Shown: in pieces, positions 1-64,000 of the stretch | How positions within the stretch are numbered: the stretch's first letter is position 1 | Layout: each line of letters begins with the position of its first letter | Assembly (NCBI RefSeq): GCF_000473105.1 | Contig: NZ_KI421498.1 | Location: 248,001-312,000 of the forward strand | DNA length: 64,000 nt | Direction: 5' to 3' | DNA from: Phaeobacter inhibens DSM 16374 | GTDB lineage: Bacteria > Pseudomonadota > Alphaproteobacteria > Rhodobacterales > Rhodobacteraceae | Made by a program: the position numbers and the translations under genes | Notes under the pieces: model-generated | Databases searched by the model: none | What the model saw: the letters and a program-made list of their open reading frames with translations, nothing else | What the model was told of the DNA's origin: nothing

Positions 1-620
1 GACAGGGTCGAGACAAACAGCACCATAAAGATGAACCGAAGTCCCATTTCGGCCACCAGTGGTGACAATGCATTGGGCAGGATCTCACGGAAGATGATCC
101 AGACGGTTTTCTCACCACGCAGACGGGCCGCCTCGACGTAGTCCATCACCTCAATATCGACCGCAACCGCACGGGCGAGACGATAGACACGCGTGGAGTC
201 CAGCAGCCCCATGACCACGATCAGCACTGGCACGGTGACTGGCATCACTGACAGCACCACAAGGGCAAAAATCAGCGTTGGGATCGACATCACCAGATCG
301 ACCAGCCGCGACATCACCTGATCCACCCAGCCGCCGGAGACGGCAGCAAAGAAACCCAGGATTGATCCCGTGGTAAAGGACAGAATGGTGGCCGCTGTCG
401 CGATGAAGATGGTCGTCCGCCCGCCGTAGATCATTCGGCTGAGAAGATCGCGACCGATGTTATCGGTGCCAAGAAGATGCTCGGCTGTACGTGGCTCCCA
501 GACGTCACCAACGATTTCGGCCATGCCGTAGGGGGCCAGCAGCGGGGCAAAGATCGCCATGAGAAAATAGAGGGCCGTGAACAACAGCCCAATCATTGCA
601 GAGATAGGGATATTCTTCAT
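1..620 (-). CDS. Peptide-type ABC transporter permease, DppC-like (3' end cut by window)
   Basis: Inner-membrane permease of a peptide/nickel/opine-type ABC importer, the second of two permeases. The visible 206 codons start MKNIPISAMIGLLF with a first membrane segment. They continue with the periplasmic motif HLLGTDNIGRDLLSRMIYGG, which is typical of DppC/OppC proteins, and then the permease-domain helices including the EAA-like stretch EAARLRGEKTVW. The start ATG overlaps the stop of the DppB-like gene by 4 bp (ATGA), so the two are translationally coupled. The C-terminus lies outside the window. The substrate cannot be read from the permease. Confidence 0.9.
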   Translation of the reverse strand, partial: MKNIPISAMIGLLFTALYFLMAIFAPLLAPYGMAEIVGDVWEPRTAEHLLGTDNIGRDLLSRMIYGGRTTIFIATAATILSFTTGSILGFFAAVSGGWVDQVMSRLVDLVMSIPTLIFALVVLSVMPVTVPVLIVVMGLLDSTRVYRLARAVAVDIEVMDYVEAARLRGEKTVWIIFREILPNALSPLVAEMGLRFIFMVLFVSTL

Positions 621-1573
621 TTCGGATGCCTCAGACGCGGGTTGGACAGGATGGCCACAATATCGGCGATCATGTTCAGAACGATATAGACCGCCGCAAA
701 AATCAGACCGCAGGCCTGCACCACCGGCACGTCACGCTTGGACACATGGTCGACCAGATACTGCCCCATACCGGGGTAGACAAAGACCACTTCGATCACC
801 ACGACGCCCACCACCAGATAGGCGAGGTTCAGCATCACCACGTTGACGATTGGTGCAATGGCGTTGGGGAACGCATGGCGGGCAATCACCTTAAATGTGC
901 TGAGGCCCTTCAGTTCAGCGGTCTCAATATAGGCCGATTGCATCACATTGAGGATCGCGGCCCGCGTCATGCGCATCATATGCGCCAGAACCACCAGCGT
1001 CAGCACGGCGACGGGCAGGGCGATTGCGTTGAGTTTTTCCAGCAAGCTCATGGAATCATTGATCATCGCAACGGAGCTGAACCAGCCCAGCTGTACAGCG
1101 ACGAAATAGATCAGAAGATAGCCGATCAGGAATTCCGGGATCGAGATCGAGGCCAGGGTCACGGCCGAGATCAGTTTGTCAGGCCAGCGGTCACGGTAAC
1201 GCACCGCCAGAAGGCCGAGAAAGATTGCCAGCGGAACCGAGATGACAGCAGCCCAGAACGCCAGGAACAGCGTATTGCCAAGGCGGCGACCGATGCTGGT
1301 TGCAATGTCCTGACCATTGGTCAGCGCGGTGCCCAAATCGCCCTGCAGGGCGCCGAACAGCCAGTCGAAATAGCGCAGTACGGCAGGTTCATTCAGGCCC
1401 AGCTCTTCGCGCAGATTGGCGAGCGCCTCAGGGGTGGCCGACTGGCCCAGAATGGACTGCGCCACATCGCCGGGCAGGATCAAGGTGCCCACAAAGATGA
1501 GCACGGATGCGGCAATCAAGAGAATTAATCCCAGCGCTAGGCGCTGGGACACAAGTTTTACGACGGGGTGCAT
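617..1573 (-). CDS. Peptide-type ABC transporter permease, DppB-like
   Basis: First permease of the peptide-type ABC importer, 318 residues. It has an N-terminal membrane segment (RLALGLILLIAASVLIF), the DppB-type segment LILPGDVAQSILG with the following ELGLNEP motif, and a five- to six-helix permease domain ending AILSNPRLRHP. I place the start at MHPVVK because AGAGGT lies about 8 bases upstream. A start 30 bases further up would overlap the binding-protein gene and lacks such a site. It sits between the binding-protein gene and the DppC-like gene on one strand, so the three form one operon. ATP-binding genes, if present, lie beyond the left edge. Confidence 0.92.
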   Translation of the reverse strand: MHPVVKLVSQRLALGLILLIAASVLIFVGTLILPGDVAQSILGQSATPEALANLREELGLNEPAVLRYFDWLFGALQGDLGTALTNGQDIATSIGRRLGNTLFLAFWAAVISVPLAIFLGLLAVRYRDRWPDKLISAVTLASISIPEFLIGYLLIYFVAVQLGWFSSVAMINDSMSLLEKLNAIALPVAVLTLVVLAHMMRMTRAAILNVMQSAYIETAELKGLSTFKVIARHAFPNAIAPIVNVVMLNLAYLVVGVVVIEVVFVYPGMGQYLVDHVSKRDVPVVQACGLIFAAVYIVLNMIADIVAILSNPRLRHPK

Positions 1574-1587
1574 GGCATAGACCTCTA

Positions 1588-3174
1588 TCAGGCCAACCAG
1601 CACTTATGCGACCATTTGCCGGCCATGGTGTCGCCGGTGGAATCCACCACCCAACCCTGGACCTTGCTGCTGGTCGCTTCGATGAAGTCGTTGAACATCG
1701 GGCAGATCAGACCACCCTCGTCCCGCACCATCATGCCCATCTGGCTATAGAGCGCCTTGCGCTTGGCTTCGTCCAGCTCGCCGCGGGCGGCAAACAACAG
1801 CTTGTCGAAGTCTTCGCGCTTGAAGCGGGTGTCGTTCCAGTCTGCGGTCGACAGATAAGCGGTCGAATACATTTGATCCTGCACAGGACGGCCACCCCAG
1901 TAGGAGGCGCAGAAGGGCTGTGCATTCCAGACTTCCGACCAGTAGCCATCACCGGGTTCACGCTTCAGCTCAAGCGGGATGCCGGCTGCGTTCGCGGACT
2001 GCTGGAACAGCTGTGCTGCGTCCAGAGCACCGGGGAAAGCAACATCCGACACCCGCAGAGTGATTGGGCTGCCGTCATGGCCGGATTTCTTGTAGTGCTC
2101 AGCCGCTTTGGCCGGATCGAAGGGGCGCTGCGGAATGCTGTCGTCAAACAGCGGGTAGGCTGCATTGACGGGCATGTCGTTGCCAACGGATCCGTAGCCG
2201 CGCAGCACTTTGTCGACCATTTCCTCGCGGTTGATGGCGTATTTCAGTGCCAGACGCAGTTCGTTGTTGTCGAACGGCGCGGTGTCGCAATGCATGATGA
2301 ACACATAGTGACCCGGACCTGCGGCATTACGCACGGTGAGGTTCGGCGCGCGGTCCAGCAGACCTGCGACCTTTGGCTCAACACGGTTGGCGATGTGGAC
2401 CTGACCAGACTGCAGCGCCGCCATACGGGCGGTTGCATCGTTGATCACAACGATCTCGACCTCATCAACGTGGCCGCGGGTGTCATCCCAGTAGTTGGGG
2501 TTTTTCTTCCACATGTGGCGTACGCCGGGTTCATCCGCCTCCAGCATATAAGCGCCGGAGCCGATGCCTGCCGCCGGATTGTCAAAGCCGCCATCAGGTT
2601 GGATCATCAGGTGATAATCGGCCATCAGATAGGGCAGGTCGGCGTTGGGTGTGGTCAGCTCGACGATGAAGTTGTCACCATCGGTCTTCATGCTCTCGAT
2701 ACCGCGCATGATGCCCAGAGCACCGGACTGGCTGTCATCGTTAGAGTGACGCTCCATCGTGCGCATCACATCTTCGGCGGTCACAGACTTGCCGTTGTGG
2801 AATTCTACACCCTTACGGATCTTGAAGGTCCATGTCTTGGCGTCTGCGCTGGCTTCAACGCTTTCGGCGACGCGGTTTTCAATGCCGCCCTTGGGCGTCA
2901 CATTCACCAGCGTTTCACCGAACTGATAGAGGTTGTGATAAGGCACTTGGCTGGCGGCCACAGCCGGATCCAGCGAGTCGGTGCTACCACCGCCGATGGA
3001 GCCCAGCTTCAGCGTGCCCCCTTTGACCGGGCCTGCGGCCTCAGCTGCACGGGCAAACATGCTGCCTGCAACAGCGGCGCTGATCCCCAGTGCAGCGGTT
3101 TTGCCCATGAACTCACGCCGGGTCATTTTACCGGAGGTGACGCTTTGCGTCATGAAATCAAGTTGGTCTTTCAT
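1588..3174 (-). CDS. Extracellular solute-binding protein, family 5 (peptide-type), Tat-exported
   Basis: Periplasmic substrate-binding protein of the ABC importer encoded next to it, 528 residues. The start MKDQLDFMTQSVTSG has an AGGGAG site 8 bases upstream. A twin-arginine signal follows (TRREFMGKTAALGISAAVAG, ending AEAAGPVKGG). The mature part matches family-5 binding proteins: LDPAVAASQVPYHNLYQFGETLV, the typical TFKIRKGVEFHNGKSVTAEDV signature and a C-terminal QMGMMVRDEGGLICPMF. Family members bind oligopeptides, nickel complexes, glutathione or opines. Nothing here decides which, although Tat export suggests a pre-folded protein. Gap to the permease gene: 14 bp. Confidence 0.93.
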   Translation of the reverse strand: MKDQLDFMTQSVTSGKMTRREFMGKTAALGISAAVAGSMFARAAEAAGPVKGGTLKLGSIGGGSTDSLDPAVAASQVPYHNLYQFGETLVNVTPKGGIENRVAESVEASADAKTWTFKIRKGVEFHNGKSVTAEDVMRTMERHSNDDSQSGALGIMRGIESMKTDGDNFIVELTTPNADLPYLMADYHLMIQPDGGFDNPAAGIGSGAYMLEADEPGVRHMWKKNPNYWDDTRGHVDEVEIVVINDATARMAALQSGQVHIANRVEPKVAGLLDRAPNLTVRNAAGPGHYVFIMHCDTAPFDNNELRLALKYAINREEMVDKVLRGYGSVGNDMPVNAAYPLFDDSIPQRPFDPAKAAEHYKKSGHDGSPITLRVSDVAFPGALDAAQLFQQSANAAGIPLELKREPGDGYWSEVWNAQPFCASYWGGRPVQDQMYSTAYLSTADWNDTRFKREDFDKLLFAARGELDEAKRKALYSQMGMMVRDEGGLICPMFNDFIEATSSKVQGWVVDSTGDTMAGKWSHKCWLA

Positions 3175-3215
3175 TGCGGACTCCCTGTCGTATTTAGACG
3201 CTGAACACGTCATTT

Positions 3216-3233
3216 CTTGAATTGTCATTCAAG
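3216..3233. promoter_or_regulatory. Inverted repeat upstream of the peptide-transporter operon
   Basis: Seven-base arms CTTGAAT and ATTCAAG separated by TGTC lie about 42 bases upstream of the binding-protein start codon. The position suits an operator or leader hairpin. No regulator gene is adjacent, so the factor is unknown. Confidence 0.3.
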
Positions 3234-3234
3234 G

Positions 3235-3628
3235 TTTGCGCATTTGATGCGACCTCGCAACCCTTATTAGCGTCCTTTTTGGCACCAGCGGGGGCGGCAA
3301 AGTCATCAAGAGACGGCGATCCCGTCGTCTTTTGCGACTGCTATGTCGTATTTGGTAGGAAGTGAATGCTTGGCGGGACAATATGTGGAAAAAGCCTCCC
3401 GGATCAGAGACCAAATATTATCCCGCTCACAGCGAAGTATTCGCCAATGGCTGGCAGAAATCAGCATATTTTCGGCCAAAACGTGTGTGTGGATCGGGTT
3501 TCTCGGCCGGGACGGGCAGATGACACAATGTCGACTTTTCAGACCTTCGCCGCGATTTGGGAGGCGGAGATCGGGCCGAATGTACTGTTTAGGACCTGAC
3601 GAAACGCGACATTAACAGCCTGCGCAGA
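3235..3628. other. Intergenic stretch upstream of the peptide transporter operon, no gene seen
   Basis: About 395 bases between the dtd stop and the transporter leader. Short open frames of 60-90 codons are present on both strands but lack a ribosome-binding site and look like chance (Arg-rich, no domain). It must hold the transporter promoter on the minus strand. I could not assign convincing -35/-10 boxes. Confidence 0.5.
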
Positions 3629-4075
3629 TCACCAGTCGGCGCTGTCCATCCAGATGGTCACCGGGCCGGAATTGACCAGGGCAACCTGCATATCCGCACC
3701 AAACGATCCGCGCGCCACCGGTACGTCCAGCGCGGCAAGCTGATCGGCAAACCGGGTATAAAGTGCACGGCCCAGTTCAGGGGCGGCGGCATTGGAAAAT
3801 CCGGGGCGGTTGCCCCGGCGGGTGTCGGCAGCAAGGGTGAACTGGCTGACCACCAGCGCGCTGCCGCCAATATCCTTGACCGAGCGGTTCATCTTGCCCG
3901 TGTCATCACGAAAAATCCGCAGTTTGCTGATTTTGGCCGCCATCTGATCGGCTTGCGCTGCACTGTCACCTTCCATGGCGCAGATCAGGATCAATAGGCC
4001 GGGGCCGATATCGCCGATGACATCACCGTCGACACTGACAGAGGCTTCAGAAACGCGTTGGATCAGAGCACGCAT
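3629..4075 (-). CDS. dtd: D-aminoacyl-tRNA deacylase
   Basis: Cytoplasmic enzyme that hydrolyses D-amino acids (and glycine mischarged on tRNA-Ala) from tRNA, protecting translation quality. The 148 residues match the family's normal length. Family marks are the N-terminal [17 protein letters not shown], the catalytic [20 protein letters not shown] segment (residues about 79-98) and the C-terminal [11 protein letters not shown], a variant of the N-x-GPVT signature. It follows the nitroreductase gene by 28 bp on the same strand and is the last gene of the long minus-strand run. Confidence 0.95.
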
Positions 4076-4103
4076 AGTCTCTCCTATTCACTGGTCGGAG
4101 GCG

Positions 4104-4775
4104 TCAGTCGCGCCAGCTGGTAAAATCGCTCAATTCGGCGCGTTCGGTTCGGAATTGATTGGCAGGATGGTCCGGATCACCGTAGCCGAAGGACAGCGCA
4201 CAAAGGATATTGCGATCCTCAGGTATGTCGCAGAACTGATGTAGCATCGGGGCGTATGTGGCGACCGCAGCCTGCGCAATGGTCGCCACACCTGCGGCTG
4301 TCGCAGCAAGCATGAAACCGGTGACAAAGCCTCCGCAATCCAGCGCGCCATAGGGACCTAGCCCCTTCGGGCTGGTCAGAATGGCGCAATGGGGTGCGTC
4401 AAACAGGGTGAAATTGCGCATCATCTGTTGGTGAGATGCGGCGCGATCGCCGCGTTCGACACCCACCGCCTCATATAAGGCCCAGCCGCAGGCCTGACGG
4501 CGTGTCTTGTACTCGCCGCTGTAGCGTTCCGGAAACGGCAGATCCGGCGCAACGGGATCTTTCATGACCGCCTCCATCAACGCGGATCGCAGCGCGTTGG
4601 TGGCCGCACCGCTGAACAGGGTTACCTGCCAGGGCTGGGCATTGCACCAGGACGGGACCTTCTGCGCGCATCGCAAAATATCCTCGATCACCGCGCGGGG
4701 CACCGGCTCGGGACGAAAGGCACGACAGCTGTGGCGCTGACTGAACAGGGCATCAAGCGCGGGCAGAGTGGTCAT
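4104..4775 (-). CDS. Nitroreductase family protein
   Basis: Probable FMN-dependent NAD(P)H oxidoreductase of the nitroreductase fold, 223 residues, cytoplasmic. It shows the N-terminal RHSCRAFRPEPVP (the R-R/S-x-R-x-F signature that contacts FMN phosphate), CAQKVPSWCNAQPWQVTLF for the flavin/dimer region, and the C-terminal LSFGYGDPDHPANQFRTER. The start MTTLPALD is chosen because AAGGA lies about 9 bases upstream. A longer frame would run into the upstream gene. Such enzymes reduce nitroaromatics, quinones or enones, and the physiological substrate is not evident. It lies between the zinc-ribbon gene and dtd. Confidence 0.9.
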   Translation of the reverse strand: MTTLPALDALFSQRHSCRAFRPEPVPRAVIEDILRCAQKVPSWCNAQPWQVTLFSGAATNALRSALMEAVMKDPVAPDLPFPERYSGEYKTRRQACGWALYEAVGVERGDRAASHQQMMRNFTLFDAPHCAILTSPKGLGPYGALDCGGFVTGFMLAATAAGVATIAQAAVATYAPMLHQFCDIPEDRNILCALSFGYGDPDHPANQFRTERAELSDFTSWRD

Positions 4776-4830
4776 GGCGGATCCTTGATTTCTGACATCA
4801 GTAAGTGGACATGAGGGCGAGCCTTGGCTG

Positions 4831-5982
4831 TCAACGCGATCCGAAATACGCCACAGCGCCGCCAAGGATCAGTGCCAGGATAACGGCCGATGCAATCTTC
4901 CACGCGGAGTAAGGGCGTTCCCCCTGTACACGGCCCGATTGCCCGTTGACCACAAACCGGTAGGTTTTGCCACGGTACTTGTACGCGGCGAGCCAGACCG
5001 GCAGCAGCACATGTTTGAATGTGATATCGGAGAAATTGCTGTCGATATGTTCAATGCGCTGTCGATCCCCACCGATGTCAAAACGCACGTCACGTTCAAT
5101 CACCCGGCGCATCCGCGCGTTTGCTTCGCTGTAACCGTCGGCCAGCTCCACTGCATAGGCCTCGGCCCGGAACCCGGCCAGATACTGCGGCTGATAAGGT
5201 TCCAGCGCGGACAGATCCCAGGGTTCCAACGCGTCGGTGTTCTTTTTCGGCAGGCTTTTGGAGGCCAGCACCAGCACATCATCGAAAAACCGCTGGACCC
5301 GACCCGTGACTGGCCGCCAACGCACCTTGGGCACTTGGCGGGATTGGCGCTTGCCATCGACCATGACGGTTTCGGTGACATAATAGACCGTGCCGCGCTG
5401 GCCGCGATATTGCGACCGGGTTTCGGCGTCAAAGGTCCAATAGGGGACATAGATCCCGTCCATACGCCGCCCCTTGCGGGCGTATTGTTGCAGGCCGTTT
5501 GGGGCGAACCACAGCTGACCCAGCCAGTCTGACATGGCCTTATGGGCGCTGCGCTCATCAAAGGCGAAGGGCAACACACCCTTTGGCTTGATGTGACGGT
5601 GGGTGCCGGTATCGGTCACCATAGGCGTGGCGCAGAAAGGACATTCGCCCGCATGGTCCTTTGGGTCCAGCTCCACCTGGGCCGCGCAATTGGGGCAGCG
5701 CAGGACGCGGGTTTCTTCCATGTCGGCCTCTGCCAGACCGGACGACAGGGCGGTCTCGAAATCCAGTTCGCGCAGGCTGCCACCGCGCCAAGGACCGGAA
5801 CGTATGGTTTCCTGATGGCCGCAATGATCGCAGGTCAGCGTGCCGTTCTGCGGGTCATAACGATAGTCTGCGCCGCATTGTTCGCAAGGGAACCGGTGTT
5901 CTGCCGACTGAGCGTGGGCGCCGGAGGACGCAGGGGGCACGGCAGTGAGCGGGCCGGGTGGCGGCGGTGGGGGTTGGGTCAC
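4831..5982 (-). CDS. Double zinc-ribbon membrane-anchored protein (often mis-named primosomal/helicase-like)
   Basis: A 383-residue protein of unknown function. After a proline-rich N-terminus there is a TFIIB-like zinc ribbon with C33, C36, C51 and C54, and a second ribbon with C96, C99, C114 and C117. A Trp/Tyr/Arg-rich beta domain follows (PYWTFDAETRSQYRGQRG, then VLLPVWLAAYKYRGKTYRFV). A single C-terminal membrane helix (about 363-380) precedes the end GSR. The arrangement suggests a cytosolic or membrane-surface assembly factor anchored by its tail. Related zinc-ribbon proteins sit beside SPFH proteins in other bacteria (for example ydjG/ydjI next to pspA in Bacillus subtilis, from memory), and here too an SPFH gene lies two genes upstream. 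It has a 9 bp gap to the cytochrome gene. Confidence 0.85.
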   Translation of the reverse strand: MTQPPPPPPGPLTAVPPASSGAHAQSAEHRFPCEQCGADYRYDPQNGTLTCDHCGHQETIRSGPWRGGSLRELDFETALSSGLAEADMEETRVLRCPNCAAQVELDPKDHAGECPFCATPMVTDTGTHRHIKPKGVLPFAFDERSAHKAMSDWLGQLWFAPNGLQQYARKGRRMDGIYVPYWTFDAETRSQYRGQRGTVYYVTETVMVDGKRQSRQVPKVRWRPVTGRVQRFFDDVLVLASKSLPKKNTDALEPWDLSALEPYQPQYLAGFRAEAYAVELADGYSEANARMRRVIERDVRFDIGGDRQRIEHIDSNFSDITFKHVLLPVWLAAYKYRGKTYRFVVNGQSGRVQGERPYSAWKIASAVILALILGGAVAYFGSR

Positions 5983-5991
5983 GGGGGAGCC

Positions 5992-6519
5992 TCAGAGATA
6001 CTTGTGTAGCAGTTTCGGCACCATGATGCGCCGGGCGTTGTCCTTCAACAGGAAATGACGCCAAAGATGAAAGACCCCGTGCAGCACAATGACGATGAGC
6101 AGCGCATCAAAGGCGATTTCATGCAGGTCTTCAGCCAGTTCATGCAGGTTGCGGCTGCCCGCCGCAGGGTTGATCGGCACAACCCCAAAAGCACGGATCG
6201 CAAAGGGCGCCAGCATCCCGGCCAGCGCGCCGGTTGCAACCATAATCGGCAGGCCGATTTGCAGAACACGATGGTTCAGCCCATGGAACCGCTTGGCCCA
6301 GCCGGGCAGTTTGGGACCGGCGCGCGCGGCTAACCCATTGCGCAGATAGATTGTGGTCCAGATCAGCACGACCAGCGCTAGGATCAACCCAACCCCGGCA
6401 TAGGTGGCCAACGCCAGCCCAGGGGCTGCGCTGTTTTCCTCCGGCTCCACCAGGTAGAAGTAGACGATAAGAGCGAGGCTCAGCCAGCGGAGCCATTTGA
6501 GCGCACTGCGTCGGATCAT
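5992..6519 (-). CDS. Cytochrome b561-like integral membrane protein
   Basis: A 175-residue protein with four predicted membrane segments (starting near residues 10, 32, 91 and 138). It resembles the b561/Ni-hydrogenase cytochrome b fold. Histidines in or near the helices, in HGLNHRVLQIGLPIMVATG, NLHELAEDLHEIAFDALL and HGVFHLWRHF, would supply two b-haem ligands pairing across helices 2 and 4. Such proteins pass electrons from quinol to a periplasmic partner or to superoxide. The gene is embedded in the SPFH/zinc-ribbon/TelA run and ends 9 bp before the zinc-ribbon gene, so a shared membrane role is plausible but inferred. Confidence 0.82.
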   Translation of the reverse strand: MIRRSALKWLRWLSLALIVYFYLVEPEENSAAPGLALATYAGVGLILALVVLIWTTIYLRNGLAARAGPKLPGWAKRFHGLNHRVLQIGLPIMVATGALAGMLAPFAIRAFGVVPINPAAGSRNLHELAEDLHEIAFDALLIVIVLHGVFHLWRHFLLKDNARRIMVPKLLHKYL

Positions 6520-6605
6520 GACTGCTTAATCCTTCGTGGCAAGGAGGCTGCGTCGGTCGTGAGAAAGGGCGCCGATGATCACAGCGCCCTTGGGTCGGTT
6601 TCATG

Positions 6606-7793
6606 TCAACCCGCAGGAGGGGGCGGAGGCGGTGGTGGGGGCATGATGGTAAAGAGCTGCGCCAGTTCCAGCACATCGCCAGCTGTCTTCCAGCCGTCCT
6701 GACCCGGGGTCCAAACCAGGCTGTCCCGGCGCAACCCGCCCTCCTGCGCCATCCGACCAAGGCGTGCTTTGGAGAAGGGGCCGGTGGTCTGTCCATTCTC
6801 GGCGATGTGCCAGACGTGTTCCACCGGCGGCGGCGGCGGGGCCACCGGGGCGGTCATCGGTGCGGTTTGCGGGGCAGCGGGTGCGGGGCGTGCGCCCCAA
6901 GGACCGGCGGGCTGACCCGCTGCCTGACCGGCGGCACCCGGTTGCGCCATCTGCGCCATCTGTTGGGCCATCGCCATGCCCATTCCCATGCCCATACCAG
7001 CCCCCATGCCGCTGTTGGGCGTCTGGGCTGCGGCGGTCATCGCCTCGGCGGCAGAGAACTGCGTGTAGCGGCCAAGATCACCGACGATCCCCATCTGGGT
7101 GCGCTTGTCCAGCGCCTGTTCGACCGCGGCGGGCAGCGAGATGTTCTCGATATAAAGCTCCGGGATCGCGATGCCGTAGTCTGCAACCGTTGCGGAAATC
7201 TCTGCTGCGACCAGCTTGCCCAGATCCGCAGTATTCGCCGCCATGTCCAGCACCGGGATGCCGGACCCTGCCAGCACCCGGCTCGCCTGTTGAACGATAA
7301 TGTTGCGGATCTGGAAGGAGATTTCATCCATGGTGAATTCACCATCGGTGCCGACGATCTCGGTCAGGAACCGGGCCGGGTCCACCACCCGGATGCTATA
7401 GGTGCCAAAGGCACGCAAGCGAACGGGACCGAACTCCGGGTCCCGCGCCATGATGGGGTTCTTGGTACCCCACTTCAGATCGTTGAACCGGGTGGTGTCG
7501 ACGAAATAGATCTCGGACTTGAACGGCGACTGAAACCCGTGGTCCCAATGCTGCAGCGTCGTCATGACTGGCATGTTGTTGGTCTCTAGCATGTAGAGTC
7601 CGGGGGTAAAGACATCCGCCAGCTGGCCTTCATGGACAAAGACAGCAGCCTGACCTTCGCGGACCGTCAGCTTGGCGCCGTATTTGATCGCATGGCCTTC
7701 ACGCTCAAATCGCCAGACCAGCGTGTCATTGGTGTCGTCGGTCCAGTGGATGACGTCTATGAACTCTCCCTTGAGAAAGTCGAAAATACCCAT
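6606..7793 (-). CDS. SPFH-domain protein with C-terminal GYF_2 domain
   Basis: 395 residues. Residues about 1-240 form an SPFH (band-7/stomatin-like) domain of the YdjI type: MGIFDFLKGEFIDVIHW, LTVREGQAAVFVHEG, GPVRLRAFGTYSIRVVDP and YGIAIPELYIENISLP. It lacks an N-terminal membrane helix, so it would bind membrane peripherally. A linker rich in Gly-Met, Gln, Ala and Pro follows (about 250-325), then a GYF_2/DUF4339 domain (about 327-380, GPFSKARLGRMAQEGGLRRD, WTPGQDGWK) and a polyproline end. GYF-type domains bind proline-rich ligands; its own tail and the polyproline N-terminus of the zinc-ribbon neighbour are candidate partners. The start was chosen because AAGG lies 9 bases upstream. A methionine 9 bases earlier would touch that site. 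Confidence 0.9.
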   Translation of the reverse strand: MGIFDFLKGEFIDVIHWTDDTNDTLVWRFEREGHAIKYGAKLTVREGQAAVFVHEGQLADVFTPGLYMLETNNMPVMTTLQHWDHGFQSPFKSEIYFVDTTRFNDLKWGTKNPIMARDPEFGPVRLRAFGTYSIRVVDPARFLTEIVGTDGEFTMDEISFQIRNIIVQQASRVLAGSGIPVLDMAANTADLGKLVAAEISATVADYGIAIPELYIENISLPAAVEQALDKRTQMGIVGDLGRYTQFSAAEAMTAAAQTPNSGMGAGMGMGMGMAMAQQMAQMAQPGAAGQAAGQPAGPWGARPAPAAPQTAPMTAPVAPPPPPVEHVWHIAENGQTTGPFSKARLGRMAQEGGLRRDSLVWTPGQDGWKTAGDVLELAQLFTIMPPPPPPPPPAG

Positions 7794-7848
7794 TGTCTTC
7801 ATCCTTGTTCGGCGATGCCAGAGCATCGGGTCGGCAAATGCGGGGCCG

Positions 7849-8823
7849 CTACTGCGGCTCCCCCATGATATCATAGGCGATTGTTTGCACGATCGGGCGG
7901 GCCTCCTCGGCGGACATGCCGGGGCGCAGGCGTGGATCATACAGGATCTGCAGAAGCTTCTCGTCCTGGCTGGTGAGCAGCGCAAATTCATCGTCATCGT
8001 TGAAGATTGAGGGACGCGCGTGCGGGCTGTCGTTGCGCAGGCCAAGGCCTTGAGCGATTTCCTCGTGGATACAGCTGCGCCGTGCCAGATCCGGATGCTC
8101 TGCGCGAATGAGCGCCACTCCGCGCATATAAGACGAGGGATCCGCCTGCAGACCTCCGGCGCGCACCAGACAATAATAGCTTTGCGGCGGATTGGAGAAG
8201 ACCTGAAGATCGGCGTCGCTGATCGACGGCAGGATTTCCCGCACCCGTCCGGCCACATAGGCACTGTCATCTGCGCCAGCGAAGATCACGTTGAAATTGG
8301 CCCGTGCGCGGCTGGTTGTCATACTGATCGGATGACCGGTGATCCGGGCCAGACGGGCGGCATATGCCTCCAACGTTGAGCGGTCTTTCTGCTGCTGTTC
8401 GGCGCTGACCGAGGGGCCGAAGTCGGCCCTCAGGCGCACCGGCCCGTCCCACCGCCCCAGCGCGCCGGAGGTGCGCAGATTGCCGCTCCCGTATTCATCG
8501 TAGAAGGCGATCTGCTCAAAGTTCCTGCGCAGATCGTCAGCGTCATAGGGCGTCTCCGGCCCGCCACCATCTGTCCGCAATAGCCCACGGGTGAGCAGAT
8601 CCTGCTGCAGGGCACCATAGTAGCGAGCCAGGCGCTGGCTCTCGACGGAGGGCGGTTTGGGCTGCGGGGCCAGGTTGGCAGGGCGCGTTGGCGGCACCAG
8701 CGAGGTGCGCTGAGCCAGGGGATCGCAGCCCATCAGGAGCGCAGTCCCGGTCAGCGCGCCGACAAGCACCGGCACCATTCGTCGCTTTCGGGCGCGCTGC
8801 CATATGCGGTGGGTCTTGCTCAT
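7849..8823 (-). CDS. DUF2927 lipoprotein with zincin-like motif
   Basis: 324 residues. An Arg-rich N-terminus is followed by a hydrophobic stretch ending in a lipobox (LTGTALLMGC, Cys at about 33), so the protein is probably lipidated and exported. The body matches DUF2927. It contains CIHEEIAQGLGLRND near residue 257, which resembles the HExxH-like helix of secreted zincin peptidases but with Gln in place of the second His, so activity is uncertain. Its start overlaps the TelA stop by 4 bp (ATGA), which is direct evidence of operon coupling with telA. It lies upstream of the SPFH gene. Confidence 0.85.
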   Translation of the reverse strand: MSKTHRIWQRARKRRMVPVLVGALTGTALLMGCDPLAQRTSLVPPTRPANLAPQPKPPSVESQRLARYYGALQQDLLTRGLLRTDGGGPETPYDADDLRRNFEQIAFYDEYGSGNLRTSGALGRWDGPVRLRADFGPSVSAEQQQKDRSTLEAYAARLARITGHPISMTTSRARANFNVIFAGADDSAYVAGRVREILPSISDADLQVFSNPPQSYYCLVRAGGLQADPSSYMRGVALIRAEHPDLARRSCIHEEIAQGLGLRNDSPHARPSIFNDDDEFALLTSQDEKLLQILYDPRLRPGMSAEEARPIVQTIAYDIMGEPQ

Positions 8824-10016
8824 GCGGTGCCGGGAACCGCCGTAGCAGCTGTGTCGCCAACACCGTCTCGGCGTGCCTTGGCTGCGGCGAGGGTGTCGCG
8901 CAATTCTGCTTCCATCTTTTTCAGATCTTCCTCAGCTGCGGCGCGTTTGGCCTTGCCCTCGTCAGCGATCTGCAGGCTATCCTGAATGGTGCCGATCAGA
9001 TCGGCATTGGCCTGTTTCACCGCTTCGATGTCGAAAACGCCGCGCTCCATTTCCTGACGGATTACCTTGTTGGTTTCGCGTAGGTTGGCGGCGTTTGAGG
9101 TCAACAGCTCATTTGTCAGGTCATTGGCATCGCGTACGGCCGCCGCTGCCTCTGCCGAGCGCTGGATGGTGACAGCCTGCGCCAGCTGGGTCTCCCAAAG
9201 CGGCACGGTGTTGACCAGAGTAGAGTTGATCTTGGTCACCAGGGATTTGTCATTTTCCTGCACCAAACGGATTGAGGGCAGTGACTGCATGGTGACCTGA
9301 CGGGTCAGTTTCAGATCATGCACCCGGCGTTCCAGATCGTCGCGGGCGGCGCGTATGTCGCGCAACTCCTGCGCGCGCATCACCTGATCGCTCTCAGCCG
9401 CAGCGGCGACAGCGGCTTCCAGGGCGGGGATCTCATTGGCATCCAGTTCGGCCAGCTTGGCCTCACCTGCTGCAATATAGAGCGCCAGTTCGTCATAGAA
9501 GCTCAGCGTTTTGGCATAGAGCAGATCCAGCGATTTGATATCTTTGAGCAGCTGATGCTCATGACCGAGGAGATTATCGGTGATGCGGTCGATCTGGCCC
9601 TGCACATCCTCAAACCGGGCGGTGAATTTGGCAAAGGGTGCGGCGCGACCCAGCAGACGCTCCCAGAAGCTGCGCTTGCGGCGCACGTCCAGTTCGGACA
9701 CGGAAAAGCCACGGATGGTGGTGACGATATTGCGCAGACTGTCGCCGGCGGGGCCGACGTCTTTGTTGCGCACATCCGTCAGCATAGCCTGGCTAATCTG
9801 CTGCAATTCAGCCTGTGCGCCAGAACCGAAATTGATGATCGAGTTGCTGTCCGACATGTCGATCTGCGCCATGCGGGACTTGATATCGGCGCTGGTGGCC
9901 TCATCCGCCTGTTCCAGCGACTGGATCTCCGCCACCGGTTCCGGCAGCTCAATCGCGGTGATCTCGGAAACTATTTGCGTCTCCTTGGCGGCTTTCTTCT
10001 GGGTCGTCTCGGACAT
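8820..10016 (-). CDS. Toxic anion resistance protein, TelA/KlaA family
   Basis: 398 residues, cytoplasmic, mainly alpha-helical and coiled coil. It shows the TelA family pattern: SIINFGSGAQAELQQISQAM, VSELDVRRKRSFWERLLGRA, RQVTMQSLPSIRLVQENDKS and WETQLAQAVTIQRSAEAA. Family members are linked to tellurite, nisin, cephalosporin and other envelope-stress resistance, with no enzymatic activity established. In Bacillus subtilis the TelA homologue yaaN lies beside xpaC, and the same pair occurs here with XpaC 22 bp upstream. I chose the start MSETTQKK; a longer frame begins inside xpaC. The gene symbol is left blank because tellurite resistance itself is not shown. Confidence 0.93.
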   Translation of the reverse strand: MSETTQKKAAKETQIVSEITAIELPEPVAEIQSLEQADEATSADIKSRMAQIDMSDSNSIINFGSGAQAELQQISQAMLTDVRNKDVGPAGDSLRNIVTTIRGFSVSELDVRRKRSFWERLLGRAAPFAKFTARFEDVQGQIDRITDNLLGHEHQLLKDIKSLDLLYAKTLSFYDELALYIAAGEAKLAELDANEIPALEAAVAAAAESDQVMRAQELRDIRAARDDLERRVHDLKLTRQVTMQSLPSIRLVQENDKSLVTKINSTLVNTVPLWETQLAQAVTIQRSAEAAAAVRDANDLTNELLTSNAANLRETNKVIRQEMERGVFDIEAVKQANADLIGTIQDSLQIADEGKAKRAAAEEDLKKMEAELRDTLAAAKARRDGVGDTAATAVPGTA

Positions 10017-10038
10017 GTGCAAATTCCTTATGGCTGTG

Positions 10039-10956
10039 TCAGCGGGTGTCCAGATGAACGCCCTCGCGCTGCAAACGATCCCGCAGCACGTCGATTTCAA
10101 CGGTTAGATCGGTGCGATCCTCCAGCAGCATCTTGCGGGTGCGGGCGGCGAAATTCTGTTCGAGGTCAGTCAGCAGGGCCAGAAAATCCTGCCGGGCCTG
10201 AGTGTCGCCGCTGCGGGTATAGATATCGGCGAATTTGATGGTCGCATCGCGCGCCCCCATCAAATAGACGGTGAGGTAGCGCCGCGCGCCGGTCAGATCG
10301 CGGGGGTCTTCCTCAACTGTACGAAAGAGGTCGCGCGCCACCTCCTGAAAGGCCTCAACCTGCTGCTCGACCTTGCGGTCGCGGGCGCGCAGGGCGGCAT
10401 CCTTCATTGCGGAGAGATAGGTTTCGGCCTCGTCCACTACACGGGCAACGCGGTCACGTTGGAAATCATCAATGCCTTCAGTGCCCTTGTCGCGCAGGGG
10501 ATCAACGCCAAAGGCCGCCAGATGCAGGCCAGTCGCCGCAGCGGCATAAATCAGCGCGCTGAGGGCGCCGGGGTCCTGCCGCCAGACAGCAAACAAGGCG
10601 CCGATACCGCAGAGCAGCGCCGCCAGGATCTTGCGTGGCAGGGCAGGGCGGCGGGCAACCTTGCGATCATCATAGGCGGCTTCAGCCCGCAGGCCATCGC
10701 GCAGCAGATAGGCCGACCCGGCCCATGTCGCTGCGGCAAGCAGGCCAAACGCCAGACCCGCCGCGTCCGAGAAGACAGACATCAGGACCACCAGCCCCGC
10801 GGGCAGCGCCATCAGATTGGCGCGCATGCCGACTGGATCAACTTTGGCGCTGCGATAGCTGTTGGCGCTGGAGGTGGTGTGGTCGGAGGTGGGGGCTTTA
10901 TCTGCCCCTGTGTCGCGGCCATCAGGGCTGTATTTGCCGCCAAAACGCTGTGCCAT
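10039..10956 (-). CDS. XpaC-family protein (5-bromo-4-chloroindolyl phosphate hydrolysis family)
   Basis: 305 residues. The N-terminal third is polar. Two pairs of hydrophobic segments follow (MALPAGLVVLMSVF / GLAFGLLAAATWAGSAYLL and ILAALLCGIGALFAVW / LSALIYAAAATGLHLAAF). A cytosolic helical domain ends the protein (VARVVDEAETYLSAMKDAAL, YLTVYLMGARDATIKFADIY). The layout and C-terminal domain match XpaC. The original indolyl-phosphate phenotype does not define its biochemistry. The start has a perfect GGAGG 8 bases upstream, which overlaps the stop of the small membrane-peptide gene. It pairs with telA directly downstream. Confidence 0.88.
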   Translation of the reverse strand: MAQRFGGKYSPDGRDTGADKAPTSDHTTSSANSYRSAKVDPVGMRANLMALPAGLVVLMSVFSDAAGLAFGLLAAATWAGSAYLLRDGLRAEAAYDDRKVARRPALPRKILAALLCGIGALFAVWRQDPGALSALIYAAAATGLHLAAFGVDPLRDKGTEGIDDFQRDRVARVVDEAETYLSAMKDAALRARDRKVEQQVEAFQEVARDLFRTVEEDPRDLTGARRYLTVYLMGARDATIKFADIYTRSGDTQARQDFLALLTDLEQNFAARTRKMLLEDRTDLTVEIDVLRDRLQREGVHLDTR

Positions 10957-10960
10957 GGGG

Positions 10961-11035
10961 TTAGCCTCCGACCAGCCAGCCGGTTGCCAGGCCAATCAAC
11001 AGGATCAGCAAGGCCACAAAGGCGAGTTTCTGCAC
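10961..11035 (-). CDS. 24-residue single-helix membrane peptide at the head of the xpaC-telA operon
   Basis: A very short frame with a GTG start preceded by a GGGGG-type ribosome site about 8 bases upstream. It encodes MQKLAFVALLILLIGL followed by ATGWLVGG and TAA, one hydrophobic helix with a single Lys at the cytoplasmic end. The stop codon lies 4 bases before the xpaC ATG, and the xpaC GGAGG site sits inside its last codons, as expected for translational coupling. It could be a small membrane subunit or a leader peptide. No homologue is known to me, and the amino-acid pattern and coupling are the only support. Confidence 0.55.
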   Translation of the reverse strand: MQKLAFVALLILLIGLATGWLVGG

Positions 11036-11146
11036 GTCTGTTCCCCCAAGATGAGCGCTGCAAGCAACTGGAAACTTAGGATATGCAGCGTCATCTTGCT
11101 AGGGGGAACTCTGAAATCGTGGACGCAACTTGTTGTCGCGAGCGGC

Positions 11147-12472
11147 TTAGCGGCGCGGTGGTTTGCCACCACTGCGTGGCGCGGGCCCTCGACCCGTGTC
11201 CCTACCTGCATCGCGACCCGCATTACGGCCCGAGGGTTTGCCGCCGAACTTGCCGCTGGGTTTACCACCCGGTTTGCTTCCGAATTTGCCTGCGGGTTTG
11301 CCACCGGGTCTGTCCGGCGTGCGATCAGCGGTCCGGCCCGTGGGCTTACCCTCGGATTTTCCGGTAAACTGATCGGATGGTTTGCCTTTGCCTGCAAATT
11401 TTCCGCCAGGTTTGCCAGCAGGGCGGGCACCAGATCGGTCGCCGGGTTTCTCGCTCGACCGATCAGAAGAACCAAAGGAGCGACCTGACGGTTTCCCACC
11501 TGGTTTCCCGCCCGGCTTACTGCCTGATTTGAAATCTGGCTTGGCACCTGGCTTCGGGCCGGGTTTGCCCGCACCGGGGCGTTGGCGCACAGGGCGCTTG
11601 GGTTTTTCGTCTTCTTCAGCTTCTGGGGCAGTAAGTCCCAGCTGATCCCGCACCACGCGTGAGCGCAGTTCTTCGACCTCGCCCGGCTTCAGATTACCCA
11701 GCTGGAAGGGGCCATAAGACAGGCGCAGCAGGCGGTTCACGGTAAAACCGATGTCTTCGATCGCACGGCGGATCTCGCGGTTTTTGCCTTCGCGCAGACC
11801 AATTGTCAGCCAGGCGTTTGCGCCTTGCTGGCGGTCCAGCGCGACGGTCATCGGCTGAAAACGCTCTCCCTCGATCACCAAACCCTGACGCAATGGTTCG
11901 AAATCGGTGTCTTTTGGACGACCGTTGATCCGCACGCGGTAGCGGCGCAGCCAGCCGGTAGAGGGCAACTCTAGCTGGCGCTTGATGCCGCCATCGTTGG
12001 TCAACAGCAGAAGGCCTTCGGAGTTGAGATCAAGTCGCCCCACGGTCATCACGCGCGGCATATCCTCAGGCAGTTCGTCAAAGATGGTTCGGCGGTCCAG
12101 CTCATCATTTGTCGTGGTCACCAGACCTGAGGGCTTATGGTACATCCACAGGCGCGGGGGTTCGGGGTCCTGCATCGGGTTGCCATCCACCACGATCCGG
12201 TCCTTGCCCAGCACCACGTTCAGCGCCGGGCTGTCGATGACCTTGCCGTTCACCGCAACGCGCCCTTCGGCGATCATCCGCTCGGCTTCGCGCCGCGACG
12301 CAACGCCTGCGCGCGACAGAACCTTGGCGATGCGGTCGCCTTCGGGGCCATCACCCATGGCGGGCGTGTCAGTCGGTGTCTTACCAGCCTTTGCCGAAAC
12401 AGGGCGTGTGTTGCGGGCTGGTTTGGCCGTGCCGGGGCGCTGGCCTTTGGGGGAAGATGGTGTTTTGCTCAT
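11147..12472 (-). CDS. 23S rRNA pseudouridine synthase (RluB/RsuA family) with long basic low-complexity tail
   Basis: 441 residues. The order is a Lys/Pro-rich N-terminus, an S4 RNA-binding domain (RIAKVLSRAGVASRREAERM, about 47-90), and an RsuA/RluB catalytic domain with the catalytic Asp in GRLDLNSEGLLLLTNDGG and the conserved GLREGKNREIRRAIE. About 165 residues of GKPGG/GKFGGKPSG-type repeats follow, rich in Lys, Arg, Gly and Pro. The tail is far longer than in E. coli RluB and would bind RNA nonspecifically. The start is uncertain: MSKTPSS is given, but a methionine 6 codons earlier is possible since neither has a strong ribosome site. It is divergent from tadA. Confidence 0.88.
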   Translation of the reverse strand: MSKTPSSPKGQRPGTAKPARNTRPVSAKAGKTPTDTPAMGDGPEGDRIAKVLSRAGVASRREAERMIAEGRVAVNGKVIDSPALNVVLGKDRIVVDGNPMQDPEPPRLWMYHKPSGLVTTTNDELDRRTIFDELPEDMPRVMTVGRLDLNSEGLLLLTNDGGIKRQLELPSTGWLRRYRVRINGRPKDTDFEPLRQGLVIEGERFQPMTVALDRQQGANAWLTIGLREGKNREIRRAIEDIGFTVNRLLRLSYGPFQLGNLKPGEVEELRSRVVRDQLGLTAPEAEEDEKPKRPVRQRPGAGKPGPKPGAKPDFKSGSKPGGKPGGKPSGRSFGSSDRSSEKPGDRSGARPAGKPGGKFAGKGKPSDQFTGKSEGKPTGRTADRTPDRPGGKPAGKFGSKPGGKPSGKFGGKPSGRNAGRDAGRDTGRGPAPRSGGKPPRR

Positions 12473-12534
12473 ACTGAGGCCATAGATCATTCCGCGCAGT
12501 TGCGAAAGCTCCCATTCTGGGGCAGGGAGAGGCT

Positions 12535-12996
12535 ATGCCGTTTCGTTCTCACATGGATGTCGCCCTTGCCGAAGCCCGCGCCGCCGCCGCGCGCGGAGAG
12601 GTGCCAGTGGGGGCCGCCCTGATCTCCCCGGAGGGGCAGGTGGTGGCCCGTGCAGGCAACCGCACCCGAGAGCGGAGCGATCCCACCGCCCATGCCGAGG
12701 TGCTGGTGATCCGTGAGGCCTGCGCTGTCGCCGGGTCGGAGCGTCTCAATGGTCATGACCTCTATGTAACGTTGGAACCTTGTGCGATGTGTGCCGCCGC
12801 CATTGCTGCTGCCCGCATTCGCCGTGTCTACTACGGGGCGTCTGATCCCAAATCCGGCGGCGTCGCTCATGGGGCCTGCGTGTTTTCGCATCCGCAGGCG
12901 CATCACGCGCCAGAGGTCTACGAGGGGATCAGTGCCGAACCGGCTGAAACCCTTCTGAAGGCATTCTTTGCCGCCCGCCGCTCAGGCGATGGTTGA
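12535..12996 (+). CDS. tadA: tRNA-specific adenosine deaminase TadA
   Basis: Deaminates A34 to inosine in the tRNA-Arg(ACG) wobble position, an essential step for decoding CGN codons. The 153 residues are normal for the family. The zinc and catalytic residues are visible: H53 and E55 in HAEVLVIREA, and C83 and C86 in PCAMCAAAI. The neighbouring GNRTRERSDPTAH and VYYGASDPKSGG segments match TadA rather than cytidine or guanine deaminases. It is divergent from the pseudouridine synthase, another RNA-modifying enzyme. Confidence 0.95.
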   Translation: MPFRSHMDVALAEARAAAARGEVPVGAALISPEGQVVARAGNRTRERSDPTAHAEVLVIREACAVAGSERLNGHDLYVTLEPCAMCAAAIAAARIRRVYYGASDPKSGGVAHGACVFSHPQAHHAPEVYEGISAEPAETLLKAFFAARRSGDG

Positions 12997-13070
12997 CCCG
13001 GCAGATGTGAGGGTCGTAGCGTGACATTTTGGTTGCGCCACCCGGTCGCGCCGCAGGAGGGCAAACAGAC

Positions 13071-13694
13071 ATGAGCAAGGAATTTCTGGCACCTGACGGG
13101 CAGTTGCGCTGTGGGTGGGCAGGATCCGCCCCGGAGTTTCTCGCCTATCATGATCACGAATGGGGCTATCCGGTTGCGGATGATAAGCGCCTATTTGAGA
13201 AGATCTGCCTGGAGAGTTTTCAGTCAGGCCTGAGCTGGCGCACCATTCTGGCCAAACGCGAGAATTTCCGGGCAGCTTTCGCGGGGTTCGACTGGAGCCA
13301 GGTCGCCCGGTTTGGCCCTCAGGACGTGGATCGCCTGTTGCAGGACGCAGGCATCATCCGCCATCGCGGCAAGATCGAAGCGGTGATCAACAATGCCCGC
13401 CGCGCTGAGGACATGGTTGCGGAGGAAGGATCGCTCGCCGCGTTTTTCTGGAGCTATGAACCCGGCCCGGATGAACAGGTGTCGCCGCAGACGGCCTCCA
13501 TCACGCCGCAGTCGATTGCGCTGTCGAAGGAGCTGAAAAAACGCGGCTGGAAATTTGTCGGACCCACCACCTGTTTTGCCTTCATGCAGGCGATGGGGCT
13601 GGTGAATGACCACGCAACAGACTGTATCTGCCGGAAAAAGGCCGCCCAGGCCCGCGCCGCCTTCACCTCCCCCGCAGTGCGGCAGGCGGGCTGA
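13071..13694 (+). CDS. tag: DNA-3-methyladenine glycosylase I
   Basis: Base-excision repair enzyme removing 3-methyladenine from alkylated DNA, 207 residues. The Tag zinc site is visible: Cys14 in RCGWAG, histidines in YHDHEWGYP, and the C-terminal His and Cys in NDHATDCICR. The helix-hairpin-helix core FEKICLESFQSGLSWRTILA is also typical. The start MSKEFLAP has GGAGG about 10 bases upstream, so I reject an earlier in-frame start 42 bases up. It lies 74 bp after tadA on the same strand. Confidence 0.95.
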   Translation: MSKEFLAPDGQLRCGWAGSAPEFLAYHDHEWGYPVADDKRLFEKICLESFQSGLSWRTILAKRENFRAAFAGFDWSQVARFGPQDVDRLLQDAGIIRHRGKIEAVINNARRAEDMVAEEGSLAAFFWSYEPGPDEQVSPQTASITPQSIALSKELKKRGWKFVGPTTCFAFMQAMGLVNDHATDCICRKKAAQARAAFTSPAVRQAG

Positions 13695-13756
13695 GCCGCG
13701 CAACAGACCGACTGGCAACCTTGCTCATAAGTTACCTGTTGCCGCAGCAGCCGCCT

Positions 13757-13779
13757 GCGCCGCCCGTTTGGGGCGGCGC
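13757..13779. terminator. GC-rich hairpin between convergent tag and UPF0173 genes
   Basis: Nine-base perfect arms GCGCCGCCC and GGGCGGCGC with a GTTTG loop. It sits in the gap between two convergent genes, where a bidirectional transcription stop would be useful. There is no U-run on either side, so it may act as a Rho-assisted stop or mRNA stabiliser only. Confidence 0.4.
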
Positions 13780-13847
13780 CACGCCCAACGGGACCAGATC
13801 TGCCCGGCAGATTGTGGTCCGGGCGGGAGCGCCCCGGTCAGCGGCGC

Positions 13848-14540
13848 TTATAGGGTGATCGCCTCGAGCACCTGCGGTTCAATCACCGTCACATCCGGCA
13901 GCGCCTCCGCCAGTTTTTCGGCGCTCTGCTCCAGGATCGGGAAGGTGCGGTAGTGGCAGGGGATCAGCGTCTTGAACTTGAAATACCGCTTCGCCGCATA
14001 GGCCGTCTGCGCCATATCCATGGTGAAATGCCCACCAGCGCTCAGAATGCCGATCTCAGGTTTGTAGTAATCGCCCATCCAGTCCATATCCGCCATAAGC
14101 CCGGTATCGCCAGAGATATAGAGCGTTTTCCCTTCGCTCATCAGCATATAGCCCACCTCGCTGCCAGCCGTCCTCAGCCCATCCTGTGTCGCAAAGGTGG
14201 AGCTGTGCGAGGCCGGAACCATGGCGAGGTTCGGCCCGTCCAGATTTACGGTACCGCCCTTGTTGAAGCCGATGGTGGTCACATCTTCGGTCTCGCCCCA
14301 GATGCCCATCAGATCATATTGGCCCACAATTGGCACAGTCAGCCGCCGTGCCAGCGCCAGTACGTCAATGACATGGTCAAAATGGGCATGGGTCAGAATG
14401 ATGTGCGTGGCGCCTGCGATAGCGGCCTCATGTTGGTCGTCGCGCAGCATCGGGTTGCCGGTCAGCCAGGGGTCCACCAACAGAACCTGTCCTGCGGTCT
14501 CGATGCGAAAGCTGCTATGGCCCAGCCAGATAATCTTCAT
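13848..14540 (-). CDS. UPF0173-type metal-dependent hydrolase (metallo-beta-lactamase fold)
   Basis: 230 residues, cytoplasmic. The MBL-fold metal motif HAHFDH is at about residues 51-56 in THIILTHAHFDHVIDV. Other family marks are KIIWLGHSSFRIE, VDPWLTGNP, ISGDTGLMADM and the C-terminal LIPCHYRTFPIL. The sequence matches the UPF0173 subgroup (YtkL-like), whose substrate is unknown. It lies divergent to gatC with about 195 bp between start codons and convergent with tag. Confidence 0.92.
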   Translation of the reverse strand: MKIIWLGHSSFRIETAGQVLLVDPWLTGNPMLRDDQHEAAIAGATHIILTHAHFDHVIDVLALARRLTVPIVGQYDLMGIWGETEDVTTIGFNKGGTVNLDGPNLAMVPASHSSTFATQDGLRTAGSEVGYMLMSEGKTLYISGDTGLMADMDWMGDYYKPEIGILSAGGHFTMDMAQTAYAAKRYFKFKTLIPCHYRTFPILEQSAEKLAEALPDVTVIEPQVLEAITL

Positions 14541-14735
14541 GTTTTATACTCCCTCACGGCTGTTGCGATCCGGCCCGCTAGGGGCGTTGTCTTGCCCCAA
14601 GCCTATCGCGACGGAGGCAGAAATCCACAGGCTCAGGTGCCTTGTGGTCGAATTCCCGGGGCTTTCACGCGCCCGCAGGCTTGCGGCGGCGGCGGTGCGG
14701 CGGTAAATGCGTCCTAACACGAGATGAGGGTTTCC

Positions 14736-15023
14736 ATGTCGATTGACCAAAGCACCGCCGCCAAGGTGGCCAAACTGGCCCGTATCAAGGTCGAAGAGGA
14801 CGCGCTGCCCGCTCTGGCAGATGAGTTCAATACCATCCTCGGCTTTATCGAGCAGCTGAACGAGGTGGACGTCGAAGGCGTCGAGCCGATGACCTCCGTG
14901 ACACCACAGCGCCTGAAACGTCGGGTGGATGAGGTCACGGACGGCAGTCAGCAGGACAAGATCCTCGCCAATGCTCCCGATGCCCGCGAAGGCTTTTTCG
15001 CAGTGCCCAAGGTGGTTGAATAA
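14736..15023 (+). CDS. gatC: Aspartyl/glutamyl-tRNA(Asn/Gln) amidotransferase subunit C
   Basis: Small subunit that stabilises the GatCAB complex, which converts Glu-tRNA(Gln) and Asp-tRNA(Asn) to the correct amides. 95 residues, the usual length. It shows TAAKVAKLARIKVEEDALPA, FNTILGFIEQLNEVDVEGVE and the C-terminal DAREGFFAVPKVVE that wraps around GatA. The start MSIDQST has GAGGG 5 bases upstream; an alternative start 12 bases earlier is less likely. gatA begins 3 bases after its stop. Confidence 0.96.
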   Translation: MSIDQSTAAKVAKLARIKVEEDALPALADEFNTILGFIEQLNEVDVEGVEPMTSVTPQRLKRRVDEVTDGSQQDKILANAPDAREGFFAVPKVVE

Positions 15024-15026
15024 GAC

Positions 15027-16514
15027 ATGACCGAACTGAACAAACTCACCCTGTCCGACGCCCGTGACGCCCTGCGCAAGGGCGAAACAACCTCTGTCGA
15101 GCTGACCGAGGCCTGCCTGAAAGCCATTGATGCCGCTGATGCGTTGAATGCCTTCGTGCATAAGACGCCCGAAATCGCGCTGGAGCGCGCCAAGGCAGCA
15201 GATGCACGGATCAAGGCGGGCGATGCGCCTGCCATGTGTGGCCTGCCGATCGGCATCAAGGATCTGTTCTGCACCAAAGGTGTCGCCAGCCAGGCTGCTT
15301 CCGGCATTCTGGAGGGCTTCAAGCCCGAGTATGAATCCACTGTATCGCAGCAGCTTCAGGACTCCGGCGCGGTGATGCTGGGCAAGCTGAACATGGACGA
15401 ATTCGCCATGGGCTCGTCCAATGAAACCTCCGTCTATGGTAACGCGGTCAGCCCCTGGCGGCGCGGCAATGATACTGCCGAGCTGACACCGGGTGGCTCC
15501 TCCGGCGGGTCCGCATCTGCCGTGGCAGCTGATCTGTGCCTCGCGGCAACTGGCACCGACACCGGCGGTTCGATTCGCCAGCCTGCGGCCTTTACCGGTA
15601 TCACCGGCATCAAACCCACCTACGGGCGCTGCTCGCGCTGGGGTGTGGTGGCCTTTGCCTCATCGCTGGATCAGGCCGGCCCGATGACCAAATCGGTGCG
15701 CGACGCGGCAATGATGCTTGAGGCGATGTGTGGCCACGATCCCAAGGACAGCACCAGCGCCGATCTGGCAGTGCCGAATTTTGAGGCGATGCTGACCGGT
15801 GACATCAAGGGCAAGAAGATCGGTATCCCGCGTGAGTATCGCATGGATGGCATGCCTGCGGAGATTGAGAAACTCTGGTCTGAAGGGGCGGAGATGCTGC
15901 GCGCGGCAGGCGCCGAGATTGTCGATATCTCCCTACCGCACACCAAATACGCGCTGCCTGCTTATTACGTGATTGCGCCGGCTGAGGCCTCGTCGAATCT
16001 CGCGCGCTATGATGGCGTGCGCTACGGTCAGCGCGCCACGCTGGAGGCTGGCGATGGCATCACCGAAATGTACGAGAAAACCCGTGCTGCGGGCTTCGGT
16101 CACGAGGTGCAGCGCCGCGTGATGGTGGGCACCTATGTGCTCTCTGCAGGTTTCTATGACGCCTATTACAACCGCGCCCGCAAGGTCCGCACCCTGATCA
16201 AGAAGGACTTTGAGGATGTCTTTGCCCAAGGCATCGACGCGATCCTGACGCCAGCCACGCCCTCTGCCGCCTTTGGCTTGGGCGAAATGATCGACGCGGA
16301 TCCGGTGCAGATGTACCTCAATGACGTCTTCACCGTCACCGTGAACCTAGCCGGTCTGCCGGGGATTTCGGTGCCTGCCGGTGTTGATGCGCAGGGGCTG
16401 CCGCTGGGGCTTCAGCTGATTGGCCGTCCCTGGGAAGAGGGCGATTTGCTGAATACAGCCTATGCGCTGGAAGAGGCTGCCGGATTTGTGGCCAAGCCCG
16501 GGCATTGGTGGTAA
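15027..16514 (+). CDS. gatA: Aspartyl/glutamyl-tRNA(Asn/Gln) amidotransferase subunit A
   Basis: Glutaminase subunit of GatCAB that releases ammonia from glutamine for transamidation of misacylated tRNA. 495 residues. The amidase signature is complete: catalytic Lys in [12 protein letters not shown], the Ser-rich loop [15 protein letters not shown], and the nucleophile serine in [14 protein letters not shown]. The C-terminal [19 protein letters not shown] is typical. It is co-transcribed with gatC (3 bp gap). gatB is not in the next genes, as is common in this group. Confidence 0.97.
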
Positions 16515-16553
16515 ACCCTGTCCTGATCTGAGCAGAACCAACAGGTGGTGATC

Positions 16554-17327
16554 ATGCGTGTATTCCGGTCCATCCTTGCGACCAGCAGCCTTGTCCTGCT
16601 GGCCGCGTGTCAGCCTCCGGTACCCGACAGCGGGCCAGAGGCCGGATTTGGCTCCAGCCCCTTTGACGGGGCGCCTGCGACCGGCACCACCATCAACGGC
16701 GACCCACTGGTGCCACCGGCACGGGTCGCCAGCGAGCCTCTGCCGCGTGCTGTGCAGCCTGCGCCGCGTGTGGCGGCACGCACCAGTGGCGCCGGAACAC
16801 TCGCATCTTCCGGCAGCAGCAGCGATGACATCGCACGGGAAACGGCAGCCGCGCTGGAGGCAGCGCGCAGCAATTCCGGTACCGCCCCGATTGAGGCCAG
16901 CCCCACCAACCCGGCACCGACGCTTGCGGGCAATCCGCGGATCTCCGATGAGAATGACTTCGACGCGGTTTCCTCCCGTCAGAGCATTGAAAGCGACGCG
17001 GAGCGGCTGGCCCGCCAGCGCGCGCAATATCAGGTGGTGAGCCCAACGGCCGTGCCCATCCGCAGTGGCAGCCGTGACCCCAATATCGTCCGCTATGCGC
17101 TGAGCACCTCCAATCCGCGCGGGCAGCGCATCTATTCGCGTTCTGGCATCAATCTCGCCGCGCGCTCCTCGCGCAATTGCGCGGGCTTTGCGTCACCCGA
17201 ACTGGCCCAGATCGCCTTTCTTGAGGCAGGCGGCCCAAAGCGTGACCGTCAGGCCTTGGACCCTGATGGGGACGGCTATGCCTGCGGCTGGGACCCGGCA
17301 CCCTACCGGCTTGCGGTGCAGAACTGA
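16554..17327 (+). CDS. Lipoprotein with C-terminal excalibur-like calcium-binding motif
   Basis: 257 residues. A lipoprotein signal (ILATSSLVLLAAC, Cys at about 18) is followed by a long Pro/Ser/Ala-rich, probably disordered region. A short C-terminal domain carries NCAGFASPELAQIAFLEAGG and DPDGDGYACGWDPAPY, which matches the excalibur DxDxDGxxC pattern. The two cysteines there probably pair. The start has AGGTGG about 7 bases upstream, which favours this ATG over a GTG 9 bases earlier. The next gene is a cell-wall amidase that starts 15 bp after the stop, so an envelope role is likely but unproven. Confidence 0.85.
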   Translation: MRVFRSILATSSLVLLAACQPPVPDSGPEAGFGSSPFDGAPATGTTINGDPLVPPARVASEPLPRAVQPAPRVAARTSGAGTLASSGSSSDDIARETAAALEAARSNSGTAPIEASPTNPAPTLAGNPRISDENDFDAVSSRQSIESDAERLARQRAQYQVVSPTAVPIRSGSRDPNIVRYALSTSNPRGQRIYSRSGINLAARSSRNCAGFASPELAQIAFLEAGGPKRDRQALDPDGDGYACGWDPAPYRLAVQN

Positions 17328-17342
17328 GGCGGCTTGCGCCCC

Positions 17343-18056
17343 ATGACCCCTCCGCCGATCTCTGCTGACACCGGGACGGATGCCATCTGGCATCCCAGTC
17401 CCAATTTCAATGCGCGCCGCAATGATCTGAGGCCGCATTTGATTGTGCTGCATTACACCGCGATGGACAGTGCCGAGGCCGCATTGGAGCGGCTCTGCGA
17501 CCCGCAGTACGAAGTTTCCGCCCACTACCTGATCGGCGCTGATGGAACGCTGTGGCAAATGGTGCGCGAGGCGGATCGCGCCTGGCATGCGGGCGCAGGT
17601 GAGTGGTGCGGGCAGGAGGATATCAATTCGCGCTCTATCGGGATCGAACTCGACAATCGGGGGGATCATCCATTTTCCGCGCCGCAGATGACCCGGTTGG
17701 AAACGCTCCTGAGCGCCATCCTGCAACGTTGGGCGATCTCGCCGACAGGGGTGATCGGTCATTCCTGCATGGCGCCCGGCCGCAAATCTGATCCCGGTCC
17801 GCGTTTTGACTGGGCGCGTCTGGCCCGACAGGGGCTTGCGGCGCCTGTCCCTAAGGTCACGGGGGCTGAGCCCGCCATCGCGCAGGAACCCTGCGCGGGG
17901 ATGGACCACTTTCGCGCCCTTGCGCGGGCGCGCGGCTTCACCGCAGATGTCGATGACGCTACCCTGCTGCAGGCGGTGCGTCTCAGGTTTCGGCCCTGGC
18001 AACGCGGACCGTTGAGCGACGTGGATGTCCAACTGCTTCTGCCTGACAATCCCTGA
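17343..18056 (+). CDS. N-acetylmuramoyl-L-alanine amidase (AmiD-type Amidase_2 domain)
   Basis: Zinc amidase cleaving the MurNAc-L-Ala bond of peptidoglycan or anhydro-muropeptides, 237 residues. The zinc ligands are visible: His in LIVLHYTAMDSAEAAL, and the C-terminal HSCMAPGRKSDPGPRFDW with His and Asp. VSAHYLIGADGTLWQMV, RAWHAGAG and NSRSIGIELDNRG are typical of the AmpD/AmiD family. No signal peptide is seen, which points to cytoplasmic muropeptide recycling. The start is uncertain: a TTG 9 bases earlier sits closer to GAGG. Confidence 0.92.
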   Translation: MTPPPISADTGTDAIWHPSPNFNARRNDLRPHLIVLHYTAMDSAEAALERLCDPQYEVSAHYLIGADGTLWQMVREADRAWHAGAGEWCGQEDINSRSIGIELDNRGDHPFSAPQMTRLETLLSAILQRWAISPTGVIGHSCMAPGRKSDPGPRFDWARLARQGLAAPVPKVTGAEPAIAQEPCAGMDHFRALARARGFTADVDDATLLQAVRLRFRPWQRGPLSDVDVQLLLPDNP

Positions 18057-18079
18057 AGATACTCCCCCACGCCGCATAT

Positions 18080-18102
18080 CTTCTGGCGATAATATCCCGG
18101 AG
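18080..18102 (+). repeat. Degenerate copy of a CTTCTGGC...AATATCCC...GGAG intergenic repeat
   Basis: CTTCTGGCGATAATATCCC followed by GGAG, 23 bases, 24 bases after the amidase stop. It resembles the full 30-base copies at 27138 and 47221 but lacks the central CGCC. All three lie just downstream of a gene end. Confidence 0.5.
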
Positions 18103-18177
18103 TGACTTGGCCCCGATCTTGAGGGGGCAAGAGGGGCAACGGCCCATCCCTTTCCTTACATGGCTTGCACAATCTGC

Positions 18178-18206
18178 TTGACGCGAGGCGCGGTTGTTCC
18201 TAGGCG
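18178..18206 (+). promoter_or_regulatory. Promoter of rnpB
   Basis: TTGACG (-35), 17-base spacer, TAGGCG (-10), then about 6 bases to the G-rich predicted 5' end of RNase P RNA. The -35 is near consensus; the -10 is weak, as is usual for alphaproteobacterial housekeeping promoters. The exact fit of spacing to the P1 stem supports it. Confidence 0.6.
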
Positions 18207-18211
18207 ATCAG

Positions 18212-18634
18212 GGCGCAGAGGGCTGGATGGCCGCGGGGGGCCGCAAGGCGTCGCGAGGAAAGTCCGGACTCTACAAAACGACGGTGCCGGGTAACGCCCG
18301 GGCAGAGCGATCTGACGGAGAGCGCCACAGAAAACAGACCGCCCGCGTGCGCCTGCCTGTCAGGTGATCCCATGCGGGTAAGGGTGAAACGGTGGGGTAA
18401 GAGCCCACCGCACCGCTGGCAACAGGGGTGGCACGGCAAGCCCCACCGGGAGCAATGCCAAATAGGACCCCCGCGCGGGCCGGTCGGCGCAAGCCGATAC
18501 CGCCGCTAGGCATGTTTTGGCCAAGAGGGGTCGGGTTGGCAGCTGGAGGTGCGCAGCAATGTGCATCCTAGATGAATGGTCGTCGAAGGGGCCTTGGCCC
18601 CGGAACAAAATCCGGCTTATAGGCCCTCTGCGCA
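18212..18634 (+). ncRNA. rnpB: RNase P RNA (class A)
   Basis: Catalytic RNA that removes 5' leaders from pre-tRNA, with the protein RnpA encoded elsewhere. The universal 5' core GAGGAAAGTCCGGACTC begins near 18258. The matching 3' core (AGATGAATGG, then ACAAAATCCGGCTTATAG) ends just before the closing strand. The ends were set by the P1 helix: GCGCAGAGGGC at 18213-18223 pairs perfectly with GCCCTCTGCGC at 18623-18633. About 423 nt is normal for alphaproteobacteria. It lies between the amidase gene and rpmG on the same strand. Confidence 0.97.
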
Positions 18635-18654
18635 AAATATCCCGGCGAACCCTC

Positions 18655-18682
18655 TTGACTCGCGGGGTGGTGCAGGTAAAAG
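18655..18682 (+). promoter_or_regulatory. Candidate rpmG promoter
   Basis: TTGACT (-35) at 18655, 16-base spacer, TAAAAG (-10) at 18677. It lies about 20 bases after the rnpB 3' end and 60 bases before the rpmG start. The -35 is near consensus; the spacer is one base short. Confidence 0.45.
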
Positions 18683-18742
18683 CGCATGCTCATATAGGAA
18701 TTTACCGAGAGGCCCCTGCCTTTTCGGACGCAGGAGAATACC

Positions 18743-18910
18743 ATGGCGAAGCCGACCACAATCAAGATCCGCCTGAACTCGACCGCGGGCACGGGCCACT
18801 TCTACGTGACCAAGAAAAACGCACGCACCATGACCGAGAAAATGGTTGTGCGTAAGTACGACCCGGTCGTGCGCAAGCACGTTGAATACAAAGAAGGCAA
18901 AATCAAATAA
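18743..18910 (+). CDS. rpmG: 50S ribosomal protein L33
   Basis: Ribosomal protein bL33, 55 residues, the normal length. It starts [20 protein letters not shown] and ends [13 protein letters not shown]. This is the type without the four zinc Cys, as is usual in alphaproteobacteria. GGAG lies 7-8 bases upstream of the ATG. A strong terminator follows 65 bases after the stop, so it is probably transcribed alone from the promoter just after rnpB. Confidence 0.97.
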
Positions 18911-18975
18911 GCCTCTTGATGTCGCGCAGCCACTGGCCGCGATATCAGCCCCGATGTTCGGGACAGTAGATAAGA

Positions 18976-19004
18976 AGGGTCGCACATGAGTGCGGCCCTT
19001 TTTT
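18976..19004 (+). terminator. Intrinsic terminator of rpmG
   Basis: Ten-base stem AGGGTCGCAC / GTGCGGCCCT (one G-U pair), ATGA loop and a run of six T. A classical Rho-independent terminator. Confidence 0.9.
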
Positions 19005-19089
19005 ATTGGCGCAGAAGGCGCTGCGCGACGCCGCATCAATTTTATGAAAATCCGGTAAATGAAATCGCGGCCCGCCGGGCGCTTTGGCC

Positions 19090-19257
19090 TGAAAAAGCCA
19101 CATTTCACCACGACAAGTGATCCCGGGATGTGGGTGAGAGAGTGGCGCCGAGATATCTCGCCGGAAGTGCGAGGTCTCAGGCGGTCACAGCACCGCAGGT
19201 CGGCTCGGGGGAGCGACCAGAGCAGGAGGCAGCGGTGGGGCTGCCTCCTGTTTTTTT
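19090..19257 (+). ncRNA. Candidate structured small RNA ending in a strong terminator
   Basis: No convincing protein gene lies here, yet the stretch is a chain of hairpins. CCACAT (19098) pairs with ATGTGG (19128). The palindrome CGAGATATCTCG lies at 19149-19160. GCGGT/ACCGC flanks a 6-base loop at 19181-19196. GGTCG-g-CTC/GAGCGACC has a GGGG loop at 19198-19218. A perfect 10-bp stem AGGAGGCAGC/GCTGCCTCCT at 19224-19249 is followed by seven T. The terminator has no upstream coding sequence to end, since rpmG already has its own. The 5' end is not defined and may lie nearer 19010. I do not recognise the RNA; it does not look like SRP RNA or tmRNA, and 6S RNA is not excluded. Confidence 0.5.
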
Positions 19258-19350
19258 ACGGGGCGGCAATGCCTGTGTTTCAGGGCTCCCAGAGACGCAG
19301 AGGGCAACCGGCTCCGGTGCGCGATAACCTCGCCTGAGATGAGGCCTGTT

Positions 19351-19824
19351 TCAGCCACGCCACTCGGCCATTACATTCACCGGCTTCAGCCCCATACGGG
19401 CCATCAGCGCGGCGGAGGCGCTGTTGAACGGTGCATATGTGGTGGCAACTATCTGGATGCCTTGGGCTGCCACGGCACGCTTCAGATCCGCGATCAGCGC
19501 GGATCCGACGCCCATACGTCGCCAGCTTTCTGATACGGCGATGTGATGCAGCATTGCGCGGGTTTCAGCCCGGCGCACAGGCAGCGCAGGGCGCTGTTCA
19601 ATCCCATAGATCATATAGCCCATCACGCTGCCCTGCGGGCTGACCGCAGCGCGGGCGGTCACACTGGTCTCGCTCAGCCACTCCGTCAGCCAGCGGGTCA
19701 ATGCGGCGTCGTCCGGGGCTGCCGGGTAGCGGTCGGGCTGATGGGCCACATGCAACGCATGCAGGTCCTGCAGCAGGGGGATCAGGTGGTGGGCGTCTTC
19801 GTGGGAAATATCGATCAGATCCAT
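19351..19824 (-). CDS. GNAT-family N-acetyltransferase
   Basis: 157 residues, cytoplasmic acyl-CoA transferase of unknown substrate. The acetyl-CoA binding motif A is LHHIAVSESWRRMGVGSALIA (about residues 93-113), with the R/Q-x-x-G-x-G/A pattern as RRMGVGSA. Motif B is ATTYAPFNSASAALMARMGLKP. The start MDLIDISHED is chosen because longer frames would run into the terminator of the upstream gene. It lies downstream of the Bax-inhibitor gene but is separated from it by a clear terminator. Confidence 0.85.
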   Translation of the reverse strand: MDLIDISHEDAHHLIPLLQDLHALHVAHQPDRYPAAPDDAALTRWLTEWLSETSVTARAAVSPQGSVMGYMIYGIEQRPALPVRRAETRAMLHHIAVSESWRRMGVGSALIADLKRAVAAQGIQIVATTYAPFNSASAALMARMGLKPVNVMAEWRG

Positions 19825-19888
19825 GGATGTCTCAAATGCGGCGGTTATAAGAAGCCTGCCCGGCGACAGAAGGTCAGGCGCGCAGACA

Positions 19889-19920
19889 AAGAAAAAGGGC
19901 GGATCGTAATGATCCGCCCC
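19889..19920 (-). terminator. Intrinsic terminator of the Bax-inhibitor-1 gene
   Basis: Nine-base perfect arms GGGCGGATC and GATCCGCCC with a 5-base loop, followed on the minus strand by TTTTT then CTTT. It lies 30 bases after the stop of the gene at 19950-20726. Confidence 0.85.
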
Positions 19921-19949
19921 GGTCGTGCTTAGGTCTGGAAGGTGTCGCG

Positions 19950-20726
19950 TTATTCGCGGTTTCCAAGCAGCTGGAGCAGCATCATGAAGAGGTTGATGAA
20001 GTCCAGATAGAGGCTCAGCGCGCCCATGATGGCGGCTTTTCCAAGCCATTCTTGATCACCGGTGTGGGCCATCTGCAGATAAGTTGTCTTGATCTTCTGG
20101 GTGTCATAGGCCGTAAGACCTGCAAAGATCAGCACACCGATAACCGAAATCGCAAATGCCATGGCAGAAGACGCCAGGAACATGTTGACGATTGATGCTA
20201 CGATCAGACCGATGAGACCCATGATCAGGAAAGCGCCCATGGCCGAGAGATCTTTCTTGGTGGTGTAACCAACCAGGGACAGACCGGCAAAGGCGATGGA
20301 GGTGATCAGGAACACCTGAATAATCGACTGTCCTGTGAACACCAAGAAGATGGAGCTGATCGACAGACCCATCACTGTGGCAAAGACATAGAACACCAGT
20401 TGAGCGGTGGCCGCGGACATGCGATTGATGCCGGCACTGATGCCGAACACAAAGGCCAGCGGCGCGAACATAATCACCCACTTCAGCGGCGACCCATAGA
20501 GTGCGTAGCCAAGGCTGGTCAGATATTTGTCAGCGCTCAGCTGGGCTGCGGCATTGGCCGGGTCCGTGGTAACCGCCAGGCCAGAGATGGCCCAGGCAGC
20601 CAGAAATGTAATGAATGTGCCTACGGCCATGGTGCCGTAGACCTTGTTCATATGGGCGCGCAGGCCCGCATCGATCTCCGCAGAGCGTGCGCCCGCTGTG
20701 GATCGGATGGTGTCAAACTGTGCCAT
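19950..20726 (-). CDS. Bax inhibitor-1/YccA-family membrane protein
   Basis: 258 residues with seven predicted membrane helices after a polar N-terminus (MAQFDTIRSTAGARSAEIDA). The family signature is clear: LRAHMNKVYGTMAVGTFITF, INRMSAATAQLVFYVFATVMGLS and the C-terminal GLTAYDTQKIKTTYL with ALSLYLDFINLFMMLLQLLG. Homologues are calcium-leak/pH-sensitive channels (BsYetJ) or interact with the FtsH protease (YccA). It is monocistronic: a long untranslated region precedes it and a terminator follows. Confidence 0.94.
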   Translation of the reverse strand: MAQFDTIRSTAGARSAEIDAGLRAHMNKVYGTMAVGTFITFLAAWAISGLAVTTDPANAAAQLSADKYLTSLGYALYGSPLKWVIMFAPLAFVFGISAGINRMSAATAQLVFYVFATVMGLSISSIFLVFTGQSIIQVFLITSIAFAGLSLVGYTTKKDLSAMGAFLIMGLIGLIVASIVNMFLASSAMAFAISVIGVLIFAGLTAYDTQKIKTTYLQMAHTGDQEWLGKAAIMGALSLYLDFINLFMMLLQLLGNRE

Positions 20727-21076
20727 GTATCATGGTCTCCGTCTTTAAACTCCCTCGCGCAGGTTTCCTGCTGCGTGCAGAGACCTGGCGTTCCTCGCAA
20801 ATATCGGGTGAAGCGGGGCGCGGTTCAAGCCTGTAGATCGAAGTTTCGACGCAATTATCAACAAAAAGCGGTACAGAGCGGGGTCGTGATCCTGAAGTTT
20901 GCATTTATCAGGCGGATGCGCAGCGAGAGTGCATAAAACTATGAAGGCAGCGGGCAACCGCAGGGGTGCTCTTTTGCCAGGTTGGCTTCCTCAGTTCACA
21001 CCACGGTATAGACGGGCTGCGGAAACCCTTTGGACAGTCCGGGCGCAGGGCGTTTCACAGGGTGATCGTGACATAT
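20727..21076. other. Intergenic stretch upstream of the Bax-inhibitor-1 gene, no gene seen
   Basis: About 350 bases. The short frames here lack ribosome sites and conserved features. It should contain the promoter of the Bax-inhibitor gene on the minus strand and the 3' region of the DUF5333 gene. A weak pair TTGATA ... ATCTAC with 17 bases between, near 20845-20875 on the minus strand, is the best -35/-10 I can see. Confidence 0.4.
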
Positions 21077-21448
21077 TCAGTTCACTCTGAGGAACCGGCC
21101 GATACCATCATCGGTGCGTGCAATTTTTCGCGCATATCGGCACAGTTTCTGAGGGTCGTCTGTGCTCACGCCGCTCATGGTCAGCGTTATATGCCCCAAC
21201 CGTCTCAGATTTTCTCTGTTCCCGTAGTAGAGGATACGCAGCAATCGCTGCTCGCGCAGACCATCGCGGGCGACACCGATGGATACAGCGTTATGACCTG
21301 AATAGGTCGTCACGCCCTTGCAGGTCTCGGCGATCAGGGCTGACGCCATATACTGCCCCCAGAAAACATCATACTTGCCTTGCGCTGTGGAAGCAGTCGC
21401 TGACGCGAGAAAAAGAAACAGGGCAACAGTAAATCGGGAAGGCTGCAT
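21077..21448 (-). CDS. Small exported protein, DUF5333-like (Rhodobacterales)
   Basis: 123 residues. A Sec signal peptide (RFTVALFLFLASATASTAQG, cleavage after about residue 24) is followed by a small mature domain with two Cys, in AETCKGVTTY and PQKLCRYARKIA, that may form a disulfide. I believe it belongs to DUF5333, found in Rhodobacterales, with no known function. The start MQPSRF was chosen because it gives a complete signal peptide and has GTGGA upstream; longer frames add a non-signal Pro-rich stretch. Confidence 0.7.
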   Translation of the reverse strand: MQPSRFTVALFLFLASATASTAQGKYDVFWGQYMASALIAETCKGVTTYSGHNAVSIGVARDGLREQRLLRILYYGNRENLRRLGHITLTMSGVSTDDPQKLCRYARKIARTDDGIGRFLRVN

Positions 21449-21665
21449 GTGTAATCCACTAAGGTCTAATATCGAAAAAGATAATATTACTTTGTAACCC
21501 ACCATCCCTTCGGCATCAATTAGGTGCGCGGTGTTGCGATGTATTCCGGTCACAGGCCTGAGTGGAGGTGGTTGAGATGATTGCCAGCCTAGGGGGTGTT
21601 GAACCGATGGGCCCCATTGTGGACAGGTGCAGACAGGAGGGGGCTTCGGGAAGCTCATCTTCCAA

Positions 21666-21693
21666 CAAAAAAAGGCCCGCAGCGCGGACCTCT
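21666..21693 (-). terminator. Intrinsic terminator of the DUF1127 gene
   Basis: Eight-base arms AGGCCCGC and GCGGACCT (one G-U pair on the minus strand) with an AGC loop, followed on the minus strand by a run of T. It lies about 43 bases downstream of the DUF1127 stop. The other side also has a short T-run, so it could work in both directions. Confidence 0.8.
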
Positions 21694-21735
21694 TTTCGTA
21701 TTAGACTTAGCGTGAGCCTTGTCGGGGCGTCGCCT

Positions 21736-21951
21736 TTAGCGGGTCCAGTTGTTTGGAGCGTCCCAGATCGGACGGCGGGCTTCTGCCTCGGCGTCGCGTG
21801 GGCTGATGCCCATGTCCTCAAGCGCGGAGGAATCCAGTTGCGCCAGCATCCGGCGTTCACGCCAGACGGCCAGCGCGTGCGCCACAGTTGCCAGGATCGA
21901 GCGACGGGGGGCGCAGGAGGTGGAGCGCAGGCTGTTGTCCATATAGGTCAT
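21736..21951 (-). CDS. DUF1127-domain small protein
   Basis: 71 residues, basic and helical. The C-terminal half carries the DUF1127 motif: VWRERRMLAQLDSSALEDMG followed by ISPRDAEAEARRPIWD. Small DUF1127 proteins in alphaproteobacteria have been linked to RNA turnover and phosphate/carbon metabolism. Which applies here is unknown. AAAGGA lies 8 bases before the ATG. It is divergent from a LysR gene with 127 bp between starts, and a terminator follows, so it is a single-gene unit possibly controlled by that regulator. Confidence 0.88.
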   Translation of the reverse strand: MTYMDNSLRSTSCAPRRSILATVAHALAVWRERRMLAQLDSSALEDMGISPRDAEAEARRPIWDAPNNWTR

Positions 21952-21995
21952 GATCTGTGTCCTTTTCTGGATCTATGATGGTGTGGTGCGTTGTT

Positions 21996-22010
21996 ATCAA
22001 TTCTGTTGAT
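21996..22010. promoter_or_regulatory. LysR-type operator candidate
   Basis: ATCAA-TTCTG-TTGAT, a 15-base interrupted palindrome compatible with a T-N11-A LysR box. It sits in the divergent space between the DUF1127 gene and the LysR gene. A second pair, TTGATA/TATCAA, flanks the LysR leader at 22029-22067. Confidence 0.35.
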
Positions 22011-22078
22011 GTATATGGCGCAGTGTGATTGATATGAAAAACGAATGTTTATGATTTCAACTATCAAGGATTGTGATG

Positions 22079-22972
22079 ATGCGGAATCTCGATATCACCA
22101 CGCTGCGCTCCTTTGTGGCGGTTGCGGATAATGGCGGGGTGACCCGTGCCGCCGGTTTTCTGCATCTGACCCAGTCTGCGGTATCCATGCAGCTGAAACG
22201 GCTTGAGGAGCTGTTGGGCCTGCAACTGCTGGATCGCTCTGGCCGGACGATTGCGCTGACGGCTTCGGGGGAGCAGCTGCTGGCCTATGCGCGGCGGATG
22301 GTAGCACTGAATGACGAGGTGATCGGGCGGCTCACCGATCAGGCCTATGAAGGCGAGATTGTCCTTGGGGTGCCGCATGACATTGTCTACCCGGCGATCC
22401 CGCAGGTGCTACAGCGTTTCAATGCGTCGTTCCCACGGGTGAAGGTGCAGCTGATCTCCAGCTATACCCGCTCTTTGAAGGAGCAATTCTCGCGCGGCGA
22501 ATGTGATCTGATCCTGACCACGGAGACCACCACCTCGGAAAATGGTGAGACACTGGCAGAGCGCCCGCTCTGCTGGATTGGCGCCCCCAACGGCTCCACC
22601 TGGCGGCAGCGTCCGCTGAAACTGGCCTTTGGCCGTTACTGCACCTTCCGGCCCAAGGTGGTGGGCGCGCTGGATGCGGCTGGGATCTCCTGGGAGATGG
22701 TGGTGGAAACCGACAGTGACCGTACGATTGAGGCGACTGTCAGCGCCGATCTTGCGATCCATACTATGATTGAGGGGACCGAGCCGCCGCATCTGGTGCA
22801 GATCGACCACGGCGGCAATCTGCCGGAGCTGCCGGTTCAGTTGATCAACCTCTATGGTGCGGAGACCTCAGGCTCCCCCATGGTGAGCGAGCTGGCGTTT
22901 CTTGTGCGCAAGGCGTTTCAGAACATCAGCGCTCCGCTGGCCGCAGCGCAGACGCATTGGACCGCTGCCTGA
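22079..22972 (+). CDS. LysR-family transcriptional regulator
   Basis: 297 residues. The N-terminal winged helix-turn-helix is at about 3-62 (LDITTLRSFVAVADNGGVTR, AAGFLHLTQSAVSMQLKRLE). A substrate-binding domain follows from about 88. The effector is unknown. Of three closely spaced starts I take the ATG 8 bases after AAGGA. It is divergent from the DUF1127 gene, the likely target together with its own promoter. No metabolic gene is adjacent downstream on the same strand. Confidence 0.92.
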   Translation: MRNLDITTLRSFVAVADNGGVTRAAGFLHLTQSAVSMQLKRLEELLGLQLLDRSGRTIALTASGEQLLAYARRMVALNDEVIGRLTDQAYEGEIVLGVPHDIVYPAIPQVLQRFNASFPRVKVQLISSYTRSLKEQFSRGECDLILTTETTTSENGETLAERPLCWIGAPNGSTWRQRPLKLAFGRYCTFRPKVVGALDAAGISWEMVVETDSDRTIEATVSADLAIHTMIEGTEPPHLVQIDHGGNLPELPVQLINLYGAETSGSPMVSELAFLVRKAFQNISAPLAAAQTHWTAA

Positions 22973-23063
22973 ACTCTGACCTTTGATCAACACCCGCGTC
23001 GCACCGGTTCGCGATGCGGGGTTTCAACGCTTGGCGGGGGCAGGGCACGCAGGCAGGCTGTCG

Positions 23064-24035
23064 TTATCTCTGATCCGGTCGGATCATGATCACCACCTTG
23101 CCCGTGGCCTGTCTGCTGCGCAGCAGATCCAAACCCTCGGAGACTTGATCCAGCGGTAGCCTATGGCTGATATGCGGGCGCAACGAGCCTTCACGGTACC
23201 ACTGAAGCAACCGTTCTATAGCGCCGCGGATCACCGCGGGATGGCTCTTGAGGTAGCCGCCGAAGTAGAAGCCGATCACACTGAGGTTCTTCACCAGCAG
23301 GTGGTTCGCCGGGATCTGTGGCACCTCACCGCCGGCAAAGCCGATGGGCAACAACCGCCCGCCGGGGTTGGTGGCGCGAAAGGCCGCTTGCCAGACCTCG
23401 CCGCCAATCGCCTCATAGACCACATCCGCGCCGCCCAGATCCTTGACCGACTGGCGCAGATCTTCGCTGGCGTCGATCAGATGATCCGCACCCGCCGCCT
23501 TGGCCACGGCCAGTTTTTCAGCACCACGGGCATGGGCAATCACCCGCGCGCCCAGACGTTTGCCAATTTCAACAGCTGTCAGCCCGACACCGCCGGCAGC
23601 GCCGGTGACCAGCAGGGTCTCCCCCGGCTGAAGCCGTGCGCAGTGATCAAGGGCCACAAGCCCGGTGCCATAGGTGATCTGGAACGCCGCCGCATCGGCA
23701 AAGGACATCTCATCCGGGATGCGCGTGACCCGATCGGCTGGGAAAACCCCGGTCTCGGCCAGACCGCCCTGACCGGAAAACACCGCTACCCGATCGCCCA
23801 CGGCCAGCCCATCCACATCCGTGCCAACCGCTTCGATAACACCGGCGAGTTCCAATCCCGGCACAAAGGGCAGGTCCGGGGTGTCCTGATATTTGCCACG
23901 AAGCAGAAGAAGATCTGCAAAATTCAACCCACAGGCGTGTATTGCAACTGCAACCTCTCCGCTTTTCGGTGATCTAACGTCAACCTCTGCGATAGTTGGT
24001 AAGATGTCGAAGCTGCTAACACTGTAGGCGCGCAT
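23064..24035 (-). CDS. NADPH:quinone oxidoreductase-like zinc-free medium-chain dehydrogenase
   Basis: 323 residues, QOR/MDR family. The GroES-like half (about 1-120) has the ACGLNFADLLLLRGKYQ segment in place of a catalytic zinc site. The Rossmann half carries the nucleotide motif GAAGGVGLTAVEIGKRLGA (about 147-165). Family members reduce quinones or enoyl-type substrates with NADPH. The substrate is not identifiable; some relatives are acryloyl-CoA or crotonyl-type reductases. An 11-base inverted repeat lies just upstream of its start, so regulation by a dedicated repressor is likely. Confidence 0.9.
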   Translation of the reverse strand: MRAYSVSSFDILPTIAEVDVRSPKSGEVAVAIHACGLNFADLLLLRGKYQDTPDLPFVPGLELAGVIEAVGTDVDGLAVGDRVAVFSGQGGLAETGVFPADRVTRIPDEMSFADAAAFQITYGTGLVALDHCARLQPGETLLVTGAAGGVGLTAVEIGKRLGARVIAHARGAEKLAVAKAAGADHLIDASEDLRQSVKDLGGADVVYEAIGGEVWQAAFRATNPGGRLLPIGFAGGEVPQIPANHLLVKNLSVIGFYFGGYLKSHPAVIRGAIERLLQWYREGSLRPHISHRLPLDQVSEGLDLLRSRQATGKVVIMIRPDQR

Positions 24036-24048
24036 ATCATTTTTCCAT

Positions 24049-24095
24049 ATCTGGCATGGGGTAAGGTGATTCTGAGTGGCAAAACCATGCCAGAT
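24049..24095. promoter_or_regulatory. Long inverted repeat in the leader of the quinone oxidoreductase gene
   Basis: Perfect 11-base arms ATCTGGCATGG (24049) and CCATGCCAGAT (24085) separated by 25 bases, beginning 14 bases upstream of the start codon. Two smaller CATG-centred inverted repeats follow in the same 365-bp gap: CATGT/ACATG near 24137-24151 and GCATG/CATGC near 24174-24187. This suggests an operator cluster. Confidence 0.5.
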
Positions 24096-24227
24096 TCGTC
24101 TTCAGTACACCTCACTATTTATGGGGAGGTGCGGAACATGTGTAAAACATGCAAAAAAGTGAAATAAAATTGGTGCATGAAATCATGCGTTTGACGCACA
24201 GGCGCTGATTGTGGCGAGAGTGACCGC

Positions 24228-24255
24228 TTGAATTCAACCGTTAAGGTCGTACACT
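24228..24255 (+). promoter_or_regulatory. Candidate promoter of the XRE regulator gene
   Basis: TTGAAT (-35), 16-base spacer, TACACT (-10). It would give an untranslated leader of about 140 bases. It is the best match in the 365-bp gap but is unproven. Confidence 0.35.
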
Positions 24256-24401
24256 CAACCTCAATGGGAGCGCCTTGTTCGTTTGCACAGGGACTTGCGG
24301 GTTTTTTGGCAACATTGGTCTTGCACGGTATTTGCCGGGTGGGCGGGGGTTAAGAAAGACGGCTAGGGTGGCGCCCAGTTTGTAAATCTTAGGAGAAACG
24401 C

Positions 24402-24773
24402 ATGGCTCATCCAGTGGACGTGCACGTGGGGAAACGCATCCGGCATCGCCGGTGGCTCATCGGCATGACGCAACAACAGCTCGCAGAGCTGGTTGGTATT
24501 AAATTTCAACAGATCCAAAAATATGAAACCGGTGCAAACCGGGTCAGCGCCTCGCGGCTCTGGGATATTTCCGACGCGCTCAGCGTTCCGGTCAGCTTCT
24601 TTTTTGAAGGGTTGCAGGACGATGATGCGCCAGCATCAGACAAGGCACAGGTGCCTGATGATCTGATGGGCGATAAGGAGGCACTGGATCTGGTGCGGTC
24701 CTACTACGCGATCCCTGAAAACCAGCGCCGTCGCTTGTTCGAACTGGCGCGCGTGCTCAGCGACGCGGCCTGA
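24402..24773 (+). CDS. XRE-family transcriptional regulator (PraR/PhrR-like)
   Basis: 123 residues. The Cro/CI-type helix-turn-helix is at about 10-65 (GKRIRHRRWLIGMTQQQLAE, GIKFQQIQKYETGANRVSAS, ISDALSVPVSFFFEGL). A short helical C-terminus follows (YYAIPENQRRRLFELARVLS). It resembles the PraR/PhrR group of rhizobia, which controls surface attachment or stress genes. AGGAG lies about 6 bases before the ATG. It is followed 66 bases later by the histidinol-phosphatase-like gene. Confidence 0.9.
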   Translation: MAHPVDVHVGKRIRHRRWLIGMTQQQLAELVGIKFQQIQKYETGANRVSASRLWDISDALSVPVSFFFEGLQDDDAPASDKAQVPDDLMGDKEALDLVRSYYAIPENQRRRLFELARVLSDAA

Positions 24774-24838
24774 TTTTCCGGCCTCAAGTGGGGGCTTGGG
24801 GCTTGAAAAATGCGCGGTTGAATGTCAGGCCTTCGGGT

Positions 24839-25633
24839 ATGACTTCAGCCGCGTTTTCAGATCTGGAGGTTGCCCATCGGATGGCCGATGCTGCACGCCA
24901 GGCGATCCTGCCATATTTTCGTTCAGCCGGGCTGCAATCCGACAACAAACTGGACGAAGGCTTTGATCCTGTCACCATTGCTGATCGCGCTGCCGAACAG
25001 GCGATGCGGTCCGTGCTTTCCGAACTGCGCCCCGAGGACAGCATCCTTGGCGAGGAATTTGGCGAAACACACGGCCAGTCCGGTCGTACCTGGGTTCTTG
25101 ATCCGATTGACGGCACCCGTGGCTTTATCAGTGGGACCCCAACTTGGGGGGTGCTGATCGCGCTTGGGGATGCAGATGGTCCGTTTCTGGGTATCGTCGA
25201 TCAGCCTTATATCGGCGAGCGCTTTATCGGCACGCCAGAAGGGGCCAGTCTGACTGGTCCGCTCGGTCACAGCGCACTTGTCACGCGCGCCACCGACAGC
25301 CTGTCTGAGGCAACGCTGTTCACCACATTTCCAGAAGTCGGCACCGAGGCCGAACGCGCCGCCTTCCAACGGGTTTCAGCTCAGGTGCGCCTCACCCGCT
25401 ACGGCATGGACTGCTACGCCTATGCGCTGCTGGCCGCCGGACAGTGTGATCTGGTGATTGAGGCAGGTCTCAACGCCTATGACATTCAGGCGCCGATCGC
25501 GGTCATTCAGGCGGCGGGCGGCGTGGTGACCAACTGGCAGGGCGAGCCCGCGCATGAGGGCGGTCAGGTCCTCGCAGCCGCCACTGCCGAGCTTCATGCT
25601 GCAGCGCTTGCGCTGATCCAGCAAACCGCTTGA
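24839..25633 (+). CDS. hisN: Inositol-monophosphatase-family phosphatase, histidinol-phosphatase type (HisN-like)
   Basis: 264 residues. The IMPase metal sites are visible: GEEFGE (about 72-77), VLDPIDGTRGFISG (about 86-99) with the D-P-I-D-G-T signature, and the C-terminal GLNAYDIQAPIAVIQAAGGV in place of W-D-x-A-A/P. The short FISGTPTWGVLIAL stretch matches the HisN branch of actinobacteria and alphaproteobacteria, which performs the penultimate step of histidine synthesis. The symbol rests on similarity only; other substrates are possible. The start is the best ATG, since earlier in-frame starts overlap the XRE gene end. Confidence 0.82.
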   Translation: MTSAAFSDLEVAHRMADAARQAILPYFRSAGLQSDNKLDEGFDPVTIADRAAEQAMRSVLSELRPEDSILGEEFGETHGQSGRTWVLDPIDGTRGFISGTPTWGVLIALGDADGPFLGIVDQPYIGERFIGTPEGASLTGPLGHSALVTRATDSLSEATLFTTFPEVGTEAERAAFQRVSAQVRLTRYGMDCYAYALLAAGQCDLVIEAGLNAYDIQAPIAVIQAAGGVVTNWQGEPAHEGGQVLAAATAELHAAALALIQQTA

Positions 25634-25745
25634 ACTGCCTGCAGATAATCAGCTAAACCATCACAGCGCGCCGAGTCCTTTGCCCTTATTCTGTCGGCGC
25701 GTCTTCACACTTCACCGAAATGGGCGGCCTGATGGAGTGTGACCT

Positions 25746-27086
25746 GTGCCTGAAATTCTGATCCAAGATATTGATGTCGCGCTGACAATGGATGATCAGC
25801 GCAGCCAGCTTTCGGCTGTGGATCTGCGTATCCGCGACGGGATTATCGCTGAGATTGGCAGCGGTCTCACCACCGAGGGAGAGCGGATCAGCGGCAAGGG
25901 CTGTGTGGTGACGCCCGGTCTGGTGAACACCCACCACCATCTCTACCAGAACCTGACCCGCGCGGTGCCTGGTGCGCAGGATGCGCTGTTGTTTGGCTGG
26001 CTGAAGCGGCTCTATCCGATCTGGTCCGCCTTCACGCCGGATGACATCCATGTCTCCGCCCAGCTGGGGCTGGCCGAGCTGGCCTTCTCCGGCTGCACGC
26101 TTACCTCCGATCACCTCTACCTCTACCCCAATGGTTCAAGACTTGAGGACACGATTGAGGCCGCAGGTGACATTGGTCTGCGCTTCCAGCCAACCCGTGG
26201 CGCCATGAGCATCGGCGAAAGCGCGGGCGGCCTGCCTCCCGACAGCCTGGTCGAGGATGAACGCGCTATTCTTGACGATATGATCCGGGTGGTGGACCGG
26301 TTCCACGACCCCGCCGAAGGATCCATGTGCCGGGTGGCACTGGCCCCCTGTTCGCCGTTCTCCGTCAGCCGCGAGCTGATGCGGGACAGTGCCCTTCTGG
26401 CGCGGGACAAGGGCGTTATGCTGCACACCCATCTGGCCGAAAATGACGAAGACATCGCTTATTCCCTCGCGCAGTTCGGTTGCCGACCCGGCCAATACGC
26501 CGAGGATCTGGGTTGGACCGGCCCCGATGTCTGGCACGCCCATTGTGTGAAACTGGATGCTGAGGAGATTGACCTCTTTGCCCGGACCCGGACCGGCGTG
26601 GCCCATTGCCCCTGTTCCAACTGCCGTCTTGGCAGCGGTATCGCGCCACTGCGCGCGATGCGGGATGCGCGGGTTCCAGTCGGGCTGGGGGTCGATGGAT
26701 CTGCCAGCAATGACATGGCCAGCCTGATCAGCGAGGCGCGTCAGGCCATGCTCTTGCAACGGGTCGCGCAGGGCGCCGATGCCATGAGCGCCTATGAGGC
26801 ACTGGAGATCGCCACCCGGGGCGGCGCAGAGGTGCTGGGACGGCCCGATGTCGGTCAGCTTGCGGTGGGCAAACGCGCCGATATCGCCATGTGGGACGTA
26901 ACCGGCGTTGCCTCAAGCGGCAGCTGGGATCCGGCAGCCCTGTTACTGGCAGGACCTGCTCAGGTGAAACATCTCTTCGTCGAGGGGCGCCAGATCATCC
27001 GCGATAGTAACTTGGCGACCATGGACCTGCCGGGGCTTCTCGAACGGCACCAAAAAGCCACCACACGGCTGATGCAGCTGGCTTGA
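25746..27086 (+). CDS. 8-oxoguanine deaminase-type amidohydrolase
   Basis: 446 residues, cytosolic zinc amidohydrolase. The metal-binding HxH is in NTHHHLYQNLTRAVPGAQ (about 60-77). The third His is in MLHTHLAENDED, the fourth in DVWHAHCVKLD, and the Asp in GLGVDGSASNDMAS. The sequence resembles Pseudomonas 8-oxoguanine deaminase and the atrazine/hydroxyatrazine hydrolase group (TrzN/AtzB). With a guanine deaminase gene facing it, the 8-oxoguanine reading (to urate) is favoured. GTG start with GGAG upstream. Confidence 0.85.
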   Translation: MPEILIQDIDVALTMDDQRSQLSAVDLRIRDGIIAEIGSGLTTEGERISGKGCVVTPGLVNTHHHLYQNLTRAVPGAQDALLFGWLKRLYPIWSAFTPDDIHVSAQLGLAELAFSGCTLTSDHLYLYPNGSRLEDTIEAAGDIGLRFQPTRGAMSIGESAGGLPPDSLVEDERAILDDMIRVVDRFHDPAEGSMCRVALAPCSPFSVSRELMRDSALLARDKGVMLHTHLAENDEDIAYSLAQFGCRPGQYAEDLGWTGPDVWHAHCVKLDAEEIDLFARTRTGVAHCPCSNCRLGSGIAPLRAMRDARVPVGLGVDGSASNDMASLISEARQAMLLQRVAQGADAMSAYEALEIATRGGAEVLGRPDVGQLAVGKRADIAMWDVTGVASSGSWDPAALLLAGPAQVKHLFVEGRQIIRDSNLATMDLPGLLERHQKATTRLMQLA

Positions 27087-27137
27087 TGCGACTGGCCTGA
27101 CGCAACTGGCCAAACTGGGCACCATCGCTCCGCCCAT

Positions 27138-27167
27138 CTTCTGGCGCCAAATATCCCCGCCGGAGGC
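27138..27167 (+). repeat. Full copy of the CTTCTGGC...CGCCGGAGGC intergenic repeat
   Basis: 30 bases: CTTCTGGCGCCAAATATCCC then CGCCGGAGGC. 28 of 30 bases match the copy at 47221-47250. It lies between two convergent deaminase genes, 52 bases after the first stop. Confidence 0.75.
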
Positions 27168-27216
27168 AGAGGCGCGTCAGCGCCTCCCTCGCTTTGACGT
27201 CCTGTTGCGGCAGGGT

Positions 27217-28503
27217 TCAGTCGCGCGCGCCGTTGATCCAGACCTCGGCAACCGCCCGGTCATCGCCCATCATGATGGTGGCAAAGACCGACTCCCAGAG
27301 GTCTTTCGCCCCGGCGCTGCGCTGCGCAATGGCAGGGGTTGAGGCCAGATCCAGCACCACCAGATCCGCCTCCATGCCAGGTGCGATATTGCCGATCTGG
27401 TCTCCCATATGCAGCGCGCGGGCCGAGCCTTGCGTGGCCAGCCACAGCAATTGTGCCGCATGCAGGGGCGTGCCGCGCAGCTGACCAACCTCATAGGCCG
27501 CCGCCATGGTGCGCAGCATCGAGAAACTGGAGCCGCCACCGGTATCTGTGGCGAGACCAATGCGTTGCCCTTCGGCCATCAATCCGGCCATATCAAACAG
27601 CCCAGACCCGATGAAGGTGTTGGAGGTCGGGCAATGCACCAGCGCCGCGCCAACCTCGCGCAGCCGGGCACGTTCGCGGTCTTCCAGATGGATGGCATGC
27701 CCATAAAGACCACGTGCGCCCAGCAGGCCAAATTGCTCATAGGTGTCCAGATAATCCCGCGCCTCGGGAAACAGCGATTTCACCCACGTAATTTCATCCG
27801 TCTGCTCGCTCAGATGGGTCTGCACCAGGCAGTCCGGATGATCAGCCCAAAGCGCGCCCATCGCCTCCAGCTGTTCGGGGGTCGAGGTGGGTGAGAACCG
27901 CGGTGTGATCGCATAGGACAGCCGGTCGACCCCATGCCAGCGCCCAATCAGCGCCGCGCTGTCGTCATGGGCAGACTGCGCGGTGTCGCGCAGCCCGTCG
28001 GGGGCGTTGCGGTCCATGCAGGTCTTGCCCGCAACAACCCGTTGGCCCCGCGCCTGCGCGGCGGTGAAAAACGCATCCACGCTTTCGGGGTGGATGGTGC
28101 AGTAGCTGCACATCGTGGTGGTGCCATTGGCCCGCGTCAGATCGAGATACCGTCCGGCGATTTCATCGGCATAGGCACGATCGCCAAACCGCATCTCCTC
28201 GGGGAAGGTATAGCTGTTCAGCCAGTCGATCAGCCGCTTCCCCCAGCTGGCGATAATGGCAGTTTGGGGGAAATGCACATGGGCATCGACAAATCCGGCC
28301 AGGATCAGCCGGTCGCCGTGATCCACCAGTTCTGCCATCGGATGGGCCTTGCGCAAGCCATCCCATGTGCCCAGCTCCAGCACCTTGCCACCACCGATGG
28401 TGACCGCCTCATGCAGCTTTGCCGCAGCCTCAGGGCTGTCACCCTCAAAGGGGGTGCCCGCAAACGAAAGAACCTGTCCCCGTAAGATATATTCTGCCTG
28501 CAT
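27217..28503 (-). CDS. guaD: Guanine deaminase
   Basis: Hydrolyses guanine to xanthine in purine catabolism, 428 residues, zinc amidohydrolase. The metal motif is FVDAHVHFPQTAIIASWG (about 69-86). Other motifs are CLVQTHLSEQTDE, LYGHAIHLED and GLATDTGGGSSFSML, with the guanine-deaminase-specific LIDWLNSYTFPEE and NGTTTMCSY. The start MQAEYILRG has AAGGA 9 bases upstream; the longer frame adds 18 residues that do not look like a protein start. It is convergent with the 8-oxoguanine deaminase gene and divergent from mgtE. Confidence 0.94.
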   Translation of the reverse strand: MQAEYILRGQVLSFAGTPFEGDSPEAAAKLHEAVTIGGGKVLELGTWDGLRKAHPMAELVDHGDRLILAGFVDAHVHFPQTAIIASWGKRLIDWLNSYTFPEEMRFGDRAYADEIAGRYLDLTRANGTTTMCSYCTIHPESVDAFFTAAQARGQRVVAGKTCMDRNAPDGLRDTAQSAHDDSAALIGRWHGVDRLSYAITPRFSPTSTPEQLEAMGALWADHPDCLVQTHLSEQTDEITWVKSLFPEARDYLDTYEQFGLLGARGLYGHAIHLEDRERARLREVGAALVHCPTSNTFIGSGLFDMAGLMAEGQRIGLATDTGGGSSFSMLRTMAAAYEVGQLRGTPLHAAQLLWLATQGSARALHMGDQIGNIAPGMEADLVVLDLASTPAIAQRSAGAKDLWESVFATIMMGDDRAVAEVWINGARD

Positions 28504-28639
28504 AAGACGCGGTCCTTTCTTGCCAAACTGCGGTCCACAGGATACGCGCAGCATCATCGGCGGTAAATTACGTCATTGTCATTGTTTTTCGGTAACTGCT
28601 TCTTTTATTCCAGAAGCAACCGCGAAAAAGGGGCCTCAG

Positions 28640-30028
28640 ATGATTGCAGACGACCACCAGGAGCCAGTCGACCCCGCGTCCGAGGATGCCTATGAGCTGG
28701 ATCGCAAACGGGTCACCCAGATCCTTGAGGCGGTAGAGGCCGCAGATCAGGCGCAACTGACTGCACTGATGGAGCCATTGCACGCGGCGGACATCGCTGA
28801 CCTGCTGGAACAGATCAGCGCCTTTGACCGGGGCCAGCTGATCCGGCTGTATGATCGCGAATTCGACGGTGAGATCCTGTCGGAACTTGATGAGAGCATC
28901 CGCGAAGAGGTGATTTCTCTGCTGGCGCCACAGGTTCTGGCTGAGGCGGTGCGTGATCTCGAAAGCGATGACGTTGTTGACCTACTGGAGGATCTGGAAG
29001 AGCCGCAGCAAGAGGCCATCCTCAACACGCTCGAAGATGCGGACCGGGTCGCGGTCGAACAATCACTGAGCTATCCTGAGAATTCCGCCGGCCGTCTGAT
29101 GCAGCGTGAGGTGGTGATGGCCCCGGATCACTGGACTGTGGGGCAGGCCATTGATTTCATGCGGGAGTCGGATCATCTGCCGGATCAGTTCTACCATGTC
29201 GTTCTGGTCGACCCGCGGTTACATCCGGTGGGCAATGTCACGCTGGGGCGGATCATGTCGTCGAAGCGTGAGGTACCCCTCAGCACTATCGTCGAGGAGA
29301 CCTTTCAGATCATTCCCGCCGATCAGGACGAGGAAGACGTGGCCTATGCTTTCAACCAGTACCACCTAATCTCGGCCCCGGTTGTCGATGATGAGGGACG
29401 GCTGGTGGGTGTCATCACCATGGATGACGCGATGGTGGTTCTGGACGAAGAACACGAAGAAGACATCCTGCGCCTTGCCGGTGTCGGCGAGGGCAGTCTG
29501 GCCGACCGCGTCATGGCCACGACCAAGCAGCGCTTTCCCTGGCTGGCAGTGAACCTTGCGACCGCGATCCTAGCCTCGCTGGTGATTGCCCAGTTCGAGG
29601 CGACGATTGCCGAATTTGTGGCGCTGGCGGTGCTGATGCCCATCGTGGCCTCCATGGGCGGCAATGCCGGCACGCAATCGCTGACGGTGGCGGTGCGCGC
29701 GCTCGCCACCCGCGACCTTACCGGCTCCAACGTCTGGCGGGTGATCCGGCGGGAGGTTCTGGTGGGATTGGTGAACGGCCTCGCCTTTGCCCTGATCATG
29801 GCCGTTGTCGGGATCCTGTGGTTCGGCTCGCCCATGCTGGGCGCCGTGATCGCCGTCGCTATGGTGATCAATCTGGTCGTCGCGGGGCTGGCAGGTACGG
29901 CGGTCCCGATTATTTTGGAGAAGATCGGCGTCGATCCGGCGCTGGCCTCCGGCGCTTTTGTGACGACGGTTACGGATATCGTTGGTTTCTTTGCCTTTCT
30001 TGGGCTGGCCGGGGTGTTGCTGCTCTGA
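28640..30028 (+). CDS. mgtE: Magnesium transporter MgtE
   Basis: Mg2+ channel of the inner membrane, 462 residues. The order is: MgtE N-domain (about 25-130, acidic helical repeats such as DESIREEVISLLAPQVLAEA), two CBS domains (about 135-260, with VVLVDPRLHPVGNVTLGRIM and LISAPVVDDEGRLVGVITMD), then five membrane helices including MPIVASMGGNAGTQSLTVAV, the family selectivity signature. AAGGGG lies about 7 bases upstream of the chosen ATG; the longer frame crosses the guaD promoter region. No Mg riboswitch (ykoK/mtgA type) is visible in the short leader. Confidence 0.96.
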   Translation: MIADDHQEPVDPASEDAYELDRKRVTQILEAVEAADQAQLTALMEPLHAADIADLLEQISAFDRGQLIRLYDREFDGEILSELDESIREEVISLLAPQVLAEAVRDLESDDVVDLLEDLEEPQQEAILNTLEDADRVAVEQSLSYPENSAGRLMQREVVMAPDHWTVGQAIDFMRESDHLPDQFYHVVLVDPRLHPVGNVTLGRIMSSKREVPLSTIVEETFQIIPADQDEEDVAYAFNQYHLISAPVVDDEGRLVGVITMDDAMVVLDEEHEEDILRLAGVGEGSLADRVMATTKQRFPWLAVNLATAILASLVIAQFEATIAEFVALAVLMPIVASMGGNAGTQSLTVAVRALATRDLTGSNVWRVIRREVLVGLVNGLAFALIMAVVGILWFGSPMLGAVIAVAMVINLVVAGLAGTAVPIILEKIGVDPALASGAFVTTVTDIVGFFAFLGLAGVLLL

Positions 30029-30088
30029 TCCTGCCTGCTGTTACTGCCCATTTGGGCCGTGTTCACTCACTCTGACAGGACCCGTATC

Positions 30089-30652
30089 ATGGATGACCTT
30101 ACCCAGATCAAGGCCGACGCCCGCAAGGCCGCCTTTCAGCGCCGCAAGGCCGCCTTTGACATGAACAAACCCGGCGTCGCGGGCCATCTGTCAGAGGTGC
30201 TGGCAGGCTATCGCGGCGTGCCGCTGTCGGGCTATATGCCGATCCGCACAGAGATTGATCCGCTTCCCGCGATGGCGGAAGCCGCCGCTCATGGCCCTGT
30301 TGGTGTGCCGGTGATCCAGGCCAAGAGTACACCGCTGAAATTCAGTAGCTGGCAGCCGGACGGCGCGCTGCGCGACGGGCCCTTTGGGGCCAAAGTGCCA
30401 GAGGTCGATGACTATTTTGAACCCGAGATCCTGATCGTGCCGCTGGTCGCCTTTGATGCGCGGGGCGGGCGCCTTGGTTATGGGGGCGGCTTTTATGACC
30501 GCACGCTGGAGCTGCTGCGTGCCAAACGTGCGACATTGGCCATCGGTTTTGCCTTTGACGCGCAAGAGGCCGACGACCTACCGCTGGAACCAACGGATCA
30601 GCCGCTGGACATGCTGATCACCGAAAGCCGGGTGTTGCAGTTCAACCGATGA
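30089..30652 (+). CDS. 5-formyltetrahydrofolate cyclo-ligase
   Basis: Converts 5-formyl-THF to 5,10-methenyl-THF using ATP, 187 residues, cytosolic. The signature LGYGGGFYDRTLELLRAKRA is complete, preceded by PEILIVPLVAFDARGGR. The N-terminal DARKAAFQRRKAAF is the usual K-R-rich start. AGGA lies 8 bases before the ATG. It begins 60 bases after mgtE on the same strand. In gammaproteobacteria 6S RNA precedes this gene, but nothing like 6S is seen here. Confidence 0.95.
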   Translation: MDDLTQIKADARKAAFQRRKAAFDMNKPGVAGHLSEVLAGYRGVPLSGYMPIRTEIDPLPAMAEAAAHGPVGVPVIQAKSTPLKFSSWQPDGALRDGPFGAKVPEVDDYFEPEILIVPLVAFDARGGRLGYGGGFYDRTLELLRAKRATLAIGFAFDAQEADDLPLEPTDQPLDMLITESRVLQFNR

Positions 30653-30670
30653 CGCTTGGGTGGGGGTGAC

Positions 30671-30693
30671 CAGGATTTTTCGAAAAAATCCTG
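30671..30693. repeat. AT-rich perfect inverted repeat after the cyclo-ligase gene
   Basis: Ten-base arms CAGGATTTTT and AAAAATCCTG with a CGA loop, 18 bases after the stop. A related element (CCAAGGATT ... AATCCTTGG) is at 51574-51597. It may end transcription weakly or be a dispersed repeat. A second pair, CAAAAC/GTTTTG, follows directly. Confidence 0.55.
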
Positions 30694-30768
30694 ACAAAAC
30701 TTTTCAAAACGTTTTGCACCCACAACGCGGCTCTTGTCCTGAGCCCAGCAACGGCGTACCACGCCCGG

Positions 30769-31581
30769 ATGCGACTATTATTTCTTGGCGATGTCATGGG
30801 CCGTGCGGGACGCAAGGCCATTTCCGAACACCTCCCGCAGATGCGCAAGGACTGGCGGCTCGATTTTGTCGTGGTCAATGGCGAGAACGCCTCCAATGGG
30901 ATGGGGCTGAATGGCGAACACGCCAAGGCGCTGCTGGATGCGGGGGCCGATTGCCTGACCCTTGGCGACCATGCCTTTGACCAGAAGGACATGTTGCAGG
31001 CCATTGAGAAAGAGCCGCGCATTATCCGGCCGCTGAATTTTGCTAAAAACGCACCGGGGCGCGGCTTCCGGCTGTTCAATGCCCCCGGCGGGCGCAAGGT
31101 GCTGGTGGTGCAGGCATTGGGGCAGGTGTTCATGAAACGCGCCTATGATGATCCCTTTGGCGCGGTTGAGGCGGTGCTGAAATCGCACCCACGCGGTGGG
31201 CTGGCGCAGGCGGTGATCGTGGACATGCACTGCGAAGCCACATCCGAGAAGATGGCTATGGGGCATTTCTGCAATGGCCGCGCTTCGCTGGTTGTGGGGA
31301 CACATACCCATGTGCCGACGGGCGATGCGCAGATCCTGTCCGAGGGCACCGGCTATCTGACAGACGCCGGTATGTGCGGCGATTACAACTCGGTGATCGG
31401 CATGGAAAAAGCTGAGCCGATGCGGCGCTTCCTGACCGGAATGCCCAAGAACCGCTTTACCCCCGCCGAGGGCCCAGCAACCCTGTCCGGCGTTTTTGTG
31501 GAAACCGATGACCGGACAGGCGCGGCGAAATCAATCCGCATGATCCGTGTTGGTGGCCTGTTGGAACAGGCAATCCCCTGA
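30769..31581 (+). CDS. ymdB: YmdB-family metallophosphoesterase
   Basis: 270 residues, cytosolic. Calcineurin-like metal motifs are complete: FLGDVMGRAGRKAI (residues 5-18), VVNGENASNGMGLN, TLGDHAFDQKDM, VDMHCEATSEK and VVGTHTHVPTGDAQIL, ending DAGMCGDYNSVIGM. This matches the YmdB/TIGR00282 family, known as 2',3'-cyclic nucleotide phosphodiesterases that affect biofilm and motility in Bacillus and Deinococcus. No good ribosome site is seen. The position after the cyclo-ligase is common in alphaproteobacteria. Confidence 0.92.
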   Translation: MRLLFLGDVMGRAGRKAISEHLPQMRKDWRLDFVVVNGENASNGMGLNGEHAKALLDAGADCLTLGDHAFDQKDMLQAIEKEPRIIRPLNFAKNAPGRGFRLFNAPGGRKVLVVQALGQVFMKRAYDDPFGAVEAVLKSHPRGGLAQAVIVDMHCEATSEKMAMGHFCNGRASLVVGTHTHVPTGDAQILSEGTGYLTDAGMCGDYNSVIGMEKAEPMRRFLTGMPKNRFTPAEGPATLSGVFVETDDRTGAAKSIRMIRVGGLLEQAIP

Positions 31582-31694
31582 GGCAAGCTCTGCTCATGCG
31601 GTTTGCAGCGTGCTGTGCTCCGCAAAAATCACGCGCAGGGCAGGGGGATACTTGCCTGCCTATGCGCGCAAAACCCGAACCCTGTTCGCAAACA

Positions 31695-31730
31695 GCTGAT
31701 AAATCAGCGCTATGCAAACCGGTTGCATAG
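31695..31730. promoter_or_regulatory. Two adjacent palindromes upstream of an SLC13-type transporter gene
   Basis: GCTGAT-AA-ATCAGC (31695-31708) is followed directly by CTATGCAA-ACCGG-TTGCATAG (31710-31730). They lie about 90-125 bases before the transporter start in a 239-bp gap, a position typical of operators. Confidence 0.4.
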
Positions 31731-31820
31731 CGAGCCCCTTGCCTCGGCTGACAAGATCAGGTTCACTCCCTTGGGCCGCGCGATAACGGATGCGGCCATG
31801 GCAGTTCTTTTCGGTTTGCG

Positions 31821-33638
31821 ATGATTGATCTTTCAACCTCTTGGATGTCTTTACCCCTGATGCAGTTTCTTCCCCTTGGTGAGACCGGCGGCGCGGTTCT
31901 GACGCTGCTGATCGTGGTGGCGATGTTTGCCGCTTTCCTGCGCGAAACCTTCCCGACCGAGGTGGTGGCGCTGGCGGGAGTATCCGTGATGCTGGCAACC
32001 GGCGTTCTGCCCTACCAGGCGGCGCTGCCGGTGTTGTCAAATCCGGCGCCCTGGACCATTGCGGCCATGTTCATCATCATGGGGGCCCTGGTGCGCACCG
32101 GTGCGCTGGATGCTTTTACCGCGCAGGCCCGCAAACAGGCCGAGGTCAATCCCAAGCTGGCCATCGCGCTCTTGATGGTCTTTGTCGTTGCTGCCTCTGC
32201 CGTTGTGTCGAATACGCCGGTTGTGGTGGTAATGATTCCGGTGTTCATCCAGATATCGCGCACGATGAAGGTCTCCGCCTCCAAGATGCTGATCCCGCTG
32301 AGTTATGCGGCTATCCTTGGCGGTACGCTGACGCTGATCGGTACGTCTACGAACCTGCTGGTTGACGGTGTCGCACGGGCGCAGGGGCTGGCACCTTTCA
32401 CCATCTTTGAGGTGACACCGCTTGGCATCATTCTGGTGATCTGGGGTATGATCTACCTGCGTTTCATCGCGCCGCGCCTGCTGCCGGACCGTAGCAGCAT
32501 GGCCAGCCTGCTCAGCGACCGTTCGCGGATGAAATTCTTTACCGAGGCGGTGATCCCCCCCGAGAGCAACCTGATCGGCCGCGAGGTTACCGGTGTGCAG
32601 CTGTTCAAACGTCAGGGCGTGCGGCTGATTGATGTCATTCGCGGTGATATCTCACTGCGCAACGCGCTCAAGGGGGTAGAGCTGCAGGTGGGGGATCGCG
32701 TGGTGCTGCGCACGCAGATGACCGAATTGCTTAGCCTGCAACGCAACAAAGAACTGAAACGCGTCGATCAGGTCTCCACCGTGGAAACGGAAACCGTTGA
32801 AGTGCTGATCACTCCCGGCTGCCGCATGGTGGGGCGTTCGCTGGGCGCGATGCGTCTGCGCCGCCGTTATGGCGTCTATACGTTGGCGGTGCATCGCAGG
32901 AATCAGAACATCGGCGTTCAGCTGGAGGATCTGGTGGTGCGGGTCGGCGATACCCTGCTGCTGGAGGGCAACGCCGAGGATATTCAGCGCCTTGCCGCAG
33001 ATATGGATATGGCTGCGGTGTCGCAGCCCTCTGTGCGCGCCTACCGCCGCCGTCACGCCCCCATCGCGATTGTCGCGCTGATCGGTATCGTGGTTCTGGC
33101 AGCGCTTGGCGTGGCGCCGATCCTGTTGTTGTCGGTGCTTGCCGTCTCCACCGTGCTGATCACCCGCTGTATTGACGCGGATGAGGCCTTCTCTTTTGTT
33201 GATGGTCGCCTGCTGACGCTGATCTTTGCGATGCTGGCCATCGGGGCCGCCTTGGAAAGCTCCGGCGCCGTTCGGTTGATCGTCGATGCGGTAGCGCCCT
33301 CGCTCTCAATGCTGCCGCCGTTCCTGCTGGTCTGGGCAGTCTATCTGTTGACCTCAATCCTGACAGAGCTGGTCTCGAACAATGCCGTGGCCGTGGTGGT
33401 GACGCCCATCGCAGTGGGGCTGGCGCAGGCCATGGGCATTGATCCACGCCCCTTGGTGGTGGCGGTGATGGTGGCGGCCTCGGCCTCTTTTGCGACGCCA
33501 ATCGGCTATCAGACCAATATGCTGGTCTACGGTCCGGGCGGTTACAAGTTCACGGATTTTCTGCGCGTCGGCATTCCGCTGAACTTCAGCGTTGGCCTCT
33601 TGGCATCCATCCTGATCCCCTTCTTCTGGCCGCTTTAA
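31821..33638 (+). CDS. SLC13-family permease with two RCK_C (TrkA-C) domains
   Basis: 605 residues. The first six membrane helices (about 25-210) end near FEVTPLGIILVIWGMIYLRF. Two TrkA_C/RCK domains follow (about 225-310 and 320-400: EVTGVQLFKRQGVRLIDVIR, DLVVRVGDTLLLEGNAEDIQ). A second helix bundle (about 415-605) includes TSILTELVSNNAVAVVVTPI and FATPIGYQTNMLVYGPGGY, the SLC13 signature. Such proteins import anions (sulfate, dicarboxylates, selenite) with Na+. The substrate is unknown. A clear paralogue lies at 35463-37238. Confidence 0.88.
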   Translation: MIDLSTSWMSLPLMQFLPLGETGGAVLTLLIVVAMFAAFLRETFPTEVVALAGVSVMLATGVLPYQAALPVLSNPAPWTIAAMFIIMGALVRTGALDAFTAQARKQAEVNPKLAIALLMVFVVAASAVVSNTPVVVVMIPVFIQISRTMKVSASKMLIPLSYAAILGGTLTLIGTSTNLLVDGVARAQGLAPFTIFEVTPLGIILVIWGMIYLRFIAPRLLPDRSSMASLLSDRSRMKFFTEAVIPPESNLIGREVTGVQLFKRQGVRLIDVIRGDISLRNALKGVELQVGDRVVLRTQMTELLSLQRNKELKRVDQVSTVETETVEVLITPGCRMVGRSLGAMRLRRRYGVYTLAVHRRNQNIGVQLEDLVVRVGDTLLLEGNAEDIQRLAADMDMAAVSQPSVRAYRRRHAPIAIVALIGIVVLAALGVAPILLLSVLAVSTVLITRCIDADEAFSFVDGRLLTLIFAMLAIGAALESSGAVRLIVDAVAPSLSMLPPFLLVWAVYLLTSILTELVSNNAVAVVVTPIAVGLAQAMGIDPRPLVVAVMVAASASFATPIGYQTNMLVYGPGGYKFTDFLRVGIPLNFSVGLLASILIPFFWPL

Positions 33639-33679
33639 CAACGGGCAGTAAGGGTCTGTTAACCATAATTTATGTGACT

Positions 33680-35350
33680 TCAGGCAATGGCGCGTGATTG
33701 TCCGGCCTGACGACCAGTAAAAAGACAGCCGCCCAGAAAGCTGCCCTCCAGCGCGTTGTAGCCGTGATAGCCGCCACCGCCAAAGCCTGCGACCTCTCCA
33801 GCGGCAAACAGCCCGGGTACAGCCGTGCCATCCGCGCCAATCAGCTGCCCGTCGAGATCGGTCTGCAAGCCGCCCAATGACTTGCGCGTCAGAATGTTCA
33901 GCCGCACTGCAATCAGCGGCCCATTGGCGCGGTCCAGCAGGCGATGCGGTTTGGCGGTGCGGATCAGCCGGTCGCCCCGGTAGTTGCGCGCGGCATTGAT
34001 CGCAATCAGCTGCGCGTCCTTGGCAAAGGGATTGTCGGCCTGTGCATCGCGCGCTTCGATCTGACGCCGCAGATGGGTTTCCTCCAGCGGCAGCTCACCC
34101 AGTTCATTCATGCCTGCGACCAGTTCGCTCAGCGTATCGGCGACCACAAAATCCGCACCATGTTTCTTGAAAGCCTCAACCGGGGCCGGGGCCTTGCCCC
34201 GCGACAACAGCCGCGCCCGCAACACCTCGCCCCATTTGCCAGAGGTCAGATCCGGGTTCTGCTCGGACCCCGACAGGGCAAATTCCTTTTGAATGATTTT
34301 CTGGCTCAGGATGAACCAGCTGTAATCCTGCCCGGTCTTGAGGATCTCGCGCAGGGTACCCAGCGTATCGAACCCCGGCAGATAAGGGGCGGGCAGACGG
34401 TCACCTCTGGCGTCAAACCACATGGACGATGGCCCCGGCAGGATGCGGATGCCGTGGTTGGGCCAGATCGGATCCCAGTTGCGCAGCCCTTCCGTGTAGT
34501 GCCACATCCGGTCGGCATTGATGACATGACCGCCTGCGGCCTCTGTAATGGGGATCATCCGCCCATCCACGTGAAAGGGCACACCGGCCACCATGCGGCG
34601 CGGCGCAGGCCCCAGCCGATCCACCGGCCAGTTCTTACGCACCGCATCCAGATTGCCGCCAATCCCGCCCGAAGCCACCAGCACCGACGGCGCATAGACC
34701 TCAAACTCGCCAATCTCCTGCCGGTTGGTGCGCGCGCCCTGTTGGGCATCGTCAGAGGCCAGAACCTCGCCCGACACACCTTTGACGATGCCGCCCTGGG
34801 TGATGATATGGCTGACCTGATGGCGAAACCTCGGCTGGATCAGACCCGCCTCGATATTGGCCTGCACCCGTTCGGCAAAGGGGGCGACCACGCCGGGCCC
34901 GGTGCCCCAGGTCAGGTGAAAGCGCGGCACCGAATTGCCGTGCCCTTCAGCATCACCACCGCCCCGTTCAGCCCAGCCGACCACCGGAAACCAGCGCATC
35001 CCCAGTCCATGCAGCCAGGCGCGCATCTCGCCGCTGGCAAAGTCCAGATAGGCCCGCGCCCAGCGTTGCGGCCAGTGATCCTCGGGGCGGTCAAACTGGG
35101 CGCTGCCAAACCAGTCGCGTCGCGCCAGATCGGGACAGTCGCGAATGCCCATGCGGCGCTGTTCCGGCGTGTCGATCATGAACAGCCCGCCAAGGCTCCA
35201 ATGGGCCTGCCCGCCCAGGAAATGCGCAGGCTCCTGATCCAGCAGGATCACCCGTTTGCCCCGGTCGCCCAGTTCGGCTGCCGCCACCAGTCCGGCCAGC
35301 CCGGCCCCGACGATGATGACATCTGCGCTGTTGTCCGTCGGCTGTCCCAT
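33680..35350 (-). CDS. FAD-dependent dehydrogenase (KsdD/fumarate-reductase flavoprotein type)
   Basis: 556 residues, FAD_binding_2 family. The Rossmann FAD motif is VIIVGAGLAGLVAAAELGDR at residues 11-30, with the acidic end LLDQEP. The C-terminal FAD segment is GLFAAGEVAGFGGGGYHGYN, followed by ALEGSFLGGCLFTGRQAG. The family includes 3-ketosteroid 1-dehydrogenases, urocanate reductases and fumarate reductases, and the substrate cannot be told. A perfect GGAGG stands 6 bases before the ATG. It lies 41 bp from the stop of the convergent SLC13 transporter and is followed by none on its own strand. Confidence 0.88.
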   Translation of the reverse strand: MGQPTDNSADVIIVGAGLAGLVAAAELGDRGKRVILLDQEPAHFLGGQAHWSLGGLFMIDTPEQRRMGIRDCPDLARRDWFGSAQFDRPEDHWPQRWARAYLDFASGEMRAWLHGLGMRWFPVVGWAERGGGDAEGHGNSVPRFHLTWGTGPGVVAPFAERVQANIEAGLIQPRFRHQVSHIITQGGIVKGVSGEVLASDDAQQGARTNRQEIGEFEVYAPSVLVASGGIGGNLDAVRKNWPVDRLGPAPRRMVAGVPFHVDGRMIPITEAAGGHVINADRMWHYTEGLRNWDPIWPNHGIRILPGPSSMWFDARGDRLPAPYLPGFDTLGTLREILKTGQDYSWFILSQKIIQKEFALSGSEQNPDLTSGKWGEVLRARLLSRGKAPAPVEAFKKHGADFVVADTLSELVAGMNELGELPLEETHLRRQIEARDAQADNPFAKDAQLIAINAARNYRGDRLIRTAKPHRLLDRANGPLIAVRLNILTRKSLGGLQTDLDGQLIGADGTAVPGLFAAGEVAGFGGGGYHGYNALEGSFLGGCLFTGRQAGQSRAIA

Positions 35351-35462
35351 GGCGTGCCTCCGCTGTTGCTCCCGGTTGTGGGATCAGCCTAAGCGTGCAG
35401 AGGGCGTTTGCGCAAACCCTGCGCGCCCTGCCGTTGGGTCATATCCGCGTTGATCCGCGGGT

Positions 35463-37238
35463 TCAGAGCGGCCAGAACAGCAGGATTGACGGAATGGAGA
35501 CCGCGATGATCAGCACCTCCAGCGGCAGGCCAATGCGCCAGTAGTCGCCAAAATGATAGCCCCCCGGACCCAGAACCAGCGTATTGTTCTTATGCCCGAT
35601 AGGGGTCAGGAACGCCGCCGAGGCCGCCACCGCCACCGCCATCAGAAACGGATCCGGCGACACGCCAAGGCTGGTGGCCATCTGGATCCCGACAGGGGCC
35701 GCCACAATGGCCGTGGCGGTGTTGTTCAGCACATCCGACAGCGTCATGGTCACCACCATCAGCACGGTCAGAATGGCCCAGGCGGGCATGCCTGCGGTCA
35801 ACGTCAGCAGGCTTTCGGCGATCAGAGCCGTGCCTCCGGCGCTGTCCAGTGCCGCCCCCAAGGGGATCATTGAGCCGAGCAACACAACCACCGGCCATTC
35901 GATATGGTCGTATAATTCGGCCAGCGGCAGGATCTTGGTCAGCACATAGGCCACCACCACCAGTCCCAGCGCAATCGGCAGGTAGATAATCCCCAGCGAG
36001 GCCGCGAGCACCGCGCCTGCAAAGAGGCCAATCGCCAGCCAGGTCTTGTCATTGGCGGTCACCGACAGACCGCGCTCCGCCAGCGGCAGGCAGCCCAGCC
36101 ATTCGGTGACATCGGCGCCGCGATCGCGCGGACACAGCAGCAGCAGGATATCCCCGGCCTCAATCTGTTCCTGCCGGATATGCCGGGTCAGGCGGCGGCC
36201 CTGCCGTGCCAGCCCCATCAGCACGGTATTCTGCCGCCAGGCCAGCCCCAGCGCCTGCGCGCTGCGCCCCTTTATGCGGGCGGTTTCTGGCACCACCACC
36301 TCGACCAGCTCCAGCCCATCGCCCGCCGCGCCCAGTTTTTCCTGCCGTGCCGCATCGGCAAAATCGAGCGAGGCCGCGGTGCGGAATTCATCCAGCGCTT
36401 CCGGTGTGGCCTCCAGCACCAGCGCGTCACCGGCGCGCAGCATTTGACCCGCCGCGCGCCCATACAGGCGCTTGCCGTCACGGATCAGACCCAGGATCGC
36501 CACATCGGCCTTCTCGGCCTCTTTGTCGAATTCGCCCAGCCGCTGGCCGATCATGTCAGAACCTTCCGGCACGGTCAGCTCGGCTATGTACTGCGACAAC
36601 TGCGCCTCAGACGCGCCCGCCGCATTCTGGCGCAGCGGGATCAGACGCCAGCCGATCAGCGCCACAAACAGCAACCCCGCCAGCGCCGCGATGCCGCCCA
36701 CCGGGGCAAAATCGAACATCCCGAACGGCTCACCCAGGGTTTCGGCCCGGATCGAGGCAATGATGATATTGGGCGGCGTGCCGATCAGCGTGGCCATCCC
36801 GCCCAGAATGGTGGCAAAGGACAGCGGCATCAGGCTCATCCCCGGCGTGCGTCCCGCCTTGCGCGCGGTCTGGATGTCCACCGGCATCAGCAGCGCCAGT
36901 GCGGCCACATTGTTCATGAACGCTGACAGAACCGCGCCGATCCCGCCCATCAGCGTGATATGTGCGCCCAGACTACGGCTGCTGTCCACCAAAGTGCGGG
37001 TGATCAGAAACACCGCCCCCGAGCGCACCAGCCCGGCCGAGACCACCAGCACCAATGCCACCACCAATGTAGCGGGATGACCAAATCCGGCAAAGGCGTC
37101 ATTGGCTGGCACCACGCCCAGAACAACCGCCACCATCAACGCGGAAAACGCTACGATATCATAGCGATACCTACCCCACAGCAGCAGGCCAAACACAGCG
37201 GCAAAGAGGGCGAACAAAACGATCTGGTCAAATGTCAT
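35463..37238 (-). CDS. SLC13-family permease with two RCK_C domains (paralogue)
   Basis: 591 residues with the same layout as the 31821-33638 transporter: N-terminal helices with AALALLMPVDIQTARKAG and ATLIGTPPNIIIASI, two RCK_C domains (about 215-295 and 305-390: GDALVLEATPEALDEFRTAA, QEQIEAGDILLLLCPRD), and C-terminal helices ending FLTPIGHKNNTLVLGPGGYH and a terminal FWPL. It probably imports an anion with Na+. The two copies flank the FAD dehydrogenase, which hints at uptake of that enzyme's substrate, but this is inference. No strong ribosome site. Confidence 0.88.
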   Translation of the reverse strand: MTFDQIVLFALFAAVFGLLLWGRYRYDIVAFSALMVAVVLGVVPANDAFAGFGHPATLVVALVLVVSAGLVRSGAVFLITRTLVDSSRSLGAHITLMGGIGAVLSAFMNNVAALALLMPVDIQTARKAGRTPGMSLMPLSFATILGGMATLIGTPPNIIIASIRAETLGEPFGMFDFAPVGGIAALAGLLFVALIGWRLIPLRQNAAGASEAQLSQYIAELTVPEGSDMIGQRLGEFDKEAEKADVAILGLIRDGKRLYGRAAGQMLRAGDALVLEATPEALDEFRTAASLDFADAARQEKLGAAGDGLELVEVVVPETARIKGRSAQALGLAWRQNTVLMGLARQGRRLTRHIRQEQIEAGDILLLLCPRDRGADVTEWLGCLPLAERGLSVTANDKTWLAIGLFAGAVLAASLGIIYLPIALGLVVVAYVLTKILPLAELYDHIEWPVVVLLGSMIPLGAALDSAGGTALIAESLLTLTAGMPAWAILTVLMVVTMTLSDVLNNTATAIVAAPVGIQMATSLGVSPDPFLMAVAVAASAAFLTPIGHKNNTLVLGPGGYHFGDYWRIGLPLEVLIIAVSIPSILLFWPL

Positions 37239-37428
37239 GGCGCCACTCTAGCCGCTGGGGCGGGCGGGGCAACCGCCACATTGAGGTGATGGAGCACAGC
37301 CGAAGAGAGGTGCGCGCATGTGATCGGTTAGTGATGTGGGGGGCAGGGCGCATATGGGGCGCTTGAAAGCCCCCCGGTGTCGGGGCTATATGGGCGCCAG
37401 ATCGAAATTGAAGCAGCAAGGATGCACC

Positions 37429-38169
37429 ATGGCAGGCCATTCCAAATGGGCGAATATCCAGCACCGCAAGGGCCGTCAGGACGCCGCGCGGTCGAAATTG
37501 TTCTCGAAACTCTCCAAGGAAATCACCGTCGCCGCCAAAATGGGCGACCCCGATCCTGAGAAAAACCCGCGTCTGCGTCTGGCGGTAAAAGAAGCCAAGA
37601 GCCAATCCGTGCCCAAGGATGTGATTGATCGCGCGATCAAGAAATCCACTGCCGGTGAAGGCGACGATTACGAAGAAATCCGCTATGAGGGCTATGGCCC
37701 GAATGGCGTGGCCGTCATCGTCGAAGCCATGACCGACAACCGCAACCGCACCGCCTCCACCGTGCGCTCCACCTTCTCCAAGAACGGTGGCAACCTCGGG
37801 GAAACCGGCTCCGTCGGTTTCATGTTCGACCGCAAGGGGGAAGTGACCTATCCGGCGACGGTCGGTGATGCGGACACCGTGATGATGGCCGCGATTGAGG
37901 CGGGCGCCGAGGATGTTGATAGCTCCGAAGATGGCCATATCATTTACTGCGCCGACACCGACCTCAACGAGGTGTCCAACGCGCTGGAAGGTGAGCTGGG
38001 CGAGTCCGACTCGACCAAGCTGGTGTGGAAGCCCACCACCACCACGGAACTGGATCTCGAAGGCATGCAGAAGCTGATGAAACTGGTGGATGCGTTGGAG
38101 GACGATGATGACGTGCAGCGCGTGACCACCAACTTTGAAGCCTCGGATGAGGTGATGGAGCAGCTGTAA
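37429..38169 (+). CDS. YebC/PmpR-family protein (TACO1-like)
   Basis: 246 residues, cytosolic. It shows the family start [20 protein letters not shown], followed by [35 protein letters not shown] and [20 protein letters not shown]. YebC proteins are now seen mainly as factors that relieve ribosome stalling (for example at proline tracts), and some were described as transcription regulators. AAGGA lies about 6 bases before the ATG, which decides the start against a longer frame. A good terminator follows. Confidence 0.96.
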
Positions 38170-38204
38170 TACGCTGCCCCAGACTGAACAGGGCTAAGAC
38201 CCTC

Positions 38205-38231
38205 AGGCCCGCCGGATTGGCGGGCCTTTTT
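38205..38231 (+). terminator. Intrinsic terminator of yebC
   Basis: Nine-base perfect arms AGGCCCGCC and GGCGGGCCT with a GGATT loop, then TTTT. It lies 36 bases after the yebC stop. Confidence 0.88.
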
Positions 38232-38277
38232 CGTCTGCACAATGGCTGCAGGCCCTATGCTGTAGAAGGATAAAGTC

Positions 38278-38748
38278 ATGAATATCAGACCTTTCCGTCC
38301 CGAAGATGCCGCAGCGCTGGCGCAGATCTTTCATGCTGCCGTGCATGGGGTAAGCGCGCGGGACTACAGCCCGGAGCAATGCGCCGCCTGGAGCCCGCAA
38401 CCGGCCCCGGCAGAGGCATGGCAGGGCCGCGCAGATGACGGGCGATCTGTCTTTGTCGCAGTAGACGACACGGATCAGCCGCAGGGCTTCATTGAGCTGG
38501 AGCGTGACGGTCACATCGATTGCTTCTATTGCCATCCGAAAGTTGCAGGCACCGGCGTAGGTCTTGCGCTTTATCAGCAGCTGGAAATCCGGGCGCAGGA
38601 TCTGGGGCTGAGCAGCCTGTTTGTCGAGGCGAGCGAGGCGGCGAAGCGATTTTTCGTCCGGCAGGGGTTCACCGACGAGGGGCGCCGCGAGATTGAACGC
38701 CGCGGTGTCGCCCTGCACAATTACCGCATGACCAAGATCCTGAGCTGA
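38278..38748 (+). CDS. GNAT-family N-acetyltransferase (YafP-like)
   Basis: 156 residues, cytosolic. The N-terminal IRPFRPEDAAALAQIFHAAV helix and the segment YSPEQCAAWSP are typical of the YafP-like group. The acetyl-CoA motif is IDCFYCHPKVAGTGVGLALY (about 80-99), followed by FVEASEAAKRFFVRQGFTD. The substrate is unknown. AAGGA stands about 9 bases before the ATG. It converges on the ClpP-like membrane protein gene, with 10 bp between the stops. Confidence 0.88.
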   Translation: MNIRPFRPEDAAALAQIFHAAVHGVSARDYSPEQCAAWSPQPAPAEAWQGRADDGRSVFVAVDDTDQPQGFIELERDGHIDCFYCHPKVAGTGVGLALYQQLEIRAQDLGLSSLFVEASEAAKRFFVRQGFTDEGRREIERRGVALHNYRMTKILS

Positions 38749-38758
38749 CCGCAGGATG

Positions 38759-39679
38759 TCAGGGCTGGGTCAACACGCCTTCGCGCCGCAACTCATCTCT
38801 GTCCGGCATCCACAGGTCACTGCTCGCGGTGGCAAACAGCTGGTCGGCAAACCCTGCGCTGATGCCCTGTTCGATCAGGAAGGCCCGGTCGCGGGCCTGT
38901 TCTCGTTTCAGATCCACCTGAGGCAACCCGCCGGGAAAATCCAGCGCATAGGCATGAAACCCAAGGGCGCCCTCAGTCGCGAGCCTCCGCTGTCGCCCTG
39001 CGGCAAAGATCAGCGTGCAGGCCGAGGCACATGTACCCTCCGCCACCGTATCCAGCGCGCGCTCACGGATCAGCCGGGCCACGCCGCGGGCCTCATAGAT
39101 CAGGCCGCCGGGACCGCTCAGGGCGACCTCGCGCAGGGCGGGTGCGTCTTCCATCATCGCCTCTATGCGGCGGGTCAGCCCATGCGGAATCTCACCCGCA
39201 AAAATCAATCTCCGGCCATCCGGGGTGATCGACAAGTCATAAAGCGCCTCGCGCGCCAGCCGTTCCTGTTCGGCATAATCCGGCTCCACCGGGGCAGTGG
39301 CGATCAGGATCGCGTCCCACCACAAGGTCACCGTGGCAAAACCGGCAAAGAGAATGGCCAGATATCCGCCCCAGACCGGCGCCAGATGTCCGGTGTCGCG
39401 GATATGAGCATCCGCACTGCGGAGGAAACACCGCGCCTGCCACAGCAGCAGCAGCGCGTCGATCAGAACCAGCGCATAGAGCAACCGCATCGGCAGCACC
39501 ACGACCGTATTCAACAGTACCCATGTCAGCAGCACCACGATCCTTGGCAGAACCAGCTGCCATAGAAAGCTGCGCCCCAGTGTCAGAATGCGCAACCGCT
39601 TTGGCGAGGTGCGGGCGGGGTCGGTTCTCAGGTTGGATAACCTGCCGTTCGTTTTGCTGGTGTCGTGATCCTCTGGCAC
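38759..39679 (-). CDS. Membrane protein with ClpP/crotonase-like periplasmic domain (COG3904 type)
   Basis: 306 residues, GTG start with a G-rich site upstream. Three or four membrane segments span about 37-135 (LVLPRIVVLLTWVLLNTVVV, LLYALVLIDALLLLWQAR, GYLAILFAGFATVTLWW). The C-terminal domain (about 155-306) carries EVALSGPGGLIYEARGVARL and EGTCASACTLIFAAGRQRRL, which match the oxyanion and Ser nucleophile (TCASAC) of ClpP-like proteases, then GALGFHAYAL with a candidate His. Such proteins may be membrane-bound serine peptidases, but activity is unproven. It lies downstream of the LysR gene on the same strand. Confidence 0.75.
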   Translation of the reverse strand: MPEDHDTSKTNGRLSNLRTDPARTSPKRLRILTLGRSFLWQLVLPRIVVLLTWVLLNTVVVLPMRLLYALVLIDALLLLWQARCFLRSADAHIRDTGHLAPVWGGYLAILFAGFATVTLWWDAILIATAPVEPDYAEQERLAREALYDLSITPDGRRLIFAGEIPHGLTRRIEAMMEDAPALREVALSGPGGLIYEARGVARLIRERALDTVAEGTCASACTLIFAAGRQRRLATEGALGFHAYALDFPGGLPQVDLKREQARDRAFLIEQGISAGFADQLFATASSDLWMPDRDELRREGVLTQP

Positions 39680-39696
39680 TGCCGTGCCCCCGGTGG

Positions 39697-40581
39697 TTAG
39701 ATCGGCGTCAGATGCCGACGCGCTGATATGAGCACGGCACGGGTCACATCGGCAAGGGCGGGGGCCAATACCCGGCTCACCTGCCAGGTCAATGGCACAT
39801 CCAGCGGGGTGTCCGGGATCAGCGGGCAGAGCTGCTCTGCCGTCAGATAAGGTGCGGCCAGCTGTTCGGGGTTCATCCCCCAGCCCACGCCTGCCAAGGC
39901 GGCATCGACAAAGGCCTGACTGGACGGCAGGAAATGGGCGGGCGGTGCAATCCCGCTGCCGACATGTGCGCTGAGCCAGCGCCCCTGCAGCTGATCCTTG
40001 GCATTAAATATGAGACAGGGCGCGCGCGTTGCGGCCTCTTGTGTCACGCCGTTGGCAAACCAGCGCTCCCGAAACCTTGGTGAGGCCGTCGCAATATAGC
40101 GCAGCGCCCCTAATGGGTGGGCATCGCAGCCGGTCACCGGCTTGGCATGGGCGGTCACCGCCGCCGAAACCTCGCCCCGGCGGAGCCAGTCGGCGCTGTG
40201 ATCCTGATCGTCGATCACCAGATCAAACAGCAGCCCGTCGCAGGCGGCCATCACCGGAACAAACCAGGTCGCCAGACTGTCCGCATTGATCGCCACCCGC
40301 AGGCGCGATGCACCGCGCGCGCGCTCCAGCCGCAGATCCTCTGACACAGCCGCTTCCAGCAAGGCCACATCCTCGGCGTGTTTGGCAATGCGAAGCCCAG
40401 CCTCGGTGCCAAGGCACGGGCTGCCACGCTGCACCAAGCTGCTGCCGATCCGATCCTCCAGCGCCTTGATCCGCTGCGAGATCGCTGAGGGCGTGACCAG
40501 CAGCGCCTGCGCCGCCGCCTCAAAGGAGCCAAGCCGCAGGACCGCCGAGAGCGCGGCAAGGTGATTGGGGTCGAATTTCAT
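39697..40581 (-). CDS. ArgP (IciA)-type LysR regulator
   Basis: 294 residues. The N-terminal LysR helix-turn-helix (HLAALSAVLRLGSFEAAAQA, LLVTPSAISQRIKALEDRIG) and the ArgP-like PFAM substrate domain are seen, including CLIFNAKDQLQGRW and GWGMNPEQLAAPYL. ArgP/LysG proteins sense basic amino acids and activate the neighbouring exporter. The divergent LysE/ArgO gene fits this exactly. An inverted repeat TTAAT-N13-ATTAA at 40591-40613 in the shared promoter space is a possible binding site. Confidence 0.9.
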   Translation of the reverse strand: MKFDPNHLAALSAVLRLGSFEAAAQALLVTPSAISQRIKALEDRIGSSLVQRGSPCLGTEAGLRIAKHAEDVALLEAAVSEDLRLERARGASRLRVAINADSLATWFVPVMAACDGLLFDLVIDDQDHSADWLRRGEVSAAVTAHAKPVTGCDAHPLGALRYIATASPRFRERWFANGVTQEAATRAPCLIFNAKDQLQGRWLSAHVGSGIAPPAHFLPSSQAFVDAALAGVGWGMNPEQLAAPYLTAEQLCPLIPDTPLDVPLTWQVSRVLAPALADVTRAVLISARRHLTPI

Positions 40582-40695
40582 TAGCTCTGCTTAATTGAGG
40601 TTATTCGGATTAATTTGCGTACAGCACTCAGGCGGCGTAGTCAAAGTCGCAGATGCGGAGACCGATCCGCGCAGAGACCACCAAAGGATATCCCC

Positions 40696-41301
40696 ATGCC
40701 CCCCAGCCTGATCGCCGGTTTCTTTCTTGGCCTCAGCCTCATTATGGCCATTGGCGCGCAAAACGCCTTTGTGCTGCGGCAGGGGCTGCGGCGACAGCAT
40801 GTGTTTTGGATCTGTTTCACCTGTGCCAGCTCTGATGCGCTGCTGATCACTGCCGGTGTTTTGGGCTTCGGCTCTCTCGCGCTGGCGGTGCCCTGGTTCG
40901 AGCTGGCGATGCGACTGGGCGGGGCGGCGTTTCTGCTGTGGTATGGTGCGCGCAGTCTGATGGCCGCCTGGCGGGGCGGGGCGCATCTGGACAGTGCCGA
41001 CGGGCAGGGGGCGCCGGTAACGCTCTGGCCGATGCTGGCAACGGTGCTGGCGCTGACTTGGCTCAATCCGCATGTCTATCTGGATACCGTGGTGTTGCTC
41101 GGCTCAATCTCGGCGCAATATCCGCAGCCGCTGGTGTTCGGCTTTGGGGCTGCCGTATCCAGCTTCGTCTTCTTCTTCACGCTGGGTTATGGCGCCAGCT
41201 TTCTGGCCCCGGTCTTTGCCCGGCCTCGGGCCTGGCAGGTGCTGGATGTGCTGGTTGGCCTAACCATGTGGGCCATCGCGCTCAAACTATTGCTGATGTA
41301 G
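40696..41301 (+). CDS. LysE/ArgO-type basic amino-acid exporter
   Basis: 201 residues with six membrane helices. The family signature is GLSLIMAIGAQNAFVLRQGL (residues 10-29) followed by RRQHVFWICFTCASSDALLI, and TWLNPHVYLDTVVLLGSIS. It exports arginine/lysine or canavanine when intracellular levels are high. AAGGA lies 7 bases before the ATG. The divergent ArgP-type LysR gene is the expected regulator, with 114 bp between starts. Confidence 0.92.
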   Translation: MPPSLIAGFFLGLSLIMAIGAQNAFVLRQGLRRQHVFWICFTCASSDALLITAGVLGFGSLALAVPWFELAMRLGGAAFLLWYGARSLMAAWRGGAHLDSADGQGAPVTLWPMLATVLALTWLNPHVYLDTVVLLGSISAQYPQPLVFGFGAAVSSFVFFFTLGYGASFLAPVFARPRAWQVLDVLVGLTMWAIALKLLLM

Positions 41302-41412
41302 GGTCTGCCGCGATGAAGATCTGCGCGTTACCCGACCAAACCAATGCAGATGGCCCATGCCTGAAGATATTTCATATGTGAAGGGTTGTTCTGCAGCGGT
41401 CCCGGTGGTCTC

Positions 41413-42360
41413 ATGCCCGCCATGACCTCAACATCGCAAAACTCTCCATCGCCTGCACAAAGCACTGCCGCCAACCAGCCCTTGCGAGGCGTGTTCTGGA
41501 TGCTGATGACGGGCTTCTGCTTTGTTGCGGTGACGGCGCTGGTCAAATATCTCGGCGATCGTGTCCCACCAGCAGAATCCGCCTTCCTGCGGTATCTGCT
41601 GGGGCTGGTGTTTCTGCTGCCGATGATTGGCGCGCTGCGCCGCAGCCAGCTGACACCGCGCCTCTGGGGGCTGTTTGCCATGCGGGGGTTTGTCCATACC
41701 CTGGGGGTGATCCTGTGGTTTTTTGCGATGACCCAGATCCCCTTGGCAGAGGTCACGGCAATGAATTACCTCTCGCCGATCTATGTCTCCATCGGGGCGG
41801 CGCTGTTTCTGGGGGAACGCATGGCGTTGCGCCGGGTCGGGGCCATTCTGGTGGCGCTGATTGGCGCGCTGATCATCCTGCGGCCCGGGTTTCGCGAGGT
41901 GGAGGCGGGCCATATCGCCATGCTATTCACCGCACTGGCCTTTGGCGCGTCTTATCTTCTGGCAAAAACCACCGTGGATGGCACCAGCCCGGTGGTGGTC
42001 GTGGCGATGCTCTCGATCTGGGTGACGGTGTTTCTGGCGCCGTTCGCCGCCGCGGTGTGGGTGACACCCACCCTGTGGGAGCTGGCGATCCTGTTTGCGG
42101 TCGCCTGTTTTGCCACCGCCGGACATTACACAATGACACTGGCCTTCGCGTCGGCGCCGGTAACGGTCACTCAACCGGTAACGTTTTTGCAATTGCTTTG
42201 GGCAACACTGCTGGGGGCGCTGGTCTTTGGTGAGGCGGTCGATATCTGGGTGGTGGCCGGGGGCTGCCTGATCCTGGCGGCTGTCAGCTTCATCACCTGG
42301 CGCGAGGCGGTGCTGAAGCGACGGGCGCTGACACCGGCCAGCCTCGCCACAAAAGTCTGA
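41413..42360 (+). CDS. EamA/DMT-family permease
   Basis: 315 residues with ten predicted membrane helices in two EamA repeats (about 30-160 and 170-300). Repeat marks are FRYLLGLVFLLP-like LRYLLGLVFLLPMIGAL, AMNYLSPIYVSIGAALFLGE and the second-half QPVTFLQLLWATLLGALVFGE. Drug/metabolite exporters of this kind often export amino-acid-like compounds; the substrate is unknown. GGTGG upstream supports the given start. A methionine 9 bases downstream is possible. Confidence 0.88.
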   Translation: MPAMTSTSQNSPSPAQSTAANQPLRGVFWMLMTGFCFVAVTALVKYLGDRVPPAESAFLRYLLGLVFLLPMIGALRRSQLTPRLWGLFAMRGFVHTLGVILWFFAMTQIPLAEVTAMNYLSPIYVSIGAALFLGERMALRRVGAILVALIGALIILRPGFREVEAGHIAMLFTALAFGASYLLAKTTVDGTSPVVVVAMLSIWVTVFLAPFAAAVWVTPTLWELAILFAVACFATAGHYTMTLAFASAPVTVTQPVTFLQLLWATLLGALVFGEAVDIWVVAGGCLILAAVSFITWREAVLKRRALTPASLATKV

Positions 42361-42426
42361 TTTCGCAAAACCGTCACATAGCGCTGCTAGGGACCTCGAA
42401 CGGATTCGGTAACAAAGGTGAAACAC

Positions 42427-43521
42427 ATGCGCGCCCGACTGATCTTGGCGTTTCTGCTGGCACCGCTGGGGCTGGCACTGCCTGCCCAGGGGGAGGCCGC
42501 GGGTCCGGACGGTCCAAGCTACGCAGGGCTGGAGATCTGCAACGACACCGCTGTGCCCCAATCCGTCAGCCTGGCCTACCGCGATGACGGGCGGTGGATG
42601 TCCCATGGCTGGTGGGCGCTGCCACCTGAAACCTGTGAACGGGTACTCGATGACCCGCTTAAGAACCGGTTCTACTATTTCCGCAGCGAGGCGGAGAACT
42701 GGCAGTTTCTGGATGAGCGGATTTCATTCTGCACAGCACCGGGCGAATTCACGATCTACGGCGACCGGGATTGCGCGATCCGTGGCTATGACAGCGCATT
42801 TTTCGCCAAGATCGACACCGATGTTCCTGCCCCCCCGTCCAACAGCGGTCAGCCCGTAGTGGCCTATGTGGCCCGGCTGAGCCATCATTCCCGTCCGAAG
42901 ACCGGCGGTGCTGGCCCACTCAGCACGGTGCTATCGGGGGCGGGCGCGACGGCAGACAGCGCCTTTGATCAGGATGTGACCTTTCAGGGCTGCGAGGAGC
43001 GTGGCGATGGTCGGGTGATTTGCAAATTGGTCATGGGGGCAGGGCAGCTTTGCGTGACGAACGACGGGATGACGGATCCGGCCATCATCGACCGACTACA
43101 GGCGCTGGACCCCGGCACGCCCCTACGGGTGTCGGGAAAGAGCCTGACATCCGGCGATCGCGTGACCTTCGCCAGCCTGAACGCCCTGACCAAGCGTGAG
43201 GAAACCCGGCACGATCTGATGCTGGATGATCTGGCTGGCCAATGGGTCTCGCAGGCCGATGCTTATGACCTCTTTGTCATCGAAGGGGCGGCGCGGCGCA
43301 ATTTCTACGGATCGGTCGAAACCATGACTGAGCTGTTGTCGGTACAGACCGCCTGCGATGACGCCACAGGGGCGGGTCCCTATCTGGTCGCCCAGGCCGA
43401 GGATGGTGGCCCCACCCATTGCTACCGGATCATCTCCCTGACAGAGAACGAGCTGGTGCTGTCATACATGCCGCGCGGGACTGAGCTGCGCTATCAGCGC
43501 CACGATCTGCCACTGAACTGA
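42427..43521 (+). CDS. Exported DUF1036 protein
   Basis: 364 residues. A Sec signal peptide (RARLILAFLLAPLGLALPAQ, cleavage near AEA) is followed by a DUF1036-type domain: LEICNDTAVPQSVSLAYRDD, WMSHGWWALPPETCERVL and FYYFRSEAENWQFLDE. The rest (about 160-364) is an extension of unknown type with several Cys, in FQGCEERGDGRVIC and VQTACDDATGAGPY. DUF1036 has no known role. The start was chosen because AAAGG lies 8 bases upstream. It converges on betI. Confidence 0.82.
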   Translation: MRARLILAFLLAPLGLALPAQGEAAGPDGPSYAGLEICNDTAVPQSVSLAYRDDGRWMSHGWWALPPETCERVLDDPLKNRFYYFRSEAENWQFLDERISFCTAPGEFTIYGDRDCAIRGYDSAFFAKIDTDVPAPPSNSGQPVVAYVARLSHHSRPKTGGAGPLSTVLSGAGATADSAFDQDVTFQGCEERGDGRVICKLVMGAGQLCVTNDGMTDPAIIDRLQALDPGTPLRVSGKSLTSGDRVTFASLNALTKREETRHDLMLDDLAGQWVSQADAYDLFVIEGAARRNFYGSVETMTELLSVQTACDDATGAGPYLVAQAEDGGPTHCYRIISLTENELVLSYMPRGTELRYQRHDLPLN

Positions 43522-43557
43522 GTGGCGCGCGCTCCAGCTGTGCGGGGGAAGGGGGCG

Positions 43558-44133
43558 CTAGTTCAACGCCAGATCCACCACCCGATGCGCAGCGCGGCGG
43601 GCCTGGGCGGAATCCAGTGGCGTCTCGGACTGGGCGGCCTGGAGCCAGACCCCGTCCATATAGCACTGCAGGGCGTGACGGGCCGTCTCCACCCGGTCCG
43701 GCGGCAACAAGCCGTTCAACTCTGCCAGAAAATGGCTGCGCACCCGGCTGCGATTGATTCTGTGCAGCCGCGACAGACGCGGCGAATAGGGGGCGCTGGC
43801 CCAGAACTGCATCCAGAGACTGCATTGCGCGACGCTGAATAATTCATCGTCAAAATTGGCATCCATCACCGCATAAAGCCGCTCTTTCGGGCTCTTCGCG
43901 GTGGCATATCCCCGGATCATTGCCTCGCGCAACTTGTTTAGGAGATGGCGCATCGTGGCTTCCATGAGCCCTTCCTTGGAGCCGAAGTAATAGTTGATCG
44001 AGGCCGCCGAGGCCCCGGCCTCCCTCGCGATTTCTGCCATGGTAACAACACCATAACCACGTCGATGAACGGCGACGATGGTGGCTTCGATCAGCTCTTC
44101 ATTGCGGATGTCGCGAATTCTTTTTCTACCCAT
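43558..44133 (-). CDS. betI: TetR-family repressor BetI
   Basis: 191 residues. The N-terminal TetR helix-turn-helix is RNEELIEATIVAVHRRGYGV, TMAEIAREAGASAASINYYF (about 9-50). The C-terminal domain carries the BetI-like CSLWMQFWASAPYSPRLSRL segment. BetI represses choline-to-betaine genes and is released by choline. It is divergent from the transporter-betC-betB-betA set, with 160 bp between start codons and a candidate site at 44193. Confidence 0.9.
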   Translation of the reverse strand: MGRKRIRDIRNEELIEATIVAVHRRGYGVVTMAEIAREAGASAASINYYFGSKEGLMEATMRHLLNKLREAMIRGYATAKSPKERLYAVMDANFDDELFSVAQCSLWMQFWASAPYSPRLSRLHRINRSRVRSHFLAELNGLLPPDRVETARHALQCYMDGVWLQAAQSETPLDSAQARRAAHRVVDLALN

Positions 44134-44192
44134 TCTTCAGTCTTGCGTCAGGTCGCTCTGCGTTTCAACTCCTGTTATGCGCATTCCGGATC

Positions 44193-44221
44193 TTGAACGG
44201 CCATTTAAAAATAGGTTTAGA
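44193..44221 (+). promoter_or_regulatory. Candidate bet operon promoter with BetI-like site
   Basis: TTGAAC (-35), 17-base spacer, TTTAGA (-10). The first 14 bases, TTGAACGGCCATTT, resemble the TTGAACG-x-CCAAT core of BetI sites. The overlap would let BetI block RNA polymerase. The match is partial. Confidence 0.42.
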
Positions 44222-44293
44222 GATGACCTTTTTTCTGCTATGCCTCTCCCACACGTCAAAAGGGCGATCAACGCCCATCCAAGGGAGGGACGT

Positions 44294-45502
44294 ATGACAA
44301 CAATCATCTCAGCCGGGATCTTGCTGGCCTTTGCGCTGGTGATTTTCTGCGTGATCAAATGGTGGAACATGCGCATTGTCGGGGTCACCCCGGTGCCATT
44401 GTTCACCTTCATCGCAATCCTCTTCACCTCGGGTCTGGATGTGGGGCTTATCATGTTCCCGCTGGCCTTTGACTACCCGCTTTATGCGGATACCGCAGCA
44501 GAACCTGCCTATGCGTTCACCAATCCGCTGGCGCTTGAGTTCGGCTTCTGGGGCTTTCTGATCTGGGCTTTCTACTTCCTGACCTCATTCTACTTCTGCG
44601 CCATCGAACCGCGGGTGAAGTTCTTTGAGATCGGTATCGTGAAGCTGCTGAACAACTTGGTAATCATCACCACTTGTGCCTTCACCGGTGCGCTGTTCCT
44701 CATCTACATGCCTTATTATATCGCCGAAGTTGGCGACGGTGAGACGGTCATCCCGGCCTTCTACGTGATCTGCTTCCTGGTGATCCTGGCGGCGGCCTAT
44801 TCCTCGACCGACATCAAATACGTCCGTATCCTGTCGGTGGGTTCGACCTTCCTGTTCTTCGCGCTGATCCTCGGCATGTGGGCTTATGCAGGTATGGGGC
44901 TTGGCGAATTCGTCTCGACTGCTGGCAATATCGGCGGCTACTTCGGCAATATCCATAAATTCATCCTGCCGCTGACCGAATACCATGAATTCTACCTGTT
45001 CTGGTGGTTTGCATGGTCGATCATGATTGGCCAGTTCACCTCGCGCTTTGTTGGCGGTCTGACCACATGGCAGCTGCTCGCCGCACTTCTGGTGTTCCCG
45101 TCGATCCCGCTCGCGGTGTGGTTCTCGGTGCTGTATTTCTACCACCTCAATACCATCCCGACCGCTGGTCTGATCAACTGGTCCATGACTGTCGTTGGCA
45201 TCCTCTTCGTGATCAACTCGTTTGACTCGCTGATCCGCCTTTACACCGACAACATGAACCTCAGCGCCGAACGTCTGGGCAAGCTGCCTTATGTGCTTGG
45301 CAATGCGGTGGCGCTTTTTGCCCTGACGCTGGCCTTCCAGAGCCAGTGGTTGCAAATCCAGTGGGTCGGCACCGTGGTGATCGGCATCTACATCGCCTGC
45401 CTGATCTACATCTTCGTGAAGAAGCGTAGCGAAGTTGCGGCGATCACCACGTCGCCTGAGGAAAACACCCTCGATTTCGATCGTATCAAAACAGCCCACT
45501 AA
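44294..45502 (+). CDS. Compact BCCT-like choline/betaine transporter
   Basis: 402 residues with about eleven to twelve membrane helices. It is shorter than the usual 500-700 residues of BCCT carriers, lacking the cytosolic tail and long loops. BCCT-like parts are ALEFGFWGFLIWAFYFLTSF (helix 3 region), LGMWAYAGMGLGEFVSTAGN, and FYLFWWFAWSIMIGQFTSRF, which corresponds to the BCCT Trp-rich signature. Its position as first gene of the bet operon strongly suggests uptake of choline or choline-O-sulfate. GGGAGG lies close before the ATG, which decides against a longer frame. The family call is moderately sure, the substrate less so. Confidence 0.75.
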   Translation: MTTIISAGILLAFALVIFCVIKWWNMRIVGVTPVPLFTFIAILFTSGLDVGLIMFPLAFDYPLYADTAAEPAYAFTNPLALEFGFWGFLIWAFYFLTSFYFCAIEPRVKFFEIGIVKLLNNLVIITTCAFTGALFLIYMPYYIAEVGDGETVIPAFYVICFLVILAAAYSSTDIKYVRILSVGSTFLFFALILGMWAYAGMGLGEFVSTAGNIGGYFGNIHKFILPLTEYHEFYLFWWFAWSIMIGQFTSRFVGGLTTWQLLAALLVFPSIPLAVWFSVLYFYHLNTIPTAGLINWSMTVVGILFVINSFDSLIRLYTDNMNLSAERLGKLPYVLGNAVALFALTLAFQSQWLQIQWVGTVVIGIYIACLIYIFVKKRSEVAAITTSPEENTLDFDRIKTAH

Positions 45503-45511
45503 AGACCGGGC

Positions 45512-45546
45512 GCCCCGGCCCGCCAGATGGCAGGGCCGGGGCCTTT
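45512..45546 (+). terminator. Strong GC hairpin between the transporter gene and betC
   Basis: Ten-base perfect arms GCCCCGGCCC and GGGCCGGGGC with an inner GCC-AGAT-GGC stem and then only a short CTTT. It is probably a partial terminator or a 3' stabiliser that lets part of the transcript continue into betC. Confidence 0.6.
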
Positions 45547-45683
45547 AGCGGCATCGCCGCATTCAGACATCTGACAGGATTGGTTCTTTGTGTCGCGCGC
45601 CTCTGGCCCCGTAAAACACCACCTGTTGCAAGCTATCACCGGGCCCAAGGCCGCATTGCAAAGACAGAGGAGACGTTGGAAAG

Positions 45684-47192
45684 ATGACCGCCCCGAATAT
45701 CCTGATCGTGATGGTTGACCAGTTGAACGGCACACTGTTCCCCGATGGTCCCGCTGATTTCCTGCATGCGCCCAACCTCAAAAAACTGGCGGCCCGCTCC
45801 ACCCGTTTCAAGAACGCCTATACCGCCTCGCCTCTCTGCGCGCCGGGCCGTGCCTCTTTCATGTCCGGTCAATTGCCGTCGCGCACCGGCGTCTATGACA
45901 ATGCCGCTGAGTTCCGCAGTGATATCCCGACCTACGCCCACCACCTGCGCCGCGCGGGCTACTACACCTGCCTGTCCGGCAAAATGCACTTCGTCGGTCC
46001 CGACCAGATGCACGGGTTTGAGGACCGCCTGACCACCGATATCTACCCGGCCGATTTCGGCTGGACGCCGGATTATCGCAAACCGGGAGAGCGGATTGAC
46101 TGGTGGTATCACAATATGGGATCGGTCACCGGCGCAGGCATCGCCGAGATTTCCAACCAGATGGAATATGACGATGAGGTCGCTTATCACGCCAAGGCCA
46201 AGCTTTATGATCTGTCGCGTGGCAAGGATGATCGCCCCTGGGCCCTGACCGTCAGCTTTACCCACCCGCATGACCCCTATGTGGCGCGCCGCAAATACTG
46301 GGATCTCTACGAGGATTGCGAGCATCTGCTGCCAGAGGTTCCGGCGATGGACTATGCCGACCACGACAACCACTCCAAACGGATCTTTGACGCCAACGAC
46401 TGGCGCAGCTTTGATATCTCGGAAGTGGATATCAAACGCTCCCGCCGCGCCTATTTCGCCAATATCTCCTACCTTGATCACAAGATTGGCGAGATCCTTG
46501 AGGTGCTGGAAACCACCCGGCAAGAGGCGATTATCCTCTTTGTCTCTGATCACGGCGACATGCTGGGGGAGCGGGGATTGTGGTTCAAGATGAGCTTTTA
46601 CGAAGGCTCCTCCCGCGTGCCGCTGATGATCTCGGCTCCAAATCTGCCTGCCGGGCTGATCGAGACGCCGGTGTCCACATTGGACGTGACCCCAACGCTG
46701 GGCGCGCTGGCCGGTGTAGATATGGCAGAGATCGAGCCCTGGACAGATGGGCAAAACCTGCTGCCGCTGGCGATGGGCACAGAGCGCACCGAACCTGTTG
46801 CCGTGGAATACGCCGGGGAGGCCTCTTATGCGCCGCTGGTGTCGTTGCGGTATGGCAAATGGAAATACAACCGCTGCGCGCTGGACCCCGATCAGCTGTT
46901 CGATCTGGAGGCGGATCCGCAGGAGCTCGACAATCTGGCCGGCGACCCGGCCCATGCAGGCACGCTGCAGACCTTACGCGCCAAGTCCGAGGCCCGCTGG
47001 GATCTGGGCCGCTTTGACGCAGAGGTCCGCGCCAGCCAGGCCCGCCGCTGGGTCGTCTACGGGGCGCTGCGCCAAGGCGGCTATTACCCCTGGGACTACC
47101 AGCCGCTGCAAAAAGCATCCGAACGCTACATGCGCAACCACATGGATCTGAACGACGTTGAGGACGGCAACCGCTTTCCTCGCGGCGAATAG
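45684..47192 (+). CDS. betC: Choline-sulfatase
   Basis: Hydrolyses choline-O-sulfate to choline and sulfate, 502 residues. The sulfatase active-site motif C-x-P-x-R is seen as CAPGRASFMSGQL, with C52 becoming formylglycine. The metal residues D12 in ILIVMVDQLNG and FVSDHGDMLGERG are present. The betaine-type sulfatase marks LSGKMHFVGPDQMHGFEDRL and the C-terminal QARRWVVYGALRQGGYYPWD match BetC. It is cytosolic (no signal). It lies between the transporter and betB, as in Sinorhizobium. Confidence 0.96.
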   Translation: MTAPNILIVMVDQLNGTLFPDGPADFLHAPNLKKLAARSTRFKNAYTASPLCAPGRASFMSGQLPSRTGVYDNAAEFRSDIPTYAHHLRRAGYYTCLSGKMHFVGPDQMHGFEDRLTTDIYPADFGWTPDYRKPGERIDWWYHNMGSVTGAGIAEISNQMEYDDEVAYHAKAKLYDLSRGKDDRPWALTVSFTHPHDPYVARRKYWDLYEDCEHLLPEVPAMDYADHDNHSKRIFDANDWRSFDISEVDIKRSRRAYFANISYLDHKIGEILEVLETTRQEAIILFVSDHGDMLGERGLWFKMSFYEGSSRVPLMISAPNLPAGLIETPVSTLDVTPTLGALAGVDMAEIEPWTDGQNLLPLAMGTERTEPVAVEYAGEASYAPLVSLRYGKWKYNRCALDPDQLFDLEADPQELDNLAGDPAHAGTLQTLRAKSEARWDLGRFDAEVRASQARRWVVYGALRQGGYYPWDYQPLQKASERYMRNHMDLNDVEDGNRFPRGE

Positions 47193-47220
47193 ACCACTCA
47201 CACACACTCCTACGCCAGTT

Positions 47221-47250
47221 CTTCTGGCCCTAAATATCCCCGCCGGAGGC
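47221..47250 (+). repeat. Full copy of the CTTCTGGC...CGCCGGAGGC repeat, supplying the betB ribosome site
   Basis: CTTCTGGCCCTAAATATCCC then CGCCGGAGGC. 28 of 30 bases match the copy at 27138. Its GGAGG ends 9 bases before the betB ATG and is the only good ribosome-binding site there. Confidence 0.75.
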
Positions 47251-47258
47251 ATAAAATC

Positions 47259-48716
47259 ATGACACACCCCGCACAGCCCAAAGCCAGCCATTTCATCAAT
47301 GGCGAATACGTCGAAGACACCGCCGGCACGCCGATCCCGGTGATCTATGCTGCCACTGGTGAGCAGATCACCACCGTCTACGCGGCCACCCCGGCAATCG
47401 TCGAACAAGCGCTCTCCACCGCCAAAGCAGCCCAGAAAGAATGGGCCAAGATGACCGGCACCGAGCGGGGCCGCGTGCTGCGCCGCGCCGCTGACATCAT
47501 GCGCGAGCGCAACCACGATCTGTCGGTTCTGGAAACCTATGACACCGGCAAGCCGCTGCAGGAAACCCTTGTGGCCGACGCCACCTCCGGCGCTGACGCG
47601 CTGGAGTATTTCGGCGGTCTGGCAGCGAGCCTCACCGGCGAGCATATCCCGCTGGGTGAGGATTGGGTCTATACCAAACGTGAAGCCCTTGGCCTCTGTG
47701 TTGGCATCGGTGCGTGGAACTACCCCACGCAGATCGCCTGCTGGAAAGGCGCGCCAGCCTTGGCCTGCGGCAACTCCATGGTGTTCAAACCCTCCGAGAC
47801 CACCCCGCTCTGCGCGCTGAAAGTCGCGGAAATCCTGATCGAGGCCGGCGCCCCGGCGGGCGTCTTCAACGTTGTTCAGGGCATGGGCGAGGTTGGCGGT
47901 GCGCTGGTCACCGACCCCCGCGTCGACAAGGTGTCGCTGACCGGCTCGGTGCCGACCGGCAAGAAAGTCTATGCGGCGGCGGCTGAGGGCATGAAGCACG
48001 TCACCATGGAACTGGGCGGCAAGTCGCCGCTGATCATCTTTGACGACGCCGACATCGACAACGCCGTGGGTGGCGCCATCAACGGCAACTTCTACTCCTC
48101 CGGTCAGGTCTGCTCCAACGGCACCCGCGTGTTCGTGCAGAAGGGCATCAAGGAGAAGTTCCTGGCCCGGCTGGCGGAGCGCACCGGCAACGCCATCCTC
48201 GGCGACCCGATGGATGAGGCGACCAGCTTTGGCCCCATGGTGACCGAGAACCAGATGAACATCGTCTTGGGCTACATCGAGAAGGGCAAGGAAGAAGGCG
48301 CGCGTCTGATCTGCGGCGGCAGGCGTGCAGACATGGACGGCTATTTCATTGAGCCGACCGTCTTTGCCGATGTGACTGACGATATGACCATCGCGCGCGA
48401 AGAAATCTTTGGCCCGGTCATGTCCGTCCTCGATTTCGACACCGAAGAAGAAGTTGTCGCCCGCGCCAATGACACCGAATTCGGTCTGTCCGCCGGTGTG
48501 TTCACCAAGGATTTCACCCGCGCTCACAGGGTGATCGGCAATCTTGAGGCCGGCAGCTGCTTCATCAACTCCTACAACGACGCGCCGGTTGAGGCGCCGT
48601 TTGGCGGTGTGAAGGCGTCTGGTGTGGGCCGCGAAAACTCGAAAGAGGCGATCAAGCATTTCAGCCAGGTGAAATCCGTCTACGTCCGCATGGGTGACGT
48701 CGAGGCGGCCTTCTGA
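47259..48716 (+). CDS. betB: Betaine-aldehyde dehydrogenase
   Basis: Oxidises betaine aldehyde to glycine betaine with NAD+, 485 residues, cytosolic. ALDH motifs are complete: [20 protein letters not shown], the catalytic Glu in [18 protein letters not shown] and the catalytic Cys in [14 protein letters not shown]. The BADH-type C-terminal [20 protein letters not shown] is also present. betC is 66 bp upstream, betA 210 bp downstream. The operon order fits choline-sulfate to betaine. Confidence 0.97.
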
Positions 48717-48767
48717 TTGCCCTTTTGGGCAACGCCCACCCACCCGCCCCGTTGCCCAAAAGGGCAA
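48717..48767. repeat. Nested inverted repeat directly after the betB stop
   Basis: Perfect 18-base arms TTGCCCTTTTGGGCAACG (48717) and its complement (48750-48767), with a 15-base loop. Each arm is itself a palindrome (TTGCCC-TTTT-GGGCAA), so either one long stem or two short hairpins can form. No U-run follows. Confidence 0.8.
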
Positions 48768-48838
48768 GAGGAAAGGGTTTGCTGAGAGGTCGCTGAGGGC
48801 GCTTTGCGTCCTCAGCAGACCAGAACAATGATGAGGCA

Positions 48839-48909
48839 GATTCGGGATGCCTCAAGGACAAGCCGCGCCAGGGCGCGGTGCCACAGGCATCCTTGACCCA
48901 GCCCGAATC
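48839..48909 (+). promoter_or_regulatory. Leader-like RNA structure before betA
   Basis: An outer stem GATTCGGG/CCCGAATC (48839/48902) encloses a hairpin CCGCGC-CAGG-GCGCGG (48863). Two overlapping alternative pairings are possible: GGATGCCT with AGGCATCC, or TCAAGGA with TCCTTGA. It ends 17 bases before the betA start. Another hairpin, GCTGAGGGCGC/GCGTCCTCAGC, lies at 48792-48816. Confidence 0.5.
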
Positions 48910-48926
48910 CGCAATGGAGAGACGCA

Positions 48927-50582
48927 ATGAACGCGGATTATGTGATTGTTGGCGCCGGATCAGCCGGCTGTGCCATGGCTTACCGGCTGTCAGAGGCCGG
49001 TAAATCGGTGCTGGTTATTGAACACGGGGGCACAGATGCGGGCCCCTTCATCCAGATGCCCGGCGCGCTGAGCTATCCGATGAATATGTCGATGTACGAC
49101 TGGGGCTATAGATCCCAGCCCGAACCGCATCTGGGCGGGCGTGAACTGGTCTGCCCGCGCGGCAAGGTGGTTGGCGGGTCGTCGTCGATCAACGGGATGG
49201 TCTATGTGCGCGGCCATGCAGGCGACTACAACCACTGGGCCGAGTCGGGGGCCGCGGGCTGGTCCTATGCCGACGTGCTGCCCTATTTCAAACGCATGGA
49301 AACCTGGGATGATCGCGGTCATGGTGGCGATCCTGATTGGCGCGGCACCGACGGCCCGCTGCATGTGACCCGCGGCCCCCGCGATAACCCGCTGCACGCG
49401 GCCTTCGTCAAGGCGGGGGAGCAGGCCGGCTATCCGGTGAGCAAGGACTACAACGGCGAACAGCAAGAGGGCTTTGGCCCAATGGAAATGACCGTCTACA
49501 AAGGTCAGCGCTGGTCCGCCGCAAACGCCTATCTGAAACCGGCGCTGAAGCGCGACAATTGCGAGATGATCCGCGCCCTGGCGCGCAAGGTGGTCATTGA
49601 GGACGGTCGCGCCGTCGGGGTTGAGGTCGAGCGTGGCGGCAAGATCGAAGTCATCCGGGCAAATGCCGAGGTCATTCTTGCGGCGTCTTCGCTGAATTCG
49701 CCCAAACTGCTGATGCTGTCGGGCATTGGTCCGGCAAAACACCTGGCCGAGCATGGTATTGATGTGGTGGTTGACCGCCCCGGCGTCGGGCAGAACCTGC
49801 AGGACCATCTGGAATTCTATTTCCAGTTCGCCTCGAAACAGCCGATTACCCTGTTCAAATACTGGAACCTCTTTGGCAAGGCACTGGTGGGCGCGCAGTG
49901 GCTGTTCACCAAAACCGGTCTTGGCGCCTCCAACCAGTTCGAAAGCGCCGCTTTCATCCGCTCTGACAAGGGGGTGGATTATCCGGATATCCAGTACCAC
50001 TTCCTGCCGATTGCCGTCCGCTATGACGGGCAGGCGGCGGCCGAGGGGCACGGGTTTCAGGCGCATGTCGGCCCGATGCGCTCGGACTCGCGCGGGGAGG
50101 TCACGCTGGCCTCTGCCGATCCCAATGATGCGCCGAAGATCCTGTTCAACTACATGTCCACGGAGAAGGACTGGGAAGACTTCCGCAAATGTATCCGCCT
50201 GACCCGTGAGGTTTTTGCGCAGGATGCAATGAAACCCTTCGTGAAGCATGAGATCCAGCCCGGCGACGCGCTGCAATCGGATGAGGAGCTGAACGGCTTC
50301 ATCCGCGAACATGTTGAGAGCGCCTATCACCCCTGCGGCACTTGCAAGATGGGCGCAGTAGAGGATCCGATGGCGGTGGTTGATCCGGAATGCCGTGTCA
50401 TCGGTGTTGAGGGGCTGCGCGTTGCCGACAGCTCGATCTTCCCCCGCATTACCAATGGCAACCTCAACGGCCCCTCAATCATGACCGGAGAGAAGGCCTC
50501 TGATCATATTCTGGGTCGCCGCCTGCCGTCTTCCAATGCGGAACCGTGGTTCAACCCGAATTGGGAAGGTTCACAACGCTGA
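48927..50582 (+). CDS. betA: Choline dehydrogenase
   Basis: Oxidises choline to betaine aldehyde, 551 residues, FAD-dependent GMC oxidoreductase at the membrane surface. The FAD motif is [20 protein letters not shown] (residues 6-25). The GMC signature 1 is [20 protein letters not shown]. The C-terminal active-site His lies in HPCGTCKMG, and [20 protein letters not shown] closes the family pattern. GGAGA stands about 7 bases before the ATG. A terminator follows at 50635. Confidence 0.97.
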
Positions 50583-50634
50583 CCCCTATGTCGCGATCCC
50601 GGTATTGCGACTGCCGTTAATCACGATCCCTGAA

Positions 50635-50671
50635 ACGCCCGCTGCACACCGTTGCGCGGGCGTCTTTTTTT
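50635..50671 (+). terminator. Intrinsic terminator of the bet operon
   Basis: Eight-base arms ACGCCCGC and GCGGGCGT, then C and a run of seven T. It lies 53 bases after the betA stop. Confidence 0.88.
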
Positions 50672-50689
50672 AGCGCTGTCGCCGCGGGT

Positions 50690-50703
50690 TTGATCCGCGT
50701 CAA
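50690..50703 (+). promoter_or_regulatory. FNR/FnrL-type box upstream of the DUF465 gene
   Basis: TTGAT-CCGC-GTCAA, which matches the TTGAT-N4-RTCAA consensus of FNR-family sites at every fixed position. It lies 60 bases before the start of the DUF465 gene. This is consistent with activation when oxygen is low. Confidence 0.6.
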
Positions 50704-50762
50704 GGTGGCTGACGACCCGTCGCCCTACGCTCTGTCTGACGCTAAGAAAAAGGAGCGAACAG

Positions 50763-51002
50763 ATGTCCAATACCCCGCATGAGCTGGCCGAAGAATTTCC
50801 CGATAAAACAGCGCAGATCAGCCAGCTGAAACAATCCGACGCGCATTTTGCCAAACTCTCGGACGAGTATCACGCGGTGAACCGCGCAGTGCATCGCGCC
50901 GAAACCAATGTGGAACCGGTCAGCGCTGAGGCGGAGACCGGCCTGCGCAAGCAACGCGCAGCACTGAAGGATGAGATTTGGGGCATTCTGTCCAAAGCAT
51001 GA
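50763..51002 (+). CDS. DUF465 (YdcH-like) small helical protein
   Basis: 79 residues, charged and helical. It starts MSNTPHELAEEFPDKTAQIS and has the DUF465 core DAHFAKLSDEYHAVNRAVHR, then EAETGLRKQRAALKDEIWGI. DUF465 proteins have no settled function. The gene is a single unit between the bet terminator and its own terminator at 51026. A perfect FNR-type box upstream suggests oxygen-dependent control. Confidence 0.9.
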   Translation: MSNTPHELAEEFPDKTAQISQLKQSDAHFAKLSDEYHAVNRAVHRAETNVEPVSAEAETGLRKQRAALKDEIWGILSKA

Positions 51003-51025
51003 AGCCTATCGGAAGAACCGATTGG

Positions 51026-51048
51026 AAGGGCGCCTGAGGCGCCCTTTT
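51026..51048 (+). terminator. Intrinsic terminator of the DUF465 gene
   Basis: Nine-base perfect arms AAGGGCGCC and GGCGCCCTT with a TGA loop, then TT. It lies 24 bases after the stop. Confidence 0.85.
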
Positions 51049-51346
51049 GCTTTTGATCCTGCAAAACAGGCAATTCTGCAGGCGCCTTTTACCGGAAATT
51101 CAAAGCTGGTGCAGAGCATGGATCGGGCAGGAAACGGACCCAGCGCGCCACGATTGCACGGCTTGTGGAAACAATACGGCACTAGGGGCGGACTGTTTTC
51201 GCTAGGCCGCGAGTATTAACCAAATTTCATCAAATTTGAGGCAAAATAGGGCGATCTCCCGCACTTTCGTATAGTCTGAGTACAGCAAACGAATGTGCCC
51301 CGGCGCGGATCATTGCCGGAGCGGGTAGAGTTGAGGGAGATGCCAG
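51049..51346. other. Intergenic stretch, no larger gene
   Basis: About 300 bases between the DUF465 terminator and the small gene at 51347. A TATAGT-like hexamer near 51271 may be the -10 of that gene, without a good -35. A CAAATTT-CAT-CAAATTTG near-repeat lies at about 51223. Confidence 0.4.
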
Positions 51347-51535
51347 ATGGAACAGAGCTGCCAGACTGCTTTCGCTGAGGACATGTATGGAACCGCTGGG
51401 TCTGACAGCGATGCGGAAATTCTGGCGGCTGTGCGCCGGGTCCTGACCGCCGAAGAGATCAGCCATCCGGATGTTGTTGAGCCTCCTCGAAAAACCTCCC
51501 TTGTGTCCACGCTGCTAAACCGGCTGCGTAGCTGA
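51347..51535 (+). CDS. Small acidic hypothetical protein
   Basis: 62 residues: MEQSCQTAFAEDMYGTAGSD, then a helix SDAEILAAVRRVLTAEE, and a short basic end STLLNRLRS. GGGAG lies 8 bases before the ATG and a hairpin follows the stop, so it is probably translated. I know no family for it. Confidence 0.55.
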   Translation: MEQSCQTAFAEDMYGTAGSDSDAEILAAVRRVLTAEEISHPDVVEPPRKTSLVSTLLNRLRS

Positions 51536-51546
51536 TCTGCCGGTTC

Positions 51547-51566
51547 GGGCGCAGACCGCTGCGCCC
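51547..51566 (+). terminator. Hairpin after the small hypothetical gene
   Basis: Eight-base arms GGGCGCAG and CTGCGCCC with an ACCG loop, 11 bases after the stop. There is no U-run, so its strength as terminator is uncertain. Confidence 0.45.
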
Positions 51567-51573
51567 CCGGTGA

Positions 51574-51597
51574 CCAAGGATTCTACAAAATCCTTGG
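51574..51597. repeat. Inverted repeat related to the element at 30671
   Basis: Nine-base arms CCAAGGATT and AATCCTTGG around CTACAA. The GGATT/AATCC core is shared with the repeat after the cyclo-ligase gene. Both lie just behind gene ends. Confidence 0.5.
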
Positions 51598-51636
51598 CAA
51601 CTTCCTTAGCAAGAAAATTGCGCGATGGGCGATGGG

Positions 51637-53025
51637 TCAGCTCACCTCATAAGGCAGCACGCCGCGTTGATCGGTATTGATGCTGAGCCTGCGTTCCAGC
51701 GGCGGCACCGAACGCTGATGACAGTCGCGCCGCTCGCAGATGCGACAGGAAATCCCGATCGGCTCATAGGCGCTGTCCTGGCTCACATCCAGCGTATCTG
51801 CATAGACCAGCGCATCGGCGTGGCGCACCTCACATCCCAGTGCAATGGCATAGCGACGCACCGGTGAGCCGAAGGAGCCACCGGGTTTCGAGACATCCCG
51901 CGCCAGCGAGATATAGCGCACCCCGTCCGGTGTCTCCGCCAATTGCCGCAGGAACCGGCCCGGCGTTTCAAACGCGCGGTGCACGTTCCACAAGGGGCAG
52001 GCGCCGCCGAAGCGGGCAAATTGCAGCCTGGTGGCCGAATGGCGTTTGGTGATCGTGCCCGCCTGATCCACCCGCACAAAGAAAAACGGCACGCCCTTGG
52101 CGCCCGGGCGCTGCAATGTTGAGAGCCGATGGGCCACCTGCTCGATTGAGGCGCCAAAGCGGGTGGAGAGCAGCTCCAGATCATGCCGACATTCGACCGC
52201 CGCGTCCAGAAACTGGCGATAGGGCATCATGGCAGCCCCGGCAAAATAGTTGGCCAGCCCGATCTTGGCGATCGACCGCGCCGCCTCGCTGTGGAATTTT
52301 GCGAAATCCAGCGTCGCCTCCAGCAGATCATTCTGATGCAGCAGCGCCACCTGCAGCAACAGCTGAAACAGCTGTGTCTGCGGCGAGGCCCGGTTGGACA
52401 GTCGCAGAACTTTTCCCGCCGGATCAAATTTGCGCAACCCGTCGATATCGCCGAACACCACGCTGATCCCGGCCTGATCCAGCGCCGCGATTGCCGCACT
52501 GCGGGCATCCAGCCGCCCGCAGAAATTCTCAGCGGCGCGGTCCACCGCATCAATGTAGTTGTCGCAATAGTGGAAGAAATCGCGCACTTCTTCCCAAGGA
52601 GAGGCCTGAATGCGCGCATCCTCGCGTCCCAGGGCCTCATCCAGCGAAGCCAGCCGCTCATGGGTCTGCCGATAGGCGCGGTGCAGGGTGAGTAAGGCCC
52701 GTGCCAGGGCAGGCGCGTTGGAGGCTGTCAGCCGCAGATCCGCCATCGGGGGCGTGTCATCGGCAAAAACAGGGTCGGCCATCACTTCGCGCATGTCACT
52801 GACCAGCCGCTCACTGTCTCCCGCAGACAGCTCAGTCACATCCAGACCAAATTCCTGCGCCAGCGCCAGCACCACGGTGGTCGAGACCGGCCGGTTGTTG
52901 TTCTCCATCTGGTTGAGATAGGGCAGGGAGACGCCCAGTTTGGCGGCAAACTCCTTTTGTGTCAGCGACAGGCGCAGCCGCATTTCCCGCAGCTTGGCCC
53001 CGGCATAGAGTTTCTGTTGCGCCAT
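51637..53025 (-). CDS. pccR: Short-chain fatty acyl-CoA regulator, PccR/RamB family
   Basis: 462 residues. The N-terminal XRE helix-turn-helix is at about 8-65 (AKLREMRLRLSLTQKEFAAK, GVSLPYLNQMENNNRPVS). An IrrE/ImmA-like domain follows (about 150-300), with the metal motif degenerate (FHSEAARSIAKIGLANYF). The C-terminal DUF2083 part has a Cys cluster, GISCRICERRDCHQ. This is the ScfR architecture (RamB, PccR, MccR). PccR of Rhodobacter sphaeroides activates pccB, and here pccB lies 2.8 kb away with TTTGCAAA boxes upstream. The name rests on that context. Start MAQQKL chosen; the longer frame has no support. Confidence 0.85.
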   Translation of the reverse strand: MAQQKLYAGAKLREMRLRLSLTQKEFAAKLGVSLPYLNQMENNNRPVSTTVVLALAQEFGLDVTELSAGDSERLVSDMREVMADPVFADDTPPMADLRLTASNAPALARALLTLHRAYRQTHERLASLDEALGREDARIQASPWEEVRDFFHYCDNYIDAVDRAAENFCGRLDARSAAIAALDQAGISVVFGDIDGLRKFDPAGKVLRLSNRASPQTQLFQLLLQVALLHQNDLLEATLDFAKFHSEAARSIAKIGLANYFAGAAMMPYRQFLDAAVECRHDLELLSTRFGASIEQVAHRLSTLQRPGAKGVPFFFVRVDQAGTITKRHSATRLQFARFGGACPLWNVHRAFETPGRFLRQLAETPDGVRYISLARDVSKPGGSFGSPVRRYAIALGCEVRHADALVYADTLDVSQDSAYEPIGISCRICERRDCHQRSVPPLERRLSINTDQRGVLPYEVS

Positions 53026-53035
53026 CCTGGTTACC

Positions 53036-53073
53036 TTTGCAAACTGAGGGTTCTGCAATTGTAGAATTGCAAA
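53036..53073. promoter_or_regulatory. TTTGCAAA-type boxes upstream of pccR
   Basis: A perfect TTTGCAAA at 53036 lies 11 bases before the pccR start. Variants follow at 53052 (TCTGCAAT) and 53066 (ATTGCAAA). The known PccR target is TTTGCAAA in pairs, so self-control is likely. The spacing is not the classical 4 bases. Confidence 0.55.
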
Positions 53074-53156
53074 TCAGTTGGCGCAATAGGGGGTGATCTT
53101 TCAACCTACCGTCGCTTGGTGCTACGCGCAGCACGGAAGGGACAGAAAGCTGCGCC

Positions 53157-54368
53157 TCAGAGTCCGAGCGTCTTCTCACGGCGGATCACCACCCGGATTG
53201 AGATAAAGCCCAGAACTGCGGTGCCCAGCATGATTGCCAGGAGGGGCACCGGAGTTGATCCCGGTACCAGCAGATAGCCGGCATAAGCGCTGAGGCCCGC
53301 GCCCACGCCAATCATGATCGCGCCGGCCAGCCCCGACGCTGTCCCCGCCAGATGCGGGCGCACGGAGATCGCGCCGGCGGTGGCATTGGGGATGGCCATA
53401 CCATTGCCCAGCCCGACAAAAGTCATGAACCCGAAGAAGGAATAAACGCTGTCGGCTCCCAGCAGCGCCAGCACGAGCGACAGCGCCACGCCCACACCGT
53501 TGATCAGACACCCCCAGAGCACCATCTGGTTGAGGCCAATTCGCACGGAATAGCGCCCGGACAGGAAATTGCCGACGAAGTAGCCAACTGCCGGGGAGGC
53601 GAAGTACACGCCCAATTGCGCCGCCGACAGTCCATAGACCTGCGTCCCCATAAAGGGTGCGCCGCCGAGATAGGCAAAAAACGCCCCTGACGACAGGCCC
53701 GAGGCCAGCGAATAGCCCCAGAACCGAGGGGACCGCAACAATTCGGGGTATTCCCGGAACTGGGCCATCAGCGTTTTGCCACTCTTGCGAGCGGTTTCGC
53801 CCAGATCCAGATAGGCGATGGCAAATGTGCCGGCCCCCAGTGCCATCAACAGCCAGAAATTGGCCTTCCAGCCGATGGTCTCTTCCAGTGCGCCGCCAAT
53901 CATCGGGCCAATCATTGGAACAACGGCCATGCCCATGGTGACATAGCCGATCATGCTGGCAGCCTGATCGCTGTCATAAATGTCGCGCACCGCAGCCCGG
54001 CTCAGCACCATGGCCGAGGCAACGATGGCCTGGCACATCCGAAACAACAGGAAAATCTCGGCTGAGGGCGCATAAAGACAGCCCAATGTCGCCAGAAGGA
54101 ACAGCGCCACCCCCCAGAGGATCACCGGGCGCCGTCCCAGTTTGTCCGATATAGGCCCGACAAAGATCTGTACAATCGCGCTCACCGCAAGGTAGAGCGC
54201 GACCGAAAGCTGCATGAGACTGTAGTCAGCATCAAAATACCGCGCCATCCCGGGAAGGGAGGGCAGAAAGATATTCATCGCCAGCGCCGAAAGTCCTGAC
54301 AGCAGGATCAGCGTGCCGATATTTGGGTTGGACCGACGGTCCAGAAATCGCCGCGGAATGGTTCGCAT
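53157..54368 (-). CDS. Bcr/CflA-family multidrug efflux MFS transporter
   Basis: 403 residues with 12 predicted membrane helices. Bcr/CflA marks are the N-terminal LSGLSALAMNIFLPSLPGMA, the MFS motif GPISDKLGRRPVILWGVALF, and the conserved RAAVRDIYDSDQAASMIGYV, then GPMIGGALEETIGWKANFWL. It would export drugs or metabolites with proton uptake; the substrate is unknown. It lies between pccR and the metalloprotease gene on the same strand. Confidence 0.9.
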   Translation of the reverse strand: MRTIPRRFLDRRSNPNIGTLILLSGLSALAMNIFLPSLPGMARYFDADYSLMQLSVALYLAVSAIVQIFVGPISDKLGRRPVILWGVALFLLATLGCLYAPSAEIFLLFRMCQAIVASAMVLSRAAVRDIYDSDQAASMIGYVTMGMAVVPMIGPMIGGALEETIGWKANFWLLMALGAGTFAIAYLDLGETARKSGKTLMAQFREYPELLRSPRFWGYSLASGLSSGAFFAYLGGAPFMGTQVYGLSAAQLGVYFASPAVGYFVGNFLSGRYSVRIGLNQMVLWGCLINGVGVALSLVLALLGADSVYSFFGFMTFVGLGNGMAIPNATAGAISVRPHLAGTASGLAGAIMIGVGAGLSAYAGYLLVPGSTPVPLLAIMLGTAVLGFISIRVVIRREKTLGL

Positions 54369-54415
54369 GTGAACGAGTTAGGTCACACCGCGGCGATTGT
54401 CCATATTCAGCGGTC

Positions 54416-55798
54416 TCAGACCAGCAGATCGTCGCTGATTTGATTCAACGTCATATTGCGCAGGGTGATGCTGTGGTTGCCCTCCAGATCGAAGTAGAGA
54501 TCATCCCCCACCTCGCTGGCACGGGCCAGCACATCTGCTTTGCTGCCATGCCCGACAATCCGCAGGGTATCGATATCGTCCTGAAAATCGCGGATGGTGT
54601 CATTGCCGCCTTTGCGGGCAAAGATGAACAGATCAGCACCGCTGTTTCCCACCAGCCGATCGTTGCCGCCAGCGCCGTTCAGCCGGTCATTGCCGCCACC
54701 GCCGACCAGCAGATCCACGCCGCTGTTGCCGTTCAGCGCGTCATTGCCGCCGTCACCGCGCAACGTGTCACGCCCGCCGCCGCCGACCAGCCGGTTGTTG
54801 GAGTCATTGCCGGTGATGCGATCGCGTCCTCGCCCGCCAATGGCATTCTCAATGGTGACCCCCTGGGCGATGGTCACATCACTGTCGGCATCGAAACTTG
54901 AAAAATGCATCTCGCGCAGGTCCAGCGTCACCGCATTGGTTCGGTTGCTGGCGTTGAAAGTGTCCGTGCCTCCTGTGTCCCAGACCACATCGACCGTATC
55001 CGTGCGCGATCCGCGATACGTGGTGTTGCTGGTGTTGAAATCCGCAGCCCCCCAGATGTCCTGCAGCGCCAGCACGTCAAACAGCATCATCGCATCACTG
55101 TCCTGTCCGTTCAGCGGGTTTTCCCGGTAGGACATCACCGAATAGAGGTTGCTGTCATACTCTTCAGGCAGGTTTGAGTCATGGGTGTGCTGAAGACCAA
55201 GAGCATGTCCCAGTTCATGCAGGATCAGGCTCTCACGGTTGTCTTGTGACATATCCAGCGTGTTATCGAACACGGCATAACCATCCCACCGGGTGATATC
55301 ATCGCCGCGGAAGCTCATGCTGTAGCCACCGATGCCCACCGTGCTGCCCGGAATAGTGACTGAGCCGAGGTTGAGATCCGGATCGCTGGAGCCCTGGACC
55401 TCGACGAAATCGACATTGAGGAAGGTTTCGATATGCGCGAACGCCTCGGCGAAGGCAGCTTGCTCGGCGGCGCTGAAGCTCTGCCAGCCGGAATAATTCG
55501 AGCCGGTGGGCAGGTCGCCCGGCGCGGAGTTGCCCGCGAACTGATAGGTGATGGTGAGGCGTGGGGCGTCATCCGTATTGACCGGGTTGCGGGTGTAGAA
55601 CCCGTCGAATTGCATCGCCTGGATGATCTGGGAAGGTTGTAACATGGGGGGTGTTCCGTTTCCGTTAGTCGACCCCGGTGATACGAGTACATCCGTCAGC
55701 ACATCAAGAACACCCGCCGCTTCGGCAGTTTCTGCGCGGTTCCGCGCTGATTTGCAAATTAGCGCATCCTCTACGCAAATGCTTTGCAAATTTGCCAT
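54416..55798 (-). CDS. Serralysin-like M10 metalloprotease with RTX repeats
   Basis: Secreted zinc protease, 460 residues. The zinc motif HELGHALGLQH is at 194-204 and the Met-turn SVMSY at 220-224. The C-terminal RTX calcium repeats (GGGGNDRLNGAGGNDRL and similar, about 315-390) and the end NMTLNQISDDLLV fit type I secretion, as does the absence of a signal peptide. The start is uncertain: the ATG at 55798 has AAAGG about 7 bases upstream, but one at 55645 would leave the TTTGCAAA boxes noncoding. No type I exporter genes are adjacent. It is divergent from pccB, 64 bp away. Confidence 0.85.
   Translation of the reverse strand: MANLQSICVEDALICKSARNRAETAEAAGVLDVLTDVLVSPGSTNGNGTPPMLQPSQIIQAMQFDGFYTRNPVNTDDAPRLTITYQFAGNSAPGDLPTGSNYSGWQSFSAAEQAAFAEAFAHIETFLNVDFVEVQGSSDPDLNLGSVTIPGSTVGIGGYSMSFRGDDITRWDGYAVFDNTLDMSQDNRESLILHELGHALGLQHTHDSNLPEEYDSNLYSVMSYRENPLNGQDSDAMMLFDVLALQDIWGAADFNTSNTTYRGSRTDTVDVVWDTGGTDTFNASNRTNAVTLDLREMHFSSFDADSDVTIAQGVTIENAIGGRGRDRITGNDSNNRLVGGGGRDTLRGDGGNDALNGNSGVDLLVGGGGNDRLNGAGGNDRLVGNSGADLFIFARKGGNDTIRDFQDDIDTLRIVGHGSKADVLARASEVGDDLYFDLEGNHSITLRNMTLNQISDDLLV
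55751..55790. promoter_or_regulatory. PccR-type TTTGCAAA boxes upstream of pccB
   Basis: Two perfect TTTGCAAA boxes at 55751-55758 and 55783-55790, with a half-match TACGCAAA at 55772. They lie 73-112 bases before the pccB start. This is the sequence recognised by PccR in relatives. They fall inside the protease reading frame if that gene starts at 55798. Confidence 0.7.
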
Positions 55799-55862
55799 TA
55801 TTGCCTTTGGCTTCGCGTGTTCAGCGTCTATGGTCGCCTGAAATTCAACAGGGGGCATGGCC

Positions 55863-57395
55863 ATGAAAGATATCCTTTCCGAGCTGGAAGACCGTCGCAA
55901 CGCAGCGCGACTGGGGGGCGGACAAAAGCGGATCGACGCCCAGCACGGGCGCGGCAAACTGACCGCGCGCGAGCGGATTGAACTGCTGCTGGACGAGGGT
56001 AGTTTCGAAGAATTCGATATGTTCGTGGCGCACCGCTGCACGGATTTCGGCATGGAGAACCAGCGCCCCGCGGGGGATGGTGTGGTCACTGGCTGGGGCA
56101 CCATCAATGGCCGGATGGTCTATGTGTTCAGCCAGGATTTCACCGTGTTTGGCGGCTCCCTGTCGGAAACCCACGCGCAAAAGATCTGCAAGATCATGGA
56201 TATGGCGGTGCAGAATGGCGCGCCGGTCATCGGCATCAACGACTCCGGTGGCGCGCGCATCCAGGAGGGCGTCGCCTCGCTTGCGGGCTATGCCGAAGTG
56301 TTCCAGCGCAACATCATGGCCTCCGGCGTGGTGCCGCAGATTTCCGTCATCATGGGCCCCTGTGCCGGCGGCGCGGTCTACTCCCCCGCGATGACCGATT
56401 TCATCTTCATGGTGAAAGACACATCCTACATGTTCGTGACCGGACCCGACGTGGTGAAGACCGTCACCAATGAGGTGGTGACCGCCGAAGAACTGGGCGG
56501 TGCCTCGACCCACACCAAGAAGTCTTCGGTGGCCGATGGGGCCTTCGAAAACGATGTAGAAGCCTTGGCAGAGGTCCGCCGACTGGTCGACTTCCTGCCG
56601 CTGAACAATCGCGAAAAACCGCCGGTGCGCCCCTTCTTTGATGAGCCGGGCCGCGTTGAGACCTCGCTCGACACCCTGATTCCTGCGAATCCCAACACGC
56701 CCTACGACATGAAGGAGCTGATCCACAAAGTCGCGGATGAGGGGGATTTCTACGAAATTCAGGAAGATTTTGCCAAAAACATCATCACCGGCTTCATCCG
56801 CCTTGAGGGGCAGACCGTGGGTGTTGTCGCCAACCAGCCCACGGTTCTGGCGGGCTGTCTGGATATCGATTCCAGCCGCAAGGCCGCGCGGTTCGTGCGC
56901 TTCTGTGACTGTTTTGAGATCCCGATCCTGACGCTGGTGGATGTGCCGGGCTTCTTGCCGGGCACCAGCCAGGAATATGGCGGCGTCATCAAACATGGCG
57001 CGAAGCTGCTCTTTGCCTATGGCGAGGCGACGGTGCCGAAGGTTACCGTGATCACCCGCAAGGCCTATGGCGGTGCCTATGACGTGATGGCGTCCAAACA
57101 TCTGCGCGGCGATTTCAACTATGCCTGGCCGACGGCGGAAATCGCGGTGATGGGCGCCAAAGGGGCGACCGAGATCATCCACCGCGCCGATCTGGCGGAT
57201 GCCGACAAGATTGCCGAGCACACGAAGGACTACGAGGAGCGCTTTGCCAATCCCTTTGTGGCGGCGGAACGTGGCTTCATCGATGAGGTGATCATGCCGC
57301 AATCCACCCGCAAACGCGTCAGCCGCGCCTTTGCGTCGCTGCGGGGCAAGCAGCTGAAGAATCCGTGGAAGAAACACGACAATATCCCTCTTTGA
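55863..57395 (+). CDS. pccB: Propionyl-CoA carboxylase beta subunit
   Basis: Carboxyltransferase half of the biotin enzyme that makes methylmalonyl-CoA from propionyl-CoA, 510 residues, the same length as the Roseobacter enzyme of known structure. Crotonase-like motifs are seen: [60 protein letters not shown] and [20 protein letters not shown]. The start [12 protein letters not shown] is set by AGGGGG 7 bases upstream; an ATG two codons earlier touches it. PccR-type boxes upstream indicate induction by short-chain acyl-CoA. pccA follows 2.6 kb later. Confidence 0.97.
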
Positions 57396-57676
57396 GGTCC
57401 GGACCACTCCGGAATTCCTGAACCCAGACCCTTGCGGCCAAAGGTAAATATCGCCTTGGTTGCGAGGGGCGATGAGGATGCAACCTTGATGTCAGCGCTG
57501 CGATATGCCCGGATATGCTGCCGTGATGGCGGCGAAAGCCTGTGGGAAATCAGGGCCCTGGAACCAATCCTGCGTGATCAGGGCGGATTGTTCGCAAAAT
57601 GCGATCAATTTGAGCGACCTCACGCGTTAGCGCCCACATTTGCGTCTTTGTTTGACACCGGAACCGAATCTGCTCC

Positions 57677-58195
57677 ATGATCCGCGCCAGCTCATATCGG
57701 ACAGCGCGCACCGCGTGTGCAGCGCCTGCAGCCCCGACAGGAGGAGCCCATCGTTTTTGGGGTCGGGGCTGCGGTATTGGGCCTGTCATTACATCTGTTT
57801 CCTGCCTTTCTTTGTCTGCGCTTGCCCTGTGCCTTGGCACCGCAGAGCGGGCGGATGCTGTCCCCCTTGATGTGCCCTCGGGGCAGAGCGTCAATCTCCA
57901 TGAAGTGCTGCTGGACGAAACCACCGGTGAACTCTGGGTGCGATTCCGCTTCTTGGCGCCGCAGATTGCGCGCGATCTGGCGGGGATCACCTATGAACAG
58001 GCGGCGCCGGACATGGATCACCTCTGCCAAACACTTGCTCTGGCCTATCTGCGGCAGCATCAGCTGGCGCCCGCCCGCGTAGTGATTTCGCTGTCGGACC
58101 GTGAGGTGCCCTTTGGCCAGGCCGATACCGCCGCAACGCAGTTCTTCGAAAGCTACCGCCCCGAGGGTGACAACTGTATCTGGGAGGCCTTCTGA
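57677..58195 (+). CDS. DUF6497-like exported protein
   Basis: 172 residues. A polar N-terminus is followed by a hydrophobic signal segment (PVITSVSCLSLSALALCLGT, about 36-55) and a small mature domain with LDVPSGQSVNLHEVLLDETT, GELWVRFRFLAPQIARDLAG and the C-terminal FFESYRPEGDNCIWEAF. Two Cys may pair. I believe it matches DUF6497 of Rhodobacterales, function unknown. The N-terminus is unusually long for a signal, so the start is uncertain. It is the first of four small genes between pccB and pccA. Confidence 0.7.
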   Translation: MIRASSYRTARTACAAPAAPTGGAHRFWGRGCGIGPVITSVSCLSLSALALCLGTAERADAVPLDVPSGQSVNLHEVLLDETTGELWVRFRFLAPQIARDLAGITYEQAAPDMDHLCQTLALAYLRQHQLAPARVVISLSDREVPFGQADTAATQFFESYRPEGDNCIWEAF

Positions 58196-58387
58196 TGATC
58201 TCCTGTCTGCCGCCCGATATCCGCACCGGCGACATCAGCGCGCCGCATCCGCTTCTGGTGGCGCCCGGCGTCACAAATATGCCGATCAAGGCTGAAAACT
58301 GGCGCTTTTTTGCAGCTTTATCCCGCGAACTGCCGTCCTGCTCGGCTTTGGGATGTGAAACCGCGCGCATCTCGGTTATTCTCGCGC

Positions 58388-58409
58388 CAGATCACATACG
58401 TGTGATCTG
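58388..58409. promoter_or_regulatory. Palindrome upstream of a small lipoprotein gene
   Basis: Nine-base perfect arms CAGATCACA and TGTGATCTG around TACG, 69 bases before the lipoprotein start. It resembles a dimeric repressor or activator site. The factor is not identifiable. Confidence 0.5.
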
Positions 58410-58478
58410 TTATTTGAGGATGAGGCAGGCGCCGGCCGTGGCCCGCGCAGGTTTCAAAGACACAATTGGGAGACAGAA

Positions 58479-58619
58479 ATGTCCAAGAGCATCAAACTCG
58501 TTGCCCTCGCGGGCCTGCTTGCAGCCGCCGCAGCCTGTGCACAGCAGGAAGAAGAATACGTCGTTGTCGAGCCCGAGCCGATTTCGGCTGAGCCTGTCTA
58601 CACCGGCAAATACAAGTAA
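58479..58619 (+). CDS. Small lipoprotein (46 residues)
   Basis: MSKSIKLVALAGLLAAAAAC gives a full lipoprotein signal with the lipid-accepting Cys at 20. The mature part is only about 27 residues and acidic, with EEEYVVVEPEPISAEPVYTG and the end KYK. GGGAGA lies about 7 bases before the ATG. A hairpin (GTCCGGCC/GGCCGGAC) follows at 58631-58650. Short acidic lipoproteins of this type are common in Rhodobacterales; the role is unknown. Confidence 0.82.
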   Translation: MSKSIKLVALAGLLAAAAACAQQEEEYVVVEPEPISAEPVYTGKYK

Positions 58620-58688
58620 TCACTACAGGGGTCCGGCCCTGCGGCCGGACTCCACCGTCCCGCGGGGTGCCGGACCGGAGGCACCATC

Positions 58689-59045
58689 ATGCTAAAACAC
58701 CGCGGCTTTCCCGGTCGTCTGCCGGGCACCGATTTTCAATTCATCATCCGTCGTCCCAACCCCAAAGGGGTCACGCCGATCACCCGGCGCGAGCGGTTTC
58801 GCGACCGTCGTCCGGCGGACCGGCGCGCTGATGCCGGCTTCATGCAGGCGCTGTGGGACTGCTTTGGCGACCAGCCCTTTGAACGGGGCAATCTGGATGC
58901 CGGTCGTCTCAGCTGGCTGTTTGGCCGCGAGGTGATTGCTGCAGAAGACCCGTTTGATCCTGAAAGCTATGAGGCGCTGCTGGTCATCGACGTTGATGCC
59001 GCCCAGCTGTCCTTTCCCGAAGTCTTCGACGGAAACGCCCGCTAA
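58689..59045 (+). CDS. Hypothetical protein (118 residues) in the pcc locus
   Basis: A strong ribosome site (GGAGG, 7 bases before the ATG) supports translation. The N-terminus is basic (FPGRLPGTDFQFIIRRPNPK, then RRERFRDRRPADRRADAG). The C-terminal half is acidic (FGREVIAAEDPFDPESYEAL) and ends VIDVDAAQLSFPEVFDGNAR. No membrane helix or known domain. The placement between pccB and pccA is the only hint to function. Confidence 0.75.
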   Translation: MLKHRGFPGRLPGTDFQFIIRRPNPKGVTPITRRERFRDRRPADRRADAGFMQALWDCFGDQPFERGNLDAGRLSWLFGREVIAAEDPFDPESYEALLVIDVDAAQLSFPEVFDGNAR

Positions 59046-59597
59046 GATGTCGGCCGGGATCCTTCATAACCCTGTCCGTTGCGACCGCCTCACGGGGTGG
59101 TTGCAGCGCGGCTGTGGCGACAGGATTTCGGCGAATCTGTTGCTGGCGTTTTCCACGGATCTGCGTGTCGCACGGGCCCAAAAAGGGTTTCCTCGACTGC
59201 GGGGCGGTGACACTAACTGGTGGTCAAATAGGCCTATTCTGGCGGATTTCGGCATAATTCTGCACGGGACTTCCCGGTTTGCGCGAGTTCTCGCCAAATC
59301 CGCGTGGTTTGCAACTCAGGGGATGTTTCTGCGCCGGACTGGGGGCAGTCTGACAGAGACAGGTCAGCCTGTCGTGCATCTGATCCAGCCCCTTCGCCTG
59401 GAAGGGCAGGTTTGCCCCCCCAATCGCGGCCTGCCCATTTTTTCCTTGGATGCAAAGGCGGAAGCTTGCCAATTGCCCCCCAGTGTTTGGCAGGCTTCTG
59501 CGCATCCTCTTGATGCAGACCGGATATCCTTGCCTCCTGTCCGGGGGGCTGCAAACAGTTGTGCAGAGCTTGGATCACACAACGAAGGATCACCCCC
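59046..59597. other. 552-base gap with serial hairpins, no gene
   Basis: Open frames here lack ribosome sites and look accidental. From 59242 to about 59425 the sequence is rich in inverted repeats. An outer stem GCGGATTT/AAATCCGC (59242/59296) encloses two short hairpins: CGGG-ACTT-CCCG at 59265 and GCGA-GTTC-TCGC at 59283. GACAGG-TCAG-CCTGTC (59358) and CCCTTC-GCCTG-GAAGGG (59390) follow. This could be a branched noncoding RNA. It also holds the promoter of the lipoprotein gene. Confidence 0.45.
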
Positions 59598-59801
59598 ATG
59601 CAGGCAAAACTCATTCTCGCGGCCTTTGGCCTTTGCACCACACTTGCCGCCTGTGGCGACACCACGGGCGAACAGGTTGTCTATGGCGCCGGCGCCGGTG
59701 CGGTCGGCTCGGCGCTGCTCAACGGCAATCTCGTCGCAGGCGCTGCCGTTGGTGCTGCGGCCAATGTCATCTACTGCAAGGAAAATCCGCGCAAGTGTTA
59801 A
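59598..59801 (+). CDS. Small glycine-zipper lipoprotein (67 residues)
   Basis: A lipoprotein signal (LILAAFGLCTTLAAC, Cys at 19) is followed by a Gly/Ala-rich helix typical of glycine-zipper proteins (VVYGAGAGAVGSALLNGNLV, AGAAVGAAANVIYC) and a short end with a second Cys. AAGGA lies 9 bases before the ATG; a longer frame adds 13 residues without a signal. Likely outer-membrane or periplasmic. Followed by a terminator, so not co-transcribed with pccA. Confidence 0.85.
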   Translation: MQAKLILAAFGLCTTLAACGDTTGEQVVYGAGAGAVGSALLNGNLVAGAAVGAAANVIYCKENPRKC

Positions 59802-59881
59802 GAAGACCGCTTGCCCGCAGACAGGCCTGACGCCTGATCGCTTACCCCGCGCGGGTAAGGGGCTGCGCCGCATATCCACCG

Positions 59882-59928
59882 CACAAAGGCTGCGCCCGGA
59901 GATTTCTCCGGCGTGGCCTTTTTTGTGC
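59882..59928 (+). terminator. Intrinsic terminator before pccA
   Basis: An interrupted stem in which AAAGGC-x3-GCC-x-GGAG pairs with CTCC-x-GGC-x2-GCCTTT, ATTT loop, then a T-run. It closes the small-lipoprotein transcript. A smaller CTTACCC/GGGTAAG hairpin precedes it at 59841. Confidence 0.82.
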
Positions 59929-60002
59929 TCCGACGAAGCCAAGACCGTGGCGGGGGCATGTCCTCGCGCCTCACGGAAGACACCGAAGACAAGGGACAGC
60001 CA

Positions 60003-62048
60003 ATGTTTGAGAAGATCCTGATCGCCAACCGGGGCGAAATCGCCTGCCGCGTCATCAAGACCGCCCGTAAGATGGGTATCAAGACCGTTGCCATCTACTC
60101 GGACGCCGACAAGCAGTCCCTGCATGTGAAAATGGCCGACGAGGCCGTCCACATTGGCCCGCCGCCCGCGAACCAGTCCTATATCGTCATCGACAAGGTG
60201 ATGGAGGCGATCCGCGCAACCGGCGCGCAGGCGGTGCATCCGGGCTATGGTTTCCTGTCCGAAAACGCCAAATTCGCCGAGGCGCTGGCCGCTGACGGTG
60301 TCGCCTTTGTCGGCCCGCCGGTCGGCGCGATTGAAAGCATGGGCGACAAGATCACGTCCAAGAAAATCGCGCAGGAGGCCGGTGTTAGCACCGTGCCCGG
60401 CTACATGGGCCTGATCGCCGACGCAGATGAGGCGGTGAAGATTTCCAACGAGATCGGCTACCCGGTGATGATCAAAGCCTCCGCCGGCGGTGGGGGCAAG
60501 GGGATGCGGATCGCCTGGAGTGACGCCGAGGCCCGCGAAGGCTTCCAGTCCTCCAAGAACGAGGCCGCGAATTCCTTTGGTGATGACCGGATTTTCATTG
60601 AGAAATTCGTCACCCAGCCGCGCCATATTGAAATTCAGGTGCTCTGCGATGCCCATGGCAACGGCATCTATCTGGGCGAGCGGGAATGCTCGATCCAGCG
60701 TCGTAACCAGAAAGTGGTGGAAGAGGCGCCGTCGCCCTTCCTCGATGAGGACACCCGCCGCGCCATGGGTGAACAGGCCGTGGCGCTGGCCAAGGCGGTG
60801 GGCTACGCCTCCGCCGGCACCGTGGAATTCATCGTCGATGGCGACAAAAACTTCTACTTCCTGGAAATGAACACCCGCCTTCAGGTGGAACACCCGGTCA
60901 CCGAACTGATCACCGGTGTGGATCTGGTCGAACAGATGATCCGCATCGCCGGTGGCGAGCCGCTGTCGATCACCCAGAACGATGTCAAACTGAACGGCTG
61001 GGCCATTGAAAACCGTCTCTATGCCGAAGATCCTTATCGGGGGTTCCTGCCTTCCATCGGTCGTCTGACCCGTTATCGCCCGCCCGCCGAAGTGGCTGCA
61101 GGCCCGCTGCATGACAGCGGCAAATGGCAGGGTGATGCGCCTGCGGGGGAACTCGCTGTGCGCAATGATACCGGCGTCTTTGAGGGCGGTGAGATCTCAA
61201 TGTACTACGACCCGATGATCGCCAAGCTTTGCACCTGGGGCCCAACGCGCGATGCGGCGATTGCGGCAATGCGCGACGCGCTCGACGGGTTTGAGGTTGA
61301 GGGGATTGGTCACAACCTGCCGTTCCTCAGTGCCGTGATGGATCACCCGATCTTTATCGCGGGCACCATGACCACCGCCTTTATAGAAGAGCAATATCCC
61401 GAAGGTTTCAACGGTGTGGAGCTGCCGGAACAGGATCTGCGCAAGATCGCCGCCGCCTCTGCCGCCATGCACCGCGTTGCCGAAATCCGCCGCACCCGCG
61501 TGTCGGGCCGGATGGACAACCACGAACGCAAGGTCGGCAGCGACTGGGTTGTGACCCTTCAGGATGTGTCCTTCAACGTGACCGTTGACGCCGATCGTGA
61601 CGGCTCTACCGTGCGCTTTGACGATGGCAGCGCGCTGCGCGTCGCCTCCGACTGGACGCCCGGCGACCAGCTGGCGCGGCTCACCGTGGGCGATGACAGC
61701 CTGGTTGTGAAAGTCGGCAAGATCTCAGGCGGCTTCCGCATCCGCTCGCGCGGGGCCGATCTGAAGGTCCATGTCCGCACCCCGCGACAGGCTGAACTGG
61801 CCAAGCTGATGCCTGAGAAAATCGCACCTGACACCTCCAAACTGCTGCTCTGCCCGATGCCGGGTCTGGTGGTGAAACTGGAGGTCGAAGTCGGCGATGA
61901 GGTGCAGGAAGGTCAGGCGCTTTGCACGATTGAGGCGATGAAGATGGAGAACATCCTGCGCGCCGAGAAAAAAGGCGTGGTCAGCGCGATCAACGCCGCC
62001 GCTGGTGACAGCCTCGCCGTTGACGAAGTGATCATGGAATTCGAATAA
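60003..62048 (+). CDS. pccA: Propionyl-CoA carboxylase alpha subunit (biotin carboxylase + BCCP)
   Basis: Biotin carboxylase and biotin carrier half of propionyl-CoA carboxylase, 681 residues, as in the Ruegeria enzyme of known structure. Domains in order: biotin carboxylase N-domain (EKILIANRGEIACRVIKTAR), ATP-grasp (VMIKASAGGGGKGMRIAWSD, FLEMNTRLQVEHPVTELITG), BT linker and BCCP with the biotin lysine at about 647 in EAMKMEN. AAGGGA lies about 6 bases before the ATG. With pccB it feeds propionyl-CoA from odd-chain acids or DMSP into methylmalonyl-CoA. The mutase gene is not in the window. Confidence 0.97.
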   Translation: MFEKILIANRGEIACRVIKTARKMGIKTVAIYSDADKQSLHVKMADEAVHIGPPPANQSYIVIDKVMEAIRATGAQAVHPGYGFLSENAKFAEALAADGVAFVGPPVGAIESMGDKITSKKIAQEAGVSTVPGYMGLIADADEAVKISNEIGYPVMIKASAGGGGKGMRIAWSDAEAREGFQSSKNEAANSFGDDRIFIEKFVTQPRHIEIQVLCDAHGNGIYLGERECSIQRRNQKVVEEAPSPFLDEDTRRAMGEQAVALAKAVGYASAGTVEFIVDGDKNFYFLEMNTRLQVEHPVTELITGVDLVEQMIRIAGGEPLSITQNDVKLNGWAIENRLYAEDPYRGFLPSIGRLTRYRPPAEVAAGPLHDSGKWQGDAPAGELAVRNDTGVFEGGEISMYYDPMIAKLCTWGPTRDAAIAAMRDALDGFEVEGIGHNLPFLSAVMDHPIFIAGTMTTAFIEEQYPEGFNGVELPEQDLRKIAAASAAMHRVAEIRRTRVSGRMDNHERKVGSDWVVTLQDVSFNVTVDADRDGSTVRFDDGSALRVASDWTPGDQLARLTVGDDSLVVKVGKISGGFRIRSRGADLKVHVRTPRQAELAKLMPEKIAPDTSKLLLCPMPGLVVKLEVEVGDEVQEGQALCTIEAMKMENILRAEKKGVVSAINAAAGDSLAVDEVIMEFE

Positions 62049-62054
62049 CACGAC

Positions 62055-62582
62055 ATGATGTCGGTGCAGTCATATCACAAACTGGCGCGTGTCGCCTGTG
62101 TGGCGCTGGCCCTTTCGGGGCTGGCGGGCTGCGCCTTGCAAGATGAGGCGGCGGCCCGTGCCGCCGTCGGCGATTGGGTACAGCTGGGCGAGACGCAGTA
62201 TTATTTCTCCCGCCGCAACTGCGCCGCTGGTGTGTTTGAGGTGAAGGCCACCCGGATTTCATCGCTGCTGACCAAGGCGCGCTCTATCCGGGCGGGGCTG
62301 CGTCACCTCGACAACAACATACCCGTCGCCTTCGAGGTTGAGGGACTGTCGCCCAATATGGTCTCAGTTCAGGTGATGACGATGGATCAGGGTCGCGGCA
62401 ATGGCATCTTCGCAGCCGGGATTGTTGGCAAGGACTGTATGCTGGAGGAGGTCAGCCGCGCTTATCTCCTGGCGCTTCTCGATCCCACATCGGTGCTGAT
62501 TTACGAACCACGTGCCCGCTTCATGGCGGTGGTGGATCGCAGCAACAGACGCCTGTTCTACGCGCAGGGCGGGGGGGCGTGA
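62055..62582 (+). CDS. Hypothetical lipoprotein downstream of pccA
   Basis: 175 residues, start 6 bases after the pccA stop, so probably co-transcribed. The signal ends in a lipobox (LALSGLAGC, Cys at about 26). The mature part has GDWVQLGETQYYFSRRNCAA and VQVMTMDQGRGNGIFAAGIV, with two further Cys. No family is recognised. A second methionine one codon later is an equally good start. Confidence 0.75.
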   Translation: MMSVQSYHKLARVACVALALSGLAGCALQDEAAARAAVGDWVQLGETQYYFSRRNCAAGVFEVKATRISSLLTKARSIRAGLRHLDNNIPVAFEVEGLSPNMVSVQVMTMDQGRGNGIFAAGIVGKDCMLEEVSRAYLLALLDPTSVLIYEPRARFMAVVDRSNRRLFYAQGGGA

Positions 62583-62670
62583 TGCGCTCCCGCTCGTCCC
62601 TTGGCTCTCGGCAAATTGGTCCTGGCGGGTCCCTCAGCGGCCGCGTCGGCCGGTACCGGGTTGTGTCCAC

Positions 62671-63276
62671 TCAGCTGCCGCGCCGCTCCTCCACCTCGCG
62701 CAGGCGGGAGGGGAATTTGTCGATGGTCCGGCTCAGCTCACGCACGGTCCAGGGTTGCGGTTTGCGTAGTTTGACACCGCCATCCTTGCCGATCAGCACC
62801 AGCATGAACCCCCTCGGCCGCAACTTCTTGCGCAGCGCGGATGTCACGCCGGGGTCGGTATCGGTCAGCACGATGACATCGCGCTCCAGCAGGGCCTCGG
62901 CCCCGTCCGCCAACCGCTCCATCTGTTCGTGGAAACGCGGGTCAGCAGGGCTGTCGGCAAAAACCACGATGGGCCGGTGCAGCCACATCAGATCGTCCAG
63001 CTCAACGCTGGCGCCGGGGCGCACCAGCTGCACCAGCGGGTCGGTGGGCGGATCGGCGACTTCCGCCATCGTCTCGGCGTCACGTGCCCCTTGCGATCCG
63101 GTCTCCTCCGCCACGATCGCGGAGTCATCCGCAGCGGCAGCAGCGGCCTGTTGTGCAACGCCCGCAGATGGCAGCCCCATGGCAAGCAGAGCCGCCAGCC
63201 CAAGTATCCCAGCCGATCCAAGCAGCGGTTCGGCCGGCCCAAAACGGGTTTTTCCAAAGACAAACAAGTGTTTCAT
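62671..63276 (-). CDS. DUF4174 exported protein
   Basis: 201 residues. The N-terminal hydrophobic segment (LLGSAGILGLAALLAMGLPS, about 18-37) is a signal or anchor. An Ala-rich stretch follows, then the DUF4174 domain (about 85-190: LMWLHRPIVVFADSPADPRF, EALLERDVIVLTDTD and FMLVLIGKDGGVKLRKPQPW), a thioredoxin-like fold without a CxxC. AGGAG lies about 7 bases before the ATG and decides the start. Convergent with the lipoprotein after pccA. Confidence 0.85.
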   Translation of the reverse strand: MKHLFVFGKTRFGPAEPLLGSAGILGLAALLAMGLPSAGVAQQAAAAAADDSAIVAEETGSQGARDAETMAEVADPPTDPLVQLVRPGASVELDDLMWLHRPIVVFADSPADPRFHEQMERLADGAEALLERDVIVLTDTDPGVTSALRKKLRPRGFMLVLIGKDGGVKLRKPQPWTVRELSRTIDKFPSRLREVEERRGS

Positions 63277-63478
63277 CAGCTCTCCTGTAGCGATGAATAT
63301 ATGCCCCATCGCGGTAATTGCGATGGGCAATCCCGCGCGTGGGGCAAAAAAAACATGTCCCTGCAACACCCGCGCACGGCGCATTAACCGCATCGTCAGC
63401 CTCCCCGTGGCAGGCTCTTGGCCTCTGCAAACCCGGCAGTCCGCCTTGCGCGACGCCACCATCGGGACAGGACTGGCC

Positions 63479-64000
63479 ATGGATATCATGCTGCATATCG
63501 GCGCGCATCGCTGCGCAACGGGGTATTTTCAGGGCTTCCTCGCCCATCACGCGGCGCGGCTGCGGCAGGACGGGCTTGCGATCTGGGGGCCGGAGCAGAC
63601 CCGCAACGGGCTGTTCCACGGCATCCAACCCGGCCCGGCGCCGGTCACAGGGCGCGATCTGGCAACCCGCGCGCGGGGCCGTCTGCGGCTGCGGATCGCG
63701 ACAGAGACCGCCGCCGGCGCCCAACGCCTGCTGATCAGTGACACGGATCTGATGGGCGGCGCCCATGACCTTCTGCAGCAGCGCCAGCTCTATGCCGGGG
63801 TTGGCGTGCGGCTCGCCCGCTTTGACGCGGCCTTTGACGGGCAGGTGCGCGACGTGATGCTGAACCTGCGCAGCCCGGATCGCTTCTGGACCTCGCTGCT
63901 GACCCAGATGGTGGCCAATGGGCACCCGCTGCCCTCGGCTGCGGTGCTGGGTCAGATCGCCGCCCATCCGCGCAGCTGGCGCGATGTCATCACGGATATC
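63479..64000 (+). CDS. Sulfotransferase-like protein (partial, runs off window)
   Basis: 174 codons without a stop up to the right edge. It starts MDIMLHIGAHRCATGYFQGF, which matches the position and pattern of the sulfotransferase 5'-PAPS loop (HIGAHKTGTT-x-L-Q) but with several changed residues. AGGA stands about 8 bases before the ATG. The rest (NGLFHGIQPGPAPVTGRDLA, LLISDTDLMGG, VRDVMLNLRSPDRFWTSLL) fits a sulfotransferase-like fold. It may have lost catalytic activity. Divergent from the DUF4174 gene. Confidence 0.7.
   Translation, partial: MDIMLHIGAHRCATGYFQGFLAHHAARLRQDGLAIWGPEQTRNGLFHGIQPGPAPVTGRDLATRARGRLRLRIATETAAGAQRLLISDTDLMGGAHDLLQQRQLYAGVGVRLARFDAAFDGQVRDVMLNLRSPDRFWTSLLTQMVANGHPLPSAAVLGQIAAHPRSWRDVITDI

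Follow-up and report, generated by a model that had tools for sequence, protein, structure and literature searches.

A conserved predicted Rhodobacteraceae operon joining XpaC–TelA to an SPFH–zinc-ribbon pair, a candidate envelope-stress system

TelA and XpaC recur in envelope-stress responses, and Ter-type systems contain TerC and TelA. In Firmicutes, XpaC is followed by TelA (YaaN) and is linked to envelope stress, as in Listeria (lmo1966-1967) and Lactococcus (llmg_1115-1116). In the CesSR envelope response of Lactococcus, expression of the xpaC-like gene rises 10.3-fold and that of telA1 3.4-fold, and deletion of both genes leaves growth partly impaired when membrane proteins are overproduced (PMC3139573). 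Disruption of telA in Listeria increases susceptibility to nisin (4-fold) and to tellurite (2-fold), as cited in PMC12791056. Another closely comparable system is pspA-ydjGHI of Bacillus subtilis. YdjI, YdjG and YdjH are required there for membrane recruitment of PspA (PMC8581546), YdjG being built of zinc ribbons, an unknown domain and a transmembrane (TM) segment (PMC11237479).

The locus described here lies in the window, that is, the whole stretch of 64,000 nucleotides of Phaeobacter inhibens DSM 16374 that was analysed. As in Firmicutes, xpaC immediately precedes telA, both lying on one strand. However, the available accounts of the Firmicutes pair describe no SPFH or zinc-ribbon partner, whereas the pair in the window is joined to both. 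As in pspA-ydjGHI, a YdjI-type SPFH gene stands beside the gene of a TM-anchored protein with two zinc ribbons, a b561 gene intervening in the window. In contrast to the B. subtilis system, Pfam detects neither PspA/IM30 nor a TPM (YdjH-type) domain among the operon proteins of the window, which include instead XpaC–TelA, a DUF2927 lipoprotein and a microprotein. This predicted operon joins two known stress modules, XpaC–TelA and SPFH–zinc-ribbon, in most sampled members of the family. The membrane-stress links initially proposed for both halves are indeed published (PMC12791056, PMC3139573 and PMC8581546).

Gene layout and conservation of the core

The features of the locus are as follows.

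11077..11108, minus strand: two-block cis-element TTCCCCCTAG-N18-CCTA, candidate promoter/operator of the operon
10961..11035, minus strand: 24-aa single-TM microprotein MQKLAFVALLILLIGLATGWLVGG, GTG start, GGGGGA upstream
10039..10956, minus strand: XpaC-type membrane protein, PF10112 domain (Pfam 8e-28)
8820..10016, minus strand: TelA (Pfam 9e-108)
7849..8823, minus strand: DUF2927 lipoprotein, lipobox MGC-D (Pfam 4e-64)
6606..7793, minus strand: YdjI-type SPFH (Band_7_1, Pfam 2.8e-100) with GYF_2 (3e-19) and a C-terminal polyproline tail
5992..6519, minus strand: cytochrome b561-type membrane protein, accessory (Pfam 4e-9)
4831..5982, minus strand: double-zinc-ribbon protein, putative YdjG-type receptor (Pfam 6e-9), C-terminal TM segment 363-381 (hydropathy)
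4104..4775, minus strand: nitroreductase-family gene, frequent neighbour (Pfam 2e-28)
3629..4075, minus strand: dtd, D-aminoacyl-tRNA deacylase (D-Tyr-tRNA deacylase), housekeeping neighbour (Pfam 3e-56)

Pfam confirmed each of the families named by the first-pass annotation on the minus strand. The one-strand run of seven genes that it described stands as a run and not in its count, since positions 3629-11035 hold nine ORFs including the 24-aa one. The gaps calculated from the ORF coordinates (4, 22, -4, 55, 86, 9, 55 and 28 nt, from the microprotein to dtd) agree with the 4-bp overlap and spacings of a few to 86 bases given before. A scan for sigma-70 promoters and terminators stayed at chance level, and Rfam gave no match at gathering scores.

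The run is thus genuine and conserved, but the unit differs somewhat from the set first drawn, which overlooked the microprotein, the cis-element, the degenerate metzincin character of DUF2927 and TerC as an occasional member. Its core consists of the 24-aa membrane microprotein, XpaC, TelA, the DUF2927 lipoprotein, the SPFH/GYF protein and the tail-anchored double-zinc-ribbon protein. Of 120 family genomes, 105 have TelA. All five annotated core genes are kept in 76 of the 92 family loci with room downstream, XpaC not being required where less than 1.5 kb of upstream sequence was available. In 99 of 104 family loci XpaC precedes TelA; DUF2927 and SPFH are each found in 86 of the 92, and the zinc-ribbon gene in 84 (SPFH was not found in six, the zinc-ribbon gene in eight). 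The sets of 92 and 104 exclude loci too close to a contig end, from 106 fetched. By contrast, a b561 gene of the window's kind occurs in only 15 of the 92 family loci and in 17 of 45 ORFs scanned from the SPFH–zinc-ribbon spacer (the window's own and 44 of 47 others), which rules it out as a core gene. Among 69 close-relative loci (best TelA matches), b561 is found in 16, nitroreductase in 50 and dtd in 59. As b561 is a minority accessory and the other two are variable neighbours, the whole seven-gene set once drawn as a single system is not the unit.

Co-occurrence extends well beyond one genus, as had been anticipated. Besides most family loci, XpaC, TelA, SPFH and zinc-ribbon genes stand together, without DUF2927, in seven loci from five other alphaproteobacterial families, and a Paracoccus plasmid carries TelA, DUF2927, SPFH and zinc-ribbon genes without an annotated XpaC. 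Of 26 loci with TelA outside the family, 19 showed no SPFH–zinc-ribbon pair within the fetched stretch. Seventeen alphaproteobacterial genomes have a strong YdjI-type SPFH (200 bits or more), and TelA scores above the cut-off in 16 of them, as against 32 of 385 genomes overall; the association is thus far from chance (hypergeometric P ~1e-18, with kinship not corrected for and 5 of the 17 genomes belonging to the window's own family). The two genes are neighbours in 12 of these 17 genomes.

Two independent modules might simply share a neighbourhood, and perhaps a promoter, without forming a joint machine. Each module does occur alone elsewhere: the SPFH–zinc-ribbon pair is found without adjacent TelA in three loci (L199-L201), in all four non-alphaproteobacterial Pseudomonadota loci inspected (flanks of about 1.5 kb), and on Vibrio, Comamonas and Tsukamurella plasmids. 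Several observations make this explanation rather unlikely. TelA lies near rsu or tadA in 70 of 88 loci with room. Of the 18 family loci where neither is close by, 13 keep XpaC, SPFH and zinc-ribbon genes together with TelA, and no rsu, tadA or dtd was found near the seven loci of the five other families. Moreover, in the window the genes of the run overlap or lie at most 86 nt apart, and terminator-like sites are at chance (8 against 8.0 expected).

Microprotein and cis-element upstream of xpaC

The strict microprotein motif is found in 155 of 182 family loci, whereas a search of the reverse strand gave it in 1 of 182. Some genomes are included twice in these counts (148 of 175 distinct), and part of the 182 loci are best TelA matches, therefore close relatives; with one locus per genome, the motif is present in 78 of 102. 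Among the 27 loci without the strict motif, a homologue could be recognized by eye in 13, out of 16 flagged by a script (L103, L152 and L178 were not accepted). The microprotein is under purifying selection, with pN/pS values of 0.335 and 0.236 and values above 1 in the other frames. Such a conserved microprotein is of a kind that automatic annotation can easily miss; it probably assists XpaC. Outside the family, the motif was not found in the seven loci, where the XpaC start is uncertain. A looser search gave small hydrophobic ORFs in some of them. A hairpin sequestering the microprotein start was considered and rejected, since it is strong in the window (z -2.9) whereas, with mononucleotide shuffles, only 10 of 80 relatives reach a z below -2.

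In 75 of 155 relatives, the first block of the cis-element, TTCCCCCTA, is found up to 220 nt upstream of the microprotein motif (mean of 0.1 after shuffling). Of 69 distinct copies, 64 have the second block at a fixed offset of 28 nt. The element is detected in 83 of the 155 loci (about half), in only 28 of 78 when one locus per genome is retained, and in 3 of 14 TerC-bearing loci. The copy in the window is the sole exact match in its own genome. A looser exact pattern gave 13 forward matches in 13 genomes against 10 reversed matches in 9, of 61 genomes, and, with two mismatches allowed in the own genome, the reversed pattern gave 32 matches against 8. The reversed pattern being about as frequent or more so, it is not the genomic number of the element that is remarkable, but its position. 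It may serve the operon as promoter or operator.

Proposed function and the place of TelA

On balance, by analogy with the systems described above, this locus is most likely an inner-membrane envelope-stress (membrane-maintenance) operon, which would be stress-induced and encode a complex with TelA in PspA's position. The tail-anchored double-zinc-ribbon receptor, of YdjG type, would hold the YdjI-type SPFH protein at the membrane, and both would organize TelA and its membrane partner XpaC. The parallel is with YdjI, YdjG and YdjH bringing PspA to the membrane in B. subtilis, TelA–XpaC acting in PspA's stead. In the window's family, the DUF2927 lipoprotein would add a periplasmic part, and the tiny TM protein would assist XpaC. 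Such a family-wide coupling would suggest that TelA can stand in for PspA, and would open what TelA does biochemically to tests in genetically tractable roseobacters.

The assignment of the SPFH and zinc-ribbon proteins to a YdjI/YdjG-type pair has held, through the Band_7_1 match and an Enterococcus homologue. The zinc-ribbon protein matches over its full length (27% identity, E 7e-36) an Enterococcus protein encoded between SPFH and TPM genes. By sequence, it is thus a full-length homologue of a protein from a ydjGHI-like layout; the homology goes through this Enterococcus set and not through YdjG itself. Its eight cysteines form four CxxC pairs, each conserved in 90% or more of 97 homologues. 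The SPFH protein of the window carries a GYF domain, also matched in a sequence search against solved structures, where the Enterococcus SPFH protein has a zinc-ribbon match. Docking between the GYF domain and polyproline in this pair was rejected: all 180 pairs, with 163 distinct SPFH tails, have a proline run in that tail, but just 57 of the 180 have one at the zinc-ribbon N-terminus, and no such tail is present in the SPFH proteins of Comamonas and Enterococcus. The GYF regular expression used in this analysis overlooked domains detected by Pfam.

XpaC has up to four hydrophobic segments followed by the PF10112 domain (hydropathy, Pfam), and TelA is helical, without hydrophobic segments (Pfam, model, hydropathy). 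The AlphaFold model of TelA is poor (pLDDT 68.3, pTM 0.51). No profile similarity was detected between 20 TelA and 4 PspA sequences (hhalign 0.7%), and Foldseek gave no significant fold for the TelA model (best E 0.098). TelA was thus rejected as a PspA/ESCRT-III homologue, and its likeness to PspA is kept as a functional analogy only. Sequence searches against solved structures gave weak matches only for TelA (best 0.062) and, for XpaC, a best value of 0.0076 with a transporter aligned to the hydrophobic part. The TelA alignment comprised 53 of 71 relatives and the window. A PspA-like gene (54 bits) is found in the window's own genome as well. Of 120 family genomes, 23 have PspA_IM30 above the cut-off, namely 3 of the 15 that lack TelA and 20 of the 105 that bear it. 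TelA and PspA are therefore not mutually exclusive, and the absence of PspA was dropped as an argument.

A dedicated resistance operon against toxic anions (tellurite or other metalloids), with SPFH and zinc-ribbon proteins merely supporting a resistance membrane complex, appears unlikely. It would fit the family membership of TelA, the plasmid relatives annotated as KlaB or toxic anion resistance and the nitroreductase gene that often adjoins. In 18 loci, XpaC is also preceded by a TerC-family gene (tested on one representative), TerC being an occasional operon member there as in Ter-type systems; the window copy differs in having no TerC. The Listeria tellurite effect points the same way, but is smaller than the nisin effect reported with it (PMC12791056), and the Lactococcus genes are induced by membrane-protein load (PMC3139573). 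Furthermore, no transporter or metal regulator is seen among the core genes of the window, and a role in maintenance fits better than a niche metal with the family-wide presence of TelA and its frequent position near rsu or tadA.

The DUF2927 lipoprotein

DUF2927 models as a matrixin-type metzincin fold (pLDDT 87.2, pTM 0.80). Matrix metalloproteinases account for 47 of the 50 Foldseek PDB matches listed, with ADAMTS4 for two and an unrelated glycosidase for one; the best E is 2e-3, and none is at or below 0.001 among the matches listed. A sequence search against solved structures found nothing. As in matrixins, an active-site helix is predicted (245-259), stopping two residues short of the motif glycine 261. 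In contrast to them, DUF2927 is a bacterial lipoprotein, and EExxQxxGLxND at residues 254-265 stands in place of HExxHxxGxxH, with Glu, Gln and Asn replacing His at the three zinc-ligand positions. The zinc-site motif is found in none of 171 distinct DUF2927 proteins, 170 of which carry EExxQxxG...D, nor was it seen in a class-wide sample of 30.

The analysis thus provides DUF2927 with a predicted fold, together with grounds for expecting that protease activity was lost. Having this predicted fold without the zinc ligands, it probably binds a ligand as a sensor or adaptor instead of acting as a protease. An active periplasmic protease degrading damaged envelope proteins through a non-canonical metal site is very improbable given the replaced ligands, despite the matrixin-like predicted fold and the invariance of Glu255, at the catalytic position, in 61 aligned proteins (60 of 63 candidate relatives and the window).

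More tentatively, the membrane-maintenance operon could be extended to a trans-envelope stress machine of Rhodobacteraceae. TelA–XpaC would be a sequence-unrelated analogue of PspA/ESCRT-III recruited by the SPFH–zinc-ribbon platform, the lipid-anchored pseudo-metzincin would report periplasmic peptides or misfolded proteins, the microprotein of 24-30 aa would tune XpaC, and a promoter/operator that is near-unique in the genome would control the whole in many members. The altered motif of DUF2927, as EExxQxxGxxND, is also present in 22 of 25 DUF2927 loci outside this operon type.

Conservation of the gene set around TelA

Nine head-to-tail open reading frames (ORFs) are found on the minus strand of the window between 11035 and 3629. 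The gene order and two features at the 5' end are as follows.

11035 to 3629, minus strand: in order, a 24-residue hydrophobic ORF, XpaC, TelA, DUF2927, SPFH-GYF, cytochrome b561, zinc ribbon, nitroreductase and dtd
10961-11035, minus strand: microprotein ORF (24 residues in the window, 24-30 in relatives) with a single transmembrane segment, conserved in front of xpaC in the majority of family loci
11077-11108, minus strand: two-block element TTCCCCCTAG-N18-CCTA, some 80 nt 5' of the microprotein

An rsuA-like gene, with S4 and pseudouridine synthase domains, lies upstream of the operon; the other upstream gene is one that we take to be tadA-like. Hydropathy analysis places three hydrophobic segments in XpaC (44-73, 106-124 and 131-149) and a single, C-terminal one in the zinc-ribbon protein (363-381), with none in TelA or SPFH.

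The closest named relatives of TelA come from Phaeobacter and other roseobacters, and the family of the search tool was thus taken as the Rhodobacteraceae in a wide sense. TelA is encoded in 105 of 120 family genomes; across the Alphaproteobacteria it passes the cut-off in just 32 of 385 genomes. The neighbourhood survey covered 106 family loci and 26 loci of other families, annotated with profiles built from the window proteins and their matches; family counts are restricted to loci with enough flanking room (104 for XpaC, 92 downstream). XpaC adjoins TelA in 99/104 family loci, and TelA is followed by DUF2927 in 86/92, with SPFH in 86/92 and the zinc-ribbon gene in 84/92. The first-pass annotation had proposed a seven-gene run including cytochrome b561. 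Its five-gene core (XpaC, TelA, DUF2927, SPFH and zinc ribbon) is indeed conserved, being complete in 76/92 family loci; b561 of the window kind, found in 15/92, drops out. A sample of 80 named loci is in agreement: among the 69 that span 18 kb or more, XpaC, TelA and DUF2927 are in all 69, SPFH in 68, the zinc-ribbon gene in 67, dtd in 59, nitroreductase in 50 and b561 in 16; these loci are the best TelA matches, so that TelA is present by construction and the loci are close relatives. The genes for b561, nitroreductase, TerC and a carbohydrate kinase count as accessory or neighbouring genes.

XpaC, SPFH and the zinc-ribbon gene are kept together in 64 of the 70 family loci with rsu or tadA nearby, and in 13 of the 18 lacking both. 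Outside the family, XpaC-TelA-SPFH-zinc ribbon without DUF2927 occurs in 7/26 loci, from five families; the SPFH-zinc-ribbon pair was not found in the fetched stretches of the other 19. Conserved synteny by itself is therefore not enough to account for the linkage.

Other arrangements were also observed. In 18 family loci, L089, L104 and L136 among them, xpaC is preceded by a TerC-like gene (one representative tested). Four loci of other alphaproteobacteria (L067, L073, L081 and L082) show the order TelA, exported vWA-domain protein, XpaC, followed in three of the four by a solute-binding-like protein. The record titled Enemella evansiae (L273), a species which we take to be an actinobacterium, carries the roseobacter operon with a TelA 81% identical; its title looks wrong.

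The microprotein and the upstream element

In all 166 of the 166 loci with a placeable XpaC start, a short hydrophobic ORF terminates next to it; the test is a loose one, since it selects whichever ORF is most hydrophobic. The stricter microprotein motif is found in 155/182 loci (148/175 distinct), against 1/182 on the reverse strand, and in 78/102 loci of the one-per-genome sample; a homologue could be recognised by eye in 13 of the 27 loci without it. Substitutions concentrate at third codon positions. The two main length classes have pN/pS ratios of 0.335 and 0.236, compared with 1.1-2.7 for the other frames; after removal of the C-terminal codons overlapping the xpaC Shine-Dalgarno the ratios are still low (0.349 and 0.208). 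Some loci have a longer form of about 70 residues with two transmembrane segments, the one tested matching no Pfam family.

The block TTCCCCCTA occurs in 75/155 loci (69/148 distinct; shuffled mean 0.1), and 64 of the 69 distinct copies have the second block at the 28-nt offset. When as many as two substitutions are allowed, 83/155 loci have the element in the 220 nt upstream, out of 94 matches in total on both strands of 2.9 Mb. It is present in only 28/78 loci of the one-per-genome sample and in 3/14 TerC-bearing loci. A single exact copy is present in the own genome. Across 61 genomes, an exact, slightly looser pattern gives one copy in each of 13, all of them family members. Reversed as a control, the pattern gives a similar count (10 matches in 9 genomes), so the number per genome is unremarkable. 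Its position is remarkable: of the eight genomes with a known TelA position, seven have their copy some 1.2 kb upstream of this gene, and in the eighth (G400) it is elsewhere. The element could serve as an atypical promoter or as an operator.

At 11030-11120 of the window (minus strand), the microprotein's Shine-Dalgarno, GGGGGAA, can base-pair with a TTCCCCC block; strong folding around this start is not general among relatives.

DUF2927, a putative pseudo-metzincin

The window DUF2927 protein has an MGC lipobox followed by Asp. A lipobox was matched in 148 of 171 distinct homologues, the following residue being Asp in 45 and Glu in 32. Asp directly after the lipobox Cys leads to inner-membrane retention in E. 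coli.

The segment C-x-H-E-E-x-x-Q-x-x-G-L-x-N-D is invariant in 61 aligned proteins, except for the nearly invariant N. The metzincin motif is HExxHxxGxxH. Shifted by one residue, in a register set by motif and glycine alignment, the DUF2927 segment reads as this motif with Glu, Gln and Asn replacing the three His and the catalytic Glu apparently kept. The His-replaced motif is found in 170/171 distinct operon proteins, the canonical one in 0/171. A good AlphaFold model built with 61 sequences (pLDDT 87.2, pTM 0.80) was compared with the PDB using Foldseek. Matrix metalloproteinases, among them karilysin, make up the best 19 matches and 47 of the 50 listed; the others are two ADAMTS4 and one unrelated glycosidase. 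For catalytic domains the TM-score on the target is about 0.5-0.67, with E-values from 2e-3 upward and none of the 50 listed at or below 0.001.

A class-wide sample comprised 30 DUF2927 loci, 25 of them outside the TelA operon type. EExxQxxGxxND is kept in 22 of these 25; L336 and L338 deviate at one place and L337 yielded no motif. The His preceding EE is not kept outside the operon type. DUF2927 is present in 58/385 alphaproteobacterial genomes, 8 of which carry TelA over the cut-off, and is thus a recruited part. A second DUF2927 gene of the own genome (G000:C6:1393240-1393851), in a 500-aa open frame, lies away from the sole TelA. Inactive metallopeptidase homologues are described in a review as binding partners or scaffolding complexes (PMC11266112).

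The SPFH-zinc-ribbon pair and membrane stress

The SPFH-zinc-ribbon pair also exists apart from TelA. It has no adjoining TelA in three alphaproteobacterial loci (L199-L201), two of whose genomes encode TelA elsewhere. In non-alpha Pseudomonadota, 4/4 loci inspected lack TelA in the roughly 1.5 kb around SPFH; the zinc-ribbon gene was seen in three, the fourth contig ending before that point. The pair stands alone on Vibrio, Comamonas and Tsukamurella plasmids. An Enterococcus plasmid has the order SPFH, zinc-ribbon homologue, TPM (domains checked), with no pspA annotated, and resembles a ydjGHI set. Its zinc-ribbon homologue aligns with the window protein from ribbon to transmembrane segment (27% identity, E 7e-36); the SPFH alignment is weak (22%, 2e-12). 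Through this homologue, the window protein can be likened to B. subtilis YdjG, described as two zinc ribbons, an uncharacterised NTF2-like-fold domain and a transmembrane segment (Ravi et al. 2024, PMC11237479).

In B. subtilis, PspA has been shown to require YdjI, YdjG and YdjH for its presence at the membrane (Scholz et al. 2021, PMC8581546). In Lactococcus, the xpaC-telA pair is listed among the genes of the CesSR envelope response, and deleting it causes a partial growth defect when membrane proteins are overproduced (PMC3139573). Disruption of telA in Listeria increases nisin and tellurite sensitivity (Collins 2010, as cited in PMC12791056). On this published evidence, the operon unites two gene pairs, each with an existing link to membrane stress. 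From genomic context and by analogy with B. subtilis, we infer that SPFH-zinc ribbon, TelA-XpaC and DUF2927 act together. Under envelope load, the SPFH-zinc-ribbon platform would organise TelA-XpaC on the membrane's inner face, and periplasmic input would enter through DUF2927. A text search of mainly non-subscription literature found no paper with TelA and SPFH together as whole words and none that mentions DUF2927.

Variant SPFH loci were seen as well. In L212 and L213, a divergent YdjI-type SPFH gene precedes two zinc-ribbon-like proteins, presumably resembling DUF4178, with no TelA nearby. The Comamonas plasmid SPFH (L308:6591-7691) has a helix-turn-helix domain where GYF would be, and adjoins a zinc-ribbon gene.
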